Of a DNA stretch of 64,000 nucleotides, positions 1 to 64,000 are shown one piece after another. This stretch comes from Methyloferula stellata AR4. GTDB taxonomy: Bacteria > Pseudomonadota > Alphaproteobacteria > Rhizobiales > Beijerinckiaceae. Every line of letters starts with the position of its first letter. Within the stretch, counting starts at the first letter, position 1. Position numbers and translations under genes: made by a program. The stretch is taken from NCBI RefSeq assembly GCF_000385335.1, contig NZ_ARWA01000001.1, positions 3,798,001 to 3,862,000 of the forward strand, read 5' to 3'. The notes beneath the pieces were generated by a model that had not been told where the DNA came from, ran no database searches, and was given only the letters and a program-made list of their open reading frames with translations.

Positions 1-1003
1 CCGCCTCGGCCCGCATCCGGCGAAGCGGGACCACATAGCCGAGCGAAGCGAAGACGCCGCCAAGCAAGGCGAAAGGCAGAAACGGCAGCCCTGGGATGAG
101 TGCCAGAAGCACCATCAGCAGAGCTGCGACGAAGAGCGCACGCGGATATTTGATGAGCTGGCTCAGAACCGCCTGCTCTGTCGAGCCGCGGGTTCCGCCC
201 TTTGACACGAGCAAGGCGGCGGCCAACGAAACGATCAGGGCCGGCACCTGCGATACGAGACCGTCGCCGACCGAAAGCTTGGTGAACACATCGGCCGCTT
301 CGCTAAGCGGCATGTTGTGGCGGGTCGTGCCGATGACGATGCCGCCAAAAATATTCACGGCCAGAATGATGATGCCGGCGATCGCATCGCCGCGCACGAA
401 TTTGGAAGCGCCGTCCATCGAACCGAAGAAGGAGCTTTCTTCTTCAAGCTCCCGCCGGCGGCGCTGTGCTTCCTTGTCGTCGATCAGACCGGCGTTCAGA
501 TCCGCATCGATGGCCATCTGCTTGCCGGGTATGGCGTCGAGCGTAAACCTCGCTCCAACCTCGGCGATACGCGTGGCACCCTTGGTGATCACGACGAAAT
601 TGACGGTCATCAAGATCGCGAAGACGATCAGACCGATCACGAAATCGCCGCTCATCACGAGCTTTGAAAAGCCGCCGATGATATAGCCGGCCGCCGTCAC
701 GCCCTCCGGTCCGTGCGAGAGGATGAGACGCGTCGTCGCGATATTGAGCGCAAGACGCAAGAGAGTCACGACCAGCAGGATCGTCGGGAACGCGGAAAAA
801 TCGAGCGGCCGCTGGATCCACAAGGCGACCATCAGGACCAGCACGGACATAGCGATCGAAAACGCCAGACCGAGATCGATCAGAAAGGCCGGGACCGGCA
901 GGAAGAAGATGGACAGGATCGCGACAATGCCGATGGCAAAGCCGATATCGCGCCGGCTCTTTGGATCCGCGACGGCGGAGCTGGTCAATAAGGCTTCCGC
1001 CAT
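1..1003 (-). CDS. flhA: Flagellar export gate protein FlhA (partial, C-terminus off the left edge)
   Basis: FlhA is the large inner-membrane subunit of the flagellar type III export gate. About 334 N-terminal residues are visible. They begin [19 protein letters not shown] and carry a run of hydrophobic helices, then the cytoplasmic loop typical of the FlhA/LcrD family, with [28 protein letters not shown] and [18 protein letters not shown]. The C-terminal cytoplasmic domain lies beyond base 1. The start is the ATG at 1003. The gene follows fliQ after a 200-base gap that contains a hairpin, so it may have its own expression control. The identification is firm; only completeness is unknown. Confidence 0.95.
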
Positions 1004-1168
1004 GGTCTCCCGCGCTTTGCTCTATTCACGCCGCGGCGTCAAAGCCCCGGCCGAATCCCTCCGGCGCGATGTGCCGGGCGGGAAGACCAAAGTCCACTTT
1101 CGGCCGGCGAGGGCTGTCGCCCAACGCCGCGGTTCATGAGCCTTTGTGCAAGTTGAAGCTTGTGCCAA

Positions 1169-1193
1169 GGTGGCGGTTCGGCGAGGCGCCACC
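1169..1193 (-). terminator. Hairpin between fliQ and flhA
   Basis: An inverted repeat GGTGGCG / CGCCACC (1169-1175 and 1187-1193, 11-base loop) lies 11 bases beyond the fliQ stop codon. No T tract follows on the minus strand, so it is more likely a weak terminator or an mRNA processing or stability element than an efficient intrinsic terminator. Confidence 0.3.
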
Positions 1194-1203
1194 AGACCAG
1201 GGC

Positions 1204-1470
1204 TCAATAGCCCTTTTCAATCCGGGAATAGACCTGCTCGGTAAAAGCATAAACTTGCCCACCAATAAATGGCGCGGCCAAAGTCATGACGACGAAAATC
1301 GCCAGAATTTTCGGAACGAAGGTCAGCGTCATCTCTTGGATTTGCGTCAAAGCCTGAAACAGCGCGATGACCACGCCGACGCCCATGGCGGTCCCGACCG
1401 CCGGCCCGGAGCCTAGAATGATCGTCCAAACCGCGGAGCGGATAATTTCGAGAGCGTCGGCTTCGTTCAT
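1204..1470 (-). CDS. fliQ: Flagellar export apparatus protein FliQ
   Basis: This 88-residue protein has two transmembrane helices (about residues 17-39 and 50-72) separated by a short polar loop containing LTQIQEMTLTFVPK, the hallmark of FliQ/SpaQ. Its length is the family norm of 88-90. FliQ forms part of the core export-gate channel with FliP and FliR. Its ATG overlaps the flgD stop codon by four bases (ATGA at 1467-1470), indicating translational coupling in the flgE-to-fliQ transcript. Confidence 0.96.
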   Translation of the reverse strand: MNEADALEIIRSAVWTIILGSGPAVGTAMGVGVVIALFQALTQIQEMTLTFVPKILAIFVVMTLAAPFIGGQVYAFTEQVYSRIEKGY

Positions 1471-1892
1471 TGAGACGCCGTCGGATTGCTGATCGTTATG
1501 CCATTGGCAAGCGACATCGTGCTTCCGTTCGTCAGTGTCGCCGTCGCCGTTCCGTCGCTTGCGATCGTCACCGATGCGACAGTGCCGCTCGTCTTGCCAT
1601 CCGCCGACGCCACATTTTTTCCGATGAGGCTGTCGGCTTGAGACAGCGTCGAAGAGGTGAGCATGGCGCTCAGCGTCGTATTGGTCTGCACCTGCTGCTC
1701 AACCTGCGAAAACGATGCGAGCTGGCTCATATATTGAGTCGGATCGGTTGGCTGGGTCGGATCCTGATTTTTCAGCTCGGCGATCAGCAGTTGCAAAAAC
1801 TCATTATAATTGACAGTGGGCGTCGATGCTGTCGAGGAACTCGACGACGAAGACGTACTTGACGTTGACGAGTTGACTGGGCTCACTGTCAT
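1467..1892 (-). CDS. flgD: Flagellar hook assembly protein FlgD
   Basis: FlgD is the hook-cap scaffold needed for FlgE polymerisation. After a serine/threonine-rich N-terminus the protein has the conserved block NYNEFLQLLIAELKNQDPT followed by DPTQYMSQLASFSQVEQ, diagnostic of the FlgD N-terminal domain. At 141 residues it is the short rhizobial form without the large C-terminal Ig/tudor domains of enteric FlgD. The start at 1892 is chosen because AAAGGTG lies seven bases ahead; the frame stays open 15 codons upstream. The neighbours flbT and fliQ match the rhizobial gene order. Confidence 0.94.
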   Translation of the reverse strand: MTVSPVNSSTSSTSSSSSSSTASTPTVNYNEFLQLLIAELKNQDPTQPTDPTQYMSQLASFSQVEQQVQTNTTLSAMLTSSTLSQADSLIGKNVASADGKTSGTVASVTIASDGTATATLTNGSTMSLANGITISNPTASQ

Positions 1893-1902
1893 GATGGCAC
1901 CT

Positions 1903-2310
1903 TTAAGCTGCTTGGTTGGGTGAAACGGCCATTCCACTCATGATTTCGGCTTCTATTGAAAATAAGCCCCGAATGCATTTCAAAGCTTCGAAGATTCGGT
2001 TCATTTGAACGAGCTGCGCAACATTCCTCAACCCGTTTACGACTTCTTCTTGCTCGAATGTTTCCGTGGTTCTGCGAATGGACTCGTTGAACATCTCATG
2101 CGCCGCCGCCGCATCGCCCGGATTCATCAAAATGACCTGGACGATAAAATAAAGCTGACGCAGCGGCGTATTTGCCTCTTCAACACGCATCACATGCGCT
2201 TCCAAAAGGAAGGTCGCATCATTCAAAAGCTCAAGCGATACCTTTCGGTCGACGCGTAAAACCGCCCCGTTGATATAAAGCTTTTCGCCCGCACGCAGCG
2301 AAATATGCAT
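1903..2310 (-). CDS. flbT: Flagellin biosynthesis repressor FlbT
   Basis: This 135-residue FlbT-family protein opens with MHISLRAGEKLYINGAVLRV and has the block LLEAHVMRVEEANTPLRQLYF typical of the family. In Caulobacter FlbT binds the 5' untranslated region of flagellin mRNA and destabilises it until hook assembly is complete. In Brucella it acts positively on flagellin. FlaF is encoded immediately upstream, as in other alphaproteobacteria. The two flagellin genes at 15240-17354 have long, conserved, structured leaders that are obvious candidate targets. That link is inferred. Confidence 0.95.
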   Translation of the reverse strand: MHISLRAGEKLYINGAVLRVDRKVSLELLNDATFLLEAHVMRVEEANTPLRQLYFIVQVILMNPGDAAAAHEMFNESIRRTTETFEQEEVVNGLRNVAQLVQMNRIFEALKCIRGLFSIEAEIMSGMAVSPNQAA

Positions 2311-2319
2311 AGGTTCATC

Positions 2320-2697
2320 TCACTTCAAACCATCGCGGATGATGCCGCAGATATCGATCAAACCTTCAAAATTATCGGATTTGCCGAGGCTGATCATGTC
2401 CGCCTCTTTCGTAACCCAAATCCCGACATTGATGAGGTCGGCCTTAAGCACATCGGGCAGATCGTTTTCCGGATTTACGAGATCTTCGATCAGAACCATC
2501 CATAGTTTGCGGACATAATGGAGGGCTTCGATGGATTCACGCGAAGTCCGGCCTTTCTGCTTCGCAGCCGTCAACAGCTCGAGCGCATGATCGAGCGCTT
2601 CGCGTTCCCGATTGCGGGAACTTTGAGGATCATCTTCCAAAACTTCGGCATAGGAGAATTGATACATGGATTTATTCGCGCCCTGATCCGCCGACAT
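2320..2697 (-). CDS. flaF: Flagellar biosynthesis regulator FlaF
   Basis: FlaF is a small cytoplasmic factor required for flagellin synthesis or secretion in alphaproteobacteria, usually acting opposite FlbT. The protein contains MYQFSYAEVLEDDP and the helical segment REREALDHALELL, both standard for FlaF, and is 125 residues from the first ATG. Most FlaF proteins begin at the MYQFSYAEV methionine (2667 here). Neither start has a good Shine-Dalgarno sequence. The first ATG lies only four bases after the flgL stop, which would allow coupling. Confidence 0.92.
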   Translation of the reverse strand: MSADQGANKSMYQFSYAEVLEDDPQSSRNREREALDHALELLTAAKQKGRTSRESIEALHYVRKLWMVLIEDLVNPENDLPDVLKADLINVGIWVTKEADMISLGKSDNFEGLIDICGIIRDGLK

Positions 2698-2701
2698 TGT
2701 T

Positions 2702-3754
2702 CTAGAGATAGTTCACGAGGCTAAGCTTGTGCAGTTGAGACGTCAGCGAATAGGCCGTCTGGATCTGCGTCTGCAAAGTGTTGACCTTCGTGGCCGCATT
2801 GTAGGCGTCGGCACTTTCAAGATTATTGACCTGCGTCGACAGAATGGTCATCTGAGCCGACATCTGATTGTTGGAGGTCGTGATCGAAGATTGCACAAGG
2901 CCGACGTTGGATTGGATATTGGTCAATCCCGTGACTGCGCTCGACAGCAAGGATTGCGCTTGGGTCGTCATCGCTTGATAAGCGTCGGAGCCGAGATTTT
3001 GACTGCCAAGGGCCGAAACCATCGTGTAGGCCTCGGCGAGCTGTCGAAATGCGGTCTGGTTTGCACTGACCGACGTGTTCTCGGTATTGCTATTCGAAAT
3101 CTGGCTAGTCAGCGTCTGGTCGGACGCGGACGACCAGCCTGAACCGGTCGACGTCGACCAATCGCCCGAGAACAGGCTGTCGAAAGCTCCGCCTGGGGCA
3201 AGAAAGCTCGACATTTGAGCGCCTGTGGTCGTCGAGAAGTCCGGTGGATTTCCGAATTGGGCCTGAATAGCATTGTTCACCGCGGCTGCGTTCGGAGCAC
3301 CACTGGCAAAAAAATCGGTGATCGGCGGATTCGACGTGTTCGTGCCTGCGAAGAGATAGCTACCGCCCAGCGTCGAGTTCAAATCCGAGGTCAGGGATTG
3401 GAGACCGGACGTCGCGGATGTCTGCAGAATGGACGAATTGGATTGAGTGCCCTGATTGGCAATCAGTGAATTCAGAAAGCTTTGAGCCGTCGTCTGCATA
3501 TTGCTCAAAGTGCTTTGTGTGGTGCTGAGACGCGTGGCCGCCGTGTTATTCGTCGTCGTCAGCGTTTGCATGAATGATTGCTGCTGCTGCAACGAAATGG
3601 CGCCGCCTGTCGACGCGCCGAGGGAAAGACCCACGTCCGCATCTTGTCCCGTTGAGAGCTCTATTTCGGCATTGGCGAGCTGCGATTGCATCGTATTGAC
3701 CGACTGGCTCAAGAACGATGCGAGCGACGCGGTCGAGATCGAAGATATCGTCAT
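2702..3754 (-). CDS. flgL: Flagellar hook-filament junction protein FlgL
   Basis: FlgL (HAP3) joins hook-associated protein 1 to the flagellin filament. The 350-residue protein has flagellin-like coiled-coil ends: N-terminal VNTMQSQLANAEIELSTGQ and a C-terminal helix ending in QIQTAYSLTSQLHKLSLVNYL. It also has the internal segment LGGSYLFAGTNTSNPPI, typical of FlgL (SGEYLFSG-like). Its start overlaps the flgK stop by four bases (3751-3754), so the two junction proteins are probably made in coupled amounts. It lies in the flgE-flgK-flgL-flaF-flbT-flgD-fliQ unit. Confidence 0.93.
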   Translation of the reverse strand: MTISSISTASLASFLSQSVNTMQSQLANAEIELSTGQDADVGLSLGASTGGAISLQQQQSFMQTLTTTNNTAATRLSTTQSTLSNMQTTAQSFLNSLIANQGTQSNSSILQTSATSGLQSLTSDLNSTLGGSYLFAGTNTSNPPITDFFASGAPNAAAVNNAIQAQFGNPPDFSTTTGAQMSSFLAPGGAFDSLFSGDWSTSTGSGWSSASDQTLTSQISNSNTENTSVSANQTAFRQLAEAYTMVSALGSQNLGSDAYQAMTTQAQSLLSSAVTGLTNIQSNVGLVQSSITTSNNQMSAQMTILSTQVNNLESADAYNAATKVNTLQTQIQTAYSLTSQLHKLSLVNYL

Positions 3755-5244
3755 GACGTAGAGCTAACCCCCATCGAATACAAAAGCGTGCCAAACATGG
3801 TGTGAATGGTCGACATCAATTTGGCGGACGCTTGGTAAGAGTTTTCCAATTGCAGCATTTGCGACATTTGACTGTCGATATTGACGCCGGTCGTATTCGA
3901 AAGAGCCGTAGTTGCCTGGCTCAGCAAGGTGCTCTGATATGTGCCGGCAGAGGACGCATCCGATCTTTGGCCTTCGAGCCAGCTTACGGAAGCGGTCGCA
4001 TAGTTGCTCAATGTATTGCTCGTTCCGATGCCTCCAGCAGGATCAAATGTCGCCGTCGCCGAAAGATTGCTCAAGAGCTGATTGAGCCTGCCGTTGTAAC
4101 TGGCATCACCGGATGTATTATAAGTGTAGGCCGTGCCCGACGGATCGGAAATGCCGCCATCGCGCAAGAGCAAGGCATTTCCGCCTTGGTTTGGATCAAC
4201 GCTCGCATTCACTTCGATCGTGCCGGCCAGTCCCGTGTCGCTCGCGGGCATCCCGGTTGCGCCTGGAGTCGTAAACAGACCCGGCTGCGTCGCCCCGCCG
4301 CCTCCGCTCTGGTCGGTCTCGGCGAAGGCGCCGATCAAATTGCCCGCGATCGAGTCCAATTGAGACTGATAAGTGACTGCGACATTGTCCCGCAAATTCG
4401 CAAGGCCTGCGAGAGCCCCGGATTGGATCGGCATCGTCGAGCCACTTCCAGTGATCGGAACGCCGTCGACGAATACTGCATTGCCGGTGGTCGAAGACGT
4501 ATAGGCGGCAGTTGGATTGAATGTCACCGTGCGGGCCGTTCCTTGAAACAAGGTGACGCCGCTGTCGGTATAGATATTCATGCTGTTGTTCGGACCGCCG
4601 ACCGTCGTAATGCCGATCTGCTGAGAGAGTTGCGTCAGGATCGAATCGCGGCTGTCCTCCGCGTCCGTCACGTCGGTGCCAGCCAAAGTCCCGCTCGTGA
4701 TCTGCGCGTTCACGGTTTGAAATTGCTGCAACAACGAGTTGATCTGACTGACCGACTGACTCATGCTGGCATCCGCTTGTTCGCGAACGCCTTGCACGGT
4801 CGAAGTGGCGCTGTTTAAAGATTGCGCGAGCGTCTGCGCCGAACTGACGGCCGCATCCGCCAAGGCTGAGTCGCTCGGCGATGCCTGGTAAGATTGCAGC
4901 GCATTCGTGAAATTGCTCAGCAGTGTCGATGGCGATTGAGAAGCCGACCCGTCACTCGTCGCGCCGACAGTTGCCTCGAGCTGTGTCAGACCGTTCGAAA
5001 TCGCAGTTTGTGTCGCCGAAGACGCGGTCGCATTCAGCATATTGTCGAAGAGCGTCTGATTTTGGACGCGCGTGACCGAGACGACTTGCGCGCCGCCATT
5101 GGTCGTCGTCGCGACATTGGCGGTTTTGGTGTTAAAAGTTCCAGTATCGTTCGCATTCGCTATATTGCGCGTCAGAACCTGCGTTTGGGCAGTGACCGCA
5201 TTCAAAGCGGATTGAGCGATATTTGTAGCTGTTGCGAGGCTCAT
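3751..5244 (-). CDS. flgK: Flagellar hook-associated protein FlgK
   Basis: FlgK (HAP1) sits directly on the hook tip. The 497-residue protein begins with the rod/hook-family N-terminus, where AQTQVLTRNIANANDTGTF replaces the usual NNIANANTPGY, and ends with the matching C-terminal helix NSYQASAKLMSTIHTMFGTLL. A central FlgK segment is present: VNAQITSGTLAGTDVTDAED, followed by DSRDSILTQLSQQIGI. The protein is serine/threonine-rich and contains no cysteine, as usual for exported axial proteins. It lies 39 bases from flgE and overlaps flgL. Confidence 0.94.
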   Translation of the reverse strand: MSLATATNIAQSALNAVTAQTQVLTRNIANANDTGTFNTKTANVATTTNGGAQVVSVTRVQNQTLFDNMLNATASSATQTAISNGLTQLEATVGATSDGSASQSPSTLLSNFTNALQSYQASPSDSALADAAVSSAQTLAQSLNSATSTVQGVREQADASMSQSVSQINSLLQQFQTVNAQITSGTLAGTDVTDAEDSRDSILTQLSQQIGITTVGGPNNSMNIYTDSGVTLFQGTARTVTFNPTAAYTSSTTGNAVFVDGVPITGSGSTMPIQSGALAGLANLRDNVAVTYQSQLDSIAGNLIGAFAETDQSGGGGATQPGLFTTPGATGMPASDTGLAGTIEVNASVDPNQGGNALLLRDGGISDPSGTAYTYNTSGDASYNGRLNQLLSNLSATATFDPAGGIGTSNTLSNYATASVSWLEGQRSDASSAGTYQSTLLSQATTALSNTTGVNIDSQMSQMLQLENSYQASAKLMSTIHTMFGTLLYSMGVSSTS

Positions 5245-5283
5245 GGTACGGGCTCTATAGATACGAAGAGATGGTAGACAGCA

Positions 5284-6582
5284 TCACTTCAACATATTGA
5301 CGAGCTCACTTAGAAGGCTGGAACTCGTTTGGAACACTTTCGAGTTCGCTTCATACCCGCTCTGCGCCTGGATCATATTGGTCAACTGGGTTGCAAGATC
5401 GGTGGTCGACAATTCCAAAGTTGAAGACTTCAGCGAACCGAGACCTCCCTGTCCCGGCGTTCCATAGACCACGTCGCCGGAGAGGGCGTTCGCCTGCCAG
5501 ACATTTCCCGAGATGGGGACCAGACTGTCGGGGCTCGGCACATTGCCAAGCGGAATATCGAAAATAGGGACTGTCGCTCCGTTGGCATAAACGGCCGACA
5601 TCGTGCCATCGGCAGAGATGCTCACCCCGGTGACGCCGCTTGGAGCATTGCCATTCACAGTCGCCGTCGTAGGCGTGTAGGCCGCATCGAGCTGCGTCAT
5701 CCCGGCGATATTCAAGTTGAGCGTCTGAGTGCCCGTACCGCTATTCGGAATGGGAATCGCAACAGAAGACGGGGTCGTAAGAGCGCCAGTCGTGGGATCG
5801 AAGGTCAAGGTCTGTGTCGCCAGCGGCGTATCGGGGACGCCGCCATTGGTATAGGGGAACCCACCGCCAGAAGCCGCATCGGCCTGATTGTAGACAGACA
5901 TTTCCCAGGTCGGGTTTCCGGCGCCATCGGTGCCTGTATTCGTCATATAGATGTCGAGCGTAACAGGCGTCCCAAGTTCATTATAAGTGACGACCGAAGT
6001 TTTATCCGTGTAGGTCACCGGGGCCGTATTGCTCGATGGCAAATTGGCCGGCGCCACGACCGGAGTGGACGACGCCGGAAGGTTTGCGGAGAATGTTCCA
6101 GACGTCGTCGGCGTTGCCGTCAGAGCCGCCGAACCGACATTGACTGGGACAAGGCCGGCCGAACCATTCGCCACAGCGCCCGCCGCTCCCGCCGCGAGGC
6201 TATAGCCCAAGAGCGTATAGCCGGCGGAGTTGACGAGATTGCCCGAGGAATCCGGTGTGAACGAACCGTCGCGCGTCAAGAATTTATTGCCGGCCGCATC
6301 TTGAACGGCGAAGAACCCGTTTCCGCTGACGGCGAGATCGGTGTTCGTATTCGTCGACGAGAAACCGCCCTGCTCGGAATTGAGATAAGCGAAATTCGTC
6401 GTGACTCCGGCACCATTGAAACTGGTCGGGCTGGCGCTGCTGACAACGTCAGCGAATTGAGCCTCGACGTCTTTGTAGCCGGTCGTATTGGAATTCGCGA
6501 TATTTTGGGAAATGGCCGTCAGTGTGTTCGATTGAGCGGCCATCCCGGACACGCTTGAGTTCAATGCACTGAAGAGGCCCAT
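5284..6582 (-). CDS. flgE: Flagellar hook protein FlgE
   Basis: FlgE builds the curved hook. The protein begins MGLFSALNSSVSGM, has the N-terminal rod-hook motif SQNIANSNTTGYKDVEAQF, a FlgF/G/E segment GNGFFAVQDAAGNKFLTRDG and the C-terminal helix NMIQAQSGYEANSKVFQ. Length is 432 residues. The ATG at 6582 is chosen because GGAGA lies seven bases ahead; the ATG two codons upstream at 6588 would be too close to it. It is the first gene of the hook operon and follows a 500-base gap after ftcR, so a promoter is expected upstream. Confidence 0.95.
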   Translation of the reverse strand: MGLFSALNSSVSGMAAQSNTLTAISQNIANSNTTGYKDVEAQFADVVSSASPTSFNGAGVTTNFAYLNSEQGGFSSTNTNTDLAVSGNGFFAVQDAAGNKFLTRDGSFTPDSSGNLVNSAGYTLLGYSLAAGAAGAVANGSAGLVPVNVGSAALTATPTTSGTFSANLPASSTPVVAPANLPSSNTAPVTYTDKTSVVTYNELGTPVTLDIYMTNTGTDGAGNPTWEMSVYNQADAASGGGFPYTNGGVPDTPLATQTLTFDPTTGALTTPSSVAIPIPNSGTGTQTLNLNIAGMTQLDAAYTPTTATVNGNAPSGVTGVSISADGTMSAVYANGATVPIFDIPLGNVPSPDSLVPISGNVWQANALSGDVVYGTPGQGGLGSLKSSTLELSTTDLATQLTNMIQAQSGYEANSKVFQTSSSLLSELVNMLK

Positions 6583-7099
6583 CACCATTTCTCCGCGTCT
6601 AAGTACGCAGAGTAAAGGCGGAAGAGCTTGTGTGGAGCTTGCGCGAAGGGGTCAAGCTTCCGGTTGGAAAACAAACGAAATATTAATAACTTCGTAAAAA
6701 GTCGGCGACGCGATTTTTTCGCGCGCACGACGTTAAGTTCATGGGCGAGCAACAGGCGGAAGCGCGCCCAAGCGACGCGTTCAAGCCCTGTTTCAATCTC
6801 AAGGCAAGTGAAGCCGCAATCGGCTCATAGTCGAGCCCGCGCGGATCGGTCGCTCCGTCAAACCGGCACGCGATGTAAGCGTGTTGGAAGCAGGCTTCGT
6901 GTCCGTTACGGCCCGGCGCGTGCTTATCGGCGCCTGCTTATTGGCCTGGTCTTGCCGGCCGTGTCGGGACGAGACCTAGCGGCCGGTTCTCAGACAAGGC
7001 AGGCGAGCTATCGTATTGACCGCGCGCAGTGCCTGTGGCGAGAACAAGCCTGGACATAACGCGCGATCAGTTTTCGTGCTTGCGCTAACCGGCCATCGC
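6583..7099. other. Gene-free interval between ftcR and flgE
   Basis: These 517 bases hold no convincing gene on either strand; the open frames are arginine-rich and unlike any family. An AT-rich patch at about 6670-6715 would suit the promoter of the leftward flgE operon, the presumed target of FtcR. No clear -35/-10 pair or operator palindrome is visible. Confidence 0.5.
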
Positions 7100-7777
7100 T
7101 CAGCCGGTGATGTCACCCAACCGATATCCGAGATAGCGAACGGAATTAATCGGATCGTAGCCGAGCTGCCGCCGAAGCTTTTTACGCAGCTTGCTGATGT
7201 GGCTTTCGACGACATTCTCTTCAACATTCTCGTCGAAGATTCCATAGATCGCATTGAAGATCTGCGCCTTGCTGACGCGCCGTCCGCGATTGCTTACGAG
7301 ATATTCGAGAATACGGCGCTCGCGCCGCGGCAAAGGCAACACCGAGCCCTGCACTTCAGGATCGCGGCCATCGAAAAAGACCCGCATCTCGCCAACGACG
7401 GCGTGATCTTTCTCGGTTTCCAACCGGCGGCGGATCGCGCCGACGCGCGCCAGAATTTCTCTGACATGGATCGGTTTGCGCACGACGTCATCGACGCCGG
7501 CAGCAAAGAGATCAAGAGTCTGTTCGAGCGATGGCGTTTCATTCATCGCGATAACGGGAGCGCGTGAGCGTTCCCGGATCATCTTGGGCAGACCTACGCG
7601 GTCGCGGCAATCGCCGAGAAGAAAAGCTTCGACGGCGAAGATGTCCCCGTCACCGACCGTTGCAACCCATTCACGAAAATCCTCCGGGCAAAAGACCGCC
7701 GAAGAAACGCCTTCACTTCCGAACCGGCAGGCATAACCCGCCGTAACAATTTCGCGTTCGTCAACGATCACCAGCAC
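7100..7777 (-). CDS. ftcR: Flagellar class III regulator FtcR (Rem-type orphan response regulator)
   Basis: This 225-residue OmpR-type regulator resembles Brucella FtcR and Sinorhizobium Rem, which activate fliF, flgE and other flagellar genes. The receiver (about 1-115) keeps the conserved lysine in [15 protein letters not shown]. At the usual phospho-acceptor strand it reads [12 protein letters not shown], so a normal acceptor aspartate seems to be absent and it may work without phosphorylation. The winged-helix DNA-binding domain (about 130-222) contains [19 protein letters not shown] and [14 protein letters not shown]. The start is GTG at 7777, eight bases after a G-run. It sits between the motB-fliK group and the hook operon, exactly as in rhizobia. 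Confidence 0.93.
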
Positions 7778-7817
7778 CGGACTGCCCCCCCGAATCAGTT
7801 TGTCTCGGTGGTTTAAT

Positions 7818-7845
7818 GTTTTAGCAACGTCTGTTCATTCGTCAA
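7818..7845 (-). promoter_or_regulatory. Possible sigma-70 promoter of ftcR
   Basis: On the minus strand TTGACG (7845-7840) and TAAAAC (7823-7818) are separated by 16 bases, matching five and four of six consensus positions. Transcription would start about 35 bases ahead of the GTG start of ftcR. The surrounding 163-base intergenic stretch is AT-rich. Pattern match only. Confidence 0.35.
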
Positions 7846-7940
7846 ATGTTACCACCCAAAATTTCCTCAGACGAAATGAGGAGTTAGCTGTCATTGCATG
7901 GCTGCAACACAGCAAGTGATTCAATTTGCTCGATTATGAG

Positions 7941-8567
7941 TCACTGACAAAAAGATCGCGCGTTTGCGGTCCATTCGCCGAAGCCGGTGGCGACCATATT
8001 GGTGATCACCGCGCAGACATATCGCTTCTGCGCCGGGTCATTGTTCGGCCCCGCATGATAGCGCGCGGCCGCCAAGGTCCAGCTCCCCTCGCGGGTCTTA
8101 AGGTCGCGCAAGAACTGCGCGGCATAATCGACATTGAGATGGGGGTCGAACATCTCGTCGATCGAGTGGAAGTGGCTCGCATGATAAAAATGATTGATCT
8201 GCATGCAGCCGATGTCGATGAGTTTGGCGCCGGTTTTGCGGGCTTCTTCGAAGCGCTGGATCGCTTCTTGAACATTGGCTGCAAAAAAGGACGGCCCTTC
8301 GATATTCAAGGCGTAAGGGTGCAGCGAGCCCTTCTGGCCCGTCTCTGTCAGGCCGACGGCATAGAGCACACCCAGCGGCACATCATATTTTTTGGCCGCG
8401 CGGCTCATCTCGCGTTCGCAGATATTCGAAGGTTCGGTGCTCGCCTGCTGCGCGGCCTTAGACGTAAACGCCGTCGCCGACAGTCCGAGTGCCAGAAGAA
8501 TCGGAGCCGCTCTCCCGATTGAGACCAGCCGCGGTCTCACGACCCCTTTGTGTTGGAGACTGATCAT
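7941..8567 (-). CDS. Lytic transglycosylase-like protein (SLT fold) of the flagellar cluster
   Basis: This is an exported peptidoglycan lytic transglycosylase of the SLT/goose-lysozyme fold, probably opening the murein for the flagellar rod, a job done by FlgJ or SltF elsewhere. From the ATG at 8567 the protein is 208 residues with a basic, hydrophobic N-terminal signal sequence (about residues 10-39). The SLT blocks are present in order: AVGLTETGQKG with the presumed catalytic glutamate, DIGCMQINHFYH, and AAARYHAGPNN. The reading frame overlaps the 3' end of fliK by about 110 bases in another frame. It corresponds to the transglycosylase gene between motD and rem/ftcR in rhizobial clusters. 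Confidence 0.85.
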   Translation of the reverse strand: MISLQHKGVVRPRLVSIGRAAPILLALGLSATAFTSKAAQQASTEPSNICEREMSRAAKKYDVPLGVLYAVGLTETGQKGSLHPYALNIEGPSFFAANVQEAIQRFEEARKTGAKLIDIGCMQINHFYHASHFHSIDEMFDPHLNVDYAAQFLRDLKTREGSWTLAAARYHAGPNNDPAQKRYVCAVITNMVATGFGEWTANARSFCQ

Positions 8568-10185
8568 TGCCATTGCGGCCCCCGTTCTGAGACAGGCCGG
8601 AAGCCGAAGCATCACTGCCGGCTTGTTGCTGGCCCTGCCCCATTGTTGACTGACCATTTGAAGGATCTTGCTGGGCCCCTTGCATTGCGGCGGTCTTCAC
8701 CACAAGGGAATCGACCGAATAGCCGAGCGTTTGGAGCCTGTCCGATAGGCTGCCTTTGTCCTTTTCGATCAAAGATGTGGTTTCGGACTTCGCAGCTTCG
8801 AGCTGAAGATCGAGGCCGGAATCGGCAAGCCGCATGGTGACCGTCACGGTGCCAAGCGAATCCGGCTCAAGCGACAAGGTGAGTGTCTTGATCATGGACG
8901 TCGATGGCTGCGATGTCGCAACGGCGCCCGCATCCGGGCTCTGGCTGCTCGCCGCGGCAGGCGCGCTGCCGGGCGAATCCGCGCTGGCTAAAGGAGCTGC
9001 CGCAGTCCCCGCCGCCGAGGCGATAAAGTCGGCAATTTGCACCGTTGGGGAGAGATGTTGAACCGGCGCGAGATGGGTTTGCGCCTCGATCGAAGATATC
9101 TTCATCTTGATGGTCTGCGAAGATGCTCCGTCGCCTTCGGACGAATCCGTCGACAGGTTAAACGCGTCTGTTTGCGTTGCGGACGGCAGAGAATCCTGCT
9201 GCGATTGAACGCCGCCCGCAGGCGCCGTAAACGAATGAGCAGCCCGAGCCGGAGAGCCGTTCGAGAGTGGCGCTGGGGATTGCAGGACGTTCGATCCGGA
9301 CCCGGCCGCCCCGGCAAGCTTGCCCGAGGTTTGCGTTGCCACCGTATTTTGAGCGCTCAGCGGCATTGCCATCATGGCCGCGGCTGCCGAGGCAGGGTCC
9401 AAAGACGCATTCGCCGGTTGAGTCGTGTCCGCTATGGCGGGCGCATCCGAACTCCGGGAAGCCGGTTTCGCTTGCACCGGCGATTGCACATTGGCTCTGG
9501 GCAAGACACCGCCTGGCGTCTTGCCTTGCATTTGCGCCAACGCCATGTCCGCCGCCGTATCATTGGCAAAGGCGATCGAAGTCTGCGGCACCGAAGCGCC
9601 GACCTGACCCTTATGACCCATGCCCGAATTGGAACCGGCCCCGGAATTTGCCGCGGCCTCTGACGTCTGCTTTGCTGCGAGCGCCGAGGTCTCGGCCTCA
9701 TTGCTCTGTGTATTGCCGGCCAGAGTCGCAAACAGCGTCGAAACGGCGGTGGACGACTCTCTTCCAGATTGAGCGCCGGTCTCGATCGCCGACGATGCCG
9801 CATCTGAACTTTCGGCCGTCTGTTGACCGTTCATATCCGCGTTCAAGCGCGCGAGCTGAGAATCGAAACCTGTTTTGCTTCCATTATCCTTGGACGAGCT
9901 CGCTGGACCCGCTTTTCCTTGCGCATCTCCGGTCAGCGCCGCGAACAAGGCTGAAACGGAATTGGACTGGTCTTTTCCAGGCGCAGACTGATCGTTCGAT
10001 GCGGACGAGGAAGGCATGGAATTGGCGTCTTTGGCAGCGGGCTCGCCGTTCGCGTCCTGACTAAAACGCGCGAGATGGGAATCGAAAGCCGCCGTGTCTC
10101 CATTATCCTTCGCCGCACCGGCTTGCGAACCGATTTGGTCGAGCAATGGACTGGGACTGGCCTGCGCACTGCTGATTCTGGTCAA
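8458..10185 (-). CDS. fliK: Flagellar hook-length control protein FliK (MotD type)
   Basis: FliK measures hook length and triggers the switch in export specificity; the rhizobial version was first named MotD. The C-terminal Flg_hook domain is recognisable at about residues 425-510: TLTLSLEPDSLGTVTVTMRL, LDLQLEAAKSET, and SDRLQTLGYSVDSLVV. The rest is low-complexity and rich in serine, alanine, glutamine and asparagine. A TTG at 10185 is chosen as start, preceded by AAGGAG and overlapping the motC stop as TTGA; this gives 575 residues. Near the N-terminus two copies of a unit of about 73 residues occur in tandem. The gene is flanked by motC and the transglycosylase gene. Confidence 0.88.
   Translation of the reverse strand: MTRISSAQASPSPLLDQIGSQAGAAKDNGDTAAFDSHLARFSQDANGEPAAKDANSMPSSSASNDQSAPGKDQSNSVSALFAALTGDAQGKAGPASSSKDNGSKTGFDSQLARLNADMNGQQTAESSDAASSAIETGAQSGRESSTAVSTLFATLAGNTQSNEAETSALAAKQTSEAAANSGAGSNSGMGHKGQVGASVPQTSIAFANDTAADMALAQMQGKTPGGVLPRANVQSPVQAKPASRSSDAPAIADTTQPANASLDPASAAAAMMAMPLSAQNTVATQTSGKLAGAAGSGSNVLQSPAPLSNGSPARAAHSFTAPAGGVQSQQDSLPSATQTDAFNLSTDSSEGDGASSQTIKMKISSIEAQTHLAPVQHLSPTVQIADFIASAAGTAAAPLASADSPGSAPAAASSQSPDAGAVATSQPSTSMIKTLTLSLEPDSLGTVTVTMRLADSGLDLQLEAAKSETTSLIEKDKGSLSDRLQTLGYSVDSLVVKTAAMQGAQQDPSNGQSTMGQGQQQAGSDASASGLSQNGGRNGNDQSPTQRGRETAAGLNRESGSDSSGTRTVGDGVYV
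9660..10110 (-). repeat. Tandem duplication inside fliK
   Basis: Two adjacent segments of fliK align with a 219-base (73-codon) period: bases near 10080 and near 9861 both read AATCGAAA followed by a shared CCATTATCCTT. At protein level FDSHLARFSQDANG matches FDSQLARLNADMNG, and VSALFAALTGDAQ matches VSTLFATLAGNTQ. The copies have diverged, so the duplication is not recent. Boundaries are approximate. Confidence 0.7.
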
Positions 10186-11438
10186 TGTGCGTGCTCCTTG
10201 AGAAGCCGGTCCGCGTCGGAAATCGCCTTCTGCGCGAGATCGATCACTGGTCCTGCCGCGGCTGTCGCCGTTCCGTCGCGCCCAGGGGCTTGCGGGTTCG
10301 GGTTCGGCTCCGCATCGTCGGGGTCGGCCGACATATCCGGCCACTCCCGGATTTGCTTCGCGATCGAAAGGATCGCGGCTTTCAGTTCGGTATCCCGTTT
10401 CGACAATGTCGAACCATCGAGCTCTTTGAGCTTGGCCAATCCCTGATCGTAGTTATTAGTCAAGATCAGCGCCGCGGCGTCATAAAGCTTCGCGCGCATC
10501 TCATCCGGACTGCCCTCTTTAGTGACGGCCATCGCCTTTTCGGCGGAAAGGCGCGCGACGGGAGCATTTCCATTGAGGATGGCCGCCTGCGCAAGCAGCA
10601 TATAGAGGCGAAGCTGATCATCGGCTTCAAGATCGCCTATCGGCTTTACGATCTTGGAGAATTGTTCCGGCTCGCTGATCAGGCCGAGACGGGTGACAGT
10701 GGCGGAAAACCGTTGCCTGAAATTGTCGGCATAGACGGAATTGCGAAACCGCCGCAAATATTGGCTCGATAGAAGCACGAATTTATTGAGCTCCGTACCT
10801 TCGCCCAGGTTGAAGATTTCCCGGCGCAACGCCGTCTCTTCGACCAATGTACCCGGCGCCAAGACGCGGGCCAGATCGAGAAGCTCGTTGCCTTTATTCG
10901 GATCGTCATGGCTGATCAGCGAAGCTTGAACGAGTGCCACATGTCCGGCAACCGTCGGCGGCAATGATCTCGCATCGACATCCATCAAGATTTGCCGCGC
11001 CTTTGCTTCGTGTCCCTCGACGTAGGCAAGCGAGCCTTCCATCAATTTCTTTTCGAGCTCTGGGCTGTTTCCGATTTTGAGAACCTTGCGAATGACGCGC
11101 ACCTGACCGCCGCTGAGCGTATAGGATACGACCGCTCTCGCGTTCTTCGCCTGCCGCCAATTCTGCGGGTCAGCGGCAAAAAGCCGGTCGCCCATTTGCG
11201 CGATGACGTGCGGCAACGCATTTTGCGCGGCGAGATTGCCCGTTACGACCTCATCCTGGAGCGCATCCAGGGAACGGACAATTTCAAAGGGGGACTTGGT
11301 CGGCGCCGGAGCTTTTGCCAAGGCCGGAGGCCTGATGTCCGTCGGAGGCTCGGTCACGGCTTGTTCAGCCTCCGCCGCCAAGGCAAGCCCTGGCATCAGG
11401 AGGCAAAGCGCAAATCCTATCGCGCCTGATCTGATCAC
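10182..11438 (-). CDS. motC: Chemotaxis/motility protein MotC
   Basis: MotC is a periplasmic protein found in rhizobia that binds MotB and is needed for flagellar rotation. The 418-residue product begins with a signal peptide (MIRSGAIGFALCLLMPGLALAAEA). It has the family segments PFEIVRSLDALQDEVVTGN, a helical repeat-like middle and FVLLSSQYLRRFRNSVYADNF. It overlaps the motB stop by four bases at the front and fliK (TTGA) at the back, so motB-motC-fliK are translationally linked as in Sinorhizobium. Confidence 0.92.
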   Translation of the reverse strand: MIRSGAIGFALCLLMPGLALAAEAEQAVTEPPTDIRPPALAKAPAPTKSPFEIVRSLDALQDEVVTGNLAAQNALPHVIAQMGDRLFAADPQNWRQAKNARAVVSYTLSGGQVRVIRKVLKIGNSPELEKKLMEGSLAYVEGHEAKARQILMDVDARSLPPTVAGHVALVQASLISHDDPNKGNELLDLARVLAPGTLVEETALRREIFNLGEGTELNKFVLLSSQYLRRFRNSVYADNFRQRFSATVTRLGLISEPEQFSKIVKPIGDLEADDQLRLYMLLAQAAILNGNAPVARLSAEKAMAVTKEGSPDEMRAKLYDAAALILTNNYDQGLAKLKELDGSTLSKRDTELKAAILSIAKQIREWPDMSADPDDAEPNPNPQAPGRDGTATAAAGPVIDLAQKAISDADRLLKEHAH

Positions 11439-12820
11439 GGCTTGTCCTTTCGCACCAGAATCTCAATGCGCCGATTCTCGGCAGCCAACGGATTATTCGC
11501 TATTTTCAATCGATGATCCGCGTAGCCTTCGATCCGTTCGATCCGCTTCTCGTCCAGGCCGCCACGCACCAGCATGTAATGCGCCATTTGCGCCCGCGCC
11601 GCGGAAAGCTGCCAGTTGTCGTAAGTCCCCGACTTGTAGGGCCGGCCGTCCGTATGTCCGCGAATGATGATCATGCCCGGATGGCTTTGCAGCAATCGCG
11701 CGAGTTTCTCCATCACCTCGATGGTCTTCTTCTGCGGCTCTGCCGAGCCGACCGCGAACATCGCGTAATTGGCCTCATCGGTCAGACTGATGAGAACACC
11801 CTCGGAGGTACTTTTGACCTCGACGTTCGGCGCCGTCTGCGAGGCAGAATCCTTATGCAAGGCGGCGACGATTTCGCTCTGCAGTTTGCCTGTCTCGGCC
11901 TCGTTGGCATGCGTATCGGCGGCGGCCAGTTGGGCGCGCGCCTCGGCCGCGGCCTGTTGGGACAGCGGCTGATCCGCTCCGGCGTGAGTCTGGCTCTGCG
12001 TTTTCGAGGCATCTTTTGACGGCAAGGGTGCTTTTTCCTTCATCGCCGCTTGAGGAGGCGATGAGGGCGAAGGAGGCGAAGGGGGATTCACGGCTTGCGG
12101 CGCGTTTGGCGCTTTTGGGGGCGCTTCTGATTCGACGGAGGGATTCGCGGGAGCGGTAAGAGCCGATTGGCGGCTGTCTGGTCCCGGCGCGCCGGCCGTT
12201 GCGTCCAAAGCCGCTGCTTTCATATCTTCGGACGCGTCAGGCGCTTGAATGCTTGCGGCGGCATTTTGATTTGACGCCGTGCGCTGGGCCTCTTCTTGCG
12301 GAATGGTCGTGAACGGATCGCGAAAACCATCGGTGGTCTCGGCCGTCACCTTTGACTCGCCGTCGCCATTTCCCGACGCCTGTCCTTTTGTGCCCTGGTC
12401 CGAATGTCCCGCGATTTCGGACAAGACGGCATAAGGATCGCGAAATAGAGCGGCTTCATCGTGCTTGGGCGTGGCACCAAGATCGTACAGGCTCCGCTTG
12501 TCGGGCGCCGGCGGCAGTTCAAGCTTTTTCTCTTTCTCGCTTTTCGGCGGCGCCTTGGACGGCCCGCCGCTGTCGTCGGGATCGTTCAAACCTTTTTTAT
12601 TGCTGGTTGCCTCGGCCAGTTTGACGGGATTGAAATAGCGCGAGATCACGACACGCTGTTTCGGATTCGTCGCGCTGATGAGCCAAAGAACCAGAAAAAG
12701 CGCCATCATCGCAGTCATGAAATCGGCAAAGGCGATTTTCCAAGCACCGCCGTGATGGTCATCTTCATGGCCACCATGGCGCCTGATGATGACCAGCTCC
12801 GGATGCGGCTCATTTGCCAT
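11435..12820 (-). CDS. motB: Flagellar motor stator protein MotB
   Basis: MotB anchors the proton-conducting MotA/MotB stator to peptidoglycan. Residues about 24-50 form the single membrane helix (WKIAFADFMTAMMALFLVLW), which includes the essential proton-binding aspartate in ADFM. The C-terminal OmpA-like peptidoglycan-binding domain (about 335-455) contains IIIRGHTDGRPYKSGTYDNW, LSAARAQMAHYML and NRRIEILV. The intervening 250 residues are an unusually long, proline-, alanine- and serine-rich periplasmic linker, making the protein (461 residues) longer than enteric MotB (about 310). Its partner motA is distant, at 28124-28999. Confidence 0.95.
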   Translation of the reverse strand: MANEPHPELVIIRRHGGHEDDHHGGAWKIAFADFMTAMMALFLVLWLISATNPKQRVVISRYFNPVKLAEATSNKKGLNDPDDSGGPSKAPPKSEKEKKLELPPAPDKRSLYDLGATPKHDEAALFRDPYAVLSEIAGHSDQGTKGQASGNGDGESKVTAETTDGFRDPFTTIPQEEAQRTASNQNAAASIQAPDASEDMKAAALDATAGAPGPDSRQSALTAPANPSVESEAPPKAPNAPQAVNPPSPPSPSSPPQAAMKEKAPLPSKDASKTQSQTHAGADQPLSQQAAAEARAQLAAADTHANEAETGKLQSEIVAALHKDSASQTAPNVEVKSTSEGVLISLTDEANYAMFAVGSAEPQKKTIEVMEKLARLLQSHPGMIIIRGHTDGRPYKSGTYDNWQLSAARAQMAHYMLVRGGLDEKRIERIEGYADHRLKIANNPLAAENRRIEILVRKDKP

Positions 12821-12826
12821 ACGGTC

Positions 12827-13456
12827 TTACTCCTTTGATGGATCGAAACGCTCGACCCATGCGCGCAATTGCGACTCGATGATCGTATTATGTGCGACGA
12901 TCCGGACATCGATTGAATCATTCGGCTTGTAATCGATGGCAGCCAGCGTCGACGAAAGCCTCGCTTGCAACGCCGCAAGCAGATCGGCCGCGCCGGATAT
13001 TTCAATGACCGGATTTTCGTCGCTCGCCAAAAGCACGCCGATATCGCTGACGAGTTCGTCGATCATCTGACGGCGCAAGGATTCGATCAGGAACGGCCGC
13101 AAAACCGCGTCGACGCATTCGGCAAGCCGTTCTTCGAATTGCGCGACGGCATTCGTCAAAGAAAGGCTCAATTTGGCACCTTCTTCGCCCGTCCATGAAT
13201 TGCGCTCTTCGCCAAGGCGTTTTTCGTAATCGCGCTTTTGATTGGCGAGGATCGTCTCAAAAAAGGCTTGCGCGGCGGCCCGGCCCTCGGCCCGCCCTTC
13301 TTCCCGCGCAGCTTCGAGCAATGCTTCACGGTTCTCCTCCGGTTCTTCGATTCTCGAAGCCAGAGGCTGTAAAATGCCGTCGAACGCCTCCGCGGGCGCG
13401 GCCTCTTCCTCAAGCCCGAATTGGACGAGATAGCGGGCGACGGGATGAGCGATCAT
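12827..13456 (-). CDS. Probable FliH-type flagellar export ATPase regulator
   Basis: This 209-residue protein has an acidic, helical N-terminal half containing LLEAAREEGRAEGRAAAQAFFE, an AxxxG/ExxxG-rich pattern like the GxxxG repeats of FliH. The more globular C-terminal half resembles the stalk region. In rhizobia this slot after fliF carries an often unannotated protein thought to be FliH, the regulator of the FliI ATPase. Position supports this: it overlaps the fliF stop by four bases and ends six bases before motB. Sequence similarity to enteric FliH is too weak for certainty by eye. Confidence 0.6.
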   Translation of the reverse strand: MIAHPVARYLVQFGLEEEAAPAEAFDGILQPLASRIEEPEENREALLEAAREEGRAEGRAAAQAFFETILANQKRDYEKRLGEERNSWTGEEGAKLSLSLTNAVAQFEERLAECVDAVLRPFLIESLRRQMIDELVSDIGVLLASDENPVIEISGAADLLAALQARLSSTLAAIDYKPNDSIDVRIVAHNTIIESQLRAWVERFDPSKE

Positions 13457-15117
13457 GCCTGCTCACCCTGGTGGATCCACAATTTCAGAATGGTTGCCGC
13501 CTGTACCTCGTTAAATTCGACAATCTGTTCAAGCCGCTTTTGCGGCGAGCGACGGCTGCTGGCCGTCAGGTCTTCGATCAGATTGGGTTCTTCTTCGCCT
13601 TCGAGTTGCGCCATCTCGTCGGCGCCGATCGCCTCCTGGCCAGCGCCCGGCGGCAAAGCCACGGCGCCCGGGACACCCGCCGCATTCGGCAAGGCGAGAT
13701 TTGTTGCAACCTGCGGCGGCGCCAAAATCGCTTTGGCCGCCGGACGCAGCCCAAACCACGTCAGCAGCAAGGCAACGATGAGAACGGTCGCGGCATTGGT
13801 CATGTTGCCAGCCTGCCGCAACAAAAGCTCGGACCAGGAGGGCGGCGGAACAGGCTCAAGATCGTGGCCGCCGTCGACGAAATCGACGGCGGACACCTTA
13901 ACCCTGTCGCCGCGTTCCTTGCGGACGCCGGCGGAGGACGCGATCACTTGCTCGATTTCGCCGAGCTGCCGGTCGATCGCTTCGGGTGTTACTTTTTCGC
14001 CGAGCGCGGCTATGAGGCTTGCGCGGTTAACCAGCACGGCAATCGAAAGATTATCGATCGTGTAGCCGTTGCTGGTCGTGCTGATGGTTTTCGACGACAC
14101 CTCGTAATTGGTGACTTCTTCCCGCTTCTGGTTCTCTTCGTTGGATTGCTTGCCGTCGTCCGAGCGGGTGTTTTCCTGCGGAAGATTGGTGCCGACCGTC
14201 GTCGGCGGCTGACTGCTGGAATTTTGCGACGTCTGATTCTGCTTGACGACGCGCACCGATCGCTCGACCCGCGATTCCGGATCGAAGATCGTTTCGCTGG
14301 TCTGTTTCTTATCCGTATTCAGCCGGGCCGCGACGCTGATCTGAAAGTTGCGAAGCCCGAAATAGGGCATCAAGGTCTTGCGGATATTGTCGGCGATTTC
14401 CTGCGAGACGGTTTTTTCGAGGCTGAGCGTCCCGCTTGGTGCGGAGTCGGCAAGATCGGCTCCGGACGCCAAGAGAATGCCGTCTGTGTTGAGGACGGTG
14501 ACGCCTTCAAGCGCGAGGCCAGGCACCGCCGCCGCGACGAGATGGCGGATCGCCTTGGCCGAGGTGCTGTCATCGGCCGATTCGGTGCGGATGACGACGG
14601 AAGCGGAGGGCGGCTGCTGGGTCCGGCGGAATGAGCCTTGATCGGGCATGACGATATGAACGCGAGCGGCCTTGATCCCCCGCATCAATTGGATGGTGCG
14701 CGCGAGTTCGCCCTCAAGCGCGCGCACGCGCGTCACTTCCTGCATGAAGGACGTCAAGCCGAGCGATCCGAGCTTGTCGTAGAGTTCGTTTCCGGCGCTC
14801 GGACTGGTCGGCAGGCTTTTTTCGGCCAGCAACATGCGCGCCTGGGCGGTTTCGCCATAGCGGACAAGGACCGTATTGCTCTCGGAATTGACGTCGAAGG
14901 GAATATTGGCCTCCTTCAAAGCGGAGGCGATCCGGGTGACGTCCTGCCGGTCCAATCCCGAGTAAAGAACCTCGAGCGCCGGGCGGCTCATGTAATAGCC
15001 AGCAAGCCCCGTCACCGCGAAAACGGTCACGCCTACAATCGCCAAAGCGATCAGCCGTCGTGGCCCGAGATTAAGCAGATTGGCCCAAAGCCGTTCCGCA
15101 TGTTCTCGCCCGGTCAT
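13453..15117 (-). CDS. fliF: Flagellar MS-ring protein FliF
   Basis: FliF forms the inner-membrane MS ring. The 554-residue protein has an N-terminal membrane helix (about 20-45). A YscJ-type domain follows, with EVLYSGLDRQDVTRIASALK, YDKLGSLGLTSFMQEVT and ALEGELARTIQLMRGIKAAR. The segment SFRRTQQPPSASVVIR belongs to the FliF-specific part. A second membrane helix lies at about 435-455, and an acidic C-terminal tail for FliG binding ends IVEFNEVQAATILKLWIHQG. It is the first gene of fliF-fliH-motB-motC-fliK. A 16-base palindrome lies 18 bases ahead of the ATG. Confidence 0.97.
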   Translation of the reverse strand: MTGREHAERLWANLLNLGPRRLIALAIVGVTVFAVTGLAGYYMSRPALEVLYSGLDRQDVTRIASALKEANIPFDVNSESNTVLVRYGETAQARMLLAEKSLPTSPSAGNELYDKLGSLGLTSFMQEVTRVRALEGELARTIQLMRGIKAARVHIVMPDQGSFRRTQQPPSASVVIRTESADDSTSAKAIRHLVAAAVPGLALEGVTVLNTDGILLASGADLADSAPSGTLSLEKTVSQEIADNIRKTLMPYFGLRNFQISVAARLNTDKKQTSETIFDPESRVERSVRVVKQNQTSQNSSSQPPTTVGTNLPQENTRSDDGKQSNEENQKREEVTNYEVSSKTISTTSNGYTIDNLSIAVLVNRASLIAALGEKVTPEAIDRQLGEIEQVIASSAGVRKERGDRVKVSAVDFVDGGHDLEPVPPPSWSELLLRQAGNMTNAATVLIVALLLTWFGLRPAAKAILAPPQVATNLALPNAAGVPGAVALPPGAGQEAIGADEMAQLEGEEEPNLIEDLTASSRRSPQKRLEQIVEFNEVQAATILKLWIHQGEQA

Positions 15118-15134
15118 TTCCTAGCCTCTGTCAC

Positions 15135-15150
15135 GCCACTTCAAAGTGGC
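15135..15150 (-). promoter_or_regulatory. Palindrome ahead of fliF
   Basis: GCCACTT-CA-AAGTGGC is a perfect inverted repeat with seven-base arms, ending 17 bases ahead of the fliF start codon. It could be an operator or a short leader hairpin. In Brucella FtcR is reported to bind upstream of fliF, so an FtcR site is one possibility; no second copy was noticed ahead of flgE. Confidence 0.35.
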
Positions 15151-15184
15151 AATCTGGGCTAGAAAGCTTGCGTGAGCATTGCAG

Positions 15185-15220
15185 AAAAGACCGGCCGCGC
15201 CCCTTCAGAAAGCGCGGCCA
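15185..15220 (-). terminator. Intrinsic terminator of the downstream flagellin gene
   Basis: On the minus strand, 20 bases after the flagellin stop codon, GGCCGCGC and GCGCGGCC pair around an 11-base loop (15193-15200 with 15212-15219). GGTCTTTTCT follows. The same hairpin recurs after the second flagellin gene. Confidence 0.75.
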
Positions 15221-15239
15221 GTGAAAAGAGCATCCTGCC

Positions 15240-16121
15240 TTACTGGAAGAGCTTCAGGATAAGCTGGGTATTGGTGTTGGCGATGCTGAGCGCCTGAATA
15301 CCGAGTTGCTGCTGGACCTGGAGAGCCGAAAGCCGTGTCGAGGCCTGGTTCATGTCGGCATCGACCAGCGAGGCAACGCCATTCGTCAAAGAATTCGAAA
15401 GCGCGGTGACGAAGGTCTGCTGGTTGGTGATGTTGGTCGTGGTGGCGCCCAGCGTCGAAGAGGCCGTGGTGATCGAGCTGACCGCCGTCTGAAGATCCGT
15501 CAACATGTTTTGAATGGCGCCGGAGGTCACGCCGTTGATGTTGAGCGTGAGAATCGAAACGCCGGAAGCCGTTCCGGCGCTATCCAGAATGCCGCCGCCG
15601 ATCGCCAGCGTACCGTTGAAAAGCTGGGTTGTGGTCGTGTCGATATTGATGGTCGAAACGCCGTTTGCCGGGTCATAGGAGGCGACGAGCCCGACCGTTC
15701 CAGGGGTGGTCGTATTAAGGAAGTTCTGGCCGTTGAAGTTCGCCGCGTTGCCGATGCTCAACAGCGCCTGCTGCTGCGACTGGATATCGGTTTGGATCGA
15801 CGCCTGATCGGCGCCGGGCTGCTCCGCACTGATCAGATCGTTCTGGATCTTGGTCATGATCGACAGGGTGCTGTTCAGCGCCGTGGTCATGGTCGACAGC
15901 AAGGAGCCGCTTTCGTTAAGCGCGTCGGAGACTGCGCCCAAGGCCGAATTCTGCGACGACATCTTCGTCCCGATCGACCAATAAGCGGCATTATCCGCGG
16001 CCGTCGAAATTTTCAGACCGGTGGAAACCTGGCTTTCCGTGGTCTGCAGATTTTGCTGCGTCATATTGAGAGCTTGGAGTGCCGTCAAAGCCGATGCGTT
16101 AACGAGAATGCTGCTCGACAT
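15240..16121 (-). CDS. Flagellin (copy 1)
   Basis: This 293-residue flagellin makes up the filament. The conserved N-terminal D0/D1 coiled coil contains LQTTESQVSTGLKISTAADN, and the C-terminal one contains QQLGIQALSIANTNTQLILK, ending KLFQ. The variable middle is very short, as in many alphaproteobacterial flagellins. By my reading it differs from the neighbouring copy at only about 14 of 293 residues. A structured leader of about 110 bases covers the ribosome-binding site, and an intrinsic terminator follows the gene. It is monocistronic as far as the sequence shows. Confidence 0.97.
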   Translation of the reverse strand: MSSSILVNASALTALQALNMTQQNLQTTESQVSTGLKISTAADNAAYWSIGTKMSSQNSALGAVSDALNESGSLLSTMTTALNSTLSIMTKIQNDLISAEQPGADQASIQTDIQSQQQALLSIGNAANFNGQNFLNTTTPGTVGLVASYDPANGVSTINIDTTTTQLFNGTLAIGGGILDSAGTASGVSILTLNINGVTSGAIQNMLTDLQTAVSSITTASSTLGATTTNITNQQTFVTALSNSLTNGVASLVDADMNQASTRLSALQVQQQLGIQALSIANTNTQLILKLFQ

Positions 16122-16230
16122 AGTGTATGTCCCTAAAGTTGACCGAAAAGTGCGGGGACATACCGGATTTTCGCCGGTACGGCAGAGCGGCTTAATGCCT
16201 TTAGACGGATTAGCAGTCTAATCTGACGTG
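16122..16230 (-). promoter_or_regulatory. Structured 5' leader of flagellin copy 1
   Basis: Reading toward the gene there are three hairpins: TTAGAC/GTCTAA (16201-16206 with 16216-16221), TACCGG/CCGGTA (16161-16166 with 16174-16179) and GTATGTCCC/GGGACATAC (16125-16133 with 16155-16163). The last one contains the Shine-Dalgarno bases GGGA in its arm next to the start codon and shares three bases with the second, so the two compete. The whole leader is conserved ahead of the other flagellin gene. A role as FlbT target or translational switch is inferred. The rest of the gap (16231-16420) shows only three GTTAAC motifs and no clear promoter. Confidence 0.65.
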
Positions 16231-16423
16231 CGTTAACCATAACGCGAAAGACTTACCAAAACGTTAACGCCGGCGGCCGGGCCGTTAACGCAAGCCTTCA
16301 GGAAGCTGGACGCGGCCGACTACCGACAAGCCTGTCCCAAACCGTCAATCAATACGAAAAACAAAATCTTAGCCAGCAATGACCGGCACGCGGAAAAATT
16401 TGCTTGAGCATTTTAGACAAAGA

Positions 16424-16454
16424 CCGGCCGCGCCCCTTCAGAAAGCGCGGCCGG
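16424..16454 (-). terminator. Intrinsic terminator of the upstream flagellin gene
   Basis: CCGGCCGCGC pairs perfectly with GCGCGGCCGG (16424-16433 with 16445-16454, 11-base loop) and is followed on the minus strand by TCTTTGTC. It lies 18 bases after the stop of the flagellin ending at 16473 and is the longer twin of the hairpin at 15185-15220. Confidence 0.75.
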
Positions 16455-16472
16455 TGAGAAGGATCTCTTGCC

Positions 16473-17354
16473 TTACTGGAAGAGCTTCAGGATGAGCTGG
16501 GTATTGCTGTTGGCGATGCTGAGCGCCTGAATACCGAGCTGCTGCTGGACCTGGAGAGCCGAAAGCTTCGTCGATGCCTGGTTCATGTCAGCATCGACCA
16601 GCGAGGCAACGCCATTCGTCAAAGAATTCGAAAGCGCGGTGACGAAGGTCTGCTGGTTGGTGATGTTGGTCGTGGTGGCGCCCAGCGTCGAAGAGGCCGT
16701 GGTGATCGAGCTGACCGCCGTCTGAAGATCCGTCAACATGCTTTGAATGGCACCGGAGGTCACGCCGGAGATGTTGAGCGACAGAATCGAAACACCGGAA
16801 GCCGTTCCGGCGGTATCCAGAATGCCGCCACCAGCCGCCAGCGTACCGTTGAAAAGCTGGGTTTTGGTCGTGTCGATGTTGATGGTCGAAACACCGTTCG
16901 TCGGGTCATAGGAGGCGACGAGCCCGACCGTTCCCGGCGTCGACGTATTGAGGAAGTTCTGGCCGTTGAAGTTCGCCGCGTTGCCAATGCTCAACAGCGC
17001 CTGCTGCTGCGACTGGATATCGGTTTGGATCGACGACGAGTCGGCGCCGGGCTGCTCGGCCGAGATCAGATCGTTCTGGATCTTGGTCATGATCGAGAGG
17101 GTGCTGTTCAGCGCCGTGGTCATGGTCGACAGCAAGGAGCCGCTTTCGTTGAGCGCGTCGGAGACCGCGCCCAAAGCGGAATTTTGCGAGGACATCTTGG
17201 TTCCGATTGACCAATAAGCGGCGTTATCCGCGGCCGTCGAAATTTTCAGACCGGTGGAAACCTGGCTTTCCGTGGTCTGCAGATTTTGTTGCGTCTGACT
17301 AAGCGCCTGAAGGGCTGTCAAAGCTGACGCGTTAACGAGTATGCTGCTCGACAT
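16473..17354 (-). CDS. Flagellin (copy 2)
   Basis: This is the second 293-residue flagellin, about 95 percent identical to the one at 15240-16121, with substitutions scattered mainly in the surface-exposed middle (for example ILSLNISG for ILTLNING). It has the same D0/D1 ends. It lies 155 bases after fliP and carries the same leader and terminator type, so the unit gene-leader-terminator was duplicated as a whole. Sequence near both gene ends is almost identical at base level, suggesting recent duplication or gene conversion. Confidence 0.97.
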   Translation of the reverse strand: MSSSILVNASALTALQALSQTQQNLQTTESQVSTGLKISTAADNAAYWSIGTKMSSQNSALGAVSDALNESGSLLSTMTTALNSTLSIMTKIQNDLISAEQPGADSSSIQTDIQSQQQALLSIGNAANFNGQNFLNTSTPGTVGLVASYDPTNGVSTINIDTTKTQLFNGTLAAGGGILDTAGTASGVSILSLNISGVTSGAIQSMLTDLQTAVSSITTASSTLGATTTNITNQQTFVTALSNSLTNGVASLVDADMNQASTKLSALQVQQQLGIQALSIANSNTQLILKLFQ

Positions 17355-17463
17355 AGCGTATGTCCCTAAGGTTGACTGAAAAATACGGGGGACATACCGG
17401 ATTTTCGCCGGTACGGCAGAGCGGCATGATGCCTTTAGACGGATGGCGGTCTAATCTGACGTA
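17355..17463 (-). promoter_or_regulatory. Structured 5' leader of flagellin copy 2
   Basis: The same three stems occur as in the other flagellin leader: TTAGAC/GTCTAA (17435-17440 with 17449-17454, loop changed in length), TACCGG/CCGGTA (17395-17400 with 17408-17413) and GTATGTCCC/GGGACATAC (17358-17366 with 17389-17397), which includes the Shine-Dalgarno bases. Stems are kept while loops vary, which argues for a functional RNA structure. Confidence 0.65.
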
Positions 17464-17509
17464 TCGCGACCTTAGCCCGAAAGATTTACCGCGGTATTAA
17501 CGCAAGCTT

Positions 17510-18244
17510 TTAAGAGTAAGACCTCACGAGACTCCCAATCAACATGTTCCAACCGTCAATCAATATGAAGAATAAAATCTTAACGGGCAGCGAAATGACT
17601 GACGGCGGCAGCATCATCATGCCCATCGACATGGTTAAAGTCGATACGATCATGTCGATGACTAGAAACGGGAGCGCGATCAGAAAGCCCATCTCGAAGC
17701 CGCGCCGCAATTCTGAGATCATGAAGGCCGGAATCAGAATCCGAAGATCGACGACGGTCCGGTCCGCCGGTTTGAGCGAATCTTTGGCGAGGTCTTCGAA
17801 AAGCTTCAGATCCTTGTCGCGCACCTGACTCAGCATGAACTCGCGAAACGGCTCGACGATTTTCGGAAATGCCTCCTGTTCGGTGAGTGTATTCTCCATC
17901 AATGGCCTGACGCCGTTTTGCCACGCCGCATCGAAGGTCGGCGCCATGACAAAGAATGTCATGAATAAAGACAGACTGATCAGGACGAGATTGGCCGGCG
18001 TGCTTTGCAGGCCAAGGCCAGAGCGCAAAAACGACAATGCAACGACGAAACGCGTAAAACTCGTCACCATGACGAGGAGGCCCGGCGCCACTGACAAAAC
18101 CGTGAGCAGCGCGACGAGCTGGATGATCCGCCCGGCCGCCGTACCTCCACCCGCCGGAAGCAAGCTATTGAGATCGGGTGTTTGAGCCGCCACGCCGGTC
18201 GCACCGGCGAGGATTAGAACCAAGGCGATGATCCAAGCCTTCAT
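17510..18244 (-). CDS. fliP: Flagellar export gate protein FliP
   Basis: FliP is a pore-forming subunit of the flagellar export gate. The 244-residue product begins with a cleavable signal peptide. It carries the family signatures SVAPGLLVMVTSFTRFVVAL, FLRSGLGLQSTPANLVLISL, IPAFMISELRRGFEMGFLI and VDMIVSTLTMSMGMMMLPP. It overlaps fliL by four bases (18241-18244) and ends 155 bases before the flagellin gene. It is the last gene of the long basal-body operon that begins with flgB. Confidence 0.97.
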   Translation of the reverse strand: MKAWIIALVLILAGATGVAAQTPDLNSLLPAGGGTAAGRIIQLVALLTVLSVAPGLLVMVTSFTRFVVALSFLRSGLGLQSTPANLVLISLSLFMTFFVMAPTFDAAWQNGVRPLMENTLTEQEAFPKIVEPFREFMLSQVRDKDLKLFEDLAKDSLKPADRTVVDLRILIPAFMISELRRGFEMGFLIALPFLVIDMIVSTLTMSMGMMMLPPSVISLPVKILFFILIDGWNMLIGSLVRSYS

Positions 18245-18741
18245 TGCACCACAAGGCTTTCGATCACGAGTTCACGCACGCGGCCATCCGATCTCACGAT
18301 CGCGCGGTCGTTCAAATCCTCTCGAAGATGCTGCAAGCCGCTTGGGCCGCTAAGTTGCAGAATCGATAGAGTCTGCAGAAAGCCCAAAATATCCGCCGAA
18401 ATTTCCGCCGCCATCACATCCGGCTTTTCGACCGATGCCGGATCAAAAACGATCGCTGCCTGCAACCTGACCCACGTGTCCGAAGTCTGGCCTATATTGG
18501 TCACGATCGGCGGCAGATCGCGCATATTCGTATTCTCGATGCGGGCTGGATTCGGAACCTCGGCGACCTCCTTGGCAACCGGACCCAGCATTTCCTTCGC
18601 CTGCGACGTCAGATAAAGGCCGAACGCCGCCCCGAGGCCGCCGGCGACAAGCGTCAAGGCGACCATCATGGCAAACCAAACCGTCACCGTCATTTTCCCG
18701 GTGGCAGCAGATCCCGTTACGCTCGCCTCATCCGAAGCCAT
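18241..18741 (-). CDS. fliL: Flagellar basal body-associated protein FliL
   Basis: FliL is a single-span inner-membrane protein near the stator that supports torque. The 166-residue protein has a membrane helix at about 18-40 and a periplasmic FliL domain with MRDLPPIVTNIG and WVRLQAAIVFD. The C-terminus is VRELVIESLVVQ, the usual end of FliL. It overlaps fliP at its 3' end and follows flgH after 23 bases. Confidence 0.9.
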   Translation of the reverse strand: MASDEASVTGSAATGKMTVTVWFAMMVALTLVAGGLGAAFGLYLTSQAKEMLGPVAKEVAEVPNPARIENTNMRDLPPIVTNIGQTSDTWVRLQAAIVFDPASVEKPDVMAAEISADILGFLQTLSILQLSGPSGLQHLREDLNDRAIVRSDGRVRELVIESLVVQ

Positions 18742-18764
18742 GATGCCGGAGCCCTCGTCCCGCT

Positions 18765-19466
18765 CTAAAAGGGTTTCAAACGATCGTAGATCTGCTGCAA
18801 CAGAGCCGGTTGTTGAACCTCCATGATCCGCCCACGGCCGCCATAGGAGATGCGGGCCTCCGCGACCTTGTCATAGGAGATCGTATTGTTGCGCGAGATA
18901 TCGCGCGGCCGGATAATGCCCGCGACATTCAAAAGCCTGAGCTCGAAGTTCACGCGCACTTCCTGCGACCCGCTGACGACCAAATTGCCATTAGGCAAGA
19001 CGTCGGACACAACCGCCGCGACCGACAATTGGATCTTTTCAGACCGGTCGATATTTCCCTGGCCCTTCGTCGACGACAGCGATTCGGAGGTGACAGTCGG
19101 CTTGAACTCGCTCTGCGTATTGTTCTGCTGCAACTTCCAGTCGAAGCCCGTGTTGATGACCGAGTCCAAAGAGCGGTCCGTGGCATTGCCGAAAGTAGCG
19201 CTGTCGTTGATCGCAATATTGATGGTCACGACATCGCCGATTTGCGTGGCGCGCGGATCGCTGAAAATATTGGACTTGTTGCCGTCCCATATGGATGCTG
19301 ATTTGTGTTTCGGACTCGCAACGAAAAGTGCGCTGGCCGTCGGCTGCATATCGACCGCAAGCCCCGTGCCGACAGGCGTCATTTTCGGCTCTGTTCCGAT
19401 TTCCCGGATATCGCCTGCACATCCCCCGAGCGAAATGGCAAGGAAGATAGACAAGAGATATCGCAT
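18765..19466 (-). CDS. flgH: Flagellar L-ring lipoprotein FlgH
   Basis: FlgH forms the outer-membrane L ring. The signal sequence ends in a lipobox, SLGGCAGD, with cysteine at about residue 16. The body contains SIWDGNKSNIFSDPRATQIG, DVVTINIAINDSATF and VSGSQEVRVNFELRLLNVAG, followed by GIIRPRDISRNNTI, all typical of FlgH. Length is 233 residues. It follows motE without a gap and precedes fliL. Confidence 0.96.
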   Translation of the reverse strand: MRYLLSIFLAISLGGCAGDIREIGTEPKMTPVGTGLAVDMQPTASALFVASPKHKSASIWDGNKSNIFSDPRATQIGDVVTINIAINDSATFGNATDRSLDSVINTGFDWKLQQNNTQSEFKPTVTSESLSSTKGQGNIDRSEKIQLSVAAVVSDVLPNGNLVVSGSQEVRVNFELRLLNVAGIIRPRDISRNNTISYDKVAEARISYGGRGRIMEVQQPALLQQIYDRLKPF

Positions 19467-20036
19467 CTAAGACTTCTTTCCGTCCTGCGCCGTGACACCC
19501 GCCATCGTATTCGTCAGGCGGGCCGCACGGCCAGGTTCGATCTCGTTGAGAATGGCACTCGCCGTCCGCGGCGGCAGCTTCGTCAATAAAGTCGCTGCCA
19601 TATCGTCGTCCATGGCCGAAAGCTGCAAGGCGGCCGCTTCGGGGCGCATGCGCGAATAGATCGCCACAACACCGTCTTCGGCCTTCTTCATGACCTCTTC
19701 GCGCTTTTTCAGCCATTGCTCATATTCGGCGCGCTTGGCTTCGAGTTCTGCGATGCGTTGCTTGACCTGCTCTTCAAGTTCGATGAGCTTCGCTGCCTGC
19801 CACGCCGCTCGCGCATCGCCGGCCGTCGCAGCATTGTTCGAACAGAACCGTTGGATATCCGTCATTGGGGACTTGCTATCGATTGAAGATGGCAACGCGA
19901 GATTTTTCGGCTCGGGTGGCTTCAAAGCCTGCTCGGCTTTCTTTGGCTCAAGACAAAGCCCGGCATTGCCGAAACCCATCGCAGCCAGCGCCAGCAGGAT
20001 CCCAAACAGCGTCGAATGAAATTGAGCCAGGTTCAT
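19467..20036 (-). CDS. motE: MotE-like periplasmic chaperone of MotC
   Basis: MotE is a rhizobial periplasmic protein that stabilises MotC. The 189-residue product has a signal peptide (about 1-29) and a coiled coil rich in lysine and glutamate (about 80-120, LIELEEQVKQRIAELEAKRA). It ends in an MgtE-N-like helical domain with AAALQLSAMDDDMAATLLTK and PRTASAILNEIEPGRAARL. It lies between flgI and flgH, the usual rhizobial position. Assignment rests on architecture and position together. Confidence 0.88.
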   Translation of the reverse strand: MNLAQFHSTLFGILLALAAMGFGNAGLCLEPKKAEQALKPPEPKNLALPSSIDSKSPMTDIQRFCSNNAATAGDARAAWQAAKLIELEEQVKQRIAELEAKRAEYEQWLKKREEVMKKAEDGVVAIYSRMRPEAAALQLSAMDDDMAATLLTKLPPRTASAILNEIEPGRAARLTNTMAGVTAQDGKKS

Positions 20037-20107
20037 ATCGACTTCACTTAATCCGCTTCAAAGCGCATGGAACAAAGCGGACAGTGATTTGAAGTTTCTG
20101 CCTGGCC

Positions 20108-20132
20108 GCAATGCTGAAAACGCATTGCGGAA
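20108..20132 (-). terminator. Hairpin between flgI and motE
   Basis: CCGCAATGC and GCATTGCGG form a perfect nine-base stem with a seven-base loop (20108-20116 with 20124-20132) in the 147-base gap inside the basal-body operon. No T tract follows, so partial termination or mRNA processing is more likely than full termination. Confidence 0.35.
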
Positions 20133-20183
20133 CGTTGCAAAATAAGCTTGCGCCGGGCTGGGCTGACGCGGCGCGCGGACCGA

Positions 20184-21281
20184 TTATTGAACGACGAGAT
20201 CAGCCTGCAACGCGCCCGAGGTTTTGATCGCCTGCAGGATCGAGATAATTCCCGATGGTTTCAATCCGATCCGGTTGAGCCCTGCGACCAGAATCCGCAG
20301 GCTCGTCCCATTCAAGATCACCACTGGACCACCCTGTTGCGACGCCTCGATATCCGTCCGCGGCACGACGACGGTTTTTCCTCGCGAGAACGGTGCCGGC
20401 TGAGAGACGACAGGGGTTTCGGTAATCCGCACGGTCAGGTTTCCATGCGTGACGGCGACCGTTGAAATTTGCACGTCCTGACCGATCACGATCGTGCCGC
20501 TGCGCGAATCCATGACGACACGGGCCGGCGAATCGGCTTGAACCGTGAGATCCCCGATTTCGGCCATGAAACGCGCCGTTGTGACATGCGGTGGCTTTTC
20601 CAACGCGACCGATTTCTGATCCTGTTCGCGTGCAACGCGCATTCCGTAATGTTCGACCGAATAGCCATTGATCGCATCGGCGATCCGGACGGCCGTGTTG
20701 AAATCCGGATTTTTCAGATCGAGCGTCAGTTTGGCGATGTCCTGCAATGTTCCAGGCACCTCGCGCTCGATCAAAGCCCCATTCGGAATGCGTCCGGTGG
20801 TCGGCACATTTTGCGTAACGCTTTCCGCCTGTCCGGTCGCAGCGAAGCCGGTGACGGCAAGCGAACCTTGTGCGACGGCGTAAGTCTGTCCATCAAGACC
20901 GTTCAGAGAGGTCATAAGCAAGGTGCCGCCGAGAAGCGATGTTGCATCGCCCATCGACGAGACCGTGACATCGATCCTCGAACCGGCACTCACGTAAGGC
21001 GGCAGATCCGCCGTCACGATGACGGCCGCCACGTTGCGCGTCCTGAGAGACGTCCCACGTACGTTGATCCCCATGCGGTCCAACATGGATTGGATCGATT
21101 GTTCCGTGAACGTCGAATTGCGCAGCGTGTCGCCTGTGCTTTGCAGGCCGACCACAAGGCCGTAGCCGAGCAACTGATTGTCGCGCACGCCCTCGAGTTG
21201 GGAAATATCCTTGATCCTCACCGCGGCATCGGCGCCGAACCCAGCAAGGCATAGAGAGAACACAAGAAAAAAACGGAACAT
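20184..21281 (-). CDS. flgI: Flagellar P-ring protein FlgI
   Basis: FlgI makes the periplasmic P ring around the rod. After a signal peptide (about 1-19) the mature part starts AVRIKDISQLEGVRDNQLLG and continues with YGLVVGLQSTGDTLRNSTF. Further matches are SQPAPFSRGKTVVVPRT and the C-terminal GTSLRILVAGLNRIGLKP. Length is 365 residues. It starts within one base of the flgA stop, so the pair is coupled. Confidence 0.97.
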   Translation of the reverse strand: MFRFFLVFSLCLAGFGADAAVRIKDISQLEGVRDNQLLGYGLVVGLQSTGDTLRNSTFTEQSIQSMLDRMGINVRGTSLRTRNVAAVIVTADLPPYVSAGSRIDVTVSSMGDATSLLGGTLLMTSLNGLDGQTYAVAQGSLAVTGFAATGQAESVTQNVPTTGRIPNGALIEREVPGTLQDIAKLTLDLKNPDFNTAVRIADAINGYSVEHYGMRVAREQDQKSVALEKPPHVTTARFMAEIGDLTVQADSPARVVMDSRSGTIVIGQDVQISTVAVTHGNLTVRITETPVVSQPAPFSRGKTVVVPRTDIEASQQGGPVVILNGTSLRILVAGLNRIGLKPSGIISILQAIKTSGALQADLVVQ

Positions 21282-21763
21282 CAGCCGCCGCTCACGCTAA
21301 CTGATCCATCAGGCTGCACGACACCCGAAATGGTCAGGCCGCTATCGAGATTGCGAACCGAAACGACATCGCCGGCTCCGCCAGCCTGGAGAGCCGACCC
21401 ATAGGTCGTAATGGTCAAGCCGGCTTCGCTGTAAACGACGCGCACCCTTTCTCCATTTATGACGAGCCGGGGCTCGCCTATGGCAGTGACTGGGATGGGC
21501 ATGCCCGGCAGCAAAGTACGCCGAGCGATTTTGCCGACAAGCGCGGCACGCGAGTCGATGACACCGCCCTTGGGCGGGAACGGACTCGTGGAAAAATCGT
21601 GCTCGACGATCCAGCTTTCGCGAATGATATCGTTCGGATAAATCGTCACGTTCGGCACCGGCAAAAGAAACTCGTCTGCCGCCACCACCTGCGCCTCGAG
21701 CGACGCAAAGCCTGCCATGACCAGACAAAGGACAGCGCGCCTGAAAACCGCGATCAGCATCAC
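21281..21763 (-). CDS. flgA: Flagellar P-ring assembly chaperone FlgA
   Basis: FlgA is the periplasmic chaperone for P-ring assembly. The 160-residue protein has a signal peptide and an SAF-type domain with [35 protein letters not shown] and [16 protein letters not shown]-terminal strand includes [15 protein letters not shown]. It overlaps flgG by four bases and flgI by one base. It is shorter than enteric FlgA (about 220), as usual in alphaproteobacteria. Confidence 0.93.
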
Positions 21764-22551
21764 GACCCCATGTTTTTCGACACGGTGCTTTCCATTTCGT
21801 CCGCAGCCGTGATGACCTTGGAATTCATTTCATAGGCGCGTTGAGCCGCGATCAGATCGGTAATTTCCTTGACCGGGTCGACATTCGAGGCTTCCAGATA
21901 GCCTTGGCTGACCGTCGCAAAACCGGGATCGCCGGGAACGCCCGCCACCGGCGTGCCGGATGCTTCCGTCTGCTGATAAAGATTGCCGCCTAAGGGATTG
22001 AGACCCGCTTCATTAGGGAAATTCGCTATCGTCAATTGACCTAGCTGCTGCGGCTGGGTCTGACCGCTTAAAGTCACCGCAACCTGGCCGGATTGGTTCA
22101 CCGACACACTCACCGCATTGGTCGGAATGAGCATGGTCGGCTGCAAGAGATAACCGTCGCCGGTCACGATTTGACCCGTCGCATTCGTATTGAAGGATCC
22201 GGCGCGGGTATAGAGCGTATCGCCATTCGGGCCCGTCACCTGAAACCAGCCGCGGCCGTTGAGCGCAAGGTCGAGCTGATTGCCTGTCGTCGTCAACGAC
22301 CCTTGAGTCATCAGGTTGCGAATGGAGGCAGTGCGGACACCAAGACCGAGCTGCGCGCCTTCTGGCACCGTATTATCCTGGCCTCGGCTGGAGACGCCTT
22401 GAAGGCGCTCGGCCTGATAAATGAGATCCGTGAATTCAGCGCGCGCGCGCTTGAAACCGGTGGTGTTTATATTGGCGATGTTATTGGCAATGACCTCGAC
22501 ATTCAACTGCTGGGCAGCCATGCCAGTCGCCGCGATCGACAAAACTCTCAT
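21760..22551 (-). CDS. flgG: Flagellar distal rod protein FlgG
   Basis: FlgG forms the distal rod. The 263-residue sequence opens [20 protein letters not shown] with [19 protein letters not shown] next. It has [20 protein letters not shown] in the middle and ends with the rod helix [19 protein letters not shown] and [13 protein letters not shown]. The length is close to the 260 residues of the family. It lies downstream of fliE and is coupled to flgA. Confidence 0.97.
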
Positions 22552-22638
22552 CCGTTTTCCTTCACAGCGTGATCATTTCATATTCAATCTGGCGACTTCC
22601 ACTTTGATGCCGCCGCTCTCATTTTTCGAAGCGAGAGC

Positions 22639-22959
22639 CTAGATCGTCATGCGCGTAATGTCCTGATACGCGGACACAGCCTTGTCGCGGACGGCCAGCG
22701 CGGTTTGCAGACTGCTCTGCGCATCGGATACGGCTTCGACGACCTGTTGAACCGTCGCCTTGCCTTGCAGACCGGAGATGGCGGTGGCTTCCCCGGTTTT
22801 CAGATTGCCTACCGCATCATTGGCGACTTGCGTCAGCATTTGACCGAAATCCCCGATGGCGTTCGCAGCCGTCGTGACAGACGACTTGCCGACCGCCTGA
22901 ATGGAATCGGCCGCGGAAGCGCCGAGAACTGAACCGACGAGAGGAATCGCGCTTATCAT
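22639..22959 (-). CDS. fliE: Flagellar MS ring-rod junction protein FliE
   Basis: FliE links the MS ring to the proximal rod. The 106-residue protein has the FliE pattern GDFGQMLTQVANDAVGNLKT, GEATAISGLQGKATVQQVVE and a C-terminal SLQTALAVRDKAVSAYQDIT helix. It begins one base after the flgC stop, which also fits the conserved flgB-flgC-fliE order. Confidence 0.95.
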   Translation of the reverse strand: MISAIPLVGSVLGASAADSIQAVGKSSVTTAANAIGDFGQMLTQVANDAVGNLKTGEATAISGLQGKATVQQVVEAVSDAQSSLQTALAVRDKAVSAYQDITRMTI

Positions 22960-22960
22960 T

Positions 22961-23380
22961 TTATGAGCTCTTCAATAGATCGAGTGTCATCGTGTATAGA
23001 TCCCGGGCTTCTTTGACGACCTGGAGATTGGCTTCGTAAGACCGGTTGGCCTCTCGCATATCCGCCATTTCCATGATCATGTTGACATTAGGCATCTTGA
23101 CTACGCCCTTGGCGTCGGCGGCCGGATTGCCCGGGTCATATTCACTTCGGAAGGCGGCGCGATCGACGCCGACTTCTCTAACCTTGACGAGTTCCATGCC
23201 TGTCGCCCGATCAAGTTCGTTGTCGAAGGTTATGGTTTTACGGCGATAAGGATTGGATCCCGGCACGCGTCCTGTCGAATTTGCATTGGCCATATTTTCA
23301 GCGACGACGCGCAGGCGGCTGGATTGGACTTCAATACCTGACCCTGCGATCTTGATAGATGCTTCGAGTGGATCGATCAT
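22961..23380 (-). CDS. flgC: Flagellar proximal rod protein FlgC
   Basis: FlgC is a proximal rod subunit. The 139-residue product has the N-terminal SSRLRVVAENMANANSTGRV motif followed by PYRRKTITFDNELD, and the C-terminal MEMADMREANRSYEANLQVV helix. These are diagnostic for the family. It sits three bases after flgB and one base before fliE. Confidence 0.96.
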   Translation of the reverse strand: MIDPLEASIKIAGSGIEVQSSRLRVVAENMANANSTGRVPGSNPYRRKTITFDNELDRATGMELVKVREVGVDRAAFRSEYDPGNPAADAKGVVKMPNVNMIMEMADMREANRSYEANLQVVKEARDLYTMTLDLLKSS

Positions 23381-23383
23381 CTC

Positions 23384-23776
23384 TTATCCCTTCACGCTCG
23401 CCGACAGCATTTGGTTGAAAGCCTTCACAACGGACGTATTCAGCGAATATTCTCGATTGATTTGACCAGCCTTCATCATCTCCTTTTCAGTACCGACCGA
23501 ATTGCCGGAATGAACGACTTCCCAAGGCGCTTCTTCGCTTTGCGCTGCGGAAGCCGGATCCAATGGATCCGTGCCGAGATGGGCTGGATTCGTCGCCGCC
23601 AACTGCAATTGCGCTCCGTCGAAGACGTCTTGGAACTCGCCGATGTCTTTGGCGACATAGCCTGGCGTATTCGCATTCGCGACGTTCTCCGCGATGACGG
23701 CCTGACGGACCGTCAGCCAGCGTGCCTGCTGCGAAGCGAGATCGAAAAGATAAACTGGTCCCACGCAAAGCCCCAT
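23384..23776 (-). CDS. flgB: Flagellar proximal rod protein FlgB
   Basis: FlgB is the first rod subunit. The sequence VYLFDLASQQARWLTVRQAV followed by ENVANANTPGYVAKDIGEF is characteristic, and the C-terminal helix contains INREYSLNTSVVKAFNQML. The frame gives 130 residues from the ATG at 23776. A GTG four codons later (23764) would give an N-terminus GPVYLFDL closer to relatives. No strong Shine-Dalgarno sequence decides between them. It is the first gene of the flgB-to-fliP operon. Confidence 0.93.
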   Translation of the reverse strand: MGLCVGPVYLFDLASQQARWLTVRQAVIAENVANANTPGYVAKDIGEFQDVFDGAQLQLAATNPAHLGTDPLDPASAAQSEEAPWEVVHSGNSVGTEKEMMKAGQINREYSLNTSVVKAFNQMLSASVKG

Positions 23777-23977
23777 TCAGAGTCAATTTCCGTGGTCTTT
23801 CGACATCGAAGATCGGCTCTAACCCCTTCACGTAAAATTACGTATGAAATCTTGCCCCAGGCTGGCGCGTGAGGCCTGGGCGAAGGACCATTTCAGGGTG
23901 TTGCATTTGCGCGAATCGCGGATTTATCCGCCGGCCGCCGCTCTCGTGTTGGAATCGGCGAATTTATAAGAAGCGGC
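23777..23977 (-). promoter_or_regulatory. Upstream region of flgB with a palindrome
   Basis: A palindrome, ACGTAA-AA-TTACGT, lies at 23830-23843, about 54 bases ahead of the flgB ATG, in an AT-rich stretch. It is a plausible operator for the basal-body operon. No confident -35/-10 pair is seen. Confidence 0.35.
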
Positions 23978-24421
23978 CTAATGGCGGCTCTTATTTGGCT
24001 TCGCAAGTCTGGCCGCAGCGATCGCCTGGATAAAGGCTTTGGTTTCTTCTTCGGGGCTCGCGAGCGCATCGTCGAAGGTCATCGCCCGAATCTCCACGCC
24101 GGCATCATAAGTCTGGAGCATCAGATCGAAGAGGATCGTCACCGACTTATGGTGAAACTCCATGCCGAGCGTGACGGCCGGCGGCCGATCCCATTCGAGT
24201 TCAAAAGCAGCCATGGCGCCATAGGTCAGCGTCCCATGCTTGAAAAACAGCTCGACGGACGAATTGACGAGGTCTTGAATATTGGCGAATTGTTCTCTGT
24301 GGATAAAGGTGACGAAATCAGCCAAGTCGATGAGTCGCAGCTCCGCCGCAACATCCTTCAGGCTTTCCGCCAAAGCCTTGGTGCGTAGCAACACCTGGCT
24401 ATCCCTTTGTCTCAACAACAT
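23978..24421 (-). CDS. Uncharacterised protein of rhizobial flagellar clusters
   Basis: This 147-residue soluble protein has no signal or membrane helix. It starts MLLRQRDSQVLLRTKALAES; a helical N-terminal part is followed by a mixed segment with LTYGAMAAFELEWDRPPAV, then VTILFDLMLQTYDAGVE. I know of no named family, though short unknown proteins occur next to flhB in rhizobial flagellar loci. It starts 10 bases after the flhB stop, so it shares the transcript, and a flagellar role is likely from position only. Confidence 0.7.
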   Translation of the reverse strand: MLLRQRDSQVLLRTKALAESLKDVAAELRLIDLADFVTFIHREQFANIQDLVNSSVELFFKHGTLTYGAMAAFELEWDRPPAVTLGMEFHHKSVTILFDLMLQTYDAGVEIRAMTFDDALASPEEETKAFIQAIAAARLAKPNKSRH

Positions 24422-24431
24422 GAAATGGCTC

Positions 24432-25514
24432 TCATTTTCCTATCGTTCGCCGCTTATCGTGAGCATATAGGAAATGGATTAGCTCGGCTACCGCCCGGTA
24501 GAATTCGGGGGGAATCGGATGATCCACTTCGACACTGTCGTACATGGACCTTGCCAAAGCCTTATCTTCCACGACCGGTATCCCGTTTTCTTCCGCTATT
24601 TCGCGTATCTTGAGCGCTATAATATCCTTGCCCTTGGCAAGAACCATAGGCGCACCGCCCTCCTCGCGTACGTAACGTAGGGCAATTGCATAGTGGGTCG
24701 GGTTGGCGACTACCAAGGTCGCGCGCGGCACCGAGGCCATCATACGCTTACGATGACGATCAAGTGCCAATGACCGCAGTCTCGACTTGACCAGGGGATC
24801 ACCCTCGGCCTGCTTCGCTTCGTCTTTCACCTCTTGGCGCGTCATACGCAAACGTTGACGCCAATGATGGCGCGTCCAAAACCAATCCGCGCATGTCAGC
24901 AGAGCCGTGGCAATTGCGATCGCAGCCAAAAGCCGCATCGCGAAACCCAAAATCATGTCGGGGATCGCGTCCGGCTCAAGAAACATGGCGTTGACGACAT
25001 GATCGCGTTGCGCCTGGAGCAAGGCGAACACCACCAAGGCTACGCCCAAAAACTTGAGAACGCTTTTCAGAAATTCGATCTGACCCTGCGATCCAAAAAT
25101 GCGGCTCCAGCCTTGAGCCGGAGAGACACGTGAAAAGTCTGGTTGAATGCGTTGAAAATTAATTTGAAACGGATTTTGCACGAATGAAGCGATAACGCCC
25201 GAGACGCAGAGGATCGCAAAGATCGGGAGCGCAAATTGAAGAAGCGGCATCATCAACAAGCCTAAAACGCCCACTGCATCGAAACCATCTTCGAGACGCA
25301 GACCATTGGCATCGTCAAAAAAGGGCTGAAGCGCCGCGGTCATCGCGATTGCACCGCTTCTCAATACGAATGCGGCAACCAGCAAAAGCGCGGCGAAAGA
25401 GGCAAAGATCGAAAGCTCGCGCGAAACCGGAACCTGACCGCGCTCGATCTCGTCGCGAATGCGCTTTTCCGACGGCTCTTCTGTTTTGCTGTCTTTGTCG
25501 GCTGAATCAGCCAT
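24432..25514 (-). CDS. flhB: Flagellar export specificity-switch protein FlhB
   Basis: FlhB is an export-gate protein that cleaves itself to change substrate specificity after hook completion. The N-terminus DKDSKTEEPSEKRIRDEIER is standard. About four membrane helices follow (about 33-55, 88-110, 140-165, 180-205). The cytoplasmic domain contains the self-cleavage site NPTH in VVANPTHYAIALRYVREEGG, then AKGKDIIALKIREIAEENGI. At 360 residues it is full length. The hook-length regulator FliK is at 8458-10185. Confidence 0.97.
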   Translation of the reverse strand: MADSADKDSKTEEPSEKRIRDEIERGQVPVSRELSIFASFAALLLVAAFVLRSGAIAMTAALQPFFDDANGLRLEDGFDAVGVLGLLMMPLLQFALPIFAILCVSGVIASFVQNPFQINFQRIQPDFSRVSPAQGWSRIFGSQGQIEFLKSVLKFLGVALVVFALLQAQRDHVVNAMFLEPDAIPDMILGFAMRLLAAIAIATALLTCADWFWTRHHWRQRLRMTRQEVKDEAKQAEGDPLVKSRLRSLALDRHRKRMMASVPRATLVVANPTHYAIALRYVREEGGAPMVLAKGKDIIALKIREIAEENGIPVVEDKALARSMYDSVEVDHPIPPEFYRAVAELIHFLYAHDKRRTIGK

Positions 25515-25651
25515 AGCTCTAAATCGCCTGGCCGGACCTGTTCATCTCACCGCACATAGGCCGCTTGCGACGATGAAAGCATTCGAATCAAGCCCGGTGA
25601 CGTTACTGGACACGCGGATCTTCGGACCGCCTCAGCATATAATGATTCGGC

Positions 25652-26659
25652 TCAATAAACCTCTTCGTCTTCACCTGTGGAATTCAATTCGATCTCGCCA
25701 CGCTCGGCCATAGATAGCGCCGCATCCGCTATCATCCGGCGCGCCTTGAGGACATCACGGTGCGAGGCGGGTTCGCTGTTTGAAAGCTCTTGTTCCACCA
25801 TGCGGCGCGCGCGTGACGCGAGAGACGAAAGAATGGCATCGCGCAACCCGATGTCGCTGCCCTTGAGCGCAAGAACGACGCGCTCGGTGGGAATCGCGTC
25901 GAAAAGCAACATGCGCGCCCTGGGCTGGAGCTTGATTACGTCATCGAACGTGAACAGGAGGCCACGCAGGGTTTCCGCCGTTTTTGGACGCGTCTCGGCC
26001 AGGCTCTGAAGCACGTCCTCCATCTGCTCGCGTTCCATCTTATTGATGATATCGGCCATGCGAGCGTTCTGATCGTCGCCATTGTTTCGCGAGGCCTTCA
26101 ACAGGAGATCCTCACGCAAGGTGGCCTCCAAGACGCGCATCGCCGGCTCGGTGACCGAGGACATGCTGAGCATCCGCCGCATCAGCGCGTTGCGCCGGTC
26201 ACGCGGAAACAAAGCCATGGCTCTGGCCGCGCAGGTCGGACTCACCTTCGACAAGATCAAAGCCGCGGTCTGTGGATGTTCCTTGAGCAGATAATTGGCA
26301 AAGGCATTGTCAGGGACTGTCGACAGGCGCTCCCACATGGGTTGCGTCGAACCATCGCTGACCTCGGCCATGAGTTCCGCGATCTGGGACGGCGTCAAAA
26401 CGCCGGTGAGCAATTGCTCGACTTCGGTGGCCGAGCCCAAAAGATCGACACCGTTCAGGAATTGCCCGGCAAATTCCTCGATCACGCCTTCGAGGGAATG
26501 CATCCGGATCGCCCCGAGATTGGCGACGGAGCGTGTAATAAGCTTGAGTTCTTCAGGATCGAAATGCTTCAAAAGCCGTCCGGCAAGCGGCTTTCCCATC
26601 GCCAGCAGGAGAGCTGCGACTTTGTCTGGTCCACGCAAAATCTTATTTGCTTGTTTCAT
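25652..26659 (-). CDS. fliG: Flagellar motor switch protein FliG
   Basis: FliG is the rotor protein that interacts with MotA to produce torque. The 335-residue sequence shows the FliG pattern: KVAALLLAMGKPLAGRLLKH, HPQTAALILSKVSPTCAARA, MADIINKMEREQMEDVLQSL and FTFDDVIKLQPRARMLLFDA. The C-terminal torque helix keeps charged residues in SSLASRARRMVEQEL. It lies between flhB and fliN with 137 and 83 bases on either side. Confidence 0.96.
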   Translation of the reverse strand: MKQANKILRGPDKVAALLLAMGKPLAGRLLKHFDPEELKLITRSVANLGAIRMHSLEGVIEEFAGQFLNGVDLLGSATEVEQLLTGVLTPSQIAELMAEVSDGSTQPMWERLSTVPDNAFANYLLKEHPQTAALILSKVSPTCAARAMALFPRDRRNALMRRMLSMSSVTEPAMRVLEATLREDLLLKASRNNGDDQNARMADIINKMEREQMEDVLQSLAETRPKTAETLRGLLFTFDDVIKLQPRARMLLFDAIPTERVVLALKGSDIGLRDAILSSLASRARRMVEQELSNSEPASHRDVLKARRMIADAALSMAERGEIELNSTGEDEEVY

Positions 26660-26742
26660 TTCGTCTCAGACAATCAGCGCTTGGACCATTGCATAAACGC
26701 GTCCGGGCCAGAACAAGCCGGAGGATCTTTTACCATTTGATA

Positions 26743-27084
26743 TCAGCTAACAGAATCGGATCCACCGGAGCCTACGATCTCCGTTAACGTGACGCCAAAT
26801 CGCGAACTGTCTTCTTCGACCACCACGACTTCGCCGCGCGCAACGACGCGCCCGTTAACCACCACGTCGACGGGCTCGCCAACCCGGTGGTCGAGCGGAA
26901 TGACGGCGCCGCGTCCAAGTTTCAACAGGTTCGAAACGGGCATGCTCGCCGCGCCGAGCACCACTTGAACGAGGACGGGAATCTTGAGGATCGTATCGAA
27001 ATTCGCTTCGGACGGGTCCCGCGGCTTGGGACGCGGGTTTTGCATTCCAGCTTTTTCTGCAAGTAGATCTTCGTCTTGGTCCAT
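26743..27084 (-). CDS. fliN: Flagellar motor switch protein FliN
   Basis: FliN is a C-ring component. Residues about 35-105 form the SpoA domain: ILKIPVLVQVVLGAASMPVS, LLKLGRGAVIPLDHRVGEPV and VVVNGRVVARGEVVVVEED. The ATG at 27084 is taken as start (113 residues) because GGAG precedes it; an upstream TTG at 27108 has no ribosome-binding site. It lies between fliM and fliG as in related genomes. Confidence 0.93.
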   Translation of the reverse strand: MDQDEDLLAEKAGMQNPRPKPRDPSEANFDTILKIPVLVQVVLGAASMPVSNLLKLGRGAVIPLDHRVGEPVDVVVNGRVVARGEVVVVEEDSSRFGVTLTEIVGSGGSDSVS

Positions 27085-27176
27085 AGTGTTTGCCGCTCCG
27101 TCAAGCAATGCAGGAGATAATGCGCAACCGTCGTTTAATCCCGTGACTGACCCCTTGCCCGCGAATCCATCACCAT

Positions 27177-28127
27177 TTAGTGCGGCAAGATATCGTCCAT
27201 GAATTCCTGCTCCTTGTCGACGACATCATCGACGCGCAGCGTATAGTGCCCATCAGCCTGCCCAAGTTGACACCAGAACAATGCCTGGGAATTGCACTCG
27301 AGCTTCACGCGGCTCTTCGCGGTCGCTTGCAATTGCAGGATCTGTCCGACTTTCAGATCGGCGATATCGCCGAGCGTGAATTGACGCTCTTCGATCATTC
27401 CCTTGACCTTCACTTCGGAACGCGTGATCTCGTTTTGCATTTGGCGGACCCAACGCGGATCGCGCGCCACCGTGTCCTTCGTTGCGTCATGGGCAAGGCC
27501 CTGACGAATGGCATTGAGCGCCGGCTGCGGCAGCACCACATACATTTCGCCGATGCGATCCAGGATCTGGAGATTGACCGTCGTAATGATGGCGAATGTG
27601 CCGCGCGGCACGATCACCGCGAAATCCATCCTCGTTTCGAGAGTTTCGAATTTCAGGGTGGTTTCGATGACTGTTGAAAAAGAGGCTTGCATGGATTTGG
27701 CGACGCGATCGAAAATCGCCTGCCCGACACGCATCTCGATATTCGAAGGGGGGCGATCCTCTTGAACCGCCGGCTCAGTGCCGTCGCCACCAAAAAGAGC
27801 CTCAGCCATCGAAAAAAGGAAATTATGATCGAAGCCGAGAATGATCCGCGAGTCCCAGGCCGGCGCCTGAAAGATCGCAACAACGACGCGGCCTTCGAAA
27901 TTTGAAAGAATATCTCCCATCCGCTCGGTCTGCGTCGACGCGACGGTAAAGATCGCGGGTGTCGAGCACAAAGCGCGCAGGCTTTCCGAACATTGCGTTA
28001 GCATCCGGTCGAAGATCGCATGCAGGAGCGGCATGCGCTCGACCGAAATGCCGCCGGCGTCAAGCAGGCGTTCAGGACCGTCTTTCAAAACATTGGCCTG
28101 ACGGCGCAGCTCAGACATGCCGATCAC
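27177..28127 (-). CDS. fliM: Flagellar motor switch protein FliM
   Basis: This 316-residue protein has the FliM middle domain: [40 protein letters not shown], and [22 protein letters not shown]-terminal SpoA domain follows (about 235-300, [19 protein letters not shown]). The short CheY-binding N-terminal peptide of enteric FliM is not evident, in line with divergent rhizobial FliM. The start overlaps the motA stop by four bases. FliM with FliG and FliN forms the switch ring. Confidence 0.9.
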
Positions 28128-28999
28128 GCCGCCTGGGCGGATTGCGAGCCGCCGGATACAGTCTCATTTTCGACCGTATCGATCGACGGGCGGTCATGCG
28201 CCGAAATGGTCTTGCGTCCATGTTCGAGCGCTATCTGCGGCATGGCTCCGTTCATGAAGGCCAGCAGCGTCTGTTTGACAATGATGTAGAGACGACAGCG
28301 CTTCTCACGCAGAACTTTGATCTTGTTGGCCAGCGGCCCAAGCAACCCGTAAGACATGAAAATGCCCGCGAAAGTACCGACAAGGGCCGCGCCGATCAGA
28401 TGGCCGAGGAGTTCCGGCGATTGGTCGAGCGCACCCATTGCATGGATAACGCCCAGCACTGCGGCGACAATGCCCAGCGCGGGCAAGGAGTCGCTGACAT
28501 TTACCAGACCGTGATAGGGTTTCAGCTTGTCGCGAGTGACGGTTTGAATCTCTTCGTCCATCAGGGCTTCGATTTCGTGCGTGCGGGCATTGCCGATGAT
28601 GATCAACCGGCAATAGTCGCAGATGAAATGCGTGAGCTCCTTATCCAGGAGCACGCGCGGGAAGCTTTTGAAGATCGATGATTCTTCCGGATTATCGACA
28701 TGCTCTTCGACTTCGTTGCGTCCCTTGCCGCGCAATTCGCGCATCAGGGAATAGAGTACGCCGAGGACGTCGAGATAATCGCGTTCGAGCGGCCCTGCCC
28801 CCTTCACGCCTTCCATGATGGCACGGCCGGTATCTTTGATCGTCGTCATCGAATTTGCGACGATGAATGTGCCCAGCGCCGATCCGCCGATAATAATGAA
28901 TTCCATGGGCTGCCAGATCACGGCCATATGCCCGCCCATCCCGGCGAAACCGCCCATGATGCAGCCAAGCGCGATAATGGTGCCTATGATGAAACCCAA
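28124..28999 (-). CDS. motA: Flagellar motor stator protein MotA
   Basis: MotA is the four-helix partner of MotB in the proton-driven stator. The 291-residue protein has helices at about 3-20, 29-48, 170-195 and 203-225. Conserved segments are [40 protein letters not shown] and [20 protein letters not shown], with prolines P222-like and P173-like regions in place. Charged residues in the cytoplasmic loop ([17 protein letters not shown]) match the FliG-contacting part. It is the first gene of motA-fliM-fliN-fliG-flhB. Confidence 0.95.
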
Positions 29000-29277
29000 G
29001 GCCAGCTCCTGCGCAAATCGGTTCTAACGGCATAAGGCAGGGCGAGGAGCCTGCTCTCAAGACGTTACACACGTAGAATACCCTTAATGGGCTAATGGCG
29101 AAGGCTTGCCCGAAACTGATTAAGCAAGCAGCTGTTTTGGCAGCGTTCCTTCGAGTCCAGGCGCGGGCCGATTGCCGGTATGCGGAATCATCGATCGCGT
29201 CTCATCTCTGCCACACACGGAGGCTGACGCCAGCTTCGGGCAAGCTCATACCGAAAGGATCAGGCCGTCCGAACTGG

Positions 29278-30069
29278 ATGGCACCTATGCTCAGCACCAC
29301 CGCCTATTATCTATCCGTCGCCAAGAACCTCACCAAGTCGCAGGCGACAACGGCTGCGGAACCCCAGGTTGCGACCGCCACGCAGTATTTCGAAGCGAAT
29401 ATCGGAAAGGTGAAAAGCGTTTCCGATCTTTTGAGCAACAGCAAGCTCTATAATTACGTCATGACGGCCTTCGGCCTCAGCGACATGACCTATGCCAAGG
29501 GCTTGATCACCAAGGTGCTGGAAGGCGGCGTTTCCAGCAGCACGGCGCTTGCCAATACGTTGAACGATCCGCGCTATAAAGCGCTGGCGACGGCTTTCAA
29601 TTTCGCTGCGAATGGAACAGCGACGACGTCGAGTTCGACGACGGTTCAAACGACCGTCAACAATTATGTCGAGCAGACATTGGAAAACAATGTCGGCAAG
29701 CAGAGTCCCGGCACGCAGCTTGCCCTTTATTTTCAGCGCGTCGCGCCGACCATCTCAAGCACCTACGGCATTCTCGCAGACAAGCAGCTTTTGAGCGTCG
29801 TTCAAACCGCGCTCGGCCTCTCGTCGAATATGGGGCTTGAGAATATCGACATGCAGGCGAAGCAGCTCAGCAATCTGGTCAATATCAGCGATTTTCAAAA
29901 TCCGGCCAAGCTGCAGAGTTTTATCGAGCGGTTTACCGCCAATTACGATTTGAACAACACGACGACGCCGACGCCCATGAATGCGCTGATGGTCACCTCG
30001 TCGTCGACGCCAGGCGTCAGCAGCAGTCTGCTGCTCAGCCTTGCAAATCTGAGAATGGGAGGGTCGTAA
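29278..30069 (+). CDS. DUF1217 flagellar-cluster protein
   Basis: This protein of about 263 residues begins MAPMLSTTAYYLSVAKNLTK. It carries the DUF1217 signature TQYFEANIGKVKSVSDLLSN with LYNYVMTAFGLSDMTYAKGL. The family is found next to flgF in rhizobia and its exact role is not established. Its threonine/serine-rich, cysteine-free composition resembles exported axial proteins. The start could also be the ATG at 29287; the frame is open far upstream but that part is not conserved-looking. The flgF gene follows after three bases. The 278-base gap back to motA must hold divergent promoters. Confidence 0.85.
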   Translation: MAPMLSTTAYYLSVAKNLTKSQATTAAEPQVATATQYFEANIGKVKSVSDLLSNSKLYNYVMTAFGLSDMTYAKGLITKVLEGGVSSSTALANTLNDPRYKALATAFNFAANGTATTSSSTTVQTTVNNYVEQTLENNVGKQSPGTQLALYFQRVAPTISSTYGILADKQLLSVVQTALGLSSNMGLENIDMQAKQLSNLVNISDFQNPAKLQSFIERFTANYDLNNTTTPTPMNALMVTSSSTPGVSSSLLLSLANLRMGGS

Positions 30070-30072
30070 CAG

Positions 30073-30798
30073 GTGCAATCCAATTATTATGTCACCTTAT
30101 CCGCCCAAGTCGCGCTCGAACAGCGGCTGACGACCGTCGCCAATAATCTCGCCAATATGAACACGGTCGGGTATCGCGCCGGAACCATCAGCTTCGAGAC
30201 CTTTCTTTCCAAGAAAGGCGATACGCCGGTTGCCTACGCTTCGACCGGAACGCCGCATATCATGCGCAATAGCGGCAGCATGGTTCGCACCGGCAACCCG
30301 CTCGATATCGCCGTGCAAGGCGATGCCTGGCTCGCCGTGCAGACACCCAGCGGAACCGTCTACACACGCGACGGCCGGATGCGCATGCAATCCGACGGTT
30401 CACTGCAGACGCTCGACGGCTATCCGGTTCTCGACGCAGGCAATAGCGCGATGCTGCTCGACGCCAATGGCGGACCGCCGACAATTTCGCAGGACGGAAT
30501 GATCACCCAGTCCGGCAGGCAGGTTGGAGCCATTGGACTCTTCACCCTCGACTCGACCGCCAAGCTCACACGCCATGACAATTCGGGCGTCATGTCGGAC
30601 AAGCCCGGTACGCCCGTGCTCGATTTCAATACAAGCGGTATCGCCCAAGGCTTTGTTGAAAACGCCAATATCAATCCGGTTTTGGAAATGGCGAAGATGA
30701 TGATGATTTCGCGGGACTTCGATAGTGTCTCTTCCGCGATAGCCTCCACCGAAGCCTCTCATAAAGACGCCATCAAGACGCTCGGCAGCAATTCTTGA
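30073..30798 (+). CDS. flgF: Flagellar proximal rod protein FlgF
   Basis: FlgF is a proximal rod subunit of the FlgE/F/G family. The 241-residue sequence has TTVANNLANMNTVGYRAGTI, GDAWLAVQTPSGTVYTRDGR and the C-terminal ENANINPVLEMAKMMMISRD helix. The start codon is GTG at 30073, since the protein begins with the family-like QSNYYVTLSAQVALEQRL and no nearer ATG exists. It is cotranscribed with the DUF1217 gene and fliI, divergently from motA. Confidence 0.94.
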   Translation: MQSNYYVTLSAQVALEQRLTTVANNLANMNTVGYRAGTISFETFLSKKGDTPVAYASTGTPHIMRNSGSMVRTGNPLDIAVQGDAWLAVQTPSGTVYTRDGRMRMQSDGSLQTLDGYPVLDAGNSAMLLDANGGPPTISQDGMITQSGRQVGAIGLFTLDSTAKLTRHDNSGVMSDKPGTPVLDFNTSGIAQGFVENANINPVLEMAKMMMISRDFDSVSSAIASTEASHKDAIKTLGSNS

Positions 30799-30820
30799 TC
30801 GCGTTGCACCTGCCTCTTGA

Positions 30821-32173
30821 TTGCCGCTGGGACGCCGTTTGATGAATGCTCTTGGCCGGCTAGAGCACATCGTCAATCTCGCCTGCGAGGAACTGCCGAA
30901 GGTCCGCGTCGGCGGCATCGTGACGGAGGTGACGCCGACGCATTATCGCGTCTCAGGCCTGTCGCGTTTCCTCAAGCTCGGCGAATGCGTCAGCTTCGGA
31001 AATAGCGAACGTCTCCAATATGGGGAAGTCGTCCGTCTCGACGATCTTGGGACGACGGTCAAAACCTTCGAACCGAATGTCGAAACCGGCCTCGGCGAGT
31101 TTGCCTACCGGGTCGGTCCGCTGCGGCTGGCGCCGCATCCGAATTGGAAAGGCCGCGTGATCGATGCGCTCGGCCGCCCGATCGATAGCGCCGGTCCCAT
31201 GCCGCGCGGCGAGCATATGGTTTCAGTCGAGTCCGCACCGCCCGCCGCGATGGAACGCACGCGCGTCAAGCGCCCGCTGAGAAGCGGCGTGCGCGTCATC
31301 GACCTCTTTACCCCTATCTGCGCCGGTCAGCGGATCGGCATTTTTGCAGGCTCAGGCGTCGGCAAGTCGACTCTGCTTGCGATGCTCGCGGGTTCGAAAG
31401 GTTTCGACACGGTGGTGATCGCGCTTGTCGGCGAACGCGGGCGCGAGGTCCGCGAGTTTCTCGACGATGCATTGGCGGCCAATCGCAAGGTCGCGGTCAC
31501 GGTGGTTTCGACAGGTGACGAAAGCCCCATGATGCGGCGGCTGGCACCGAAGACCGCGATGACCATAGCCGAGTTTTTTCGCGACCGCGGCGATTCCGTG
31601 CTTTTGATCGTCGATTCGGTGACACGCTTCGCGCATGCGGCGCGCGATGTGGCGCTTGCCGCCGGCGAGCCGCCCGTGGCGCGCGGCTATACGCCATCGG
31701 TCTTCAGCGACCTGCCGAAACTTCTCGAAAGAGCCGGGCCTGGGAAAGAAGGCGATGGTGCCATTACCGGCATTTTCTCGGTGCTCGTCGACGGCGACGA
31801 TCACAACGATCCCGTCGCCGATTGCATCAGAGGCACGCTCGACGGTCATATCGTGCTCGACCGGAGCATCGCCGACCAAGGCCGCTTCCCGGCCGTGAAT
31901 GTCTTGTCTTCGATCTCTCGACTCGCCAATCACGCCTGGTCGAAGGAACAGCAAAATCTCGTCATGAAGCTCCGCGCCCTGATCGCCCGCTTCGAAGATA
32001 CGCGCGATCTGCGGCTCATGGGCGGCTATCAGCCGGGCCAAGACGCCGATCTCGACCAAGCCGTTTCGCTTGTCCCGAAGATCTACGAAGCCATGATGCA
32101 GTCGCCTTCGGACAAAGCCAGCGAGGACGCCTTCCGCGAATTGGCCGAAACGCTGCAGCCCAAGGCCTCATGA
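30821..32173 (+). CDS. fliI: Flagellum-specific export ATPase FliI
   Basis: FliI is the hexameric ATPase of the flagellar export apparatus. The Walker A motif is GIFAGSGVGKST at about residues 165-180 and the Walker B-type strand is SVLLIVDSVTRFAHAARDVA. Other matches are GYTPSVFSDLPKLLERAGPG and GSITGIFSVL-like GAITGIFSVLVDGDDHNDP. Length is 450 residues from a TTG at 30821 or 443 from the ATG at 30842; neither has a convincing Shine-Dalgarno sequence. It ends the rightward flgF-fliI unit. Confidence 0.96.
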   Translation: MPLGRRLMNALGRLEHIVNLACEELPKVRVGGIVTEVTPTHYRVSGLSRFLKLGECVSFGNSERLQYGEVVRLDDLGTTVKTFEPNVETGLGEFAYRVGPLRLAPHPNWKGRVIDALGRPIDSAGPMPRGEHMVSVESAPPAAMERTRVKRPLRSGVRVIDLFTPICAGQRIGIFAGSGVGKSTLLAMLAGSKGFDTVVIALVGERGREVREFLDDALAANRKVAVTVVSTGDESPMMRRLAPKTAMTIAEFFRDRGDSVLLIVDSVTRFAHAARDVALAAGEPPVARGYTPSVFSDLPKLLERAGPGKEGDGAITGIFSVLVDGDDHNDPVADCIRGTLDGHIVLDRSIADQGRFPAVNVLSSISRLANHAWSKEQQNLVMKLRALIARFEDTRDLRLMGGYQPGQDADLDQAVSLVPKIYEAMMQSPSDKASEDAFRELAETLQPKAS

Positions 32174-32241
32174 GATCTTGAGCCCAGTCGAAACAACTCG
32201 ACGGCGCTCTGAGGCTAGCTTGCTGCCCATTCGCAACTCTT

Positions 32242-33006
32242 TTACCGAGCTGGATGTCGATCGTCCGCTCCAGAATTTACAAACTCGCCGGTTTGGAATG
32301 ATAAATCTCGCCGTAAACTCGCATGGAGTTCCTGATCGAGTATAGGTTTGATAATCGACGCCCAGGCAGCGTAACCATCCGCATTGATATGGATGTTATC
32401 ACGCGCGAAGCTCTCCTTTAAGAGACCGTTTTCGGAAAGCCCGGCATTCAAATCTACATATTTGCATTTACCGGTTTCGCACAGGCCTTTTTCAAATCGA
32501 TCCATGTCCATGACGTAGGCGTTTATTTTTTTATCGCGCGTCAGCAGAACGGATTGGACAACCACCTTGCTTGTCTTGCCGAGCTCGTCGACGATTTTTG
32601 CGATATTGCGCTGCGTTTCGGTTTCCGGAATGAATCGGAACTGGTCGTTGATGCCTATTAAAAGAAAGACGATCTTTGCAGATTTGACCGAGTCCTGCAG
32701 GCGTTGAAGTACGCCGACCGAAGTATCGCCCGATATGCCGCGATTGGCGACATCGGGATATTGCAAAAGTGTTGGCCAATTAGCGGATTCGGTCAAAGAG
32801 TCGCCCAGCATCACCACAGACTTGGCTGCCTCCTGTGCGAAAAGCTGAGTCATTTTGATGTAGAGCTGGTCCGAAAGCGGATCATAGGTTGGGATATGTC
32901 GTTTAGGCAGAAACCAAACATCATTTGACGGATGAACTTGTCTGGCACCTACGAAACCCATTACAGCAATTGCCAATATTGCCGACATCCACGCCATTTT
33001 CTTCAT
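32242..33006 (-). CDS. SGNH/GDSL-family hydrolase, exported
   Basis: This 254-residue protein has an N-terminal hydrophobic anchor or signal (MKKMAWMSAILAIAVMGFVG). The SGNH blocks are present: SVVMLGDSLTESANW with the nucleophile serine, a glycine in RGISGDTSVG, asparagine in LLIGINDQF, and the DNIHINADGY block with Asp/His. The likely activity is an esterase or lipase of the GDSL type on an unknown substrate. AAGGGT lies eight bases ahead of the ATG at 33006; the longer frame to 33132 lacks such a site. It has no obvious partner genes. Confidence 0.85.
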   Translation of the reverse strand: MKKMAWMSAILAIAVMGFVGARQVHPSNDVWFLPKRHIPTYDPLSDQLYIKMTQLFAQEAAKSVVMLGDSLTESANWPTLLQYPDVANRGISGDTSVGVLQRLQDSVKSAKIVFLLIGINDQFRFIPETETQRNIAKIVDELGKTSKVVVQSVLLTRDKKINAYVMDMDRFEKGLCETGKCKYVDLNAGLSENGLLKESFARDNIHINADGYAAWASIIKPILDQELHASLRRDLSFQTGEFVNSGADDRHPAR

Positions 33007-33405
33007 TCGATTACCCTTGTCACGCCGTGTAAAACGCCGTTCACCGGACCGCTCTGAACCGACCTCCGCATCTACAAAAATGGATAATGCTTGCCGAAAA
33101 TAAGAAATTTTCGGCGCCAGTCTTGAAGACACAGAGAATTACAGCTGCCGATACGTACCGTGGGCCGAAGTTTATTCCGTGGCTGGAATCACTGAACTTG
33201 TGTCAGTTCCATTGTAAGTTGTTTCGAACTGTTTCTTTCCAATCGCCTATGCGCTTGATCCCAGGCTTTGATGCTGCATTCTCGCCGCAAGACTAAAGGG
33301 ATGCGCTATGGGACGAGCGCCGCGCCGCGGGCGGCGTCACAAGGGAAGCCGGTCCAGCGAACCGTACAAATTGTCTGGGGAGCCTGAGCGCGCTTGGCCA
33401 AGCGC
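33007..33405. other. Gene-free interval upstream of the GDSL hydrolase
   Basis: This stretch should contain the promoter of the leftward hydrolase gene. No convincing gene is seen; short frames have no family likeness. It grades into the transposase remnant on the right. Confidence 0.5.
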
Positions 33406-33654
33406 TTTCATATCCGCATCACAGAGCCAAGACCGGCGAAGACAAATCGCCCTCTTCGTCGCCATCCACGGAACTTCGAGAGTCTTCTGCACAAAGCTCG
33501 AAGAAAGCGCCAACATCCGTCTACGGCGGCAGCCTTTCTCAAGCTCCTTGTCGAGGTCGCATTTTATAAGGTCCACACTGTCCTGACCGACAATGGTCTC
33601 CAACCTGCGACCGGCCTTACGCTGCAATGCTCAACGGCAACGATAACTCATTGA
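33406..33654 (+). pseudogene. Degenerate IS481-type transposase fragment
   Basis: Parts of an integrase-core transposase appear in two frames. One frame gives LFVAIHGTSRVFCTKLEES (about 33450-33515). A shift then gives AAAFLKLLVEVAFYKVHTVL followed by TDNG (about 33525-33605). Both match the consecutive core segments LFVAIDRTSKFAF and PYKVHTVLTDNG of IS481-family elements, including the second catalytic aspartate in TDNG. A third piece, FHIRITE, near 33406 resembles the FHIDIAE start of the core. With at least two frameshifts and no N- or C-terminal regions or inverted repeats, it is a dead remnant. Confidence 0.75.
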
Positions 33655-33667
33655 TTGAGCCATGCCC

Positions 33668-34969
33668 CTAGGATCGCGCGACGCGCTGCTCGACCATCAT
33701 CTGGGCGATATGCGGCTCGATCGCCTTCATGATGAAGTCGGAGGCGCCGCCGAGGCTCTCGACGACCTCGGCCGCCGCGCGCGCCATGTCCCGCATTTTC
33801 GCCGCATCGGCGAGAAGATAGGCGAGCGCCCGCGCCAGCGTCTCGGCATCAACGACCGTCGCCGCGCCATGTGTCGCGTCGAGACGTTCATAGACATCGG
33901 TGAAATTGGCGACATTCGGCCCGTGCAGAATGGCGCAGCCGAGCTTCGCCGCCTCGATGGGGCTTTGCCCGCCGGCCCCCGTCAAGGACTTGCCGACAAA
34001 GGCAATGCCGCTCAGCCGGTAGAAAAGCCCCGTCTCGCCGATCGTATCGCCGATATAAAGGCCCTCGAGCGGCTGCCCTCTGCGATCCTCCGAGCGAAGC
34101 TGACATCGCAGGCCGCGGCTTTCCGCGAGATGTTTGATCTCGGCGCCGCGGCGCGGGTGACGCGGCACGATAATCGTGAGCAGGTTGGGGAAATGCGGCA
34201 AGAGCCTGCGATGCACGTCGAAGACGATCTGTTCTTCGCCCGCATGCGTCGCGGCGGCCAGCCAGACGGGACGGCCTCCGACCCTCGCCTTCAGATCGGC
34301 AAGGGATTGCGGATCGGCCGGCGGCGGCGCGACATCATATTTGAGATTACCGGCGACATAAACGCGGGGTACACCGAGCTGGGTCAGGCGTTCGGCATCC
34401 GTCAAAGATTGGGCCAGACAGAATTCGGTTTTTTCCATCAAAGCCTGCGCCGAGCGCGGCAAATGCCGCCAGCGCCGGAACGACCGCTCCGACATGCGCG
34501 CATTCACCAGAACCAACGGAATGTCGCGGCGGTGAATTTCACGAAAAAGATTGGGCCAGATTTCGGACTCGGCGATGAACACGAAATCCGGGTGCCAATG
34601 ATCGAGGAAACGCGCCATGAAGCGCGGCACGTCGAGCGGAATATATTGATGAAGGGCGCCGGGCGGCAGGCGCTGCGCCATGACGGCGGCCGAAGTAACG
34701 GTCGCAGTCGTGAGAAGAATATGAAAGCCGCGCGCAGCAAGCCTCTCGAGCAAGGGCAAAAGCGCGAGGCTTTCACCCACACTCACGCCATGCAGCCATG
34801 CGAGCGGTCCGGCCGGACGCATTTGGCGCGAAATCCCGAGGCGCTCCTTGACACGCTGCTTATCCTCAAGGCCCTGCCGTTGGCGCCAGTAGAGAAAGAG
34901 TGGTGCGAAGGGTGCGAAAGCGGCGCTGGCGGCCCGGTAAATCAGAAGGAGAAATGTGCCTTTCATCAC
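33668..34969 (-). CDS. waaA: 3-deoxy-D-manno-octulosonic acid (Kdo) transferase
   Basis: WaaA (KdtA) transfers Kdo residues onto lipid IVA at the inner membrane. The 433-residue protein has an N-terminal membrane anchor (about 3-25). The segment LAWLHGVSVGESLALLPLLE contains the catalytic glutamate. IFIAESEIWPN-like VFIAESEIWPNLFREIHRRD and ARMSERSFRRW follow, as does GRPVWLAAATHAGEEQIVFD. The C-terminal nucleotide-binding part has SLTGAGGQSPIEAAKLGCAI. Length is close to the family norm of 425. It is near DUF4170 and cysQ on the same strand; lpxK is 3.5 kb away in opposite orientation. Confidence 0.95.
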   Translation of the reverse strand: MMKGTFLLLIYRAASAAFAPFAPLFLYWRQRQGLEDKQRVKERLGISRQMRPAGPLAWLHGVSVGESLALLPLLERLAARGFHILLTTATVTSAAVMAQRLPPGALHQYIPLDVPRFMARFLDHWHPDFVFIAESEIWPNLFREIHRRDIPLVLVNARMSERSFRRWRHLPRSAQALMEKTEFCLAQSLTDAERLTQLGVPRVYVAGNLKYDVAPPPADPQSLADLKARVGGRPVWLAAATHAGEEQIVFDVHRRLLPHFPNLLTIIVPRHPRRGAEIKHLAESRGLRCQLRSEDRRGQPLEGLYIGDTIGETGLFYRLSGIAFVGKSLTGAGGQSPIEAAKLGCAILHGPNVANFTDVYERLDATHGAATVVDAETLARALAYLLADAAKMRDMARAAAEVVESLGGASDFIMKAIEPHIAQMMVEQRVARS

Positions 34970-35200
34970 CGGATCGCCCGAAGCACTTTAGAATGGGGGA
35001 TTTGAACATGTCTTTACCGGCAAAGCCAAATGGTGTTGCCGATGCGGCTAAGGTCGATGGTCGAGCGGGAGAAGAGGTAAAATGATAACGCCTTGCAGCG
35101 CCGGATTAAATATCGAACGATCGCGTAAAACTCAAAACCCGGGCCGCATGATTATCATTCAGCGCACACGGAAGGCTAGGCGGAATATTGAAAAGCCGCC

Positions 35201-35437
35201 TCATTCGCCTTTGGCAGGGTCCATCAGGCGATGCAGATGAACGATGAAATAACGTATCTGGGCATTGTCGACGGTCGCCTGCGCTCTGCTTTTCCAGGCG
35301 GCATAGGCCGATGCATAATCCGGAAACATGCCGACGAGATCGACTTTTGACAGATCCTTGAACGTCGCGCCCTCAAGATTTTCGAGTTCGCCCCCGAAGA
35401 CGAGGTGAAGCAATTGGGCTGGAGCCTCCTGAGACAT
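35201..35437 (-). CDS. DUF4170 family protein
   Basis: This small soluble protein of 78 residues is of the DUF4170 type: LLHLVFGGELENLEGATFKD, VGMFPDYASAYAAWKSRAQA and RYFIVHLHRLMDP. In many alphaproteobacteria it lies between cysQ and waaA, exactly as here, but its function is unknown. No signal or membrane segment is present. The 127-base gap to cysQ holds a palindromic repeat. Confidence 0.88.
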   Translation of the reverse strand: MSQEAPAQLLHLVFGGELENLEGATFKDLSKVDLVGMFPDYASAYAAWKSRAQATVDNAQIRYFIVHLHRLMDPAKGE

Positions 35438-35460
35438 CGAACTGTCTTCCTATAATTGTG

Positions 35461-35566
35461 ATTAGAACGTGATCGCCTTAAGTTGGGTTATCATCACGCT
35501 CTAATCTTTTGTTTCTGAGGCATAATCCGATCCAAAAAGTCTGCGACTTTTTGGGATCATGCCCTA
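35461..35566 (-). repeat. Palindromic dispersed repeat, copy 1 (at the cysQ stop codon)
   Basis: A block of about 105 bases contains two palindromic halves: GTGAT...ATCAC (35470-35495 region), and GATCCAAAAAGTC paired with GACTTTTTGGGATC (35529-35554). It shares TTAGAACG-GATCG, TAATC, TGTTT and the TGATCC-AAAAAGTCTGC core with the copy at 46064-46160. Its end CTAG gives the TAG stop of the leftward cysQ gene. It belongs to the GCATGATCC-type repeats common in Hyphomicrobiales genomes. Confidence 0.75.
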
Positions 35567-36382
35567 GTGCGCCGCCGCCTTGGCCCGGCGAAACGCGCCA
35601 TTGAGCTCTGCATGAATCTGCTCCGGCGCGGCCGTCAGAAGGCCATGGCGCGTATCGCTCCGATTGTAGATGAGCGGGCCATCGGCAAGACCGGACAAGA
35701 CGCCTCCGGCTTCGTGGAGAATGAGATCGGCCGCCGCGATATCCCAGTCATGCGCATGTTCCGACGCAAAAGCGGCATCGAGATCGCCGGAAGCGACGCG
35801 GGCGATCCGCATGGCGAGCGAAGGGATTTTCGGCTGCAGATTGAATTCGACGCCGGCCGATTTGAGCATTGACGCAAGCCCAGAGGGGCCGGAAACCCGT
35901 GCCTCGGCATCGAGCGATGGGCGTTTCGAGACGGCGATTCGCCGGCCATTCAGAAAAGCCCCTTGGTCTTTCATGGCAACATAGGTTTCTTTCAGCGCCG
36001 GCGCATGGATGACGCCCAGAATGGGGCGCCCATCCGCGATCAATCCGACCGCGATGGCCCAGGTCGCATCGCCATTGACGAAGCCGCGCGTGCCGTCGAT
36101 CGGATCGACGATCAAAACCAGGCCGTTTGAAAGCCGCGCATCCGTGTCGGCGGTTTCCTCGGAAAGCCAGGCGGCCTGCGGCACGAGCGCTTCGAGCTTT
36201 TCCTTGAGATAGCGGTCGACCAGAAAATCCGCCTCGGTCACGGGCGAACCGCCGGGTTTGGTCGTGACTTCCGCGCTGGTTTTGGCACCCTGATTGAAAT
36301 AGCCGAGAGCAAGCTCACCGGCATGGTGCATAATATCGGTGAATGAAGTGGCGAGGGCGTCCCCAAGCACGATCGAATCCAA
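35564..36382 (-). CDS. cysQ: 3'(2'),5'-bisphosphate nucleotidase / inositol monophosphatase family (CysQ-like)
   Basis: This 272-residue metal-dependent phosphatase is of the IMPase fold. Metal-binding motifs are present: WLSEETADTD (first glutamate pair), VDPIDGTRGFVNGDATWAIA (the DPIDGT signature) and HDWDIAAADLILHEAGG (the WDxAA signature). CysQ hydrolyses 3'-phosphoadenosine 5'-phosphate left over from sulfate assimilation. The CysQ subgroup is inferred from its position upstream of DUF4170 and waaA, the usual alphaproteobacterial arrangement. The stop codon is provided by the adjoining repeat. Confidence 0.88.
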   Translation of the reverse strand: MDSIVLGDALATSFTDIMHHAGELALGYFNQGAKTSAEVTTKPGGSPVTEADFLVDRYLKEKLEALVPQAAWLSEETADTDARLSNGLVLIVDPIDGTRGFVNGDATWAIAVGLIADGRPILGVIHAPALKETYVAMKDQGAFLNGRRIAVSKRPSLDAEARVSGPSGLASMLKSAGVEFNLQPKIPSLAMRIARVASGDLDAAFASEHAHDWDIAAADLILHEAGGVLSGLADGPLIYNRSDTRHGLLTAAPEQIHAELNGAFRRAKAAAH

Positions 36383-36475
36383 ATCGATGACCGGTCTCTA
36401 GGATAAAGGAATGAGGCTTGCCTTATCCTTGTGGACCACGGGATTCAAGCGCTTGAATGTCGCAAGGCACCGGCT

Positions 36476-36889
36476 TCAGCCAAGGTTCAGCGCCGAAAGC
36501 CCCGCCGCGGCAACGATTCCGTCCTGTGCCAACTGCATTCCCGAGACGCCGACCGCGCCGATGAACTCGCCCTCGACGACGATCGGCAGCCCGCCCTCGA
36601 CCATCGTGGCGCCTGGAAGCGACAGGATCGCGATCCGGCCGCCTGCCACGACATTTTCCAGCGCCACAGACGGACGTTTGAAGAGGATGGCCGTTTTGGC
36701 CTTTTCGGGGGCGATAACGGCGGAAATCTTGGGTGCTCCGTCCATACGTTCGAGATAGAGAAGATGACCGCCGTCATCGACAACGGCGACGACGACCGTC
36801 CAGCCATTCCTGACCACTTCGGCTACCGCCGCGGCGGCAACGGCCTTCGCATCCGTGAGGGACAGACATGGTTTCTGAAACATGGACAC
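36476..36889 (-). CDS. GlcG/HbpS-like (DUF336) heme-degrading family protein
   Basis: This 137-residue protein is of the GlcG/HbpS family: LSLTDAKAVAAAAVAEVVRN, VVAVVDDGGHLLYLERMDGA, and GGLPIVVEGEFIGAVGVSGM. The family forms small alpha/beta oligomers; HbpS binds heme, while many members have no known role. The start may be the first or third codon (both ATG). No partner gene gives a clue; it lies between cysQ and a divergent DUF6101 gene. Confidence 0.85.
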   Translation of the reverse strand: MSMFQKPCLSLTDAKAVAAAAVAEVVRNGWTVVVAVVDDGGHLLYLERMDGAPKISAVIAPEKAKTAILFKRPSVALENVVAGGRIAILSLPGATMVEGGLPIVVEGEFIGAVGVSGMQLAQDGIVAAAGLSALNLG

Positions 36890-37091
36890 CCTTTCAGAAG
36901 GCGATGTGTTGCAGCGGCTTCACGCACTTATGTAAAATTCGATCAATTTAAAAAAAGCCTTCTCAGCCATGCCTGGATAAACCCTTGGCAGAAAAGCCGA
37001 TTCACGGCTTCTTCACCAGCCTCATTAGCAAATCGACAGGCCCGTGGCGGCAATTCTTGCGCATCGATTTCCAGCCGCAAGGACCGCCTCA

Positions 37092-37610
37092 ATGGCTTGC
37101 ACACAACATATCGCCCGCATCGAAACCAACAAGCGCCTCGCGCTCGACTCGCGTGCGGATGAAGGCATGCGGCTCATCACGCTCGCCAATGACATGATCC
37201 GGATCGAGCGTGTGTTGAAGGGCGTGAAAATGCGCATTCATGTTCCAGCACAAGCCTATTGCGGCGTCACGCTTCAGGCCCGCACGCGGCAAGACGGCGA
37301 TGTTTACGAGATCAAATTGGCGCATCAAGATCCAGATCTCAGCGTCTTTCTGGAAGCTTCGAAAGACAGGCAGCAGGCGGAGGATCTGCGGCGGCAATGG
37401 ACGGATTTTTTCGTCCGGCCGGATCGCGAAAGCCCTCTTGCTTTGGTCGCATCGGCGGATGAAAAGCCAAGCCCTTCGAAGCCCCGCCGGCGCTGCATGA
37501 CCACTGTCGCCAAGCGCCGTCCCCGCCGCATTATACGTCGCAAACCCGGCAATCACGACAATCTTGCCACCGTCCGGCGCGGAGAGCGCGAGATCATTTG
37601 CTACGAATAG
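37092..37610 (+). CDS. DUF6101-like alphaproteobacterial protein
   Basis: This 172-residue protein begins MACTQHIARIETNKRLALDS. A compact N-terminal domain contains MRIHVPAQAYCGVTLQARTR and YEIKLAHQDPDLSVFLEAS. The basic, probably disordered C-terminal tail is rich in Arg/Lys (KPRRRCMTTVAKRRPRR). It resembles the family listed as DUF6101 from memory, with no known function. AAGGA lies eight bases ahead of the ATG at 37092. The 3' end overlaps the convergent crotonase gene by 17 bases. Confidence 0.7.
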   Translation: MACTQHIARIETNKRLALDSRADEGMRLITLANDMIRIERVLKGVKMRIHVPAQAYCGVTLQARTRQDGDVYEIKLAHQDPDLSVFLEASKDRQQAEDLRRQWTDFFVRPDRESPLALVASADEKPSPSKPRRRCMTTVAKRRPRRIIRRKPGNHDNLATVRRGEREIICYE

Positions 37611-38400
37611 GCTTAGGCTTTTTGCCCGAGACGGGCACCACGCGTTTGTTGAGAAAATCCTCGATACGGGACTTTGCTTCCGGACTTGTCTGCGTGAAGG
37701 CGCTCATCAGGCTTTCGACGAAGAGCCCGTCCTCCTGCGCCATATCCTGAATGCGCGGCAAGGCGTGCAATATCGCGAAATTGGACAAAGGCGCATTGCC
37801 GGCCATGCGTGCGGCAAGCTCTTTGGCCTTGGCGAGCCCCTGCCCTTTTTCGACGCTATATTGAACGAGATTAGCCTCGCAGCCCTCACGCGCCGAAAGC
37901 AGACGGCCCGTCAACATCATGTCGGTCATGCGCGCGACGCCCATCAGCCGCGCAACCCGCACGGAGCCGCCGCCGCCGACAAAAAGCCCGCGGCTGCCTT
38001 CCGGCAAAGCGAAGAAGGCGCTCTCATCGGCGATTCTGATATGGGCCGATGCCGCGAGCTCAAGCCCGCCGCCGATCACGCCGCCATGCAACACCGCGAT
38101 AAAAGGAATGTCGCCGCGCCCGATGAGATCGAAAGCCGCATGCCAATGCCGCGATGTTTTCAGCGCCTCGACCGGCGTTTTGCGCGCGTGCTTGGCAAGA
38201 TCGAGACCGGCGCAGAAATGCTCGCCATGGCCAAAAAGGATCGCAGCCTTGGCCTCCTTCGTGGCTTTTGCAATCGCTTCTGTCAGCGCATTCAGGAGAT
38301 CGTCGTCGATCGCATTGCGCTTTGCCGCCCGGTTGAGGCCGATCAGGGCGATATCCGCCTCAAGCTCATAGGTGACGAGATCTGTCTTCAGGCGGGTCAC
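37594..38400 (-). CDS. Enoyl-CoA hydratase/isomerase (crotonase) family protein
   Basis: This 268-residue crotonase-fold enzyme acts on acyl-CoA thioesters. The oxyanion-hole segments are HGEHFCAGLDLAKHA and HGGVIGGGLELAASAHIRIA. The two glutamates used by true hydratases appear in GLELAAS and FALPEGSRG, so hydration or isomerisation chemistry is possible. Substrate is not deducible. A basic C-terminus (VSGKKPKPIRSK) follows the fold. It lies between waaA/cysQ and lpxK on its own, with no beta-oxidation partner nearby. Confidence 0.88.
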   Translation of the reverse strand: MTRLKTDLVTYELEADIALIGLNRAAKRNAIDDDLLNALTEAIAKATKEAKAAILFGHGEHFCAGLDLAKHARKTPVEALKTSRHWHAAFDLIGRGDIPFIAVLHGGVIGGGLELAASAHIRIADESAFFALPEGSRGLFVGGGGSVRVARLMGVARMTDMMLTGRLLSAREGCEANLVQYSVEKGQGLAKAKELAARMAGNAPLSNFAILHALPRIQDMAQEDGLFVESLMSAFTQTSPEAKSRIEDFLNKRVVPVSGKKPKPIRSK

Positions 38401-38516
38401 AAAGCGGTCCTTGGTTCAACGCACCTTCAATATGCACGGCTTCTGTTTATAGTGCACGAGATGAAGGCGGCGACGTCCGCTTTCATCGGAGGGAAGCTGA
38501 AACTCATTGACCAATC

Positions 38517-39542
38517 ATGCGCGCGCCTGACTTCTGGTGGCAGCCTAGGCCAAATTTTATGGCGCGGCTGCTCGCCCCTCTCGGATGGGCCTATGGGGCC
38601 GTCACCGTGCAGCGCATGAGCCGCGGCGGGGCGCGCACAGGCGTACCCGTCTTTTGCGTCGGGAATTTCGTCGCAGGCGGGGCAGGCAAGACGCCGACCG
38701 CGATCGCCATCGCGCACCGCTTGCAGGCGCAAGGGGAAAAGCCAGCGTTTCTATCGCGCGGCTATGGCGGAAAGGCCGGGCCTGGGCCGGTCCTCGTCGA
38801 TGCGGCGCGTCACACCGCAGAAGATGTCGGGGACGAAGCTTTGCTTTTGGCGCGCGTCGCACCGACAATCGTCGGCGCCGATCGCGTCGCCTCGGCAGCC
38901 CTCGCCGTCAAGACCGGTGCGAGCGTCGTCATCCTCGATGACGGGCTGCAAAACCCGTCTCTCGCGCAGGATCTGCGTCTCGCCGTGGTCGATGGCACGG
39001 CTGGCATCGGAAATGGGCTTTGCATCCCGGCCGGCCCCTTGCGCGCACCGCTTTCCGGGCAATTGGCATCCATCTCAGCCATACTGATTGTCGGAGAAGG
39101 CGCGGCAACATCGAACAAAGCGATCCGCGCGTCGAAGAAACCCATCCTGACCGCGAGATTTGTCGCCGAAGAAGATATGGCGAGCCAGTTGGCGGGAAAG
39201 CCCGTCGTCGCTTTCGCGGGGATCGGCCTACCGGAAAAATTCAAGGCCACCGTTTTGGATGTGGGCGCCACGATTGCCGGATGGCGGAGTTTCCCGGATC
39301 ACCATGTCTATTCAGCGGAAGAATTGCGGCGCTTGCAAAGCGATGCCGCGCAAAGGCTGGCCGCGCTGGTCACGACGGAAAAGGATTACGTCCGGATCGC
39401 ACCGCTTCTCGCCGCACTTGACCCGGATCTGCCGCGACCGCTTGCCTTGCCGGGAGCGCTCATTTTCGATGACACGCAGGCGCTTGACGATCTTTTGACA
39501 AAAGCCCTGCATGACGCGCGGGCGAAGATCCAAGCTGTTTAA
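38517..39542 (+). CDS. lpxK: Tetraacyldisaccharide 4'-kinase
   Basis: LpxK phosphorylates the 4' position of the lipid A precursor at the inner membrane, the step before Kdo transfer by WaaA. The 341-residue protein begins MRAPDFWWQPRPNFMARLLA and contains the P-loop NFVAGGAGKTPTAIAIAHRL. SRGYGGKAGPGPVLVD and DVGDEALLLAR follow, and then VVILDDGLQNPSLAQDLRLA with the catalytic DDG. The C-terminal DHHVYSAEELRRLQ and TTEKDYVRIAP are standard. It converges on DUF2093, with the two stop codons sharing TTAA. Confidence 0.96.
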   Translation: MRAPDFWWQPRPNFMARLLAPLGWAYGAVTVQRMSRGGARTGVPVFCVGNFVAGGAGKTPTAIAIAHRLQAQGEKPAFLSRGYGGKAGPGPVLVDAARHTAEDVGDEALLLARVAPTIVGADRVASAALAVKTGASVVILDDGLQNPSLAQDLRLAVVDGTAGIGNGLCIPAGPLRAPLSGQLASISAILIVGEGAATSNKAIRASKKPILTARFVAEEDMASQLAGKPVVAFAGIGLPEKFKATVLDVGATIAGWRSFPDHHVYSAEELRRLQSDAAQRLAALVTTEKDYVRIAPLLAALDPDLPRPLALPGALIFDDTQALDDLLTKALHDARAKIQAV

Positions 39543-39760
39543 GATTTCAGCTTGATGCCGAGCCGCTGAAGCTTGGCCTCAGGCGTAGCATAGGGTTCCT
39601 GCAGATCGACGTTCCAATAACGCAGATCCTCGAGCGGAATCGGCGCGCCGGTGACAGCGCAGCGCACGAAAGTGCCCGGCCGGACCACACGAATATCGCC
39701 GTCGAGATAGACGACTTCGGCTTCTCCGACTGAAACGGGACGGCGTTCGTAGCGGTTCAT
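39539..39760 (-). CDS. DUF2093 family protein
   Basis: This 73-residue protein is of the DUF2093 type: VVYLDGDIRVVRPGTFVRCA, ITLDDLRYW-like IPLEDLRYWNVDLQEPYATP and a C-terminal lysine/leucine tail. The family regularly accompanies lpxK in alphaproteobacteria; function unknown. Here it lies on the strand opposite lpxK with tail-to-tail overlapping stop codons, rather than downstream in the same direction. Confidence 0.88.
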   Translation of the reverse strand: MNRYERRPVSVGEAEVVYLDGDIRVVRPGTFVRCAVTGAPIPLEDLRYWNVDLQEPYATPEAKLQRLGIKLKS

Positions 39761-39841
39761 GGCGAATCGGAACTCGTGCGGGGGTAGAATGCCTCAACAT
39801 AATGCAGATAGCACCGCTTTTCCACTCCCCATCTCCCGCTG

Positions 39842-40597
39842 TCAATGTCCGACGAATAAACGATCTGCGAGCACCGAAGGCAGGCCCGCCGCCCGGATCT
39901 TCTCCGCCGCCCTGGCAATGTCGTAGGAAACCCGCATGAAAGTCAGCGCCGCCGTCGTGTCGTCATAAAGCGCGTAGGAGGCTTCAGGGTTTTCGTCGCG
40001 CGGCTGCCCAACGGAGCCCAGAACCGCGTGCCATTTCATGTCGCGTTCGAGAAGATGAGTGAGACGTGCGACAGGAATAGCCGACCGCGTCGAGCCAAGG
40101 TCCGATTCCGCTTTCAGCGGCATGCGCGCCAATTGCGGCCGATGCACATGGCCGCTGAACGTCACGCGATGCTGCGTCGCTCGCATGGAGCGCTCCGCCT
40201 CGCGCGGCCCCATGACGTAGATCCAGCCGGCGGGATCGGACGCATCGCCATGCACGAAAAGCACGTCTCCATGGCTTGCCGACAGAGGCAGCGCCTCGAG
40301 GAAGGCGATTTCGGCCTCGCTTAAATTGTTCTTCGTCCATTCGATCGCGTGGCGCGCATGACCATTCATATCGCGCAGCGGCGATGTCACCGCGACATCA
40401 TGATTGCCCTTGATGACGATTGCGCCATTCGCAGCGAAACGCGCCACCGTCTCGACCACATAGGACGGATCGGCGCCATAGCCGACGAGATCGCCGAGGA
40501 AGGCATATTGCTCCGCCCCGCGCGAGGCCGCGTCGATCAGGCAGGCCTGCAGGGCCTCGCGATTGCCGTGAATATCCGAGAGAAGCGCCAGGATCAT
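39842..40597 (-). CDS. Calcineurin-like metallophosphoesterase
   Basis: This 251-residue phosphoesterase has the full metal-ligand set: ALLSDIHGNREALQACL (first Asp and His), FLGDLVGYGADP, VIKGNHDVAV, SHGDVLFVHGDA and TFSGHVHRPQLA. It belongs to the YfcE/diadenosine tetraphosphatase-like branch that often acts as a phosphodiesterase or protein phosphatase; the substrate is unknown. The start ATG at 40597 follows a 31-base gap after the small unknown gene and may share its transcript. Confidence 0.9.
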   Translation of the reverse strand: MILALLSDIHGNREALQACLIDAASRGAEQYAFLGDLVGYGADPSYVVETVARFAANGAIVIKGNHDVAVTSPLRDMNGHARHAIEWTKNNLSEAEIAFLEALPLSASHGDVLFVHGDASDPAGWIYVMGPREAERSMRATQHRVTFSGHVHRPQLARMPLKAESDLGSTRSAIPVARLTHLLERDMKWHAVLGSVGQPRDENPEASYALYDDTTAALTFMRVSYDIARAAEKIRAAGLPSVLADRLFVGH

Positions 40598-40628
40598 GAA
40601 GAGCTAAAACCGCCGCAAGAAAGTTCGA

Positions 40629-40943
40629 TCAATCGAGAATACCTCCCATCCAAGCCATGGGATGTTTATCGCCCTCCCACGGAATGTCTTTGCAGCCATC
40701 TTGCGCCGCGACCTTGAAGACGATCTTGCCCGGATAGGGCTCGACCTCGGTCGACAGGCGGAAGCCGACAATCGTTCCGCCAAAATAAGAAGGCTCGGAC
40801 TTCTTCTGGTGCAAATAGAGGTTTCCGTTCACGAGGCGCTCGGCCTCCGATTCATACAAGGTCCAATAGCCACTCTCATATTCGGGAGGTTGGACCGCGG
40901 TCAGATAAAGCGGATTGCGGCAAATCAAATGAATCCTGGGCAC
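40629..40943 (-). CDS. Small conserved protein of unknown function
   Basis: This 104-residue protein without signal or membrane segments begins MPRIHLICRNPLYLTAVQPP. It contains EYESGYWTLYESEAERLVNG and QKKSEPSYFGGTIVGFRL. The tyrosine-, tryptophan- and glycine-rich pattern looks like a compact beta fold. I recognise no named family. It lies between xseA and the phosphoesterase on the same strand, 124 bases downstream of a long perfect palindrome. Confidence 0.7.
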   Translation of the reverse strand: MPRIHLICRNPLYLTAVQPPEYESGYWTLYESEAERLVNGNLYLHQKKSEPSYFGGTIVGFRLSTEVEPYPGKIVFKVAAQDGCKDIPWEGDKHPMAWMGGILD

Positions 40944-41066
40944 GTGATCTTTCCTGGCAAGATCGAAACATTCGGCGAAGCGGCAATCTAAACCACCCCG
41001 CGAAGAGCGAGATTACGCAGATTGCGCACGCTTATCTGCGCTACCCCGCTCCATTCTAGAAGATCA

Positions 41067-41109
41067 ATAACGATAATTTTGGATCGATTCGATCCAAAAT
41101 TATCGTTAT
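41067..41109. repeat. Perfect 43-base inverted repeat downstream of xseA
   Basis: Two 21-base arms (41067-41087 and 41089-41109) are exact reverse complements around a single base. The left arm starts ATAACGATAATTTTGG and the structure begins eight bases after the xseA stop on the minus strand. The arms are AT-rich (14 of 21 bases). No T tract follows. It could terminate or protect the xseA transcript, or be a miniature mobile palindrome; the sequence alone does not decide. Confidence 0.85.
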
Positions 41110-41117
41110 GTCGGATT

Positions 41118-42713
41118 TCAAAAAAGCGATCCTTGGCCGCTCTTTTTAGCGTCTTTGCCGGCGGGCCTGTCGGCGAGGCGTTTCGTCGCGCCTCCGGCCG
41201 AAGCTCCCATTGCTCCAGCGACCGCGGTCTTGCTGCCGTCGGCGAATTCAATATTGAGCTGAGCGCCGTCTTCCACCTGGGACGCAAGCCGCAGCGGCCG
41301 GCCTTCGGCGTCGCGAATAAGGGCAAAACCGCGCGCCAGAACCTGGCGATAGCCGAGCGATTGCAGCAATTGGCCGAGCGAGCGCAGATGCGCGGCCCGA
41401 AGAGAGAGCCCCGCGCCAAAGGCACGCCTTTGGCGTTGCGCGAGCGCTTCCAATGTTTTTGTGGCCGAGGAAATCCGCTCCTTTTCCGCGCGCAGGCGCG
41501 TCGCCCGTGCCGTCGTGAGCCGCGCCGCGGCATGGGTGAGCCTTTGCGTCCGCCGCTCGAAGCCGACCTCGAGACAGCGCAGCATGCGCGCATCGAGCGC
41601 CTCGAGCCTTTGCCCGGCGCGGGCCATTTTCGCATGCGGCGATTGGCTCGCCAGCCGATGCGACAGGCGCGCAAGCGCGATTCTATGTTGATCGTGCCCG
41701 CGCATCAAAGCGCCCGCAAGGCCAGACCCGGCGCGATCCAATCTCTGGCGCGGAAATGAGATGATCGCCTCGCCCTGCGGGAGCGCCCGCGTCAGCGCGC
41801 GCAGCTCGGCCCGCTGCCGATCCATAAGGCGCAGCATTGCGCCTTGATGACGGCGGTCGAGATCGGCCATGGAGGCCAGAAGTTCGAGACGTACCGGCAC
41901 GGCCTTTTCGGCGGCACCCGTCGGCGTCGGCGCGCGCAGATCGGCGGCATAGTCGATCAGCGTCCAATCGGTCTCATGGCCGATCGCGGAAATCAGCGGC
42001 AGCAGGCTCGAAGCCGCGGCACGCACGACCGTTTCCTCGTTGAAGCTCCAAAGATCTTCGAGTGAGCCGCCGCCGCGCGCGACGATGATGAGATCGGGCC
42101 GCCGCAAAGGCCCCTCTTCCGGCAGAAGATTGAAGCCTTCGATCGCCGCCGTCACCTCGGCGGCCGAGGTCTCGCCCTGCACGCGCACCGGCCAGACGAG
42201 AACGTGGACGGGAAAGCGATCTTCGATCCGATGCAAAATATCGCGGATAACCGCGCCGGTCGGCGAGGTCACGACGCCGATGCGCTCGGGCAAAAACGGC
42301 AGAAGCTGCTTGCGCGCTTCGTCGAAGAGGCCTTCGGCCGCGAGCCGCCTGCGGCGCTCTTCGAACAAAGCCATGAGCGCGCCGATGCCGGCCGGCTCGA
42401 TCGATTCAATGATGATCTGATAGGAGGATTTGCCCGGAAAGGTCGAGACTTTGCCCGTCGCAATGACTTCGAGCCCCTCCTGCGGCTTGACCCGCATGCG
42501 CAGGAACGAACTTTTCCAGACGACGGCGTCGATACGGGCGTTTTCGTCCTTCAGGCAGAAATAGGCGTGGCCGGACGAATGCGGGCCCCGATAATTCGAA
42601 ATCTCGCCGCGCACACGCACAAATCCGAACCGATCCTCGATCGTTCGCTTGAGGGCTCCGGATAATTCGCTGACGCTGATTTCCGGGACATTGGTCACCT
42701 GAGCTTCGGACAT
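41118..42713 (-). CDS. xseA: Exodeoxyribonuclease VII large subunit
   Basis: XseA with XseB degrades single-stranded DNA in mismatch repair. From the ATG at 42713 the protein has 531 residues. The N-terminal OB fold includes VSELSGALKRTIEDRFGFVR and GHAYFCLKDENARIDAVVWK. The catalytic part has IGVVTSPTGAVIRDILHRIE, RGGGSLEDLWSFNEE and SAIGHETDWTLIDYAADLRA. A long coiled coil is followed by the C-terminal LARGFALIRDAEGRPL. The C-terminal tail is extended and lysine-rich. No xseB is nearby. Confidence 0.96.
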   Translation of the reverse strand: MSEAQVTNVPEISVSELSGALKRTIEDRFGFVRVRGEISNYRGPHSSGHAYFCLKDENARIDAVVWKSSFLRMRVKPQEGLEVIATGKVSTFPGKSSYQIIIESIEPAGIGALMALFEERRRRLAAEGLFDEARKQLLPFLPERIGVVTSPTGAVIRDILHRIEDRFPVHVLVWPVRVQGETSAAEVTAAIEGFNLLPEEGPLRRPDLIIVARGGGSLEDLWSFNEETVVRAAASSLLPLISAIGHETDWTLIDYAADLRAPTPTGAAEKAVPVRLELLASMADLDRRHQGAMLRLMDRQRAELRALTRALPQGEAIISFPRQRLDRAGSGLAGALMRGHDQHRIALARLSHRLASQSPHAKMARAGQRLEALDARMLRCLEVGFERRTQRLTHAAARLTTARATRLRAEKERISSATKTLEALAQRQRRAFGAGLSLRAAHLRSLGQLLQSLGYRQVLARGFALIRDAEGRPLRLASQVEDGAQLNIEFADGSKTAVAGAMGASAGGATKRLADRPAGKDAKKSGQGSLF

Positions 42714-42779
42714 GGCTTCATAAAGACCGATTTGACCGCGCAAGGGAAGCGCCCTCGGCGCGCCCCTTAGCCGCCTCGG

Positions 42780-44114
42780 TCAAGCCACAGCCTTGATGGC
42801 CTTGCCGAGCTTCTCGACGATCTCGCCGATCTGCGCTTCGCTGACGATCAAAGGCGGCGTCAAAACGATCGCTTCGCCCGCCTGCCGGACCAGAAGATCG
42901 AATTCGTGGAAGGCCTTGTCCATCACCTCGAAGGCCCGTTTGCCGACGGCGTCCGGGCGCGAGGCGAGATCGAAACAGGCGGTCAGGCCGCAATTGCGGA
43001 TATCGAGAATGTTTGGCGTGCCTTTGAGGCTATGAACGGCATCGGCCCAGACCGGCTCGAGCGCCCGCGCGCGTTCGAAAAGCCCCTCGGCAACATAGAG
43101 ATCGAGCGTGGCCAATCCCGCCGCGCAGGCGAGCGGATGGCCGGAATAAGTATAGCCGTGGCATAATTCGACAGCGTGCTCCGGCCCCTTCATGAAGGCA
43201 TCATAGATGCCTTTGCGGACCAGCACGCCGCCCATCGGCACCGTGCCCGACGTGATGCCCTTGGCGAAGGTGATCATGTCCGGAATGACACCGTAGCGTT
43301 CCGCCGCGAAGGCATAACCGAGACGCCCGAAGCCTGAGATGACTTCATCGAAGATCAACAGAATGCCGAATTTGTCGCAGATGGCGCGCAACTTCTGCAA
43401 ATAGCCCTTGGGCGGCGGCAACACGCCGGTCGAGCCCGCCATGGGCTCGACGATCACGGCGGCGATCGTCGAGGCATCGTGCAGCCCGACGAGCCGCTCA
43501 AGCTCATCGGCCAAATGCGCGCCCCATTCGGGCTCGCCCTTGGTGAAGGCTTGCTCGCTGCGGTTGTAGGTCGTCGGCAGATGATCGACGCCGGCGAGGA
43601 GATTGCCGAAGATTTTGCGGTTGGCGACCATGCCGCCGACGGCGGTGCCGCCGAAGCCGACGCCATGATAGCCGCGCTCGCGGCCGATCAGGCGCGTCCT
43701 TGAGGCATTGCCGCAGACATTATGATAGCCGAGCGCGATCTTGAGCGCAGTATCGACCGCCTCCGACCCGGAATTGGCAAAGAAGACGTGATCGAGATCG
43801 CCGGGCGCCAAAGCCGCGACCCTCGACGCCAAGGCGAAAACTTTGGGATGACCGAATTGGAAAGGCGGCGAGAAGTCGAGTTCGGCCGCCTGCTGCTGGA
43901 TGGCTTCAACGATAGGCCCGCGGCTATGCCCGGCATTGGCGCACCAAAGCCCCGCGGTTCCGTCTAGAATGGCGCGGCCGTCGCCGGTGAAATAATGCAT
44001 GTCCTTGGCGCGGGTCACCATGCGCGGGCTTTGCTTGAAGGCCCGGTTGGAGGAAAACGGCATCCAATAGGCTTCGAGATCGTTCGGATGCGTGACGGCG
44101 GCTTGAGCGGACAT
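42780..44114 (-). CDS. Class III aminotransferase (omega-amino acid:pyruvate type)
   Basis: This 444-residue PLP enzyme is of fold type I, class III. The PLP-lysine segment is PDMITFAKGITSGTVPMGGV, preceded by LLIFDEVISGFGRLGYAFAA. Other family blocks are LWCANAGHSRGPIVEAIQQQ, HVFFANSGSEAVDTALKIAL and CHGYTYSGHPLACAAGLATL. It is closest by eye to beta-alanine/omega-amino acid:pyruvate transaminases; exact substrates are not decidable. AGGAG lies seven bases ahead of the ATG at 44114. It is transcribed toward xseA. Confidence 0.9.
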   Translation of the reverse strand: MSAQAAVTHPNDLEAYWMPFSSNRAFKQSPRMVTRAKDMHYFTGDGRAILDGTAGLWCANAGHSRGPIVEAIQQQAAELDFSPPFQFGHPKVFALASRVAALAPGDLDHVFFANSGSEAVDTALKIALGYHNVCGNASRTRLIGRERGYHGVGFGGTAVGGMVANRKIFGNLLAGVDHLPTTYNRSEQAFTKGEPEWGAHLADELERLVGLHDASTIAAVIVEPMAGSTGVLPPPKGYLQKLRAICDKFGILLIFDEVISGFGRLGYAFAAERYGVIPDMITFAKGITSGTVPMGGVLVRKGIYDAFMKGPEHAVELCHGYTYSGHPLACAAGLATLDLYVAEGLFERARALEPVWADAVHSLKGTPNILDIRNCGLTACFDLASRPDAVGKRAFEVMDKAFHEFDLLVRQAGEAIVLTPPLIVSEAQIGEIVEKLGKAIKAVA

Positions 44115-44326
44115 GCGGTGCTCCTGGGAAAGGCCGGGCGAAGCTAGCCGCGTCATGCGGCAAGATGAAGAAGGTCCGTCAGATCGCAGGCAAAAGCCGT
44201 TCCGGAGGCGAATGTTACGCTAATTAACATGCGAGCAACCATCGTTCCGGCATGTCCAGGGGATTCGTCTTGCGTGAACGATAGAAGCGTCGCGTCCGCG
44301 ACACGCACGCACACCATATAGGACCT

Positions 44327-45301
44327 ATGCGCAAAGCCGCCTTCCTTCCCTTGACAGACGCCAGCCCTGGCTCTAGCCGCCCTCTGGTGCACGATCTAAA
44401 AACCCCCATCATCCCCGCGCCGCGCCTCGTCTCAGGTTTGAGCGAACTCAGCCCTCACTATGACGTGCTTTTGTGCGACATCTGGGGCGTTGTTCATAAT
44501 GGCCTCGCGCTGCATCCGGCAGCCGTGGATGCCCTACTGCGGTTTCGCGGCCAAGGCGGCAAAGTCGTTCTCGTCAGCAATGCCCCGGCACCGGCCGGTG
44601 CCGTCCGGCATCGCCTCGATCGGCTCAAGGTTCCACGCAAGGCTTACGACGCGATCGTAACCTCGGGCGACATCATCGCGTCCCTGATCGCCGCGCGCGG
44701 CGACGCGCCGCTCTACAATATCGGGCCAATCTACGACCGCTCGCTCTACCGGGAAGTCCGCAAGCTTACCGGCCGGAGCCCGCGCCTCAGCAAGCTGAAA
44801 GACGCGGCCTATGTCGTCTGCACCGGACTTTTCGATCCGGACACCGAGACGCCCGAAGATTACGATGCCTCACTGGCGCAGATGCTAGAGCGCAGGCTCG
44901 ACTTTCTCTGTGCCAATCCAGATCTCGTCGTGCACGTCGGGCCAAGTCTCATCTATTGCGCCGGCGCGATCGCCGAGCGCTATGAAGCGATGGGCGGCAC
45001 GGTGATTCAAGGCGGAAAGCCATACCCGCCGATCTATGAACGCGCGCTCGGCGTGGCGGAAGCGCTACTCGGCCAGCCGACACAACGGTCTCGGATCCTG
45101 GTGATCGGGGATGCGATGCGAACCGATATCAAAGGCGCCATCGCGCAATCGTTCGATTCACTTTTCATCGTCGCGGGAATTCATCAGGGCGAGATCCTGA
45201 CATCGGGCACCGGGGGAAGTCTTGATGCCGTGTCTTTCGCGGAGTTCGTTCAAGCAGCCGGTTTTGCCCCCACTGCCGTTTCGCTGCGCCTCGCCTGGTA
45301 G
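44327..45301 (+). CDS. HAD-superfamily hydrolase (TIGR01459-like)
   Basis: This 324-residue HAD phosphatase is of the NagD/class IIA kind. Motif I is YDVLLCDIWGVVHNGLALHP; motif II region is KVVLVSNAPAPAGAVRHRL; the C-terminal motif is ILVIGDAMRTDIKGAIAQSF. The TIGR01459 subfamily is typical of alphaproteobacteria and uncharacterised. The start may be at the GTG at 44387, since the first 20 residues look unconserved. It converges on the CheY-like gene with nine bases between stops. Confidence 0.87.
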   Translation: MRKAAFLPLTDASPGSSRPLVHDLKTPIIPAPRLVSGLSELSPHYDVLLCDIWGVVHNGLALHPAAVDALLRFRGQGGKVVLVSNAPAPAGAVRHRLDRLKVPRKAYDAIVTSGDIIASLIAARGDAPLYNIGPIYDRSLYREVRKLTGRSPRLSKLKDAAYVVCTGLFDPDTETPEDYDASLAQMLERRLDFLCANPDLVVHVGPSLIYCAGAIAERYEAMGGTVIQGGKPYPPIYERALGVAEALLGQPTQRSRILVIGDAMRTDIKGAIAQSFDSLFIVAGIHQGEILTSGTGGSLDAVSFAEFVQAAGFAPTAVSLRLAW

Positions 45302-45310
45302 GGCTTTGTC

Positions 45311-45703
45311 TTACGCCGCCACGGACGAGAAGACGGAGTCGATTTTCGCCTTCAAGATCGCCGCATTGAACGGTTTGACGATGTAATGGCTGACGCCCGC
45401 ATGGCGCGCCGCGACGACATTGTCGGTCTTCGATTCCGCAGTCACCATGATGAAGGGAACGTCTGATTGCGCGCTGTCCGCCCGGACCTTTTGAAGAAGC
45501 TGGTAGCCGGTCATCGGCTCCATATTCCAGTCGGAAATAATCAAGCCATAGTGCTTCTGGCTGATCATCTCATAGGCCTGCTGGCCGCTGGACGCTTCAT
45601 CGACGTTTTCGAAACCAATCTGACGGAGCAGATTCCGGATGATGCGGATCATCGTCTGATAGTCGTCGACAACGAGGATAGGTACGGAAAGATCGGTGAT
45701 CAT
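45311..45703 (-). CDS. CheY-like single-domain response regulator
   Basis: This 130-residue receiver has the complete phosphorylation site: PILVVDDYQTMIRIIRNLLR (acidic pair), LIISDWNMEPMTGYQLLQKV with acceptor aspartate, FIMVTAESK and SHYIVKPFNAAIL with the conserved lysine. There is no output domain, so it should act by protein binding, possibly at the FliM switch encoded in this window. It stands alone, away from any chemotaxis genes. GGAGA precedes the ATG. Confidence 0.92.
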   Translation of the reverse strand: MITDLSVPILVVDDYQTMIRIIRNLLRQIGFENVDEASSGQQAYEMISQKHYGLIISDWNMEPMTGYQLLQKVRADSAQSDVPFIMVTAESKTDNVVAARHAGVSHYIVKPFNAAILKAKIDSVFSSVAA

Positions 45704-46063
45704 TTACATCTCCAAAACGGCGCCGAAGCCACCGAAACGATGACAGTCGGAACGAACCCCTCTTTGCCCGGCCGAGCATCGGTTTGATCCACATCAAAGA
45801 GATTAGGCTTCGCCGCTTGCCATTTTGTTAAGACGATCGCGGGTGCTTGATATACTTACGTTGACGCTTTTCCCTCAGCGTCCAAAAGAGACGATGCGTA
45901 AAATCTGTTGTATGCGTCTATCTTTCTGATTCACCCGCACTTTGGGGGTTTTGTACCATTCTCCGCGTTCGTGAGACCGGCAAAAACGCTGGCCGCGGCC
46001 GCGAAGTCCTAAGACCTGGCGCTTTACATCTTGGTCCTGCCAGAAAACGGACGAGGGTCGCAG
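45704..46063. other. Gene-free interval upstream of the CheY-like gene
   Basis: About 360 bases without a convincing gene; it should hold the promoter of the leftward CheY-like gene. Short frames here are arginine-rich and unlike known families. A palindromic repeat follows at 46064. Confidence 0.5.
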
Positions 46064-46160
46064 ATTAGAACGCGATCGATTCAAGTTGAATCACCGCGTT
46101 TTAATCGCCTGTTTTGACGCATGATCCGAAAAAGTCTGCACTTTTCTGGAGCCTGATCTA
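46064..46160 (-). repeat. Palindromic dispersed repeat, copy 2 (at the stop codon of the membrane protein gene)
   Basis: This 97-base relative of the block at 35461-35566 contains AACGCG-ATC-GATTCAA-G-TTGAATC-AC-CGCGTT, an imperfect palindrome at about 46070-46101, then ATGATCCGAAAAAGTCTGC. Its terminal CTAG supplies the TAG stop of the leftward gene at 46158, just as the first copy does for cysQ. Confidence 0.75.
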
Positions 46161-47285
46161 GTCGCGCGCCGAATCGAGCTGGCCGCGGCTCGTCACCACG
46201 ATCCAGCCAGAGCCGCGCCGTTCGATGGATTTCACCGTTCCGACGCCTGGAATGGTTTCGCCTTCGATGACTTCGATAGCGCCGTGCGGACCTTCAACGA
46301 GCGCGATCCCGTCATAGACGTCGCGCACGACCCAATTCGCGATGGGCTGCCATTTCTCGGAAGATACCGGCGCCGCAGGGATCGAAGCCGGCGTTTGCCG
46401 GCTCGCCACAACCTGCGGCTGGGCGGGGGTCTGGGCCTTGACCGGAGGCAAAGGCGTTTGCGCTTGCTTCGTCACGCTCTCTTGCGCAGACGGCGCCGCA
46501 ACGGATGCGGTTGTCGTGGGAAGAAGCGCCGCACGTTCCATGTGATCGAGGCGATCGCTGATCTCGCGCAATTTCGCCGGGTCGTGCTGGGCCCGTTCGA
46601 GTTTCGTCGCGACCTCGGATTTCGTCGCCTCGAGACTGTTTCTCACGGCATCGAGGTTCTTCTTCAGGGCCTTCAGCTCTTCGGGAGCCGGGTTTTGGGC
46701 GACCGCCGTGCGCAGACCGTCGAGTTCCTTTTTCAAGACCCGGATTTCTTCGGTGAGACGGCGCGTTTCGCTAGTGTCGGGCGCTGCCGGCACGGCAGCC
46801 GCCGTCTGCGTGACGGCTGGCTTGATAACGTGCGGGCTATAGAAAGACCCAGCCGCCGCCCAGGCAATTCCGGCGAAGGCCGCGAAGGCCGCCGCCGTCA
46901 TGCCATAGGATTGAAGTCTGCCGGAGCGTGGGGGAGGTGTTTTGGCACCGGGCTTCGCGCCAAGGTTTTCCTTTTCCTTGGCGACCGTGAATGGAACGAG
47001 AGCCGAGCCGAGGCTGGCGACCTTTCTCGTCGCGTCGTCGGGCGTACCCAACGGTGGTATTTTGTCGGCTTTGATTTCGGGCGCGTCACCGCTTTCCGGC
47101 GTCTGGTGGGCTTTGACCTCAGGTGCCTCGGCCTCGCGTTCGGCGGGACCATAGGCCAGGACTTTGGTCAGCTCCTTGCTCTCGGGATTGTCCGAGCTCT
47201 CAGAGATGTGATCCGCTGCTTTCGCCGCGTCCACGGATTTAGGTTCGCCGGCATCAGAGCCTGGCTCAGCCGATGAAATGTCCAC
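46158..47285 (-). CDS. Single-span membrane protein with coiled coil, unknown function
   Basis: The 375-residue protein has four parts. The cytoplasmic region is acidic and proline-rich (about 1-120). One membrane helix lies at about 128-150 (YGMTAAAFAAFAGIAWAAAG). A charged coiled coil follows at about 170-255 (LTEEIRVLKKELDGLRTAVA and DPAKLREISDRLDHMERAAL). The conserved-looking C-terminal domain has NWVVRDVYDGIALVEGPHGA and IPGVGTVKSIERRGSGWIVV. Similar proteins of unknown role occur widely in Hyphomicrobiales. It is divergent from a small secreted protein gene and ends in a palindromic repeat. Confidence 0.8.
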   Translation of the reverse strand: MDISSAEPGSDAGEPKSVDAAKAADHISESSDNPESKELTKVLAYGPAEREAEAPEVKAHQTPESGDAPEIKADKIPPLGTPDDATRKVASLGSALVPFTVAKEKENLGAKPGAKTPPPRSGRLQSYGMTAAAFAAFAGIAWAAAGSFYSPHVIKPAVTQTAAAVPAAPDTSETRRLTEEIRVLKKELDGLRTAVAQNPAPEELKALKKNLDAVRNSLEATKSEVATKLERAQHDPAKLREISDRLDHMERAALLPTTTASVAAPSAQESVTKQAQTPLPPVKAQTPAQPQVVASRQTPASIPAAPVSSEKWQPIANWVVRDVYDGIALVEGPHGAIEVIEGETIPGVGTVKSIERRGSGWIVVTSRGQLDSARD

Positions 47286-47506
47286 GATACGTCTCCCGCC
47301 ACAAGGGTAAAAACCCGGTAATATTTGTGCGCAGCTTCTCTTAAATCTCTATTAAGAGAGTGCGGCACGAAAACGACTTTGGCGGGGTTTTATTGGGCGA
47401 TTCACCTCCCTAGATATCCGGCAGGAAACCTGACCTTTTGACGTGCATCAGAACTTAGCGCGGTTTCCGGCGTTAATTTGGTATGAAGCATAGAGGGGAG
47501 GATCCG

Positions 47507-47797
47507 ATGAAAAAGTTCTGCATGACCGGTGTGGCATTAGCTGTCGCTGTGTCTGCCGGCCCGATCTTGGCCAGTCACGCCAGTTCCGCTGCCCCGCGTC
47601 TATTGCTGCTGGCGCAGAACGACGGACAGGCGCCCGAAACCGAAAGCGCAACGCTGTTGCGGGAAAATAACATAACCTCGACCGGAGCAACCGTACCGCG
47701 TCCGGGTGTGCCTCAGGGCTCGGGGCCGACGCCGCTCGACCACGACATCCAACGTTTGGACGACAAGATCCAGAACAGCATCTGCAAGGGTTGCTGA
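47507..47797 (+). CDS. Small exported protein of unknown function
   Basis: This 96-residue protein has a clear signal peptide (MKKFCMTGVALAVAVSAGPI, cleavage likely near ASHASSA). The mature part is polar: ESATLLRENNITSTGATVPR, a proline/glycine stretch, then HDIQRLDDKIQNSICKGC with two cysteines at the very end. GGGAGG precedes the ATG at 47507. The CxxC end could bind a metal or form a disulfide. No family is recognised. Confidence 0.75.
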   Translation: MKKFCMTGVALAVAVSAGPILASHASSAAPRLLLLAQNDGQAPETESATLLRENNITSTGATVPRPGVPQGSGPTPLDHDIQRLDDKIQNSICKGC

Positions 47798-47878
47798 AGC
47801 CCTTATCCTCCGCGCTGAATCAGGATTTGATCCGCCGTTTCTTTGCGCTTATGTCTCCCGCGCAAAGCGGGAGAGATT

Positions 47879-48982
47879 ATGCGTATCGACGGCAAGCCCT
47901 TCACGTCCATCTGGCCGCATACGGATTTGAAAGCGGTCGAAATCATCGATCAGACCAAGCTTCCGCATCAATTCGCAACGCTGACGCTCGTTGACGTCGC
48001 CGATGCCGCCCGCGCCATCAAAGATATGCACGTGCGTGGCGCGCCTTTGATCGGCGTGACCGCGGCCTATGGACTGGCGCTTGCGATGCGCGCCGATCCG
48101 TCGGATGGCAATCTTGAGGCGGCCGCGCAAACTCTGCTCGCGACCCGGCCGACCGCTGTCAACCTCGCCTGGGCGCTGAAAGACATGCGTCAGCATCTCT
48201 TGGCGGTGAAGCCGCAGGATCGCGCCGCCAAGGCCTTCGCGCGGGCGGCCGAGCTGGCAGCGGACGATATCGCGCTTTGCGCGTCGATCGGCGATCACGG
48301 CTTGGCGCTGATCGGAGACGCGCAGGCGAAGAAAGGCGGAAAACCCGTCAATATTCTCACCCATTGCAACGCGGGCTGGCTTGCGACGGTGGATTGGGGC
48401 ACGGCCACGGCGCCGATCTATAAGGCGCATGACGCGGGCATCGCAGTTCATGTCTTCGTCGACGAAACGCGGCCGCGCAATCAAGGCGCCTCGTTGACGG
48501 CCTTCGAACTCGGCCAGCATGGCGTGCCGCATACGGTGATCGTCGACAATGCCGGCGGCCATGTGATGCAGCATGGCGGCGTCGATCTCGTCATCGTCGG
48601 CACCGACCGCACGACGGCCTCGGGCGATGTCTGCAACAAGATCGGCACTTACCTAAAGGCGCTCGCCGCGAAGGATAATGGCGTGCCGTTTTACGTCGCC
48701 GCGCCCTCGCCCTCGATCGATTTTTCGCTCGACGACGGCGTCGCCGAAATCCCGATCGAAACGCGCGGCTCCGAGGAGGTGACGCATATGTCGGGCGCAA
48801 CGGCCGACGGCCGCATCGAGACGGTGCGGATCACGCCGCCGTCAAGCCCGGCGCTCAATTATGCCTTCGACGTGACCCCTGCCCGGCTGGTGACGGGCCT
48901 CATCACCGAGCGCGGCGTCGTGGCCGCGACGAAGGAGGCTTTGGCCAAGGCGTTTCCGGAGCGCGTCACAGTACGTCGCTAA
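47879..48982 (+). CDS. mtnA: S-methyl-5-thioribose-1-phosphate isomerase
   Basis: MtnA isomerises methylthioribose 1-phosphate to methylthioribulose 1-phosphate in methionine salvage. The 367-residue protein has the family signatures [40 protein letters not shown] with the catalytic cysteine, [20 protein letters not shown], and [20 protein letters not shown] with the catalytic aspartate. GGGAGAG lies just ahead of the ATG at 47879. No other salvage gene is adjacent. Its stop abuts the stop of the convergent phosphatase gene with no base between. Confidence 0.96.
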
Positions 48983-49441
48983 TCACAGCGTCCCGATCGG
49001 CCTAAACTCCAAAAGGTTCAAAATGCGCTTTTTCAACCCGTCGCGGACATTGCGATATTCATCCAGAATGCGCTCACGTGAACCCTCGAAGGCCGTCGCG
49101 TCGATCGTCGGCCAATAGAGCGTATCGATGGCCATGGTGCGGGTGAATTCGAGCGCATGATGGTGCGCTTCCGGCGACAGGCTGATGATGAGATCGAAGC
49201 TCGTATCTTCCAGATCTTCGAAAGTCTGCGCTCGATGTTTGGACATATCGAGACCGATCTCGTCCATGACGGCCACGGCGAAATCGTCACGCGTGCCGCG
49301 CTTCAGTCCGGCCGAGGCGAAGAAGATCTGCTTGCCGAAATAATGCCGCCCCAAAGCTTCCGCCATCGGCGAGCGCACCGTATTCGTCGTGCAGGCAAAG
49401 AGGATCGATTGCGGCCGACGCGCAGGGACAAGATCCGTCAT
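48983..49441 (-). CDS. Low-molecular-weight protein phosphatase / arsenate reductase family protein
   Basis: This 152-residue protein has the P-loop LFACTTNTVRSPMAEALGRH, matching the CxxNxxRSP active site of low-molecular-weight phosphatases and arsenate reductases. The C-terminal YWPTIDATAFEG contains the likely general-acid aspartate. The gene is third in the conserved alphaproteobacterial order hisD, UPF0262, phosphatase, and lies 33 bases after UPF0262. Whether the substrate is a protein, a sugar phosphate or arsenate cannot be told. Confidence 0.88.
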   Translation of the reverse strand: MTDLVPARRPQSILFACTTNTVRSPMAEALGRHYFGKQIFFASAGLKRGTRDDFAVAVMDEIGLDMSKHRAQTFEDLEDTSFDLIISLSPEAHHHALEFTRTMAIDTLYWPTIDATAFEGSRERILDEYRNVRDGLKKRILNLLEFRPIGTL

Positions 49442-49474
49442 GGCAACGGCGTCCCTGGGAGCCGCGCCATGATC

Positions 49475-49963
49475 TCAACCCTTCCAATGCAAGGCTGTGA
49501 TGAGCGTGAAAAGACGGCGCGCCGTATCATGATCGCAAGCAATCTTGCCTTGCAGCCGCTCCATCAAAAGGGTCGATGCCTCATTGTGCAGGCCGCGCCG
49601 GCCCATGTCGATCGCTTCGATCTGGCTCGAAGTCGCGGTGCGGATGGCGTGGTAATAGCTTTCGCAAATCATGAAATAATCCTTCAAGACGCTGCGAAAC
49701 GGCGTCAGTGACAGGATATGAACGATGAGCGTTGCGCCATCTTCATTGCAGATTTCGAAGGCGAGCTTCGAATCGTGCAAGGCGATGTTCAGCCGATAGG
49801 GGCCGGCATCATGCTCCGGCAGGCCGAACGTATTCTCCTCAAGGAGATCGTAGATCGCGACCTGCCGTTCGTGTTCCTGATCGGCCGTGCCACGGCCGAT
49901 CGAGGCTTCATCGAGCGTGACCGCGACGAGACGATTGCGTCCTTGCGGATCGGCTTCGCTCAT
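49475..49963 (-). CDS. UPF0262 family protein
   Basis: This 162-residue protein is of the UPF0262 family, found downstream of hisD in alphaproteobacteria: [60 protein letters not shown] and [20 protein letters not shown]. Function unknown. The ATG at 49963 overlaps the hisD stop (ATGA), indicating coupling. Confidence 0.92.
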
Positions 49964-51261
49964 GAGGCTTGTGGATCGAGTCGCATTTGAACCGAGCGGG
50001 CATGCGCATCCAATCCTTCGGCTTTTCCAAGCGCGACGGCGGCCGGCCCGAGCACCGCAAGGCTCGCGGAATCGCATTTCAAAATCGATGTCTTCTTCAT
50101 GAAATCGAGCACGTTGAGGCCGGACGAAAACCGTGCCGAGCGCGCCGTCGGCAATACGTGATTGGAGCCGCCGACGTAATCGCCGATCGCCTCCGGCGTA
50201 TAGGCGCCGATGAAGATCGCGCCTGCGTTGCGAACGTGGCTCGCAATGCCCTCTGCATCCTCGGCCATGATTTCGAGATGTTCCGGCGCGAGCCTGTCGG
50301 CAAGCGGAATGGCGTCCATCAGGCTCGCGACCTCGATGATCGCGCCGAAATCGCGCCAGCTCGGCGCGGCAATTTCCTTGCGCGGCAGGTTGGCCAATTG
50401 GCGCTCGACGGCGGCCTCGACCGCCGAGGCGAGTGCCGCATCATCGGTGATAAGGATCGATTGCGCCGCACTGTCGTGCTCGGCCTGGGCCAGAAGATCG
50501 GCCGCGATCCACTCTGGATTGGCACTCTTGTCGGCCAGGATCAGGACCTCGGAGGGCCCCGCGATCATGTCGATGCCGACGGTGCCGAAGACCCGGCGCT
50601 TGGCCGCGGCCACATAGGCATTGCCGGGACCGACGATCTTCGCAACCGGCGCGATGGTCTTCGTGCCATAGGCCAAAGCCGCGACCGCATGTGCGCCGCC
50701 GACGCGATAGATCTCGTCGACGCCGGCAAGATGCGCCGCCGCGAGAACCAGCGGATTGATCTTGCCGTCAGGCGCCGGCACGACCATCACGAGGCGCGAG
50801 ACGCCGGCGACCTTGGCCGGCGCCGCATTCATCAAAACCGAGGACGGATAGGAAGCCGTGCCGCCGGGCACATAAAGGCCGACCGCCTCGACCGGCAGCC
50901 AACGCCAGCCGAGTTCGACACCGAGCGGATCGGTGAAGCGCAAATCCTGCGGCTTTTGCCGCTCATGGAAAGCGATGATGCGCTCATGCGCCAGGCGCAG
51001 AGCAGCGACGGCATCGGCCGGCGCAATCGCAACCGCGGCGTCCACTTCGGCCGGCGTGACGCGCAAGCCCAGCGCCTCGAGATCGACGCGGTCGAATTTC
51101 TTCGAAAACTCGATCAGCGCCTCGTCGCCGCGCGCGACGACGGCCGCGATGATCGCCTGGACCGTGTGATCGACGTCCTCGGAGGCCTCCCTCTTCATTG
51201 CGAGAAGTGAGTCGAAGGCGGATTTGAAATCGGGGCTGCGCATATCGAGCCGCAGCGGCAT
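49960..51261 (-). CDS. hisD: Histidinol dehydrogenase
   Basis: HisD performs the last two steps of histidine synthesis. The 433-residue protein starts [20 protein letters not shown], with AAGGA eight bases ahead of the ATG at 51261. Signatures include [78 protein letters not shown] with zinc-binding residues, and [18 protein letters not shown]. It heads hisD-UPF0262-phosphatase. Confidence 0.97.
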
Positions 51262-51308
51262 GGCATCATTCCTTATTGCGAGAAGAGGAGCTTCACATAG
51301 CACATCGG

Positions 51309-51788
51309 CTATAAAAGCTGCTCGATTTCTCCCTCAAGCTCGACAGGCGCGGTCGTCGGCGCAAAGCGCGCCGTCACCTTCCCCGAACGATCGATCAGGA
51401 ACTTGGTGAAATTCCATTTGATCGCTTCCGTCCCGAGCACGCCTTTTTGCTCGCCCTTGAGAAAACCGTAAAGCGGATGCGCGGCCGCACCATTGACATC
51501 GATCTTGGCGAACATCGGGAAGGTCACATCATAGGTCGCCTGGCAGAATTTTGCGATCTCCGCGGCATCGCCCGGCTCCTGCGAGCCGAATTGATTGCAC
51601 GGAAAGCCGAGAACCGCGAAACCGCGCGGGCCATATTTGCGATAGAGCGCTTCGAGGCCAGTATATTGCGACGTGAAGCCGCATTTGCTCGCCACGTTCA
51701 CGATCAGCAGGACCTGGCCGGAGAAACCCGCAAGCGATTTATCCTGTCCGTCCAGTGCCTTGGCCGAAAAATCGTAGATCGTGCCCAT
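51309..51788 (-). CDS. Glutathione peroxidase family thiol peroxidase
   Basis: This 159-residue peroxidase has the catalytic block VNVASKCGFTSQYTGLEALY, with cysteine instead of selenocysteine. VLGFPCNQFGSQEPGDAAEI and KWNFTKFLIDRSGKVTARF complete the active-site tetrad (Cys, Gln, Trp, Asn). Such bacterial enzymes usually use thioredoxin. It lies 47 bases upstream of hisD and borders the phage-like module on its right; the 190 bases between contain no gene. Confidence 0.94.
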   Translation of the reverse strand: MGTIYDFSAKALDGQDKSLAGFSGQVLLIVNVASKCGFTSQYTGLEALYRKYGPRGFAVLGFPCNQFGSQEPGDAAEIAKFCQATYDVTFPMFAKIDVNGAAAHPLYGFLKGEQKGVLGTEAIKWNFTKFLIDRSGKVTARFAPTTAPVELEGEIEQLL

Positions 51789-51978
51789 TTTCCGCTCCCC
51801 GCCACCACTCAGTAAAGCCGAACCCGTTTACTGCGCAAGCATGACATCGGAAGGACCTGTGACGCGCGACAGGCGAACACCAACAAATATATGATTTCAA
51901 AAGAAATCTTCAACCGGAAGACGCATCGTCCGGCTTCCGGGCCGGTCTTTGTCCGACGTCGGCTACCGCCTCGCAGGA

Positions 51979-52236
51979 CTAGCCCGAACTCTGCTCCGAC
52001 CGCACCTTGTTCAGTTCGCTGGTGAGAAAATCGACTTTGCTTTCAAGCTGCGCGATTTCGCCCCGCAATTCCCGGATGGTTCTCTCGTAATGTTCGAGAA
52101 GAACCCGGATACGGTCGTCGACCACGGCCGTCAGGGTCGGCTGGCGGCTGATCATCGCGGCTGCGATCGTCGCCGCCGCGCCGATCAAGGCGCCGACGAC
52201 GCCGGCGCTGAGCGTTATCCAAACCGAGTTCGACAC
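51979..52236 (-). CDS. Small membrane protein with coiled coil (phage lysis cassette)
   Basis: This 85-residue protein has one N-terminal membrane helix (about 6-28, ITLSAGVVGALIGAAATIAA) and a charged coiled coil (about 40-78, LLEHYERTIRELRGEIAQLE). The topology recalls inner-membrane spanins or other phage lysis accessory proteins, but no family is recognised. Start is GTG at 52236, with AAGGA seven bases ahead. It is the last gene of the endolysin group, three bases after the previous stop. Confidence 0.7.
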   Translation of the reverse strand: MSNSVWITLSAGVVGALIGAAATIAAAMISRQPTLTAVVDDRIRVLLEHYERTIRELRGEIAQLESKVDFLTSELNKVRSEQSSG

Positions 52237-52239
52237 GGC

Positions 52240-52437
52240 TCATTCCTTTCGCCCACAGATGATCTTGACGAGCCGCCCTTCTGCGCGATCGCCCGGCATC
52301 CCGGCGATGACGGATTCCGACGCCATGGCGCAAGCGATCGCTTCGACCTTCACGCGGATGACGTCATCCGCAGATTGTTCCGTGCAGCCGTCGGCTGAGA
52401 CACTCAAAGCGCAAATGAGAATCATGGCCTCGATCAA
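52240..52437 (-). CDS. Small exported cysteine-containing protein (phage lysis cassette)
   Basis: This 65-residue protein has a short signal-like N-terminus (EAMILICALSVSADG) and three further cysteines, ending LVKIICGRKE. AAGGA six bases ahead supports a TTG start at 52437; an ATG at 52425 is the alternative. It shows the same pattern as the 55-residue gene at 52490-52657: hydrophobic start and a basic Cys-containing end. Function unknown. Confidence 0.6.
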   Translation of the reverse strand: MIEAMILICALSVSADGCTEQSADDVIRVKVEAIACAMASESVIAGMPGDRAEGRLVKIICGRKE

Positions 52438-52489
52438 GGCTCGTCCTTTCCGATAATGTTCGAGAAATTGTGGGGTTGTCGTTTGCAGA

Positions 52490-52657
52490 TCAGCGCTTGC
52501 AGGCGATGCGGATCGTTACGCGATGCCAGGCGCCGCCGATCGGATATTCGCCGCGCACCTGCGGCAGGCGACAGGCGGCCTGCTCGACACGGATCTCTTT
52601 TTCGATAAAGGGCGCGGGTGCGCCGAGCGCGGAGACGATGATCCAGGCCGCGATCAT
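52490..52657 (-). CDS. Very small exported protein, 55 residues (phage lysis cassette)
   Basis: The frame encodes MIAAWIIVSALGAPAPFIEK, then a basic region with AACRLPQVRGEYPIGGAWHR and an end VTIRIACKR. A short signal peptide is likely. The ATG overlaps the stop of the upstream lipoprotein gene as ATGA, strong support for real translation despite the small size. No family is recognised; it resembles its neighbour at 52240-52437 in layout and could have arisen with it. Confidence 0.6.
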   Translation of the reverse strand: MIAAWIIVSALGAPAPFIEKEIRVEQAACRLPQVRGEYPIGGAWHRVTIRIACKR

Positions 52658-52965
52658 TGCACGACACCCGTGCCGGTTACCGTGCCGCCGAGCGAGGCGC
52701 AGACGATCGACGACGACACATAGAGCTTGCCATCGGTACCTTGCACCGATTGGCCGGCTGAAATCGCCGCTTCGACTTGCTGCGCGACAAGCGCAGCGTC
52801 GGCGACCGAACAGACGAAAGCCGAGGCACCGGCCTTCAAAGTGGCGACGGCCTGCACGGTCTTTGGATTGGTCAGAAAATCCTCGACCTTTTCAACCTCC
52901 GCGCAGCCGCCGAGTCCGAGTGCCGCGCTCGCAATCAATACGGACGCCAACGTGTTTCTTTTCAT
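52654..52965 (-). CDS. Small lipoprotein (phage lysis cassette)
   Basis: This 103-residue protein has a lipoprotein signal, ASAALGLGGCAEVEKVEDFL, with the lipid-modified cysteine near residue 21. The mature part contains two further cysteines and an alanine-rich helix (VADAALVAQQVEAAISAGQS). It could be an outer-membrane spanin or an unrelated membrane lipoprotein. AGGAG is six bases ahead of the ATG. It is coupled to the 55-residue gene. Confidence 0.75.
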   Translation of the reverse strand: MKRNTLASVLIASAALGLGGCAEVEKVEDFLTNPKTVQAVATLKAGASAFVCSVADAALVAQQVEAAISAGQSVQGTDGKLYVSSSIVCASLGGTVTGTGVVQ

Positions 52966-52974
52966 GAGAAGCTC

Positions 52975-53391
52975 CTAATATTTGAATGATCCATCGGGAT
53001 TGAGCTGGTGGCGCGGATCATCCGCCCATTGCTTGGTCACAAAGCCGCCCGCGCCGCCTGCGACCGGGATCAGCGGTTGCGAGCCGATCTTGTTCAGCTC
53101 GCCGAAAACATAAGGAAGAAGCGTGGACACGATGCCGGTGATCGGTTCGCCCAACCCGAGGTCGGCGGCGATGACGACCGCCTCCTCGATCGCGATCTCG
53201 GCTTCGCTCGCATAGCTCTTGGCTTTGATCGCTGTGGACAGCTTTGCGAAAAATGCCGCGAGCGATCCGCTTGCGGCCTCGAACTGGCCAGCGGTCACGG
53301 TCGTTCCGGCGAGCGTAAGTTTTGTCGTCGGCGGAACGAGTCTTCCCGCGACCTCGACAACCAATGTGATGATGTCGGAGAGGAGATTCAT
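52975..53391 (-). CDS. Unknown protein of the phage lysis cassette, 138 residues
   Basis: The protein begins MNLLSDIITLVVEVAGRLVP and has alanine-rich amphipathic helices (EAASGSLAAFFAKLSTAIKA and ASEAEIAIEEAVVIAADLGL). A hydrophobic stretch VSTLLPYVFGEL follows, and the tail GGFVTKQWADDPRHQLNPDG resembles tails of small phage-encoded proteins. The ATG overlaps the upstream 63-residue gene as ATGA. No known domain; a membrane or virion role is possible. Confidence 0.7.
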   Translation of the reverse strand: MNLLSDIITLVVEVAGRLVPPTTKLTLAGTTVTAGQFEAASGSLAAFFAKLSTAIKAKSYASEAEIAIEEAVVIAADLGLGEPITGIVSTLLPYVFGELNKIGSQPLIPVAGGAGGFVTKQWADDPRHQLNPDGSFKY

Positions 53392-53579
53392 TCCCCGACG
53401 CCTTTCAGAAAGCCTGCGACGAGGCCCGTGGCTGCGCCGAGCAAAGCTGTGAGCGCATTCGCGGTCACGGGATCTGCGAAGAAAGCGCCAAGCGCCGGTT
53501 TGCCGAGCGCGATCGAACCGCTGGCCGCAAGCGCCAACAGCCCGGCGCGGACGCCAGGCGATTTGAACATGTCAAACAT
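53388..53579 (-). CDS. Holin-like small membrane protein
   Basis: This 63-residue protein has two hydrophobic segments (about 11-33, VRAGLLALAASGSIALG, and 40-60, ALTALLGAATGLVAGFLKG) separated by a short polar turn. Its size, topology and place right after the endolysin gene suggest a class II-type holin, but sequence alone cannot prove it. AAAGGTG precedes the ATG. It is translationally coupled to the 138-residue gene. Confidence 0.65.
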   Translation of the reverse strand: MFDMFKSPGVRAGLLALAASGSIALGKPALGAFFADPVTANALTALLGAATGLVAGFLKGVGE

Positions 53580-53625
53580 GATGCACCTTTGAGATTTGCG
53601 CGGAACCGCCGCGCACGGAGAGGGG

Positions 53626-54246
53626 TCAGGCGAGCCCGGTGCCGCGGTTCAATCCGCGCAAGATGCGTTTGGCGATCAGCGTCAGGTTCTGGCGCTTTTT
53701 AAGACCATTGACGCCGCCGTTGATCGCGCGTGTGATTTCGGTCGAAGCAAATTGAAAACTCAAGCGATCGTCATGATCCCGATCGGCCCAAAGATTGAGA
53801 TCGCCCTTGCCTGAGCCCTGATGCCAAAACCAGCAATCGACCGCGAAGGAAATGTCGGCACGCGCGGCGACAAGCTCGGGATGCGCGACGAGATCAATCG
53901 AGGAATCATCGAGCGCGGCGCGCACGAAGGGCGTGGCACGGGCGTAATTGGCGCGGCCCGTCAGCTCGATCTCGCCCTCGCCTTTGAAGCGCATGCCGTC
54001 GCCGGGCCGCGTGTTGCCGAGGTCCTTGCGGCGTTCATATTCACGCCCGCTCGCATATTCGATGCGGGTGTGAAAGCCGTCGCTTTCATGCGCGCATTGA
54101 CCGATGAAATGCGCGGCGCGATTAATGGTAGCGAAGCCATAACGCGGCCCGATCCTTTTGAGGTTTTCGCAAAAGGGCTCGATGATGTCTTGCTTGGCGA
54201 AAGGTGCGAGCATCCGCAGGTCTTTGGCGCTCGGATAAATCATCAA
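53626..54246 (-). CDS. Glycoside hydrolase family 19 endolysin
   Basis: This 206-residue chitinase/lysozyme-type murein hydrolase is of the phage kind. The first catalytic glutamate lies in GQCAHESDGFHTRIEYASGR and a second candidate in GREYERRKDLGN. GEGEIELTGRANYARA matches the GRGxIQLTGRxNY signature of GH19. The second half contains FAVDCWFWHQGSG and TEITRAINGGVNGLKKRQNL, typical of GH19 endolysins. It has no signal peptide, so export would need a holin. Start is TTG at 54246 or ATG at 54243; an intrinsic terminator sits 12 bases upstream. Confidence 0.92.
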   Translation of the reverse strand: MMIYPSAKDLRMLAPFAKQDIIEPFCENLKRIGPRYGFATINRAAHFIGQCAHESDGFHTRIEYASGREYERRKDLGNTRPGDGMRFKGEGEIELTGRANYARATPFVRAALDDSSIDLVAHPELVAARADISFAVDCWFWHQGSGKGDLNLWADRDHDDRLSFQFASTEITRAINGGVNGLKKRQNLTLIAKRILRGLNRGTGLA

Positions 54247-54257
54247 AAAAAGCTCAC

Positions 54258-54279
54258 AAAAAAGCCGCCCAGAGGCGGC
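54258..54279 (-). terminator. Intrinsic terminator just ahead of the endolysin gene
   Basis: On the minus strand GCCGCC-TCTG-GGCGGC is followed directly by TTTTTT (hairpin 54264-54279, T tract 54263-54258). This canonical terminator points toward the endolysin, whose start is 12 bases beyond. It either ends the leftward tail transcript or works as an attenuator that must be read through for lysis. The rest of the 54280-54424 gap holds the start region of the opposite-strand gene. Confidence 0.8.
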
Positions 54280-54424
54280 GGAGGCAGCGGAATGGGGCGA
54301 TTTCTAAATCGGCCTTGGAAGATCGCATGAGGACCGATATGCAAGCTTGCATCAGCGAGATTAGACTTGAGCCCAATTGGCCGTTATTTAACGTTCAAAC
54401 GCGTCGTTCGTTGGTGAGATCGTG

Positions 54425-56716
54425 ATGCTGATCAGTACGATAATTCTTAACTGGAATCGCGCCTTATTACTCGAGCAGACGCTGCGCAGCTATGCCGCCA
54501 CCGCGCGCGAGCCTTACGAGATCGTCGTTGTCGACAACGGCAGTACGGATAATTCTCGCACCGTCATTGAGAGCCTGCGCCACCTTATCCCTAAGCTGAA
54601 ATCGATCTTCCTGCCTGAAAATCTCGGAGGCGAGGCTATCAACGTGGCTCTCGATAAAGCGGCGGGAGACCTCATACATATTAGCGAAAACGACCAGCTC
54701 TTCGGTGAAGGTTGGTCCGAACATGCCAGGCACGCTTTTCTCTGCTTCCCGGATTTGGGCCAATTGTCTCTCCATGGCATCTCTCCGCCCGATGAAGAGG
54801 CCTGGGCGATCAAATCGGCGCATCTCCGGTTTGCGAATGGCAAAATACTATATGAAGCGCAGGGCAATGTGGGGACGTCATCTATCATCAGATCGTCTCT
54901 GATCCGTGACGCTCATATTCGCATATATAATATTCCCACCGAACATCCGGACGCATTCAAATTCCCAGATGACGGGCGGCTGTCCGACGAGATCAAACAG
55001 ACAGGATATTGGTGTGCGTGGTCCGAAAGATATTATGTCAGGAATCTAGGTCATGAACTGGAAGAGTTCGCACGTGACCCCGACTATTATCGGGAAAACT
55101 ACCAATCGAAATCATGGCTCGGACTAGACGGCTGGCAAAAGCGGATCGCCACCGCGCAAGCGCGCCGCAATATAAGACGGCACTCGATCGTGTTCCCGCA
55201 AGCGCATGTTCAACCGGAAAAAACCCAGAGACAGGTCGCTACCAAGCCTGCACAATTCTGGTCCATGTTTGATGGATTCACTGCTGAAACAGAGGTGCTC
55301 GATTTTCTTTACGCGCTCATTCGCATGGTAAAGCCTGAAAACGCCATTGAGACCGGAACCTGGCTTGGACGGTCCGCAGCCGCAATCGCTTCAGGCATGC
55401 GAGACAATGGATTTGGCCGCCTTTTCACGATCGAACACAATGAGCAAACCGTTTCAATCGCCCGTCAGCTCATCGATAATGCCCAATTGAACACATTCGT
55501 CGAAATTCACATCGCGAACAGCTTGGAGTTCGATGCGGGGGAGACGCGTTTTCAATTTGCTTTGTTCGATTCTGAAATTTCGATTCGGGCCGAGGAATTC
55601 AGAAAGTTTTATGACCGTTTGGAACCGGGGGCGACGGTCGTGTTTCATGATACTGCCGAGCAACATCCAGGTTCGGCAGACAACGTTATCGACTTGAAGA
55701 CAATGGGACTTCTCGAAGGCATGTTCTTCGAGACGCCGAGAGGTCTCTTTGTTGGACAAGTGCTGAAACCGGCACAACCAAAAATGGGCGGGGTGCTGCG
55801 TGGGCTTCCACGCGGCTTTTCCGCTGCATCGTACCTCGACGCCAATCCCGATCTGGCAGTTGGAGAGCTGGATGCAGCAGAGCACTATCGCACGGAAGGA
55901 TGGCGTGACGGCCGAAAATTGGCGCCCGATTGGTCGCTTGACGGTAAAAGACTCGTACTTACCGTTACTCCTGGCCGAAGCGGTACCGGCTACCTCGCCG
56001 CCCTTGTGAATGCCATTCCGGGAATTGATGCCTTACATGAACCCGAGCCAAAATTTTCCGACGTGATGCGTCTAGCCCAACATGACCAAGGAGCTGCCAA
56101 AAGGTTTTGGCTTACCCAAAAGCTTCCGGCGATCCGGCGTAGCTCAGAAAATACATATGTCGAGACGAGTCATCTGGCGTGCAAGGGCTTCATCGAACCG
56201 CTTTTAGACAATCACCTGGTGCCGGACTTGATTATTCTTGAACGTGACCCGTTCCTGGTCGCAACCAGTCTTTATCTCTTGGACACAGTCCCTGCCCGAA
56301 CCTCTTTAGGCGAGAAGTTTTTGCTGCGGCCAGATGATCCAAACGTTAGTCCGCTCGAAGGTTGGCAGGATCTACACGATTGGGCTCTTTGCTTTTGGTA
56401 TTGTCGCGAGATCGAGCGCCGAATGAAAATTTACGCCAAGCTCGTAGAGCAGCATGGCGGCCGGGTCATCGCAACATCGATCGAAGCCCTGGCGACCCAA
56501 AAAGGTCTTCATGACATGACAGAATTCTTAGCAAGCAACGCCGCGCCGCTGCAAGATAGCGAAGTTCTGCAGCGGCAGACCGAGGTTGTTAATGAAAAGG
56601 CTGACCTGAAGATAAAATTGGCAATCGATAGCGAAATGATGCTTGATTTGGCTCGCGACGTTGACCGGCGCTTGAGTCATTCATCGCAATTCCAGATGCC
56701 TAAGGTTCCGGCCTGA
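54425..56716 (+). CDS. Glycosyltransferase-methyltransferase-sulfotransferase fusion protein
   Basis: This 763-residue protein appears to have four parts. Residues about 1-220 form a family 2 glycosyltransferase with STIILNWNRALLLEQTLRSY, VVDNGSTDNSR and END (88-90) in place of DxD. Residues about 265-445 form a methyltransferase with ENAIETGTWLGRSAAAIASG and ATVVFHDTAEQH. Residues about 464-502 match a short domain seen in rhizobial surface proteins (YLDANPDLAVGELDAAEHYR). Residues about 510-760 resemble a sulfotransferase: TVTPGRSGTGYLAALVNAIP and LIILERDPFLVATSLYLLD are the two PAPS-phosphate sites. It has no signal peptide. GGTGAG precedes the ATG. It is AT-richer than its neighbours and on the opposite strand, so probably acquired. 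Role inferred: decorating a glycan or virion part. Confidence 0.8.
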   Translation: MLISTIILNWNRALLLEQTLRSYAATAREPYEIVVVDNGSTDNSRTVIESLRHLIPKLKSIFLPENLGGEAINVALDKAAGDLIHISENDQLFGEGWSEHARHAFLCFPDLGQLSLHGISPPDEEAWAIKSAHLRFANGKILYEAQGNVGTSSIIRSSLIRDAHIRIYNIPTEHPDAFKFPDDGRLSDEIKQTGYWCAWSERYYVRNLGHELEEFARDPDYYRENYQSKSWLGLDGWQKRIATAQARRNIRRHSIVFPQAHVQPEKTQRQVATKPAQFWSMFDGFTAETEVLDFLYALIRMVKPENAIETGTWLGRSAAAIASGMRDNGFGRLFTIEHNEQTVSIARQLIDNAQLNTFVEIHIANSLEFDAGETRFQFALFDSEISIRAEEFRKFYDRLEPGATVVFHDTAEQHPGSADNVIDLKTMGLLEGMFFETPRGLFVGQVLKPAQPKMGGVLRGLPRGFSAASYLDANPDLAVGELDAAEHYRTEGWRDGRKLAPDWSLDGKRLVLTVTPGRSGTGYLAALVNAIPGIDALHEPEPKFSDVMRLAQHDQGAAKRFWLTQKLPAIRRSSENTYVETSHLACKGFIEPLLDNHLVPDLIILERDPFLVATSLYLLDTVPARTSLGEKFLLRPDDPNVSPLEGWQDLHDWALCFWYCREIERRMKIYAKLVEQHGGRVIATSIEALATQKGLHDMTEFLASNAAPLQDSEVLQRQTEVVNEKADLKIKLAIDSEMMLDLARDVDRRLSHSSQFQMPKVPA

Positions 56717-56737
56717 CGGCTACGGCACGCGTAGCCG
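56717..56737 (+). terminator. Hairpin after the fusion gene
   Basis: CGGCTAC-GGCACGC-GTAGCCG is a perfect seven-base stem beginning at the first base after the TGA stop. No T tract follows on either strand, so it is a weak or factor-assisted terminator, or it blocks readthrough between converging transcripts. Confidence 0.4.
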
Positions 56738-56780
56738 ACGTGAGATCGGCCTTCAAACCTTGGCGGCGCACTCGCCTCCC

Positions 56781-58265
56781 TCATCCCATCCGATACCAAG
56801 TTGTGCTGGCGAGATCGTAGATCATCGCAAAGGGAGTCGCCGGACCTATCGCCGACGGTGCACCGCTGATCGACTGGCCGGCGTTCGGCGAGACCGTTAA
56901 AGCCGTTACGGTCTGCGACGACAACACGCGCACGATATGTCCATCGATAGGCGCGGCGGGCATGATGACTGTTCCGGTAGCAAGCGTGCCGGCGGGAGTC
57001 AGCAGCAGCGTCGTGGATGAATTGCTTATCGTGATCGAGAACCCCGCCGCCGGAGTTTGGGCTGTTTTGCTTTGGTCGGCCTGGGCGCCTTGGAAGCCGA
57101 TCTGACCCGTGCCGAATACTTCCAATCGAACCGTTAGAGTGGTCGTACCCGGCGCCGTCACGCCGATGGTGACGTTCGTTCCCTGTGCTGTATCGCTCCA
57201 ATTCTCGGCGGCGGTAAACCGTACGGCTGCCTTGTTGGCTGATGAAAATGCTGTCGCGCCATATCCGCGCGCGCCGAACTGGCCGAGGAAATCACCCGAT
57301 TGCAGCGCTGCTGGAGACGTTGGAGTACCGCGGGCATTTCGAAAGACGAGGTTCGCTACGTTCGGATTGGAGTTTCCACCGGCGTAATATTCGAACATGG
57401 CAGGTGCGATGCTGCCGCCTGATTGGGACGCATAAAGCGACGCTAATCCCCCAGGGGTATTGCCGGATATTCCATTGTTTATCATTGCGGCGGAGAGTGC
57501 TATTCCGAAATTCGCCGTGACGAGGCCTGATGAATTCGTAATATCGAGCGCGTCGTGCCAGGTCGTACCATCTGGCGAGACCTTGAAGTGAAAATTATCG
57601 TCGCCGCAAAGCCCGACTTGCGCGCGGCCTGAGAATCCATCTTCATAGATCGTCGACGCTGTGTTCGACGAAGCTGCCTTATTGATGGTGAAGTTGAAAC
57701 TGCCGGCGCTGTTGAAGAGCGCGCTCGTGCCGAAGACCGAGAGCGGATTATTCGGATCGGCCGGCGTACCTATGCCGACCGGCGGCAGATTGCTCGTCGC
57801 TTGATCGATCACCGTCCATCTGCCGGCGCCATTGCTCTGCAAAGCCAGATAGCCATAGGCCATCGAAATGACGGCGCTCGTAGCACCATCGATCATATCC
57901 GAGCCCGCGCGGCCGATGGTGATCGTATCTGTCGCCGAACAGGACCCCGACTCGTCCAGGACGGTGAGCGCCGTCCCCGCCGGATAGGCGTTTGCGGCCG
58001 GCAAAGTCACGATGCGCGCCGCCGTGATCGCGCTATAGGCAATCGTGCGGTCAGATACGAGAGCGGTGTAATTGGCATCCGCGACGGCGGTCCGCGCATT
58101 GGTGATGACCTCAGAGAGCTTCGCCGTTGGCCAGCCCCCGGCTGTCACACCGTCGTGAACCTGGATGCGATTGTTCGTCGTGTCGACGGTAATCTCGCCG
58201 ACCCTGCCGACAAAGGTCGAAAGGAAAGAGAAGGCTTCGCGAAGATGTTGAAGTCTGATGCTCAT
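56781..58265 (-). CDS. Phage tail fibre-like protein
   Basis: This 494-residue protein opens MSIRLQHLREAFSFLSTFVG. The segment EITVDTTNNRIQVHDGVTAG with GWPTAKLSEV is a typical N-terminal module of tail fibres and phage tropism determinants. The remainder is rich in Ser, Thr, Asn, Ala and Gly with beta-type repeats and few charged residues, as in receptor-binding fibres. It ends SGAPSAIGPATPFAMIYDLA followed by STTWYRMG. It lies after the tail-tip gene and points away from the fusion gene's promoter; the 3' ends converge. Confidence 0.8.
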   Translation of the reverse strand: MSIRLQHLREAFSFLSTFVGRVGEITVDTTNNRIQVHDGVTAGGWPTAKLSEVITNARTAVADANYTALVSDRTIAYSAITAARIVTLPAANAYPAGTALTVLDESGSCSATDTITIGRAGSDMIDGATSAVISMAYGYLALQSNGAGRWTVIDQATSNLPPVGIGTPADPNNPLSVFGTSALFNSAGSFNFTINKAASSNTASTIYEDGFSGRAQVGLCGDDNFHFKVSPDGTTWHDALDITNSSGLVTANFGIALSAAMINNGISGNTPGGLASLYASQSGGSIAPAMFEYYAGGNSNPNVANLVFRNARGTPTSPAALQSGDFLGQFGARGYGATAFSSANKAAVRFTAAENWSDTAQGTNVTIGVTAPGTTTLTVRLEVFGTGQIGFQGAQADQSKTAQTPAAGFSITISNSSTTLLLTPAGTLATGTVIMPAAPIDGHIVRVLSSQTVTALTVSPNAGQSISGAPSAIGPATPFAMIYDLASTTWYRMG

Positions 58266-58335
58266 GCAAGCATGCTTCCTATTTTATCGCATTTTCGAGC
58301 GCAAAACCGGTATCCACTTTTGCTGAAAGTGCTCA
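58266..58335 (-). repeat. Dispersed repeat at the tail-tip stop codon
   Basis: Reading leftward from the TGA at 58335-58333 the sequence continues GCACTTTCAGCAAAAGTGGA and then TACCGGTTTTGCGCTCGAAA. It matches the GAGCATTTTC-AGCAAAAGTGGATACCGGTTTTGCG element that recurs in Hyphomicrobiales genomes. It fills nearly the whole gap between the tail-tip and fibre genes, and again begins at a stop codon. Confidence 0.65.
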
Positions 58336-60540
58336 TGATGATGCAAGTCCGAGATCGATGAAATTCGGAAATGGATCGGAGGCGAAGCCGAAGTCGTCAT
58401 ATTCGGCCGGCGTTCCGCTCGCCAGGCCACAATCGACATTGGTGCCGACCGCGAGCGCTTGCGCGACAGGGCCAAGCAGGCTCGACCCGACCGGCTTGAA
58501 ATCATAGGCCGTGCAATCGGCGAGCGATTGCACGGCATTGCCGAAGACATTGAAGCTCTGAAACTTCAGAAAAAAGCTTGTTCCGATATAGAGAATCGGC
58601 AGAGCATATTTGAAGATCGCATTGTCGAGACGCGTAAAGACCGCGCCGCTCGCATGAGAGGCCGGCGACGATCCATAGATGCCGCGGGCAAGACCCGTCA
58701 GCGCATAGGTGTTCGGTCCGGTGAGCGCCGCCGTCGTATAGGTCAGGAGTTCCTGATCGATGACGCAAAGCGTGACACCGTTTTCCGCGTCGCTTGTCGT
58801 GGCCGAATTCAAAACGCCGTTGCTCTCTGCCATATTCACGGCGAGCGCATCGACCATATCGATCGTACCGAACGGCGCCGCATTGGAAGTCTGACCAGAC
58901 GACGATGCAAGCGGCGCCGCGAGAACGCCTTGCCGCGCCGGAGCCGCGACCGTTCCAATGGCCGTATAGGTCGTATTGTCTTTCGAGATCCAAATGACCG
59001 CGCCGCCCCAATTGGGATCGGCGACGCCGGACGTTCCACCGGACAGACCGATCCACACTTCCGCTTCGCCATTCGCCGTCAATGCCGCCGGCGGTTCCAT
59101 AATCAAAGGCGGATTGACGGAAGCAGGCGCCATATTGCGATTGACGCTGTTCCCTCCGGAGGTTTGGACAGGATAGGTGGCGGCCGTCGCGGTACCGGCG
59201 GGAAACTCTTCCGCCGTTACGGCAAGAAGCCCGTTTTCATCCTCGTCGATTTCGATGATGCGCACCGCACTGTCGTAAAGCCCAAGGCCCGCGTCGGTGA
59301 TCGTGACAAGATCCATCGGCTCGAGCAGGCAATATTCCCAAGAGAGCTTGAACGCATATGTGTTGCGAATATAAAGCCCACGCTGCAGGATGAGCTGGGC
59401 CGATGTCATCGCCACATTGGCATCGCAAATTTCATGCGCCGTCACCGTCGAGGCAATGCGCAGCCCATAAAGATCGATCGCATTTTGATCGAAGGCTGTA
59501 AGCGGCGTCGCGGCATAGGCATTCGAGCGGTCAAGGATCTCGATCGGCTGCATGTTATAGGCAGCATAGGGATCGGTCCGCGCGACCTGCACGGGATCGT
59601 CGCCATCCGTATAGATGAAATCATCATCGGTCAGATTGTAGACTGGGGTCAGATCCGGCGTGAAGGTCGCGCCATTGCCAGTGGCCGCCGCATCGCCATA
59701 GGGAATGAATTTGAGCTTGCCTCCCGACCAGATCGCCGCCGTGTTCGTGAGCTGGAGCCAGCGTGCCAAAATGCTGTTCGCCGCTTCCTGATTTGTCAGC
59801 ATTGGTGAGAGCGCTATGCCGGTGGTCCGGCAATAGGCCTGATAGCTGGCTGCGCCGCTGAACAATGTTGTCGCATCAATGCCGGCCGATGGAAATCCGA
59901 CTCCATATTGCGCATTGGTCAGAAAGTCCTGGATGATCTGCGCCGGGTCGCCATCGCTCAGGCCGGAAACGCCGGTCGATCCGCTTAAGACGCCGAAAAT
60001 CTCGACATTGGTGATATCGAGCGAGCCGCTGGACCCTAAGTTGTAATTGGGTGCCGCGAGATAGGCGAGACCGGGGTAAGCGATGGCTTGGTCCGCGTGC
60101 TTACTCGATAAATAGCCCCAGATGCTTTGCGGCACCGTGCCGCTGAACAAGGACATGGACGCGTCCTTGACGGCCGCGTTCGACAAAGCGGCTGCGATCG
60201 AGTTAATCGGCGGGTTGACCGTCGATAGCGAATAGCTGCTCTGGCCCTTCCAGATCGTCCCGATCGCGCTGATCGGCCCTTCACAGAGACCCATGATGAT
60301 GGCGATCACATAAAGATAGCCATTCATCTGCAGGCTCGAGCCGCCACCGCCCTTACCGCTGCTCGGCGTAGACGTATATTGCGGGATCGAAGTGAAATCG
60401 GCTTCCCAGACGATATTCGGAGCGAGAACATTCTGTCCGTAGGCGATCGGAACCGGCAGCGCATTGCTGGAGGTCTGGATCTGAAGACCTGTGTAGCTCG
60501 GCTGGACCGTTGGTGCCGGGCTCGAATGCGACCCGCTCAT
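58333..60540 (-). CDS. Phage/GTA tail-tip (host-specificity) protein
   Basis: This 735-residue protein is of the phage tail-tip family that includes the non-TIM part of RcGTA gp15. Early segments are NALPVPIAYGQNVLAPNIVW and a glycine-rich loop. Central segments are DPAQIIQDFLTNAQYGVGFP, NSILARWLQLTNTAAIWSGG and LSWEYCLLEPMDLVTITDAG. The C-terminal part has LTGLARGIYGSSPASHASGA and ends in tandem GLAS/GFAS turns (VDCGLASG, FGFASD, LGLASS). The ATG at 60540 overlaps the NlpC/P60 stop; the frame runs further upstream but only as an antisense-like arginine-rich stretch. Confidence 0.88.
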   Translation of the reverse strand: MSGSHSSPAPTVQPSYTGLQIQTSSNALPVPIAYGQNVLAPNIVWEADFTSIPQYTSTPSSGKGGGGSSLQMNGYLYVIAIIMGLCEGPISAIGTIWKGQSSYSLSTVNPPINSIAAALSNAAVKDASMSLFSGTVPQSIWGYLSSKHADQAIAYPGLAYLAAPNYNLGSSGSLDITNVEIFGVLSGSTGVSGLSDGDPAQIIQDFLTNAQYGVGFPSAGIDATTLFSGAASYQAYCRTTGIALSPMLTNQEAANSILARWLQLTNTAAIWSGGKLKFIPYGDAAATGNGATFTPDLTPVYNLTDDDFIYTDGDDPVQVARTDPYAAYNMQPIEILDRSNAYAATPLTAFDQNAIDLYGLRIASTVTAHEICDANVAMTSAQLILQRGLYIRNTYAFKLSWEYCLLEPMDLVTITDAGLGLYDSAVRIIEIDEDENGLLAVTAEEFPAGTATAATYPVQTSGGNSVNRNMAPASVNPPLIMEPPAALTANGEAEVWIGLSGGTSGVADPNWGGAVIWISKDNTTYTAIGTVAAPARQGVLAAPLASSSGQTSNAAPFGTIDMVDALAVNMAESNGVLNSATTSDAENGVTLCVIDQELLTYTTAALTGPNTYALTGLARGIYGSSPASHASGAVFTRLDNAIFKYALPILYIGTSFFLKFQSFNVFGNAVQSLADCTAYDFKPVGSSLLGPVAQALAVGTNVDCGLASGTPAEYDDFGFASDPFPNFIDLGLASS

Positions 60541-61010
60541 GGATGCGATACCCGCCAATAAGAGAAGAACTTCAATTTGCGTTTTGGCGACGAAAGGTCG
60601 AGATTTTGCGCCAAAGCCTCTTCGACAACGCAGCGTGCGGGAAGATAGGCATGAACGAAGGTCAAAGGCCGCGGGAGCGTGATGATCCCTCCGTGGCTGT
60701 AACAGCGGCCGTAGCGAAACACGACAATGTCGCCTGCTTGCGGGTCTTCGACCTCGCAGCACCGATCGAAGACAAAGCCGAGATAGCGCTCTTCGCTTCT
60801 GTGCAAATGCCAATCCGGCGTATAGGGCCGCGGGTCGAAGGACGCGCAAAGCCCGGTATCGACGAAGACACGCACGATCAGCATGCCGCAATCGATGCCC
60901 GCGCCGCGCACGTCGGCCGCGTGATGATAGGGCGTGCCGATCCATCGTCGCGCCTCGGCGATGACGGCGCCGCGCTGTTCTTGCTCTTGGTTCATGAAAG
61001 CTGAACTCAA
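60537..61010 (-). CDS. NlpC/P60 family tail peptidase (GTA gp14-like)
   Basis: This 157-residue cysteine peptidase belongs to the phage tail-assembly type. The active-site cysteine lies in GAGIDCGMLIVRVFVDTGL, preceded by ARRWIGTPYHHAADVRG. The catalytic histidine is in CYSHGGIITLP. It probably cuts peptidoglycan peptides during injection or assembly. A TTG at 61010 overlaps the upstream stop as TTGA; an ATG at 60995 is the alternative start. It lies in the order DUF2460, DUF2163, NlpC/P60, tail tip, as in gene transfer agents. Confidence 0.92.
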   Translation of the reverse strand: MSSAFMNQEQEQRGAVIAEARRWIGTPYHHAADVRGAGIDCGMLIVRVFVDTGLCASFDPRPYTPDWHLHRSEERYLGFVFDRCCEVEDPQAGDIVVFRYGRCYSHGGIITLPRPLTFVHAYLPARCVVEEALAQNLDLSSPKRKLKFFSYWRVSHP

Positions 61011-61873
61011 TAGGCCGCGGTCGGCGGCGGCACGAAAGGAAAGCCGCGAAAATTGCCGAGATTATTGAATTGCGACCGGCAGGTCGACAATGTGTGATCG
61101 CAGCCTTGAAAGGCTGTGAAGGCGTCGCCGGTTGCGGGCACATTGGGCAAGGCCGAACTCAGCACAAGCGCGCCCGGCGAAGCCGATTTGATATTGGCCG
61201 AGACGCCGGCATTGACGCCGGACGAAAATAAAATCGTGCCCTGCGCAAAGACGGAAGCGGACGATCCCCAATTGATCTCTATCGCTGTGGAGCTAGAGCC
61301 GACCGTTCCATTCGATCCGAACGCGTTCTTCACAAGCCTGCAGCCCGAATCATAAAGAACATGCACGCATTGCGGCGAATAGAGATTGCGCGGCATATTG
61401 AGGTCGAGCAAGACGAGGTCGGAATTGACGGTGATTTGCGCCGTCGTGCGTCCGACCGAGTCGATCGTCCCGACACGTCCCTTGAACAGGATCACGCTGC
61501 CGACGGGCGCCGCGGTCCAGCTCGTCAGGAAGGCTTTCTCGCGCTGTATCTCGCATCCATCGAAGACGCCATTACGAATCGCTTCCAAAAACGGCACGCC
61601 GTCGATCGTGTCCACCGGCCTGGCGCCGATCGTGATCTGCTGCTGATCGACGTCGAGGCCGACGGCACATTTGAATCTGAGGCCATCGACGAGAACGGAA
61701 TTACTCAGATAGGTATAACCGTTGAGCAGGATCGGCACATCGGCATTGGTGTAGGTCAGGATCAGGCCGGTGCGCAAACTGAACGTGTAGCAATCCGCCA
61801 TCAGCACTTGCGCATCGCGTGCCGCCCGTGTCGCGTTGAGCAGATTGACGAGCGCCGTCGAAGCAGCTCTCAT
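61007..61873 (-). CDS. DUF2163 phage tail hub protein (GTA gp13-like)
   Basis: This 288-residue protein is of the DUF2163/TIGR02218 type. It begins MRAASTALVNLLNATRAARD. ADCYTFSLRTGLILTYTNAD, VGLDVDQQQITIGARPVDTI and the C-terminal FQGCDHTLSTCRSQFNNLGN with RGFPFVPP are typical. The CxHTxxxCxxxFxNxxNFRGFP ending is the family hallmark. Its ATG overlaps the DUF2460 stop (ATGA). It forms the baseplate hub with its neighbours. Confidence 0.93.
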   Translation of the reverse strand: MRAASTALVNLLNATRAARDAQVLMADCYTFSLRTGLILTYTNADVPILLNGYTYLSNSVLVDGLRFKCAVGLDVDQQQITIGARPVDTIDGVPFLEAIRNGVFDGCEIQREKAFLTSWTAAPVGSVILFKGRVGTIDSVGRTTAQITVNSDLVLLDLNMPRNLYSPQCVHVLYDSGCRLVKNAFGSNGTVGSSSTAIEINWGSSASVFAQGTILFSSGVNAGVSANIKSASPGALVLSSALPNVPATGDAFTAFQGCDHTLSTCRSQFNNLGNFRGFPFVPPPTAAY

Positions 61874-62481
61874 GGTTTCACGCTCCGAAACTTCAATGCG
61901 TTGACCTTCCAAAGCCCATTCATGAAATTTTCGAAATCTTCCTGGTCATCGATAAAGCGGCAGACGAAGGCATAGGAAAAATCGGCCGTGATCGCGACGC
62001 CGGATCCTGGCGCCGTGGTGAAGGTGAGCGTGTTCGGTTGAACCAGGCTCCAGCCGCTCGCTTGCCCGGTTCCGTTCAAATAGATCTGCGCGACTGAGGC
62101 CACCCAAGAGACCGGCTCCGTAAAAGCGCCAAGCGTGCGTCGAAACGCAAAACCTTCCGTTGCACCATCACCGACGCCGATGACCTGGCCCGTCACCGCG
62201 TTGTCGGATGGGTCGCTATAGAGAAAAGTGCCATATTGGCCTTGGCATTGCAGATAGAAACCCATGAGGCTCTGCAAGGAATGATCGGTGAGGCCGGCAT
62301 ACGATACACCTGACGACAATCCGTCATAGGTCAGCTCGAATTCATAGAGCGTATCGGCATAGAGCGGGCTGCGGACTTCGCGGCCGGACACATGGCTTAC
62401 GACCCGCGTCGAAAAGGTCGGACGCTTATGCACCGACCAGCTTTGGCCAGGTAGAATAGGAAAGGAAGGCGGCGCCGTCAT
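61870..62481 (-). CDS. DUF2460 distal tail protein (GTA gp12-like)
   Basis: This 203-residue protein is of the DUF2460/TIGR02217 type. It begins MTAPPSFPILPGQSWSVHKR with SGREVRSPLYADTLYEFELT following. A full central beta domain has TEGFAFRRTLGAFTEPVSWV and GWSLVQPNTLTFTTAPGSG, and the end is NFMNGLWKVNALKFRSVKP. In RcGTA this is the distal tail ring. The ATG at 62481 fits the family start but lacks a Shine-Dalgarno sequence. The previous gene carries a shortened copy of the same domain. Confidence 0.92.
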   Translation of the reverse strand: MTAPPSFPILPGQSWSVHKRPTFSTRVVSHVSGREVRSPLYADTLYEFELTYDGLSSGVSYAGLTDHSLQSLMGFYLQCQGQYGTFLYSDPSDNAVTGQVIGVGDGATEGFAFRRTLGAFTEPVSWVASVAQIYLNGTGQASGWSLVQPNTLTFTTAPGSGVAITADFSYAFVCRFIDDQEDFENFMNGLWKVNALKFRSVKP

Positions 62482-62590
62482 GGGATGCAAGTCCAAGATA
62501 GATGAGAAGAACCGTCGGGCCGGATGCGATCCCGCAACCAGCCTCGCGGCCGGATAGGATTTGCGCAAACGTCTGGCAGAGGAAGCTCGG

Positions 62591-64000
62591 CTAACCTGTT
62601 TTGACCGATCGGAGCTTCACGGATTGCAGCGTGAACAAACGGGTCATGAATTCTTCGAGATCCTGCTGATCATTTTCGAAGCGGCACAAAAATGTCTCGC
62701 CCGCGGCAAAACATGAGGCTACAGGCGAGGCAAAAATAAAAGCACCGTTTCGTCCCTGCTGCGCGTCGAAGAAGGCGATGATCGCTTGCAAATCCTGCGT
62801 GATATCCTCGCGCAAGACGTCGAAGCTGAGTTCGATCTCATAGAGCGGCGTGGACATTTTGGCTGTCCGGCTTTGCCGCCCGGAGACATGCTCGGCCACG
62901 CCCGTGGCAAAGCCCGGCCGATAGTGGATCGACCAGCCCTGCCCGCCGAGAGCCGGAAAGACCGAGTAGCTCGTTGTCACCGGTACGGCGTCCGGCACCG
63001 GCGGCACGAGATAAGGCCCCTTTCCGTCGAGCCATTGTCCGGCGCGCCAATTGCCGGCATCGCCCCAGACATCACCGCGGACCGGAAAGGCGGGAAACGG
63101 CCGCGCGTCCCAGTTCCAAACCGACATGAATGCCGGCTCGATCATCTTCACGTCCGTCGCGGACACGGCGTTGTGACCGTCCGTGATCCAATATTCATAG
63201 ATCGCCTGCAAAGCGAGAAGCTGGATCTCTTCATCCTGGCGCGGCCTGAAGCCGCCCCCCGCCTGCGGGTCCCAAATCGACCAATAAGGCGTGAAGCTTT
63301 CGCTCGATTTCGGATCAAAGAAAACATTCGGCTGGTTTGGGCCGCGATCGCAGGACGGAAAACCATATTCCGCGAATGTGATCGGCTTCGATTGCGCGAT
63401 CCATTCGGTCGGTGGACCATGCGGCGCGAAGCCCTGCCCGTCGGCGGCGTCATAGATCGCCTGATGCGGATTGTTCCACCACCAGCGCAATTGCTTATTC
63501 GCCAACAATTGCTGATTGGCGAAATATGGCTGACGATTTTGCGCGAGCCTGTCGCCTTCCGGCAGCGAAACGCGCAAATCCGATCCATAGGGATCGAAGC
63601 CCAATCCATCATTGGCGCTGTCGGCATAGAACCAATTGAATTTTTCGCCGCCTTCGATGTTGGCCTTGAGATAGGGCTTCGAATAGATCGTCGGCTGACC
63701 GGAAAGCCCCAGGGCGTTCATCGTGCTCGCGGAAGGCGGCCAAGCCGCCGCGTCCGGCGCCGGATCGCTCCAATGGATCACGTCGAGCCCGCCTGTGCCC
63801 GTCGTCCAATCGGAGAGCGGCAGATAATTGTCGATCGAGATGAGGTCGATATTGTCATGCGCATAGAGCTGATCGAGATGCGGCCATTGCCCGTTCTCGC
63901 CTGGATGCTGAAAGCCCATCCAATCCGACCAATCGGCCGAATAGGAAATGAGGTTGTGAAGGCCGGTCGGATCCTTGACGAGGCCCGCACTGTCGAAGAT
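62591..64000 (-). CDS. GTA TIM-barrel domain fused to a shortened DUF2460 domain (partial, N-terminus off the right edge)
   Basis: At least 469 residues are visible and the frame is open to base 64000. The N-terminal 320 or so match the TIM-barrel of GTA baseplate proteins: HNLISYSADWSDWMGFQHPG, DLISIDNYLPLSDWTTGTGG, ITFAEYGFPSCDRGPNQPN and FMSVWNWDARPFPAFPVRGD. After VPPVPDAVP the rest is DUF2460-like: SVFPALGGQGWSIHYRPGFA, LYEIELSFDVLREDITQDLQ and QQDLEEFMTRLFTLQSVKLR. The middle of DUF2460 (about 60 residues) is missing. In RcGTA the TIM barrel belongs to gp15 at the other end of the tail genes, so this fusion is unusual. Confidence 0.85.
   Translation of the reverse strand: MFDSAGLVKDPTGLHNLISYSADWSDWMGFQHPGENGQWPHLDQLYAHDNIDLISIDNYLPLSDWTTGTGGLDVIHWSDPAPDAAAWPPSASTMNALGLSGQPTIYSKPYLKANIEGGEKFNWFYADSANDGLGFDPYGSDLRVSLPEGDRLAQNRQPYFANQQLLANKQLRWWWNNPHQAIYDAADGQGFAPHGPPTEWIAQSKPITFAEYGFPSCDRGPNQPNVFFDPKSSESFTPYWSIWDPQAGGGFRPRQDEEIQLLALQAIYEYWITDGHNAVSATDVKMIEPAFMSVWNWDARPFPAFPVRGDVWGDAGNWRAGQWLDGKGPYLVPPVPDAVPVTTSYSVFPALGGQGWSIHYRPGFATGVAEHVSGRQSRTAKMSTPLYEIELSFDVLREDITQDLQAIIAFFDAQQGRNGAFIFASPVASCFAAGETFLCRFENDQQDLEEFMTRLFTLQSVKLRSVKTG

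What the first reader, a model, noticed from the sequence alone, without database searches (positions are those of the whole stretch)
54425..56716. Three-enzyme fusion (glycosyl-, methyl-, sulfotransferase) embedded antisense in a phage tail/lysis module
Seen: GT2 motif VVDNGSTD, a methyltransferase core with ETGTWLGRSAAA, a YLDANPDL-type linker domain, and sulfotransferase PAPS sites TPGRSGTGYL and RDPFLVATSLYL in one frame, on the opposite strand between fibre and endolysin, with AT-richer sequence. Known: modifying enzymes beside fibres can change receptors or virion surfaces. Inference: a morphon encoding a single protein that adds, methylates and sulfates a sugar on the cell surface or virion.
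Basis: partly seen in the sequence, partly recalled or inferred. Interest (0 to 1): 0.72.

Follow-up and report, generated by a model that had tools for sequence, protein, structure and literature searches.

The report
Three-enzyme sugar-modifying gene beside prophage fibre
A phage-derived element in what looks like an acid-soil methanotroph carries, between its tail-fibre and lysis genes and on the opposite strand, one gene that fuses a sugar-adding, a methyl-adding and a sulfate-adding enzyme, and a sister species has a different methylating enzyme in that same place, which suggests an exchangeable cassette that re-coats the cell or the particle.

Summary
Window 54425-56716 (+) is one intact 763-aa gene among minus-strand tail and lysis genes. 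GT2 and Methyltransf_24 domains are significant. The C-terminal sulfotransferase is below Pfam's cut-off but has the PAPS-sulfotransferase fold (AlphaFold2 pLDDT 82; Z 14.6 to human TPST1). A metagenomic copy is 93% identical with Ka/Ks 0.16, so the fusion is real and selected. Beyond that copy my searches found no other three-domain fusion.

The better finding is the site. In a same-genus genome (G001), flanks 78-88% identical enclose a different antisense gene, a two-methyltransferase fusion, and the adjoining C-terminal half of the fibre has diverged too; the metagenomic copy with the same fusion has a uniformly similar fibre. A third genome has a lone antisense methyltransferase there, a fourth an esterase. 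The element lies beside hisD in three genera (a remnant in one).

Best reading (0.45): an exchangeable cassette pairing fibre tip with an enzyme that alters a surface glycan, for superinfection or self-exclusion. Virion decoration is the main rival (0.30). It is a new variant of a known kind, phage-borne glycan modification. The fibre-cargo link rests on one swap and one control; no substrate or expression was tested.

The parts
54425..56716 (+). 763-aa GT2 - Methyltransf_24 - linker - sulfotransferase fusion gene (the cargo)
54434..54721 (+). GT2 domain (residues 4-99)
   Evidence: PF00535 E 1.3e-14; D37, E88-N89-D90 and D183 invariant in the three sequences of A1
55346..55654 (+). Methyltransf_24 domain (residues 308-410)
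   Evidence: PF13578 E 6.4e-14
55817..55924 (+). YLDANPDL...HY..EGWRDGR linker (about residues 465-500); no Pfam match there
   Evidence: read
55874..56713 (+). sulfotransferase-fold domain as modelled (residues 484-763)
   Evidence: AF2 pLDDT 82.3 pTM 0.82; Foldseek 2.7e-5; VIA Z 14.6
55967..55996 (+). 5'-PSB-like motif TPGRSGTGYL (residues 515-524)
   Evidence: T, G, R, G invariant in the 10 rows of A2
56243..56269 (+). 3'-PB-like motif RDPFLVATS (residues 607-615)
   Evidence: R and S invariant in A2
54223..56780 (.). the slot: 2558 bp between the BLAST-matched flanks, replaced by 1403 bp without BLAST match in same-genus genome G001
56781..58265 (-). Mtd_N tail fibre; its C-terminal half (56781-57515) diverges together with the cargo
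   Evidence: PF18454 E 4e-9
53626..54243 (-). endolysin, GH19-like
   Evidence: PF00182 E 1.8e-7; phrog_9506 E 5e-34
58333..60540 (-). 735-aa tail-tip protein (Phage-tail_3, Rcc01698_C)
54264..54281 (-). terminator-like hairpin just upstream of the endolysin; kept in L010, broken in G001
   Evidence: scan total is at chance: 5 found, 4.7 expected
49960..51788 (-). hisD-like and glutathione-peroxidase-like host genes flanking the element (names by eye; homologues beside the element in G001 and G060, hisD only in G075)

Best explanation
The gene is an exchangeable moron-type cassette of a vertically kept, phage-derived element. SHOWN: one intact polypeptide with GT2, O-methyltransferase-like and sulfotransferase-fold domains, no predicted membrane span, under purifying selection, antisense between fibre and endolysin; a different enzyme gene in that slot in a same-genus genome; the fibre's C-terminal half diverged along with it. 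INFERRED: that this half holds the receptor-binding tip; that the gene is made in cells not producing particles (opposite strand from the late genes); that in the cytosol it adds a sugar to a surface-glycan precursor, methylates it and sulfates it; and that the altered glycan is the receptor, or masks the receptor, of the matching fibre tip, so carriers are not re-infected or struck by their own particles. Fibre tip and enzyme would therefore travel together.
For: Domains and fold. Intact and selected (Ka/Ks 0.16, 763 codons). Slot swap with retained flanks. Replacement has two methyltransferase domains. Fibre C-half mismatches 218/735 against N-half 85/632 to G001 (other cargo; Fisher p 4e-13), but 65/735 against 73/632 to L010 (same cargo; p 0.11); protein profile. 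Other antisense methyltransferases in the slot: G060 hisD locus, IMG/VR contig L114. Element kept nearly gene for gene beside hisD in another genus; tail-gene Ka/Ks 0.08-0.11. Highest 19-residue hydropathy 1.12, none over 1.6.
Against: No substrate, expression or phenotype data. No promoter-like site found upstream on the + strand (1 found in the region, on the other strand, 1.8 expected), though sigma-70 consensus scans are weak here. The fibre-cargo co-swap is one event with one control pair, and fibre tips often diverge anyway. Of 55 IMG/VR relatives with a readable slot, own contig included, only 2 were seen to hold such an enzyme, within the genes scanned. In G016 the GT-MT homologue is co-oriented with the tail genes. 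A relative of G001's cargo N-domain lies in the head operon of other phages, which favours virion modification. Other antisense genes after the fibre in this family are of unknown kind: 291 aa in G088 (no Pfam family), 138-149 aa in G045 and G004 and a doubtful 633-aa call in G072 (not scanned against Pfam).
Confidence: 0.45

Rival explanations
1. Virion decoration: the enzyme glycosylates, methylates and sulfates the neighbouring tail fibre (or another virion protein), altering adsorption or shielding the particle.
For: It sits next to the fibre, changes with the fibre's C-terminal half, and is soluble by hydropathy. A 51%-identical relative (203 residues) of G001's cargo N-domain lies sense-strand two genes after the capsid gene in L185, with the same order by gene calls in L184 and L186. 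G016's GT-MT is co-oriented between fibre and endolysin. Mycobacteriophage precedent: an O-methyltransferase gene and three tandem glycosyltransferase genes, said to modify capsid and tail tube (passage in PMC11600133).
Against: Opposite strand from the late genes in the window, L010, G001, G060 and L114. The fibre's changing half is not richer in Ser/Thr than the other (0.217 against 0.216). No match of the window protein in 50,697 phage records.
Confidence: 0.3
2. Captured host polysaccharide gene: the slot is a permissive insertion point and the enzyme serves a host capsule or exopolysaccharide, with no role tied to the element.
For: GT-MT homologues (49-50%) lie in what look by eye like non-phage chromosomal contexts in three Eremiobacterota/WPS-2 MAGs; standalone sulfotransferase relatives in 9 of 397 genomes of the order, one near glycan-type genes by eye; low GC.
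Against: Three genomes fill the same slot with methyltransferase-containing genes, L114 does so in a more distant element, and the fibre half changes with the cargo.
Confidence: 0.17
3. The domains act separately, or one or more is inactive: for example a capping or scaffold protein rather than a three-step enzyme.
For: Sulfotransferase matches in the 10 family members scanned are no better than E 0.045; the GT2 metal motif reads E-N-D rather than the usual DxD (usual motif recalled); full-length model failed.
Against: GT and MT motifs are conserved between window, L010 and G016, and the sulfotransferase motifs across its family; Ka/Ks 0.145, 0.183 and 0.181 in the GT, MT and ST parts.
Confidence: 0.08

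Closest known systems
Phage morons for lysogenic conversion of surface glycans (recalled: gtr O-antigen genes; Acinetobacter prophage wzy genes, PMC13228068, abstract and outline seen)
   Same: Phage-carried gene set apart from the structural genes that alters, or is expected to alter, the host's surface polysaccharide
   Different: One fused GT2-MT-sulfotransferase; no membrane flippase or anchor partner noticed beside it; changes with the fibre's C-terminal half; sulfotransferase domain
Virion glycosylation in mycobacteriophages (Freeman et al. 2023, not held; cited in PMC11600133, passages read)
   Same: Glycosyltransferase plus O-methyltransferase carried by a phage
   Different: There separate tandem genes; here one fusion with a sulfotransferase, on the opposite strand
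FkbM methyltransferase ORF 21 of Sinorhizobium phage AP-16-3, apparently p021, listed next to tail fibre gene h (PMC10460002, passages read)
   Same: Methyltransferase of the sugar-modifying type apparently beside a fibre in an alphaproteobacterial phage
   Different: Single domain; no surface role proposed in the passages I saw
Brevundimonas phages vB_BpoS-Polewnik and Strzyga
   Same: Capsid-like protein 61-62% and tail tip 40-41% identical to the element
   Different: Polewnik has tip, two small genes, then lysozyme, with no enzyme annotated between; Strzyga's region not read
RcGTA-type gene transfer agents
   Same: Tail-tip module: GTA_TIM, DUF2460, baseplate-hub (DUF2163-type), NlpC/P60-like, Rcc01698_C (NlpC/P60 and DUF2163 names by eye)
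   Different: Capsid is of the Brevundimonas-phage type; tip proteins and terminase share 25-38% with G016's cluster, whose RcGTA type is judged from gene order only

Membership tests
GT2 glycosyltransferase (PF00535) | Profile match over the curated cut-off | tested here: met
   54.9 bits, cut-off 23.3
GT2 glycosyltransferase (PF00535) | Metal-binding DxD-type and base Asp residues | tested here: inconclusive
   E88-N-D90 and D183 invariant in 3 sequences; E-x-D is not the canonical DxD (recalled)
Methyltransf_24 / TylF-like O-methyltransferase | Profile match over the curated cut-off | tested here: met
   Methyltransf_24 53.1 bits, cut-off 26.3
PAPS-dependent sulfotransferase | Pfam Sulfotransfer_1/_3 cut-off | tested here: not met
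   12.1 bits against 22; best E 0.045 among the 10 members scanned
PAPS-dependent sulfotransferase | Sulfotransferase fold | tested here: met
   All 7 Foldseek hits at E <= 0.001 are sulfotransferases; the first 26 of 50 VIA rows shown are sulfotransferases, Z 14.6 to 10.4; the first other fold (adenylate kinase) has Z 10.4
PAPS-dependent sulfotransferase | 5'-PSB and 3'-PB motifs | tested here: met
   TxGRxG and the R and S of RDPxxxxxS invariant in 10 rows; motif definitions recalled
Phage moron | Extra gene between phage modules, absent from relatives at that point | tested here: met
   None annotated in Polewnik; no antisense gene in G075's slot and no seed match there; none in L107 by gene calls
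Phage moron | Own promoter and terminator, expressed in the lysogen | tested here: inconclusive
   Opposite strand; no promoter hit above chance
RcGTA-like gene transfer agent | Packages random host DNA | not testable with these tools
   -
RcGTA-like gene transfer agent | RcGTA-type head genes | tested here: inconclusive
   Capsid-like protein is nearest to Brevundimonas phages among phage records; not compared with RcGTA itself

The most novel reading that the evidence does not exclude
The element is a domesticated, vertically inherited particle (GTA- or tailocin-like) that carries matched weapon-and-immunity cassettes: the fibre tip chooses the sugar receptor and the antisense enzyme re-marks the producer's own sugars, so kin are spared. 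Cassettes swap as a block, as in polymorphic toxin-immunity pairs, but with a glycan code in place of a protein antidote.
Probability: 0.18. Interest if true: 0.85.

Novelty: new variant of a known kind. Interest (0 to 1): 0.52.

Why it matters
It gives a concrete, testable case of a phage-derived element pairing a fibre with an enzyme that may rewrite a surface sugar. It adds a sulfotransferase to phage-borne glycan tools (no paper in the library held any of four phrases such as 'phage-encoded sulfotransferase' or 'viral sulfotransferase'). If the pairing holds in more strains, fibre-adjacent enzymes could help predict which glycan a fibre binds, and would show how a kept prophage avoids hitting its own host.

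Tried and rejected
Artefact or chance ORF: rejected by the 93% metagenomic copy and Ka/Ks. Full-length structure: failed, pLDDT 36.6, not used. Sulfotransferase by sequence against PDB: phmmer best E 1.5 (TPST2) and profile hits at E 0.6 to an unrelated enzyme, not used. NCBIfam: for the whole protein mainly GT2 models, all far below their cut-offs; for the C-terminal part nothing useful. Relatives of the fusion in phage records: none of 50,697; plasmids: 9 of 72,556, one domain each. A first GTDB contig scan with the full protein found nothing; the second, with the GT-MT alignment and only two peptide patterns, found 4, so absence elsewhere is weakly tested. The large genome searches scored at most 2 or 4 candidates a genome. 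A GT/MT/ST seed search of 2805 ORFs in the 80 IMG/VR loci hit only the own contig, and one with six seeds of 539 ORFs in the 13 family stretches hit only G060's gene. Pfam on 123 slot proteins of the IMG/VR loci: GDSL lipase 6, lysozyme 5, one methyltransferase, no GT and no sulfotransferase among the families listed; this set left out each locus's first sense gene, duplicates, proteins over 650 aa (so also the fusion itself), under 120 aa, and all after the fourth per locus. BLASTP finds no significant similarity between the window protein and G060's methyltransferase or L185's protein; hhalign of GT-MT with G001's gene is not significant. G001's C-terminal domain and G060's protein are weakly related (23%, E 1e-7). 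Relatives of G001's C-terminal domain alone exist in 5 other genomes of 149, contexts not read. Alignment A2 left out two of the nine order-level sulfotransferase genomes (G409, G302) and added G029.

Papers: searches. No title or abstract start listed described a GT-MT-sulfotransferase fusion in a phage; I read listings, one abstract with outline, passages of five papers and the full text of one, so this is weak evidence of absence. The AMO search of the own genome rang in no control, so absence of pMMO is not shown.

Full report
WHAT IS THERE. The ORF at 54422..56716 (+) is real: 763 aa from the ATG at 54425. Pfam gives Glycos_transf_2 (residues 4-99, E 1.3e-14) and Methyltransf_24 (308-410, E 6.4e-14). 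The C-terminal part is below Pfam's sulfotransferase cut-off (12.1 of 22 bits), and in the 10 members of its alignment the best match is E 0.045. With those 10 sequences AlphaFold2 gives a good model of residues 484-763 (pLDDT 82.3, pTM 0.82). All seven Foldseek hits at E <= 0.001 are sulfotransferases. The VIA list is led by tyrosylprotein sulfotransferases (Z 14.6, rmsd 3.6, 211 residues); the first 26 of the 50 rows shown are sulfotransferases, and the first other fold, adenylate kinase, is at Z 10.4. A full-length model failed (pLDDT 36.6), so how the domains are arranged is unknown. The highest 19-residue Kyte-Doolittle mean is 1.12, so the protein is probably cytosolic.

IT IS SELECTED AND FOREIGN-LOOKING. 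IMG/VR contig 3300001213_001473 (L010) carries the same gene at 93% identity in the same gene order. Ka/Ks is 0.160 overall; 0.145, 0.183 and 0.181 in the GT, MT and ST parts. GC is 0.524 against 0.582 for the window, and GC3 is 0.56 against 0.65-0.80 in the ten other element genes compared.

DISTRIBUTION. In its own genome the only other match is a weak one (E 0.009). Of 149 close genomes, own included, 7 match at E <= 1e-8, and apart from the own genome only G016 over more than one domain. Of 397 genomes of the order 11 match at 1e-12: own, G016 (GT-MT only) and nine with the sulfotransferase alone. Of 385 of the class only the own genome matches. Of 349 of the phylum, searched with the GT-MT alignment, own and G016. 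A GTDB contig scan with two peptide patterns gave four GT-MT homologues at 49-51%: three Eremiobacterota/WPS-2 MAGs in surroundings that look non-phage by eye and one contig of the same length as G016's, presumably the same. None in 50,697 phage records. The full three-domain fusion was seen only in the own genome (also as IMG/VR contig L011) and in L010.

THE ELEMENT. From the small gene beside gpx/hisD to the terminase it is a head-tail-lysis cluster of about 27 kb, with an S24-peptidase gene some 3 kb further on, beyond a citrate-transporter-like gene. Its capsid-like protein is 61-62% and its tail tip 40-41% identical to Brevundimonas phages Polewnik and Strzyga. I recognised no integrase, but not every gene was scanned. 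In G075, another genus, the cluster is kept nearly gene for gene beside hisD: S24 82%, terminase 79%, capsid 79%, portal 69%, NlpC/P60-like 69%, tail tip 52%; the endolysin, the 63-aa and 138-aa genes, the 103-aa gene and gpx had no match in the stretch tested there. Between own and G001, Ka/Ks is 0.083 (tail tip), 0.078 (NlpC/P60-like), 0.109 (DUF2163-type), 0.165 (endolysin) and 0.184 (fibre part), against 0.052 for part of hisD and 0.183 for gpx. So it has been kept and selected, although one G001 tail gene has an internal stop, possibly an assembly error, since G001 is 78% complete in 450 contigs.

THE SLOT. G001 is the one same-genus genome that I saw. It has the endolysin side at 88% and the fibre side at 78%, but instead of 2558 bp there are 1403 bp holding one gene in the same antisense orientation: 415 aa, Methyltransf_23 plus a TylF/Methyltransf_24 domain. 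Homology stops around the endolysin start codon and resumes at the fibre's stop codon. The fibre's C-terminal half has diverged with it: mismatches 218/735 against 85/632 in the N-half (p 4e-13). L010, with the same cargo, shows no such step (65/735 against 73/632, p 0.11). At G060's hisD locus, where the tail tip is truncated, a 252-aa antisense Methyltransf_24 gene (E 1.4e-14) directly follows an Mtd_N fibre; a 197-aa gene and an amidase come next. G075 has a sense-strand GDSL esterase there. So three of the four hisD-locus elements seen carry an antisense methyltransferase-containing gene, each different. In G016, at another locus, the GT-MT homologue is co-oriented between a DUF2793 fibre and a lysozyme.

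HOW GENERAL. Of 149 genomes 32 have a match to the tail tip, 13 of them over a large part; enzymes of these kinds were seen in the slot of three of the 13 (G000, G001, G060), and a search of 539 ORFs in the 13 stretches fetched (G001's fibre-side contig and the other eleven genomes) with six seeds found only G060's. Two (G027, G033) are cut by contig ends soon after the fibre. G088 has an antisense 291-aa gene with no Pfam family; G045 and G004 have an antisense 138-149-aa gene after the fibre and G072 a doubtful 633-aa call, not identified. In IMG/VR, 80 loci with a related tip were kept (limit reached); 55 show at least 800 bp beyond the first sense gene, taken as the fibre. Besides the own contig only L114 was seen to have such an enzyme: an antisense FkbM methyltransferase (33.0 bits, cut-off 22.7; start codon chosen by me) before an M15 peptidase. 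L107, with a fibre that starts alike, goes on to a lysozyme-like gene (by eye) with only a 42-aa ORF between. The antisense-enzyme cassette is therefore uncommon and, so far as seen, clustered in this family.

MECHANISM. The opposite strand argues for expression apart from the late genes and so for a lysogenic-conversion moron. The co-swap with the fibre's C-terminal half argues that the product bears on adsorption. Against this stands a relative of G001's N-terminal methyltransferase (51% over 203 residues), which lies sense-strand two genes after the capsid gene in L185, with the same order by gene calls in L184 and L186; that placement suits virion modification. I put host-glycan modification at 0.45 and virion decoration at 0.30.

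SOURCE. The own genome is one contig of 4,235,448 bp with two Phenol_Hydrox-family matches and no AMO match (no control rang). Methyloferula stellata AR4 is reported at 4.24 Mb with sMMO only (PMC4358397, full text). The match is suggestive, not proven.

Noticed in passing
G000:C1 about 3849979-3880183 (window 51979 to beyond its end; L012, L013) and L102/L103: A 27-30 kb phage-derived head-tail-lysis cluster is kept beside hisD in two genera with S24 regulator, terminase, capsid and tail genes aligned one to one (a remnant in a third); it may be an undescribed domesticated particle outside the RcGTA type.
   Followed up: partly
L184 6989-8035, L185 6989-8323, L186 6989-8320: A 349 (cut) to 445-aa gene with an N-terminal methyltransferase and, in L185 and L186, a sub-threshold MptE-like match (about 19 bits, cut-off 34.6) follows the capsid gene and a 141-146-aa gene in three IMG/VR contigs; a possible virion-modifying enzyme.
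   Followed up: partly
L079, L080, L082: In three Eremiobacterota/WPS-2 MAGs the GT-MT gene is directly followed by a second class I methyltransferase gene (those of L079 and L082 are 61% and 66% identical to L080's), a conserved pair.
   Followed up: partly
L077 3105-4301: G060's hisD locus keeps only a truncated tail tip next to an intact-looking fibre, antisense methyltransferase and lysis genes; a second, fuller copy lies elsewhere in that genome (L078).
   Followed up: no
L073 8949-9365 (+) and L075 6046-6495 (-): A small antisense gene of 138-149 aa follows the fibre in both genomes of genus g4; unidentified.
   Followed up: no
window 15240-16121 and 16473-17354: Two tandem flagellin-like genes, nearly identical over the first 60 residues, in a flagellar cluster filling about the first 32 kb of the window (by eye).
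   Followed up: no
window 54264-54281 (-): GC hairpin followed by six T just upstream of the endolysin start, kept in L010 and broken in G001; it could terminate transcripts coming from the fibre.
   Followed up: partly
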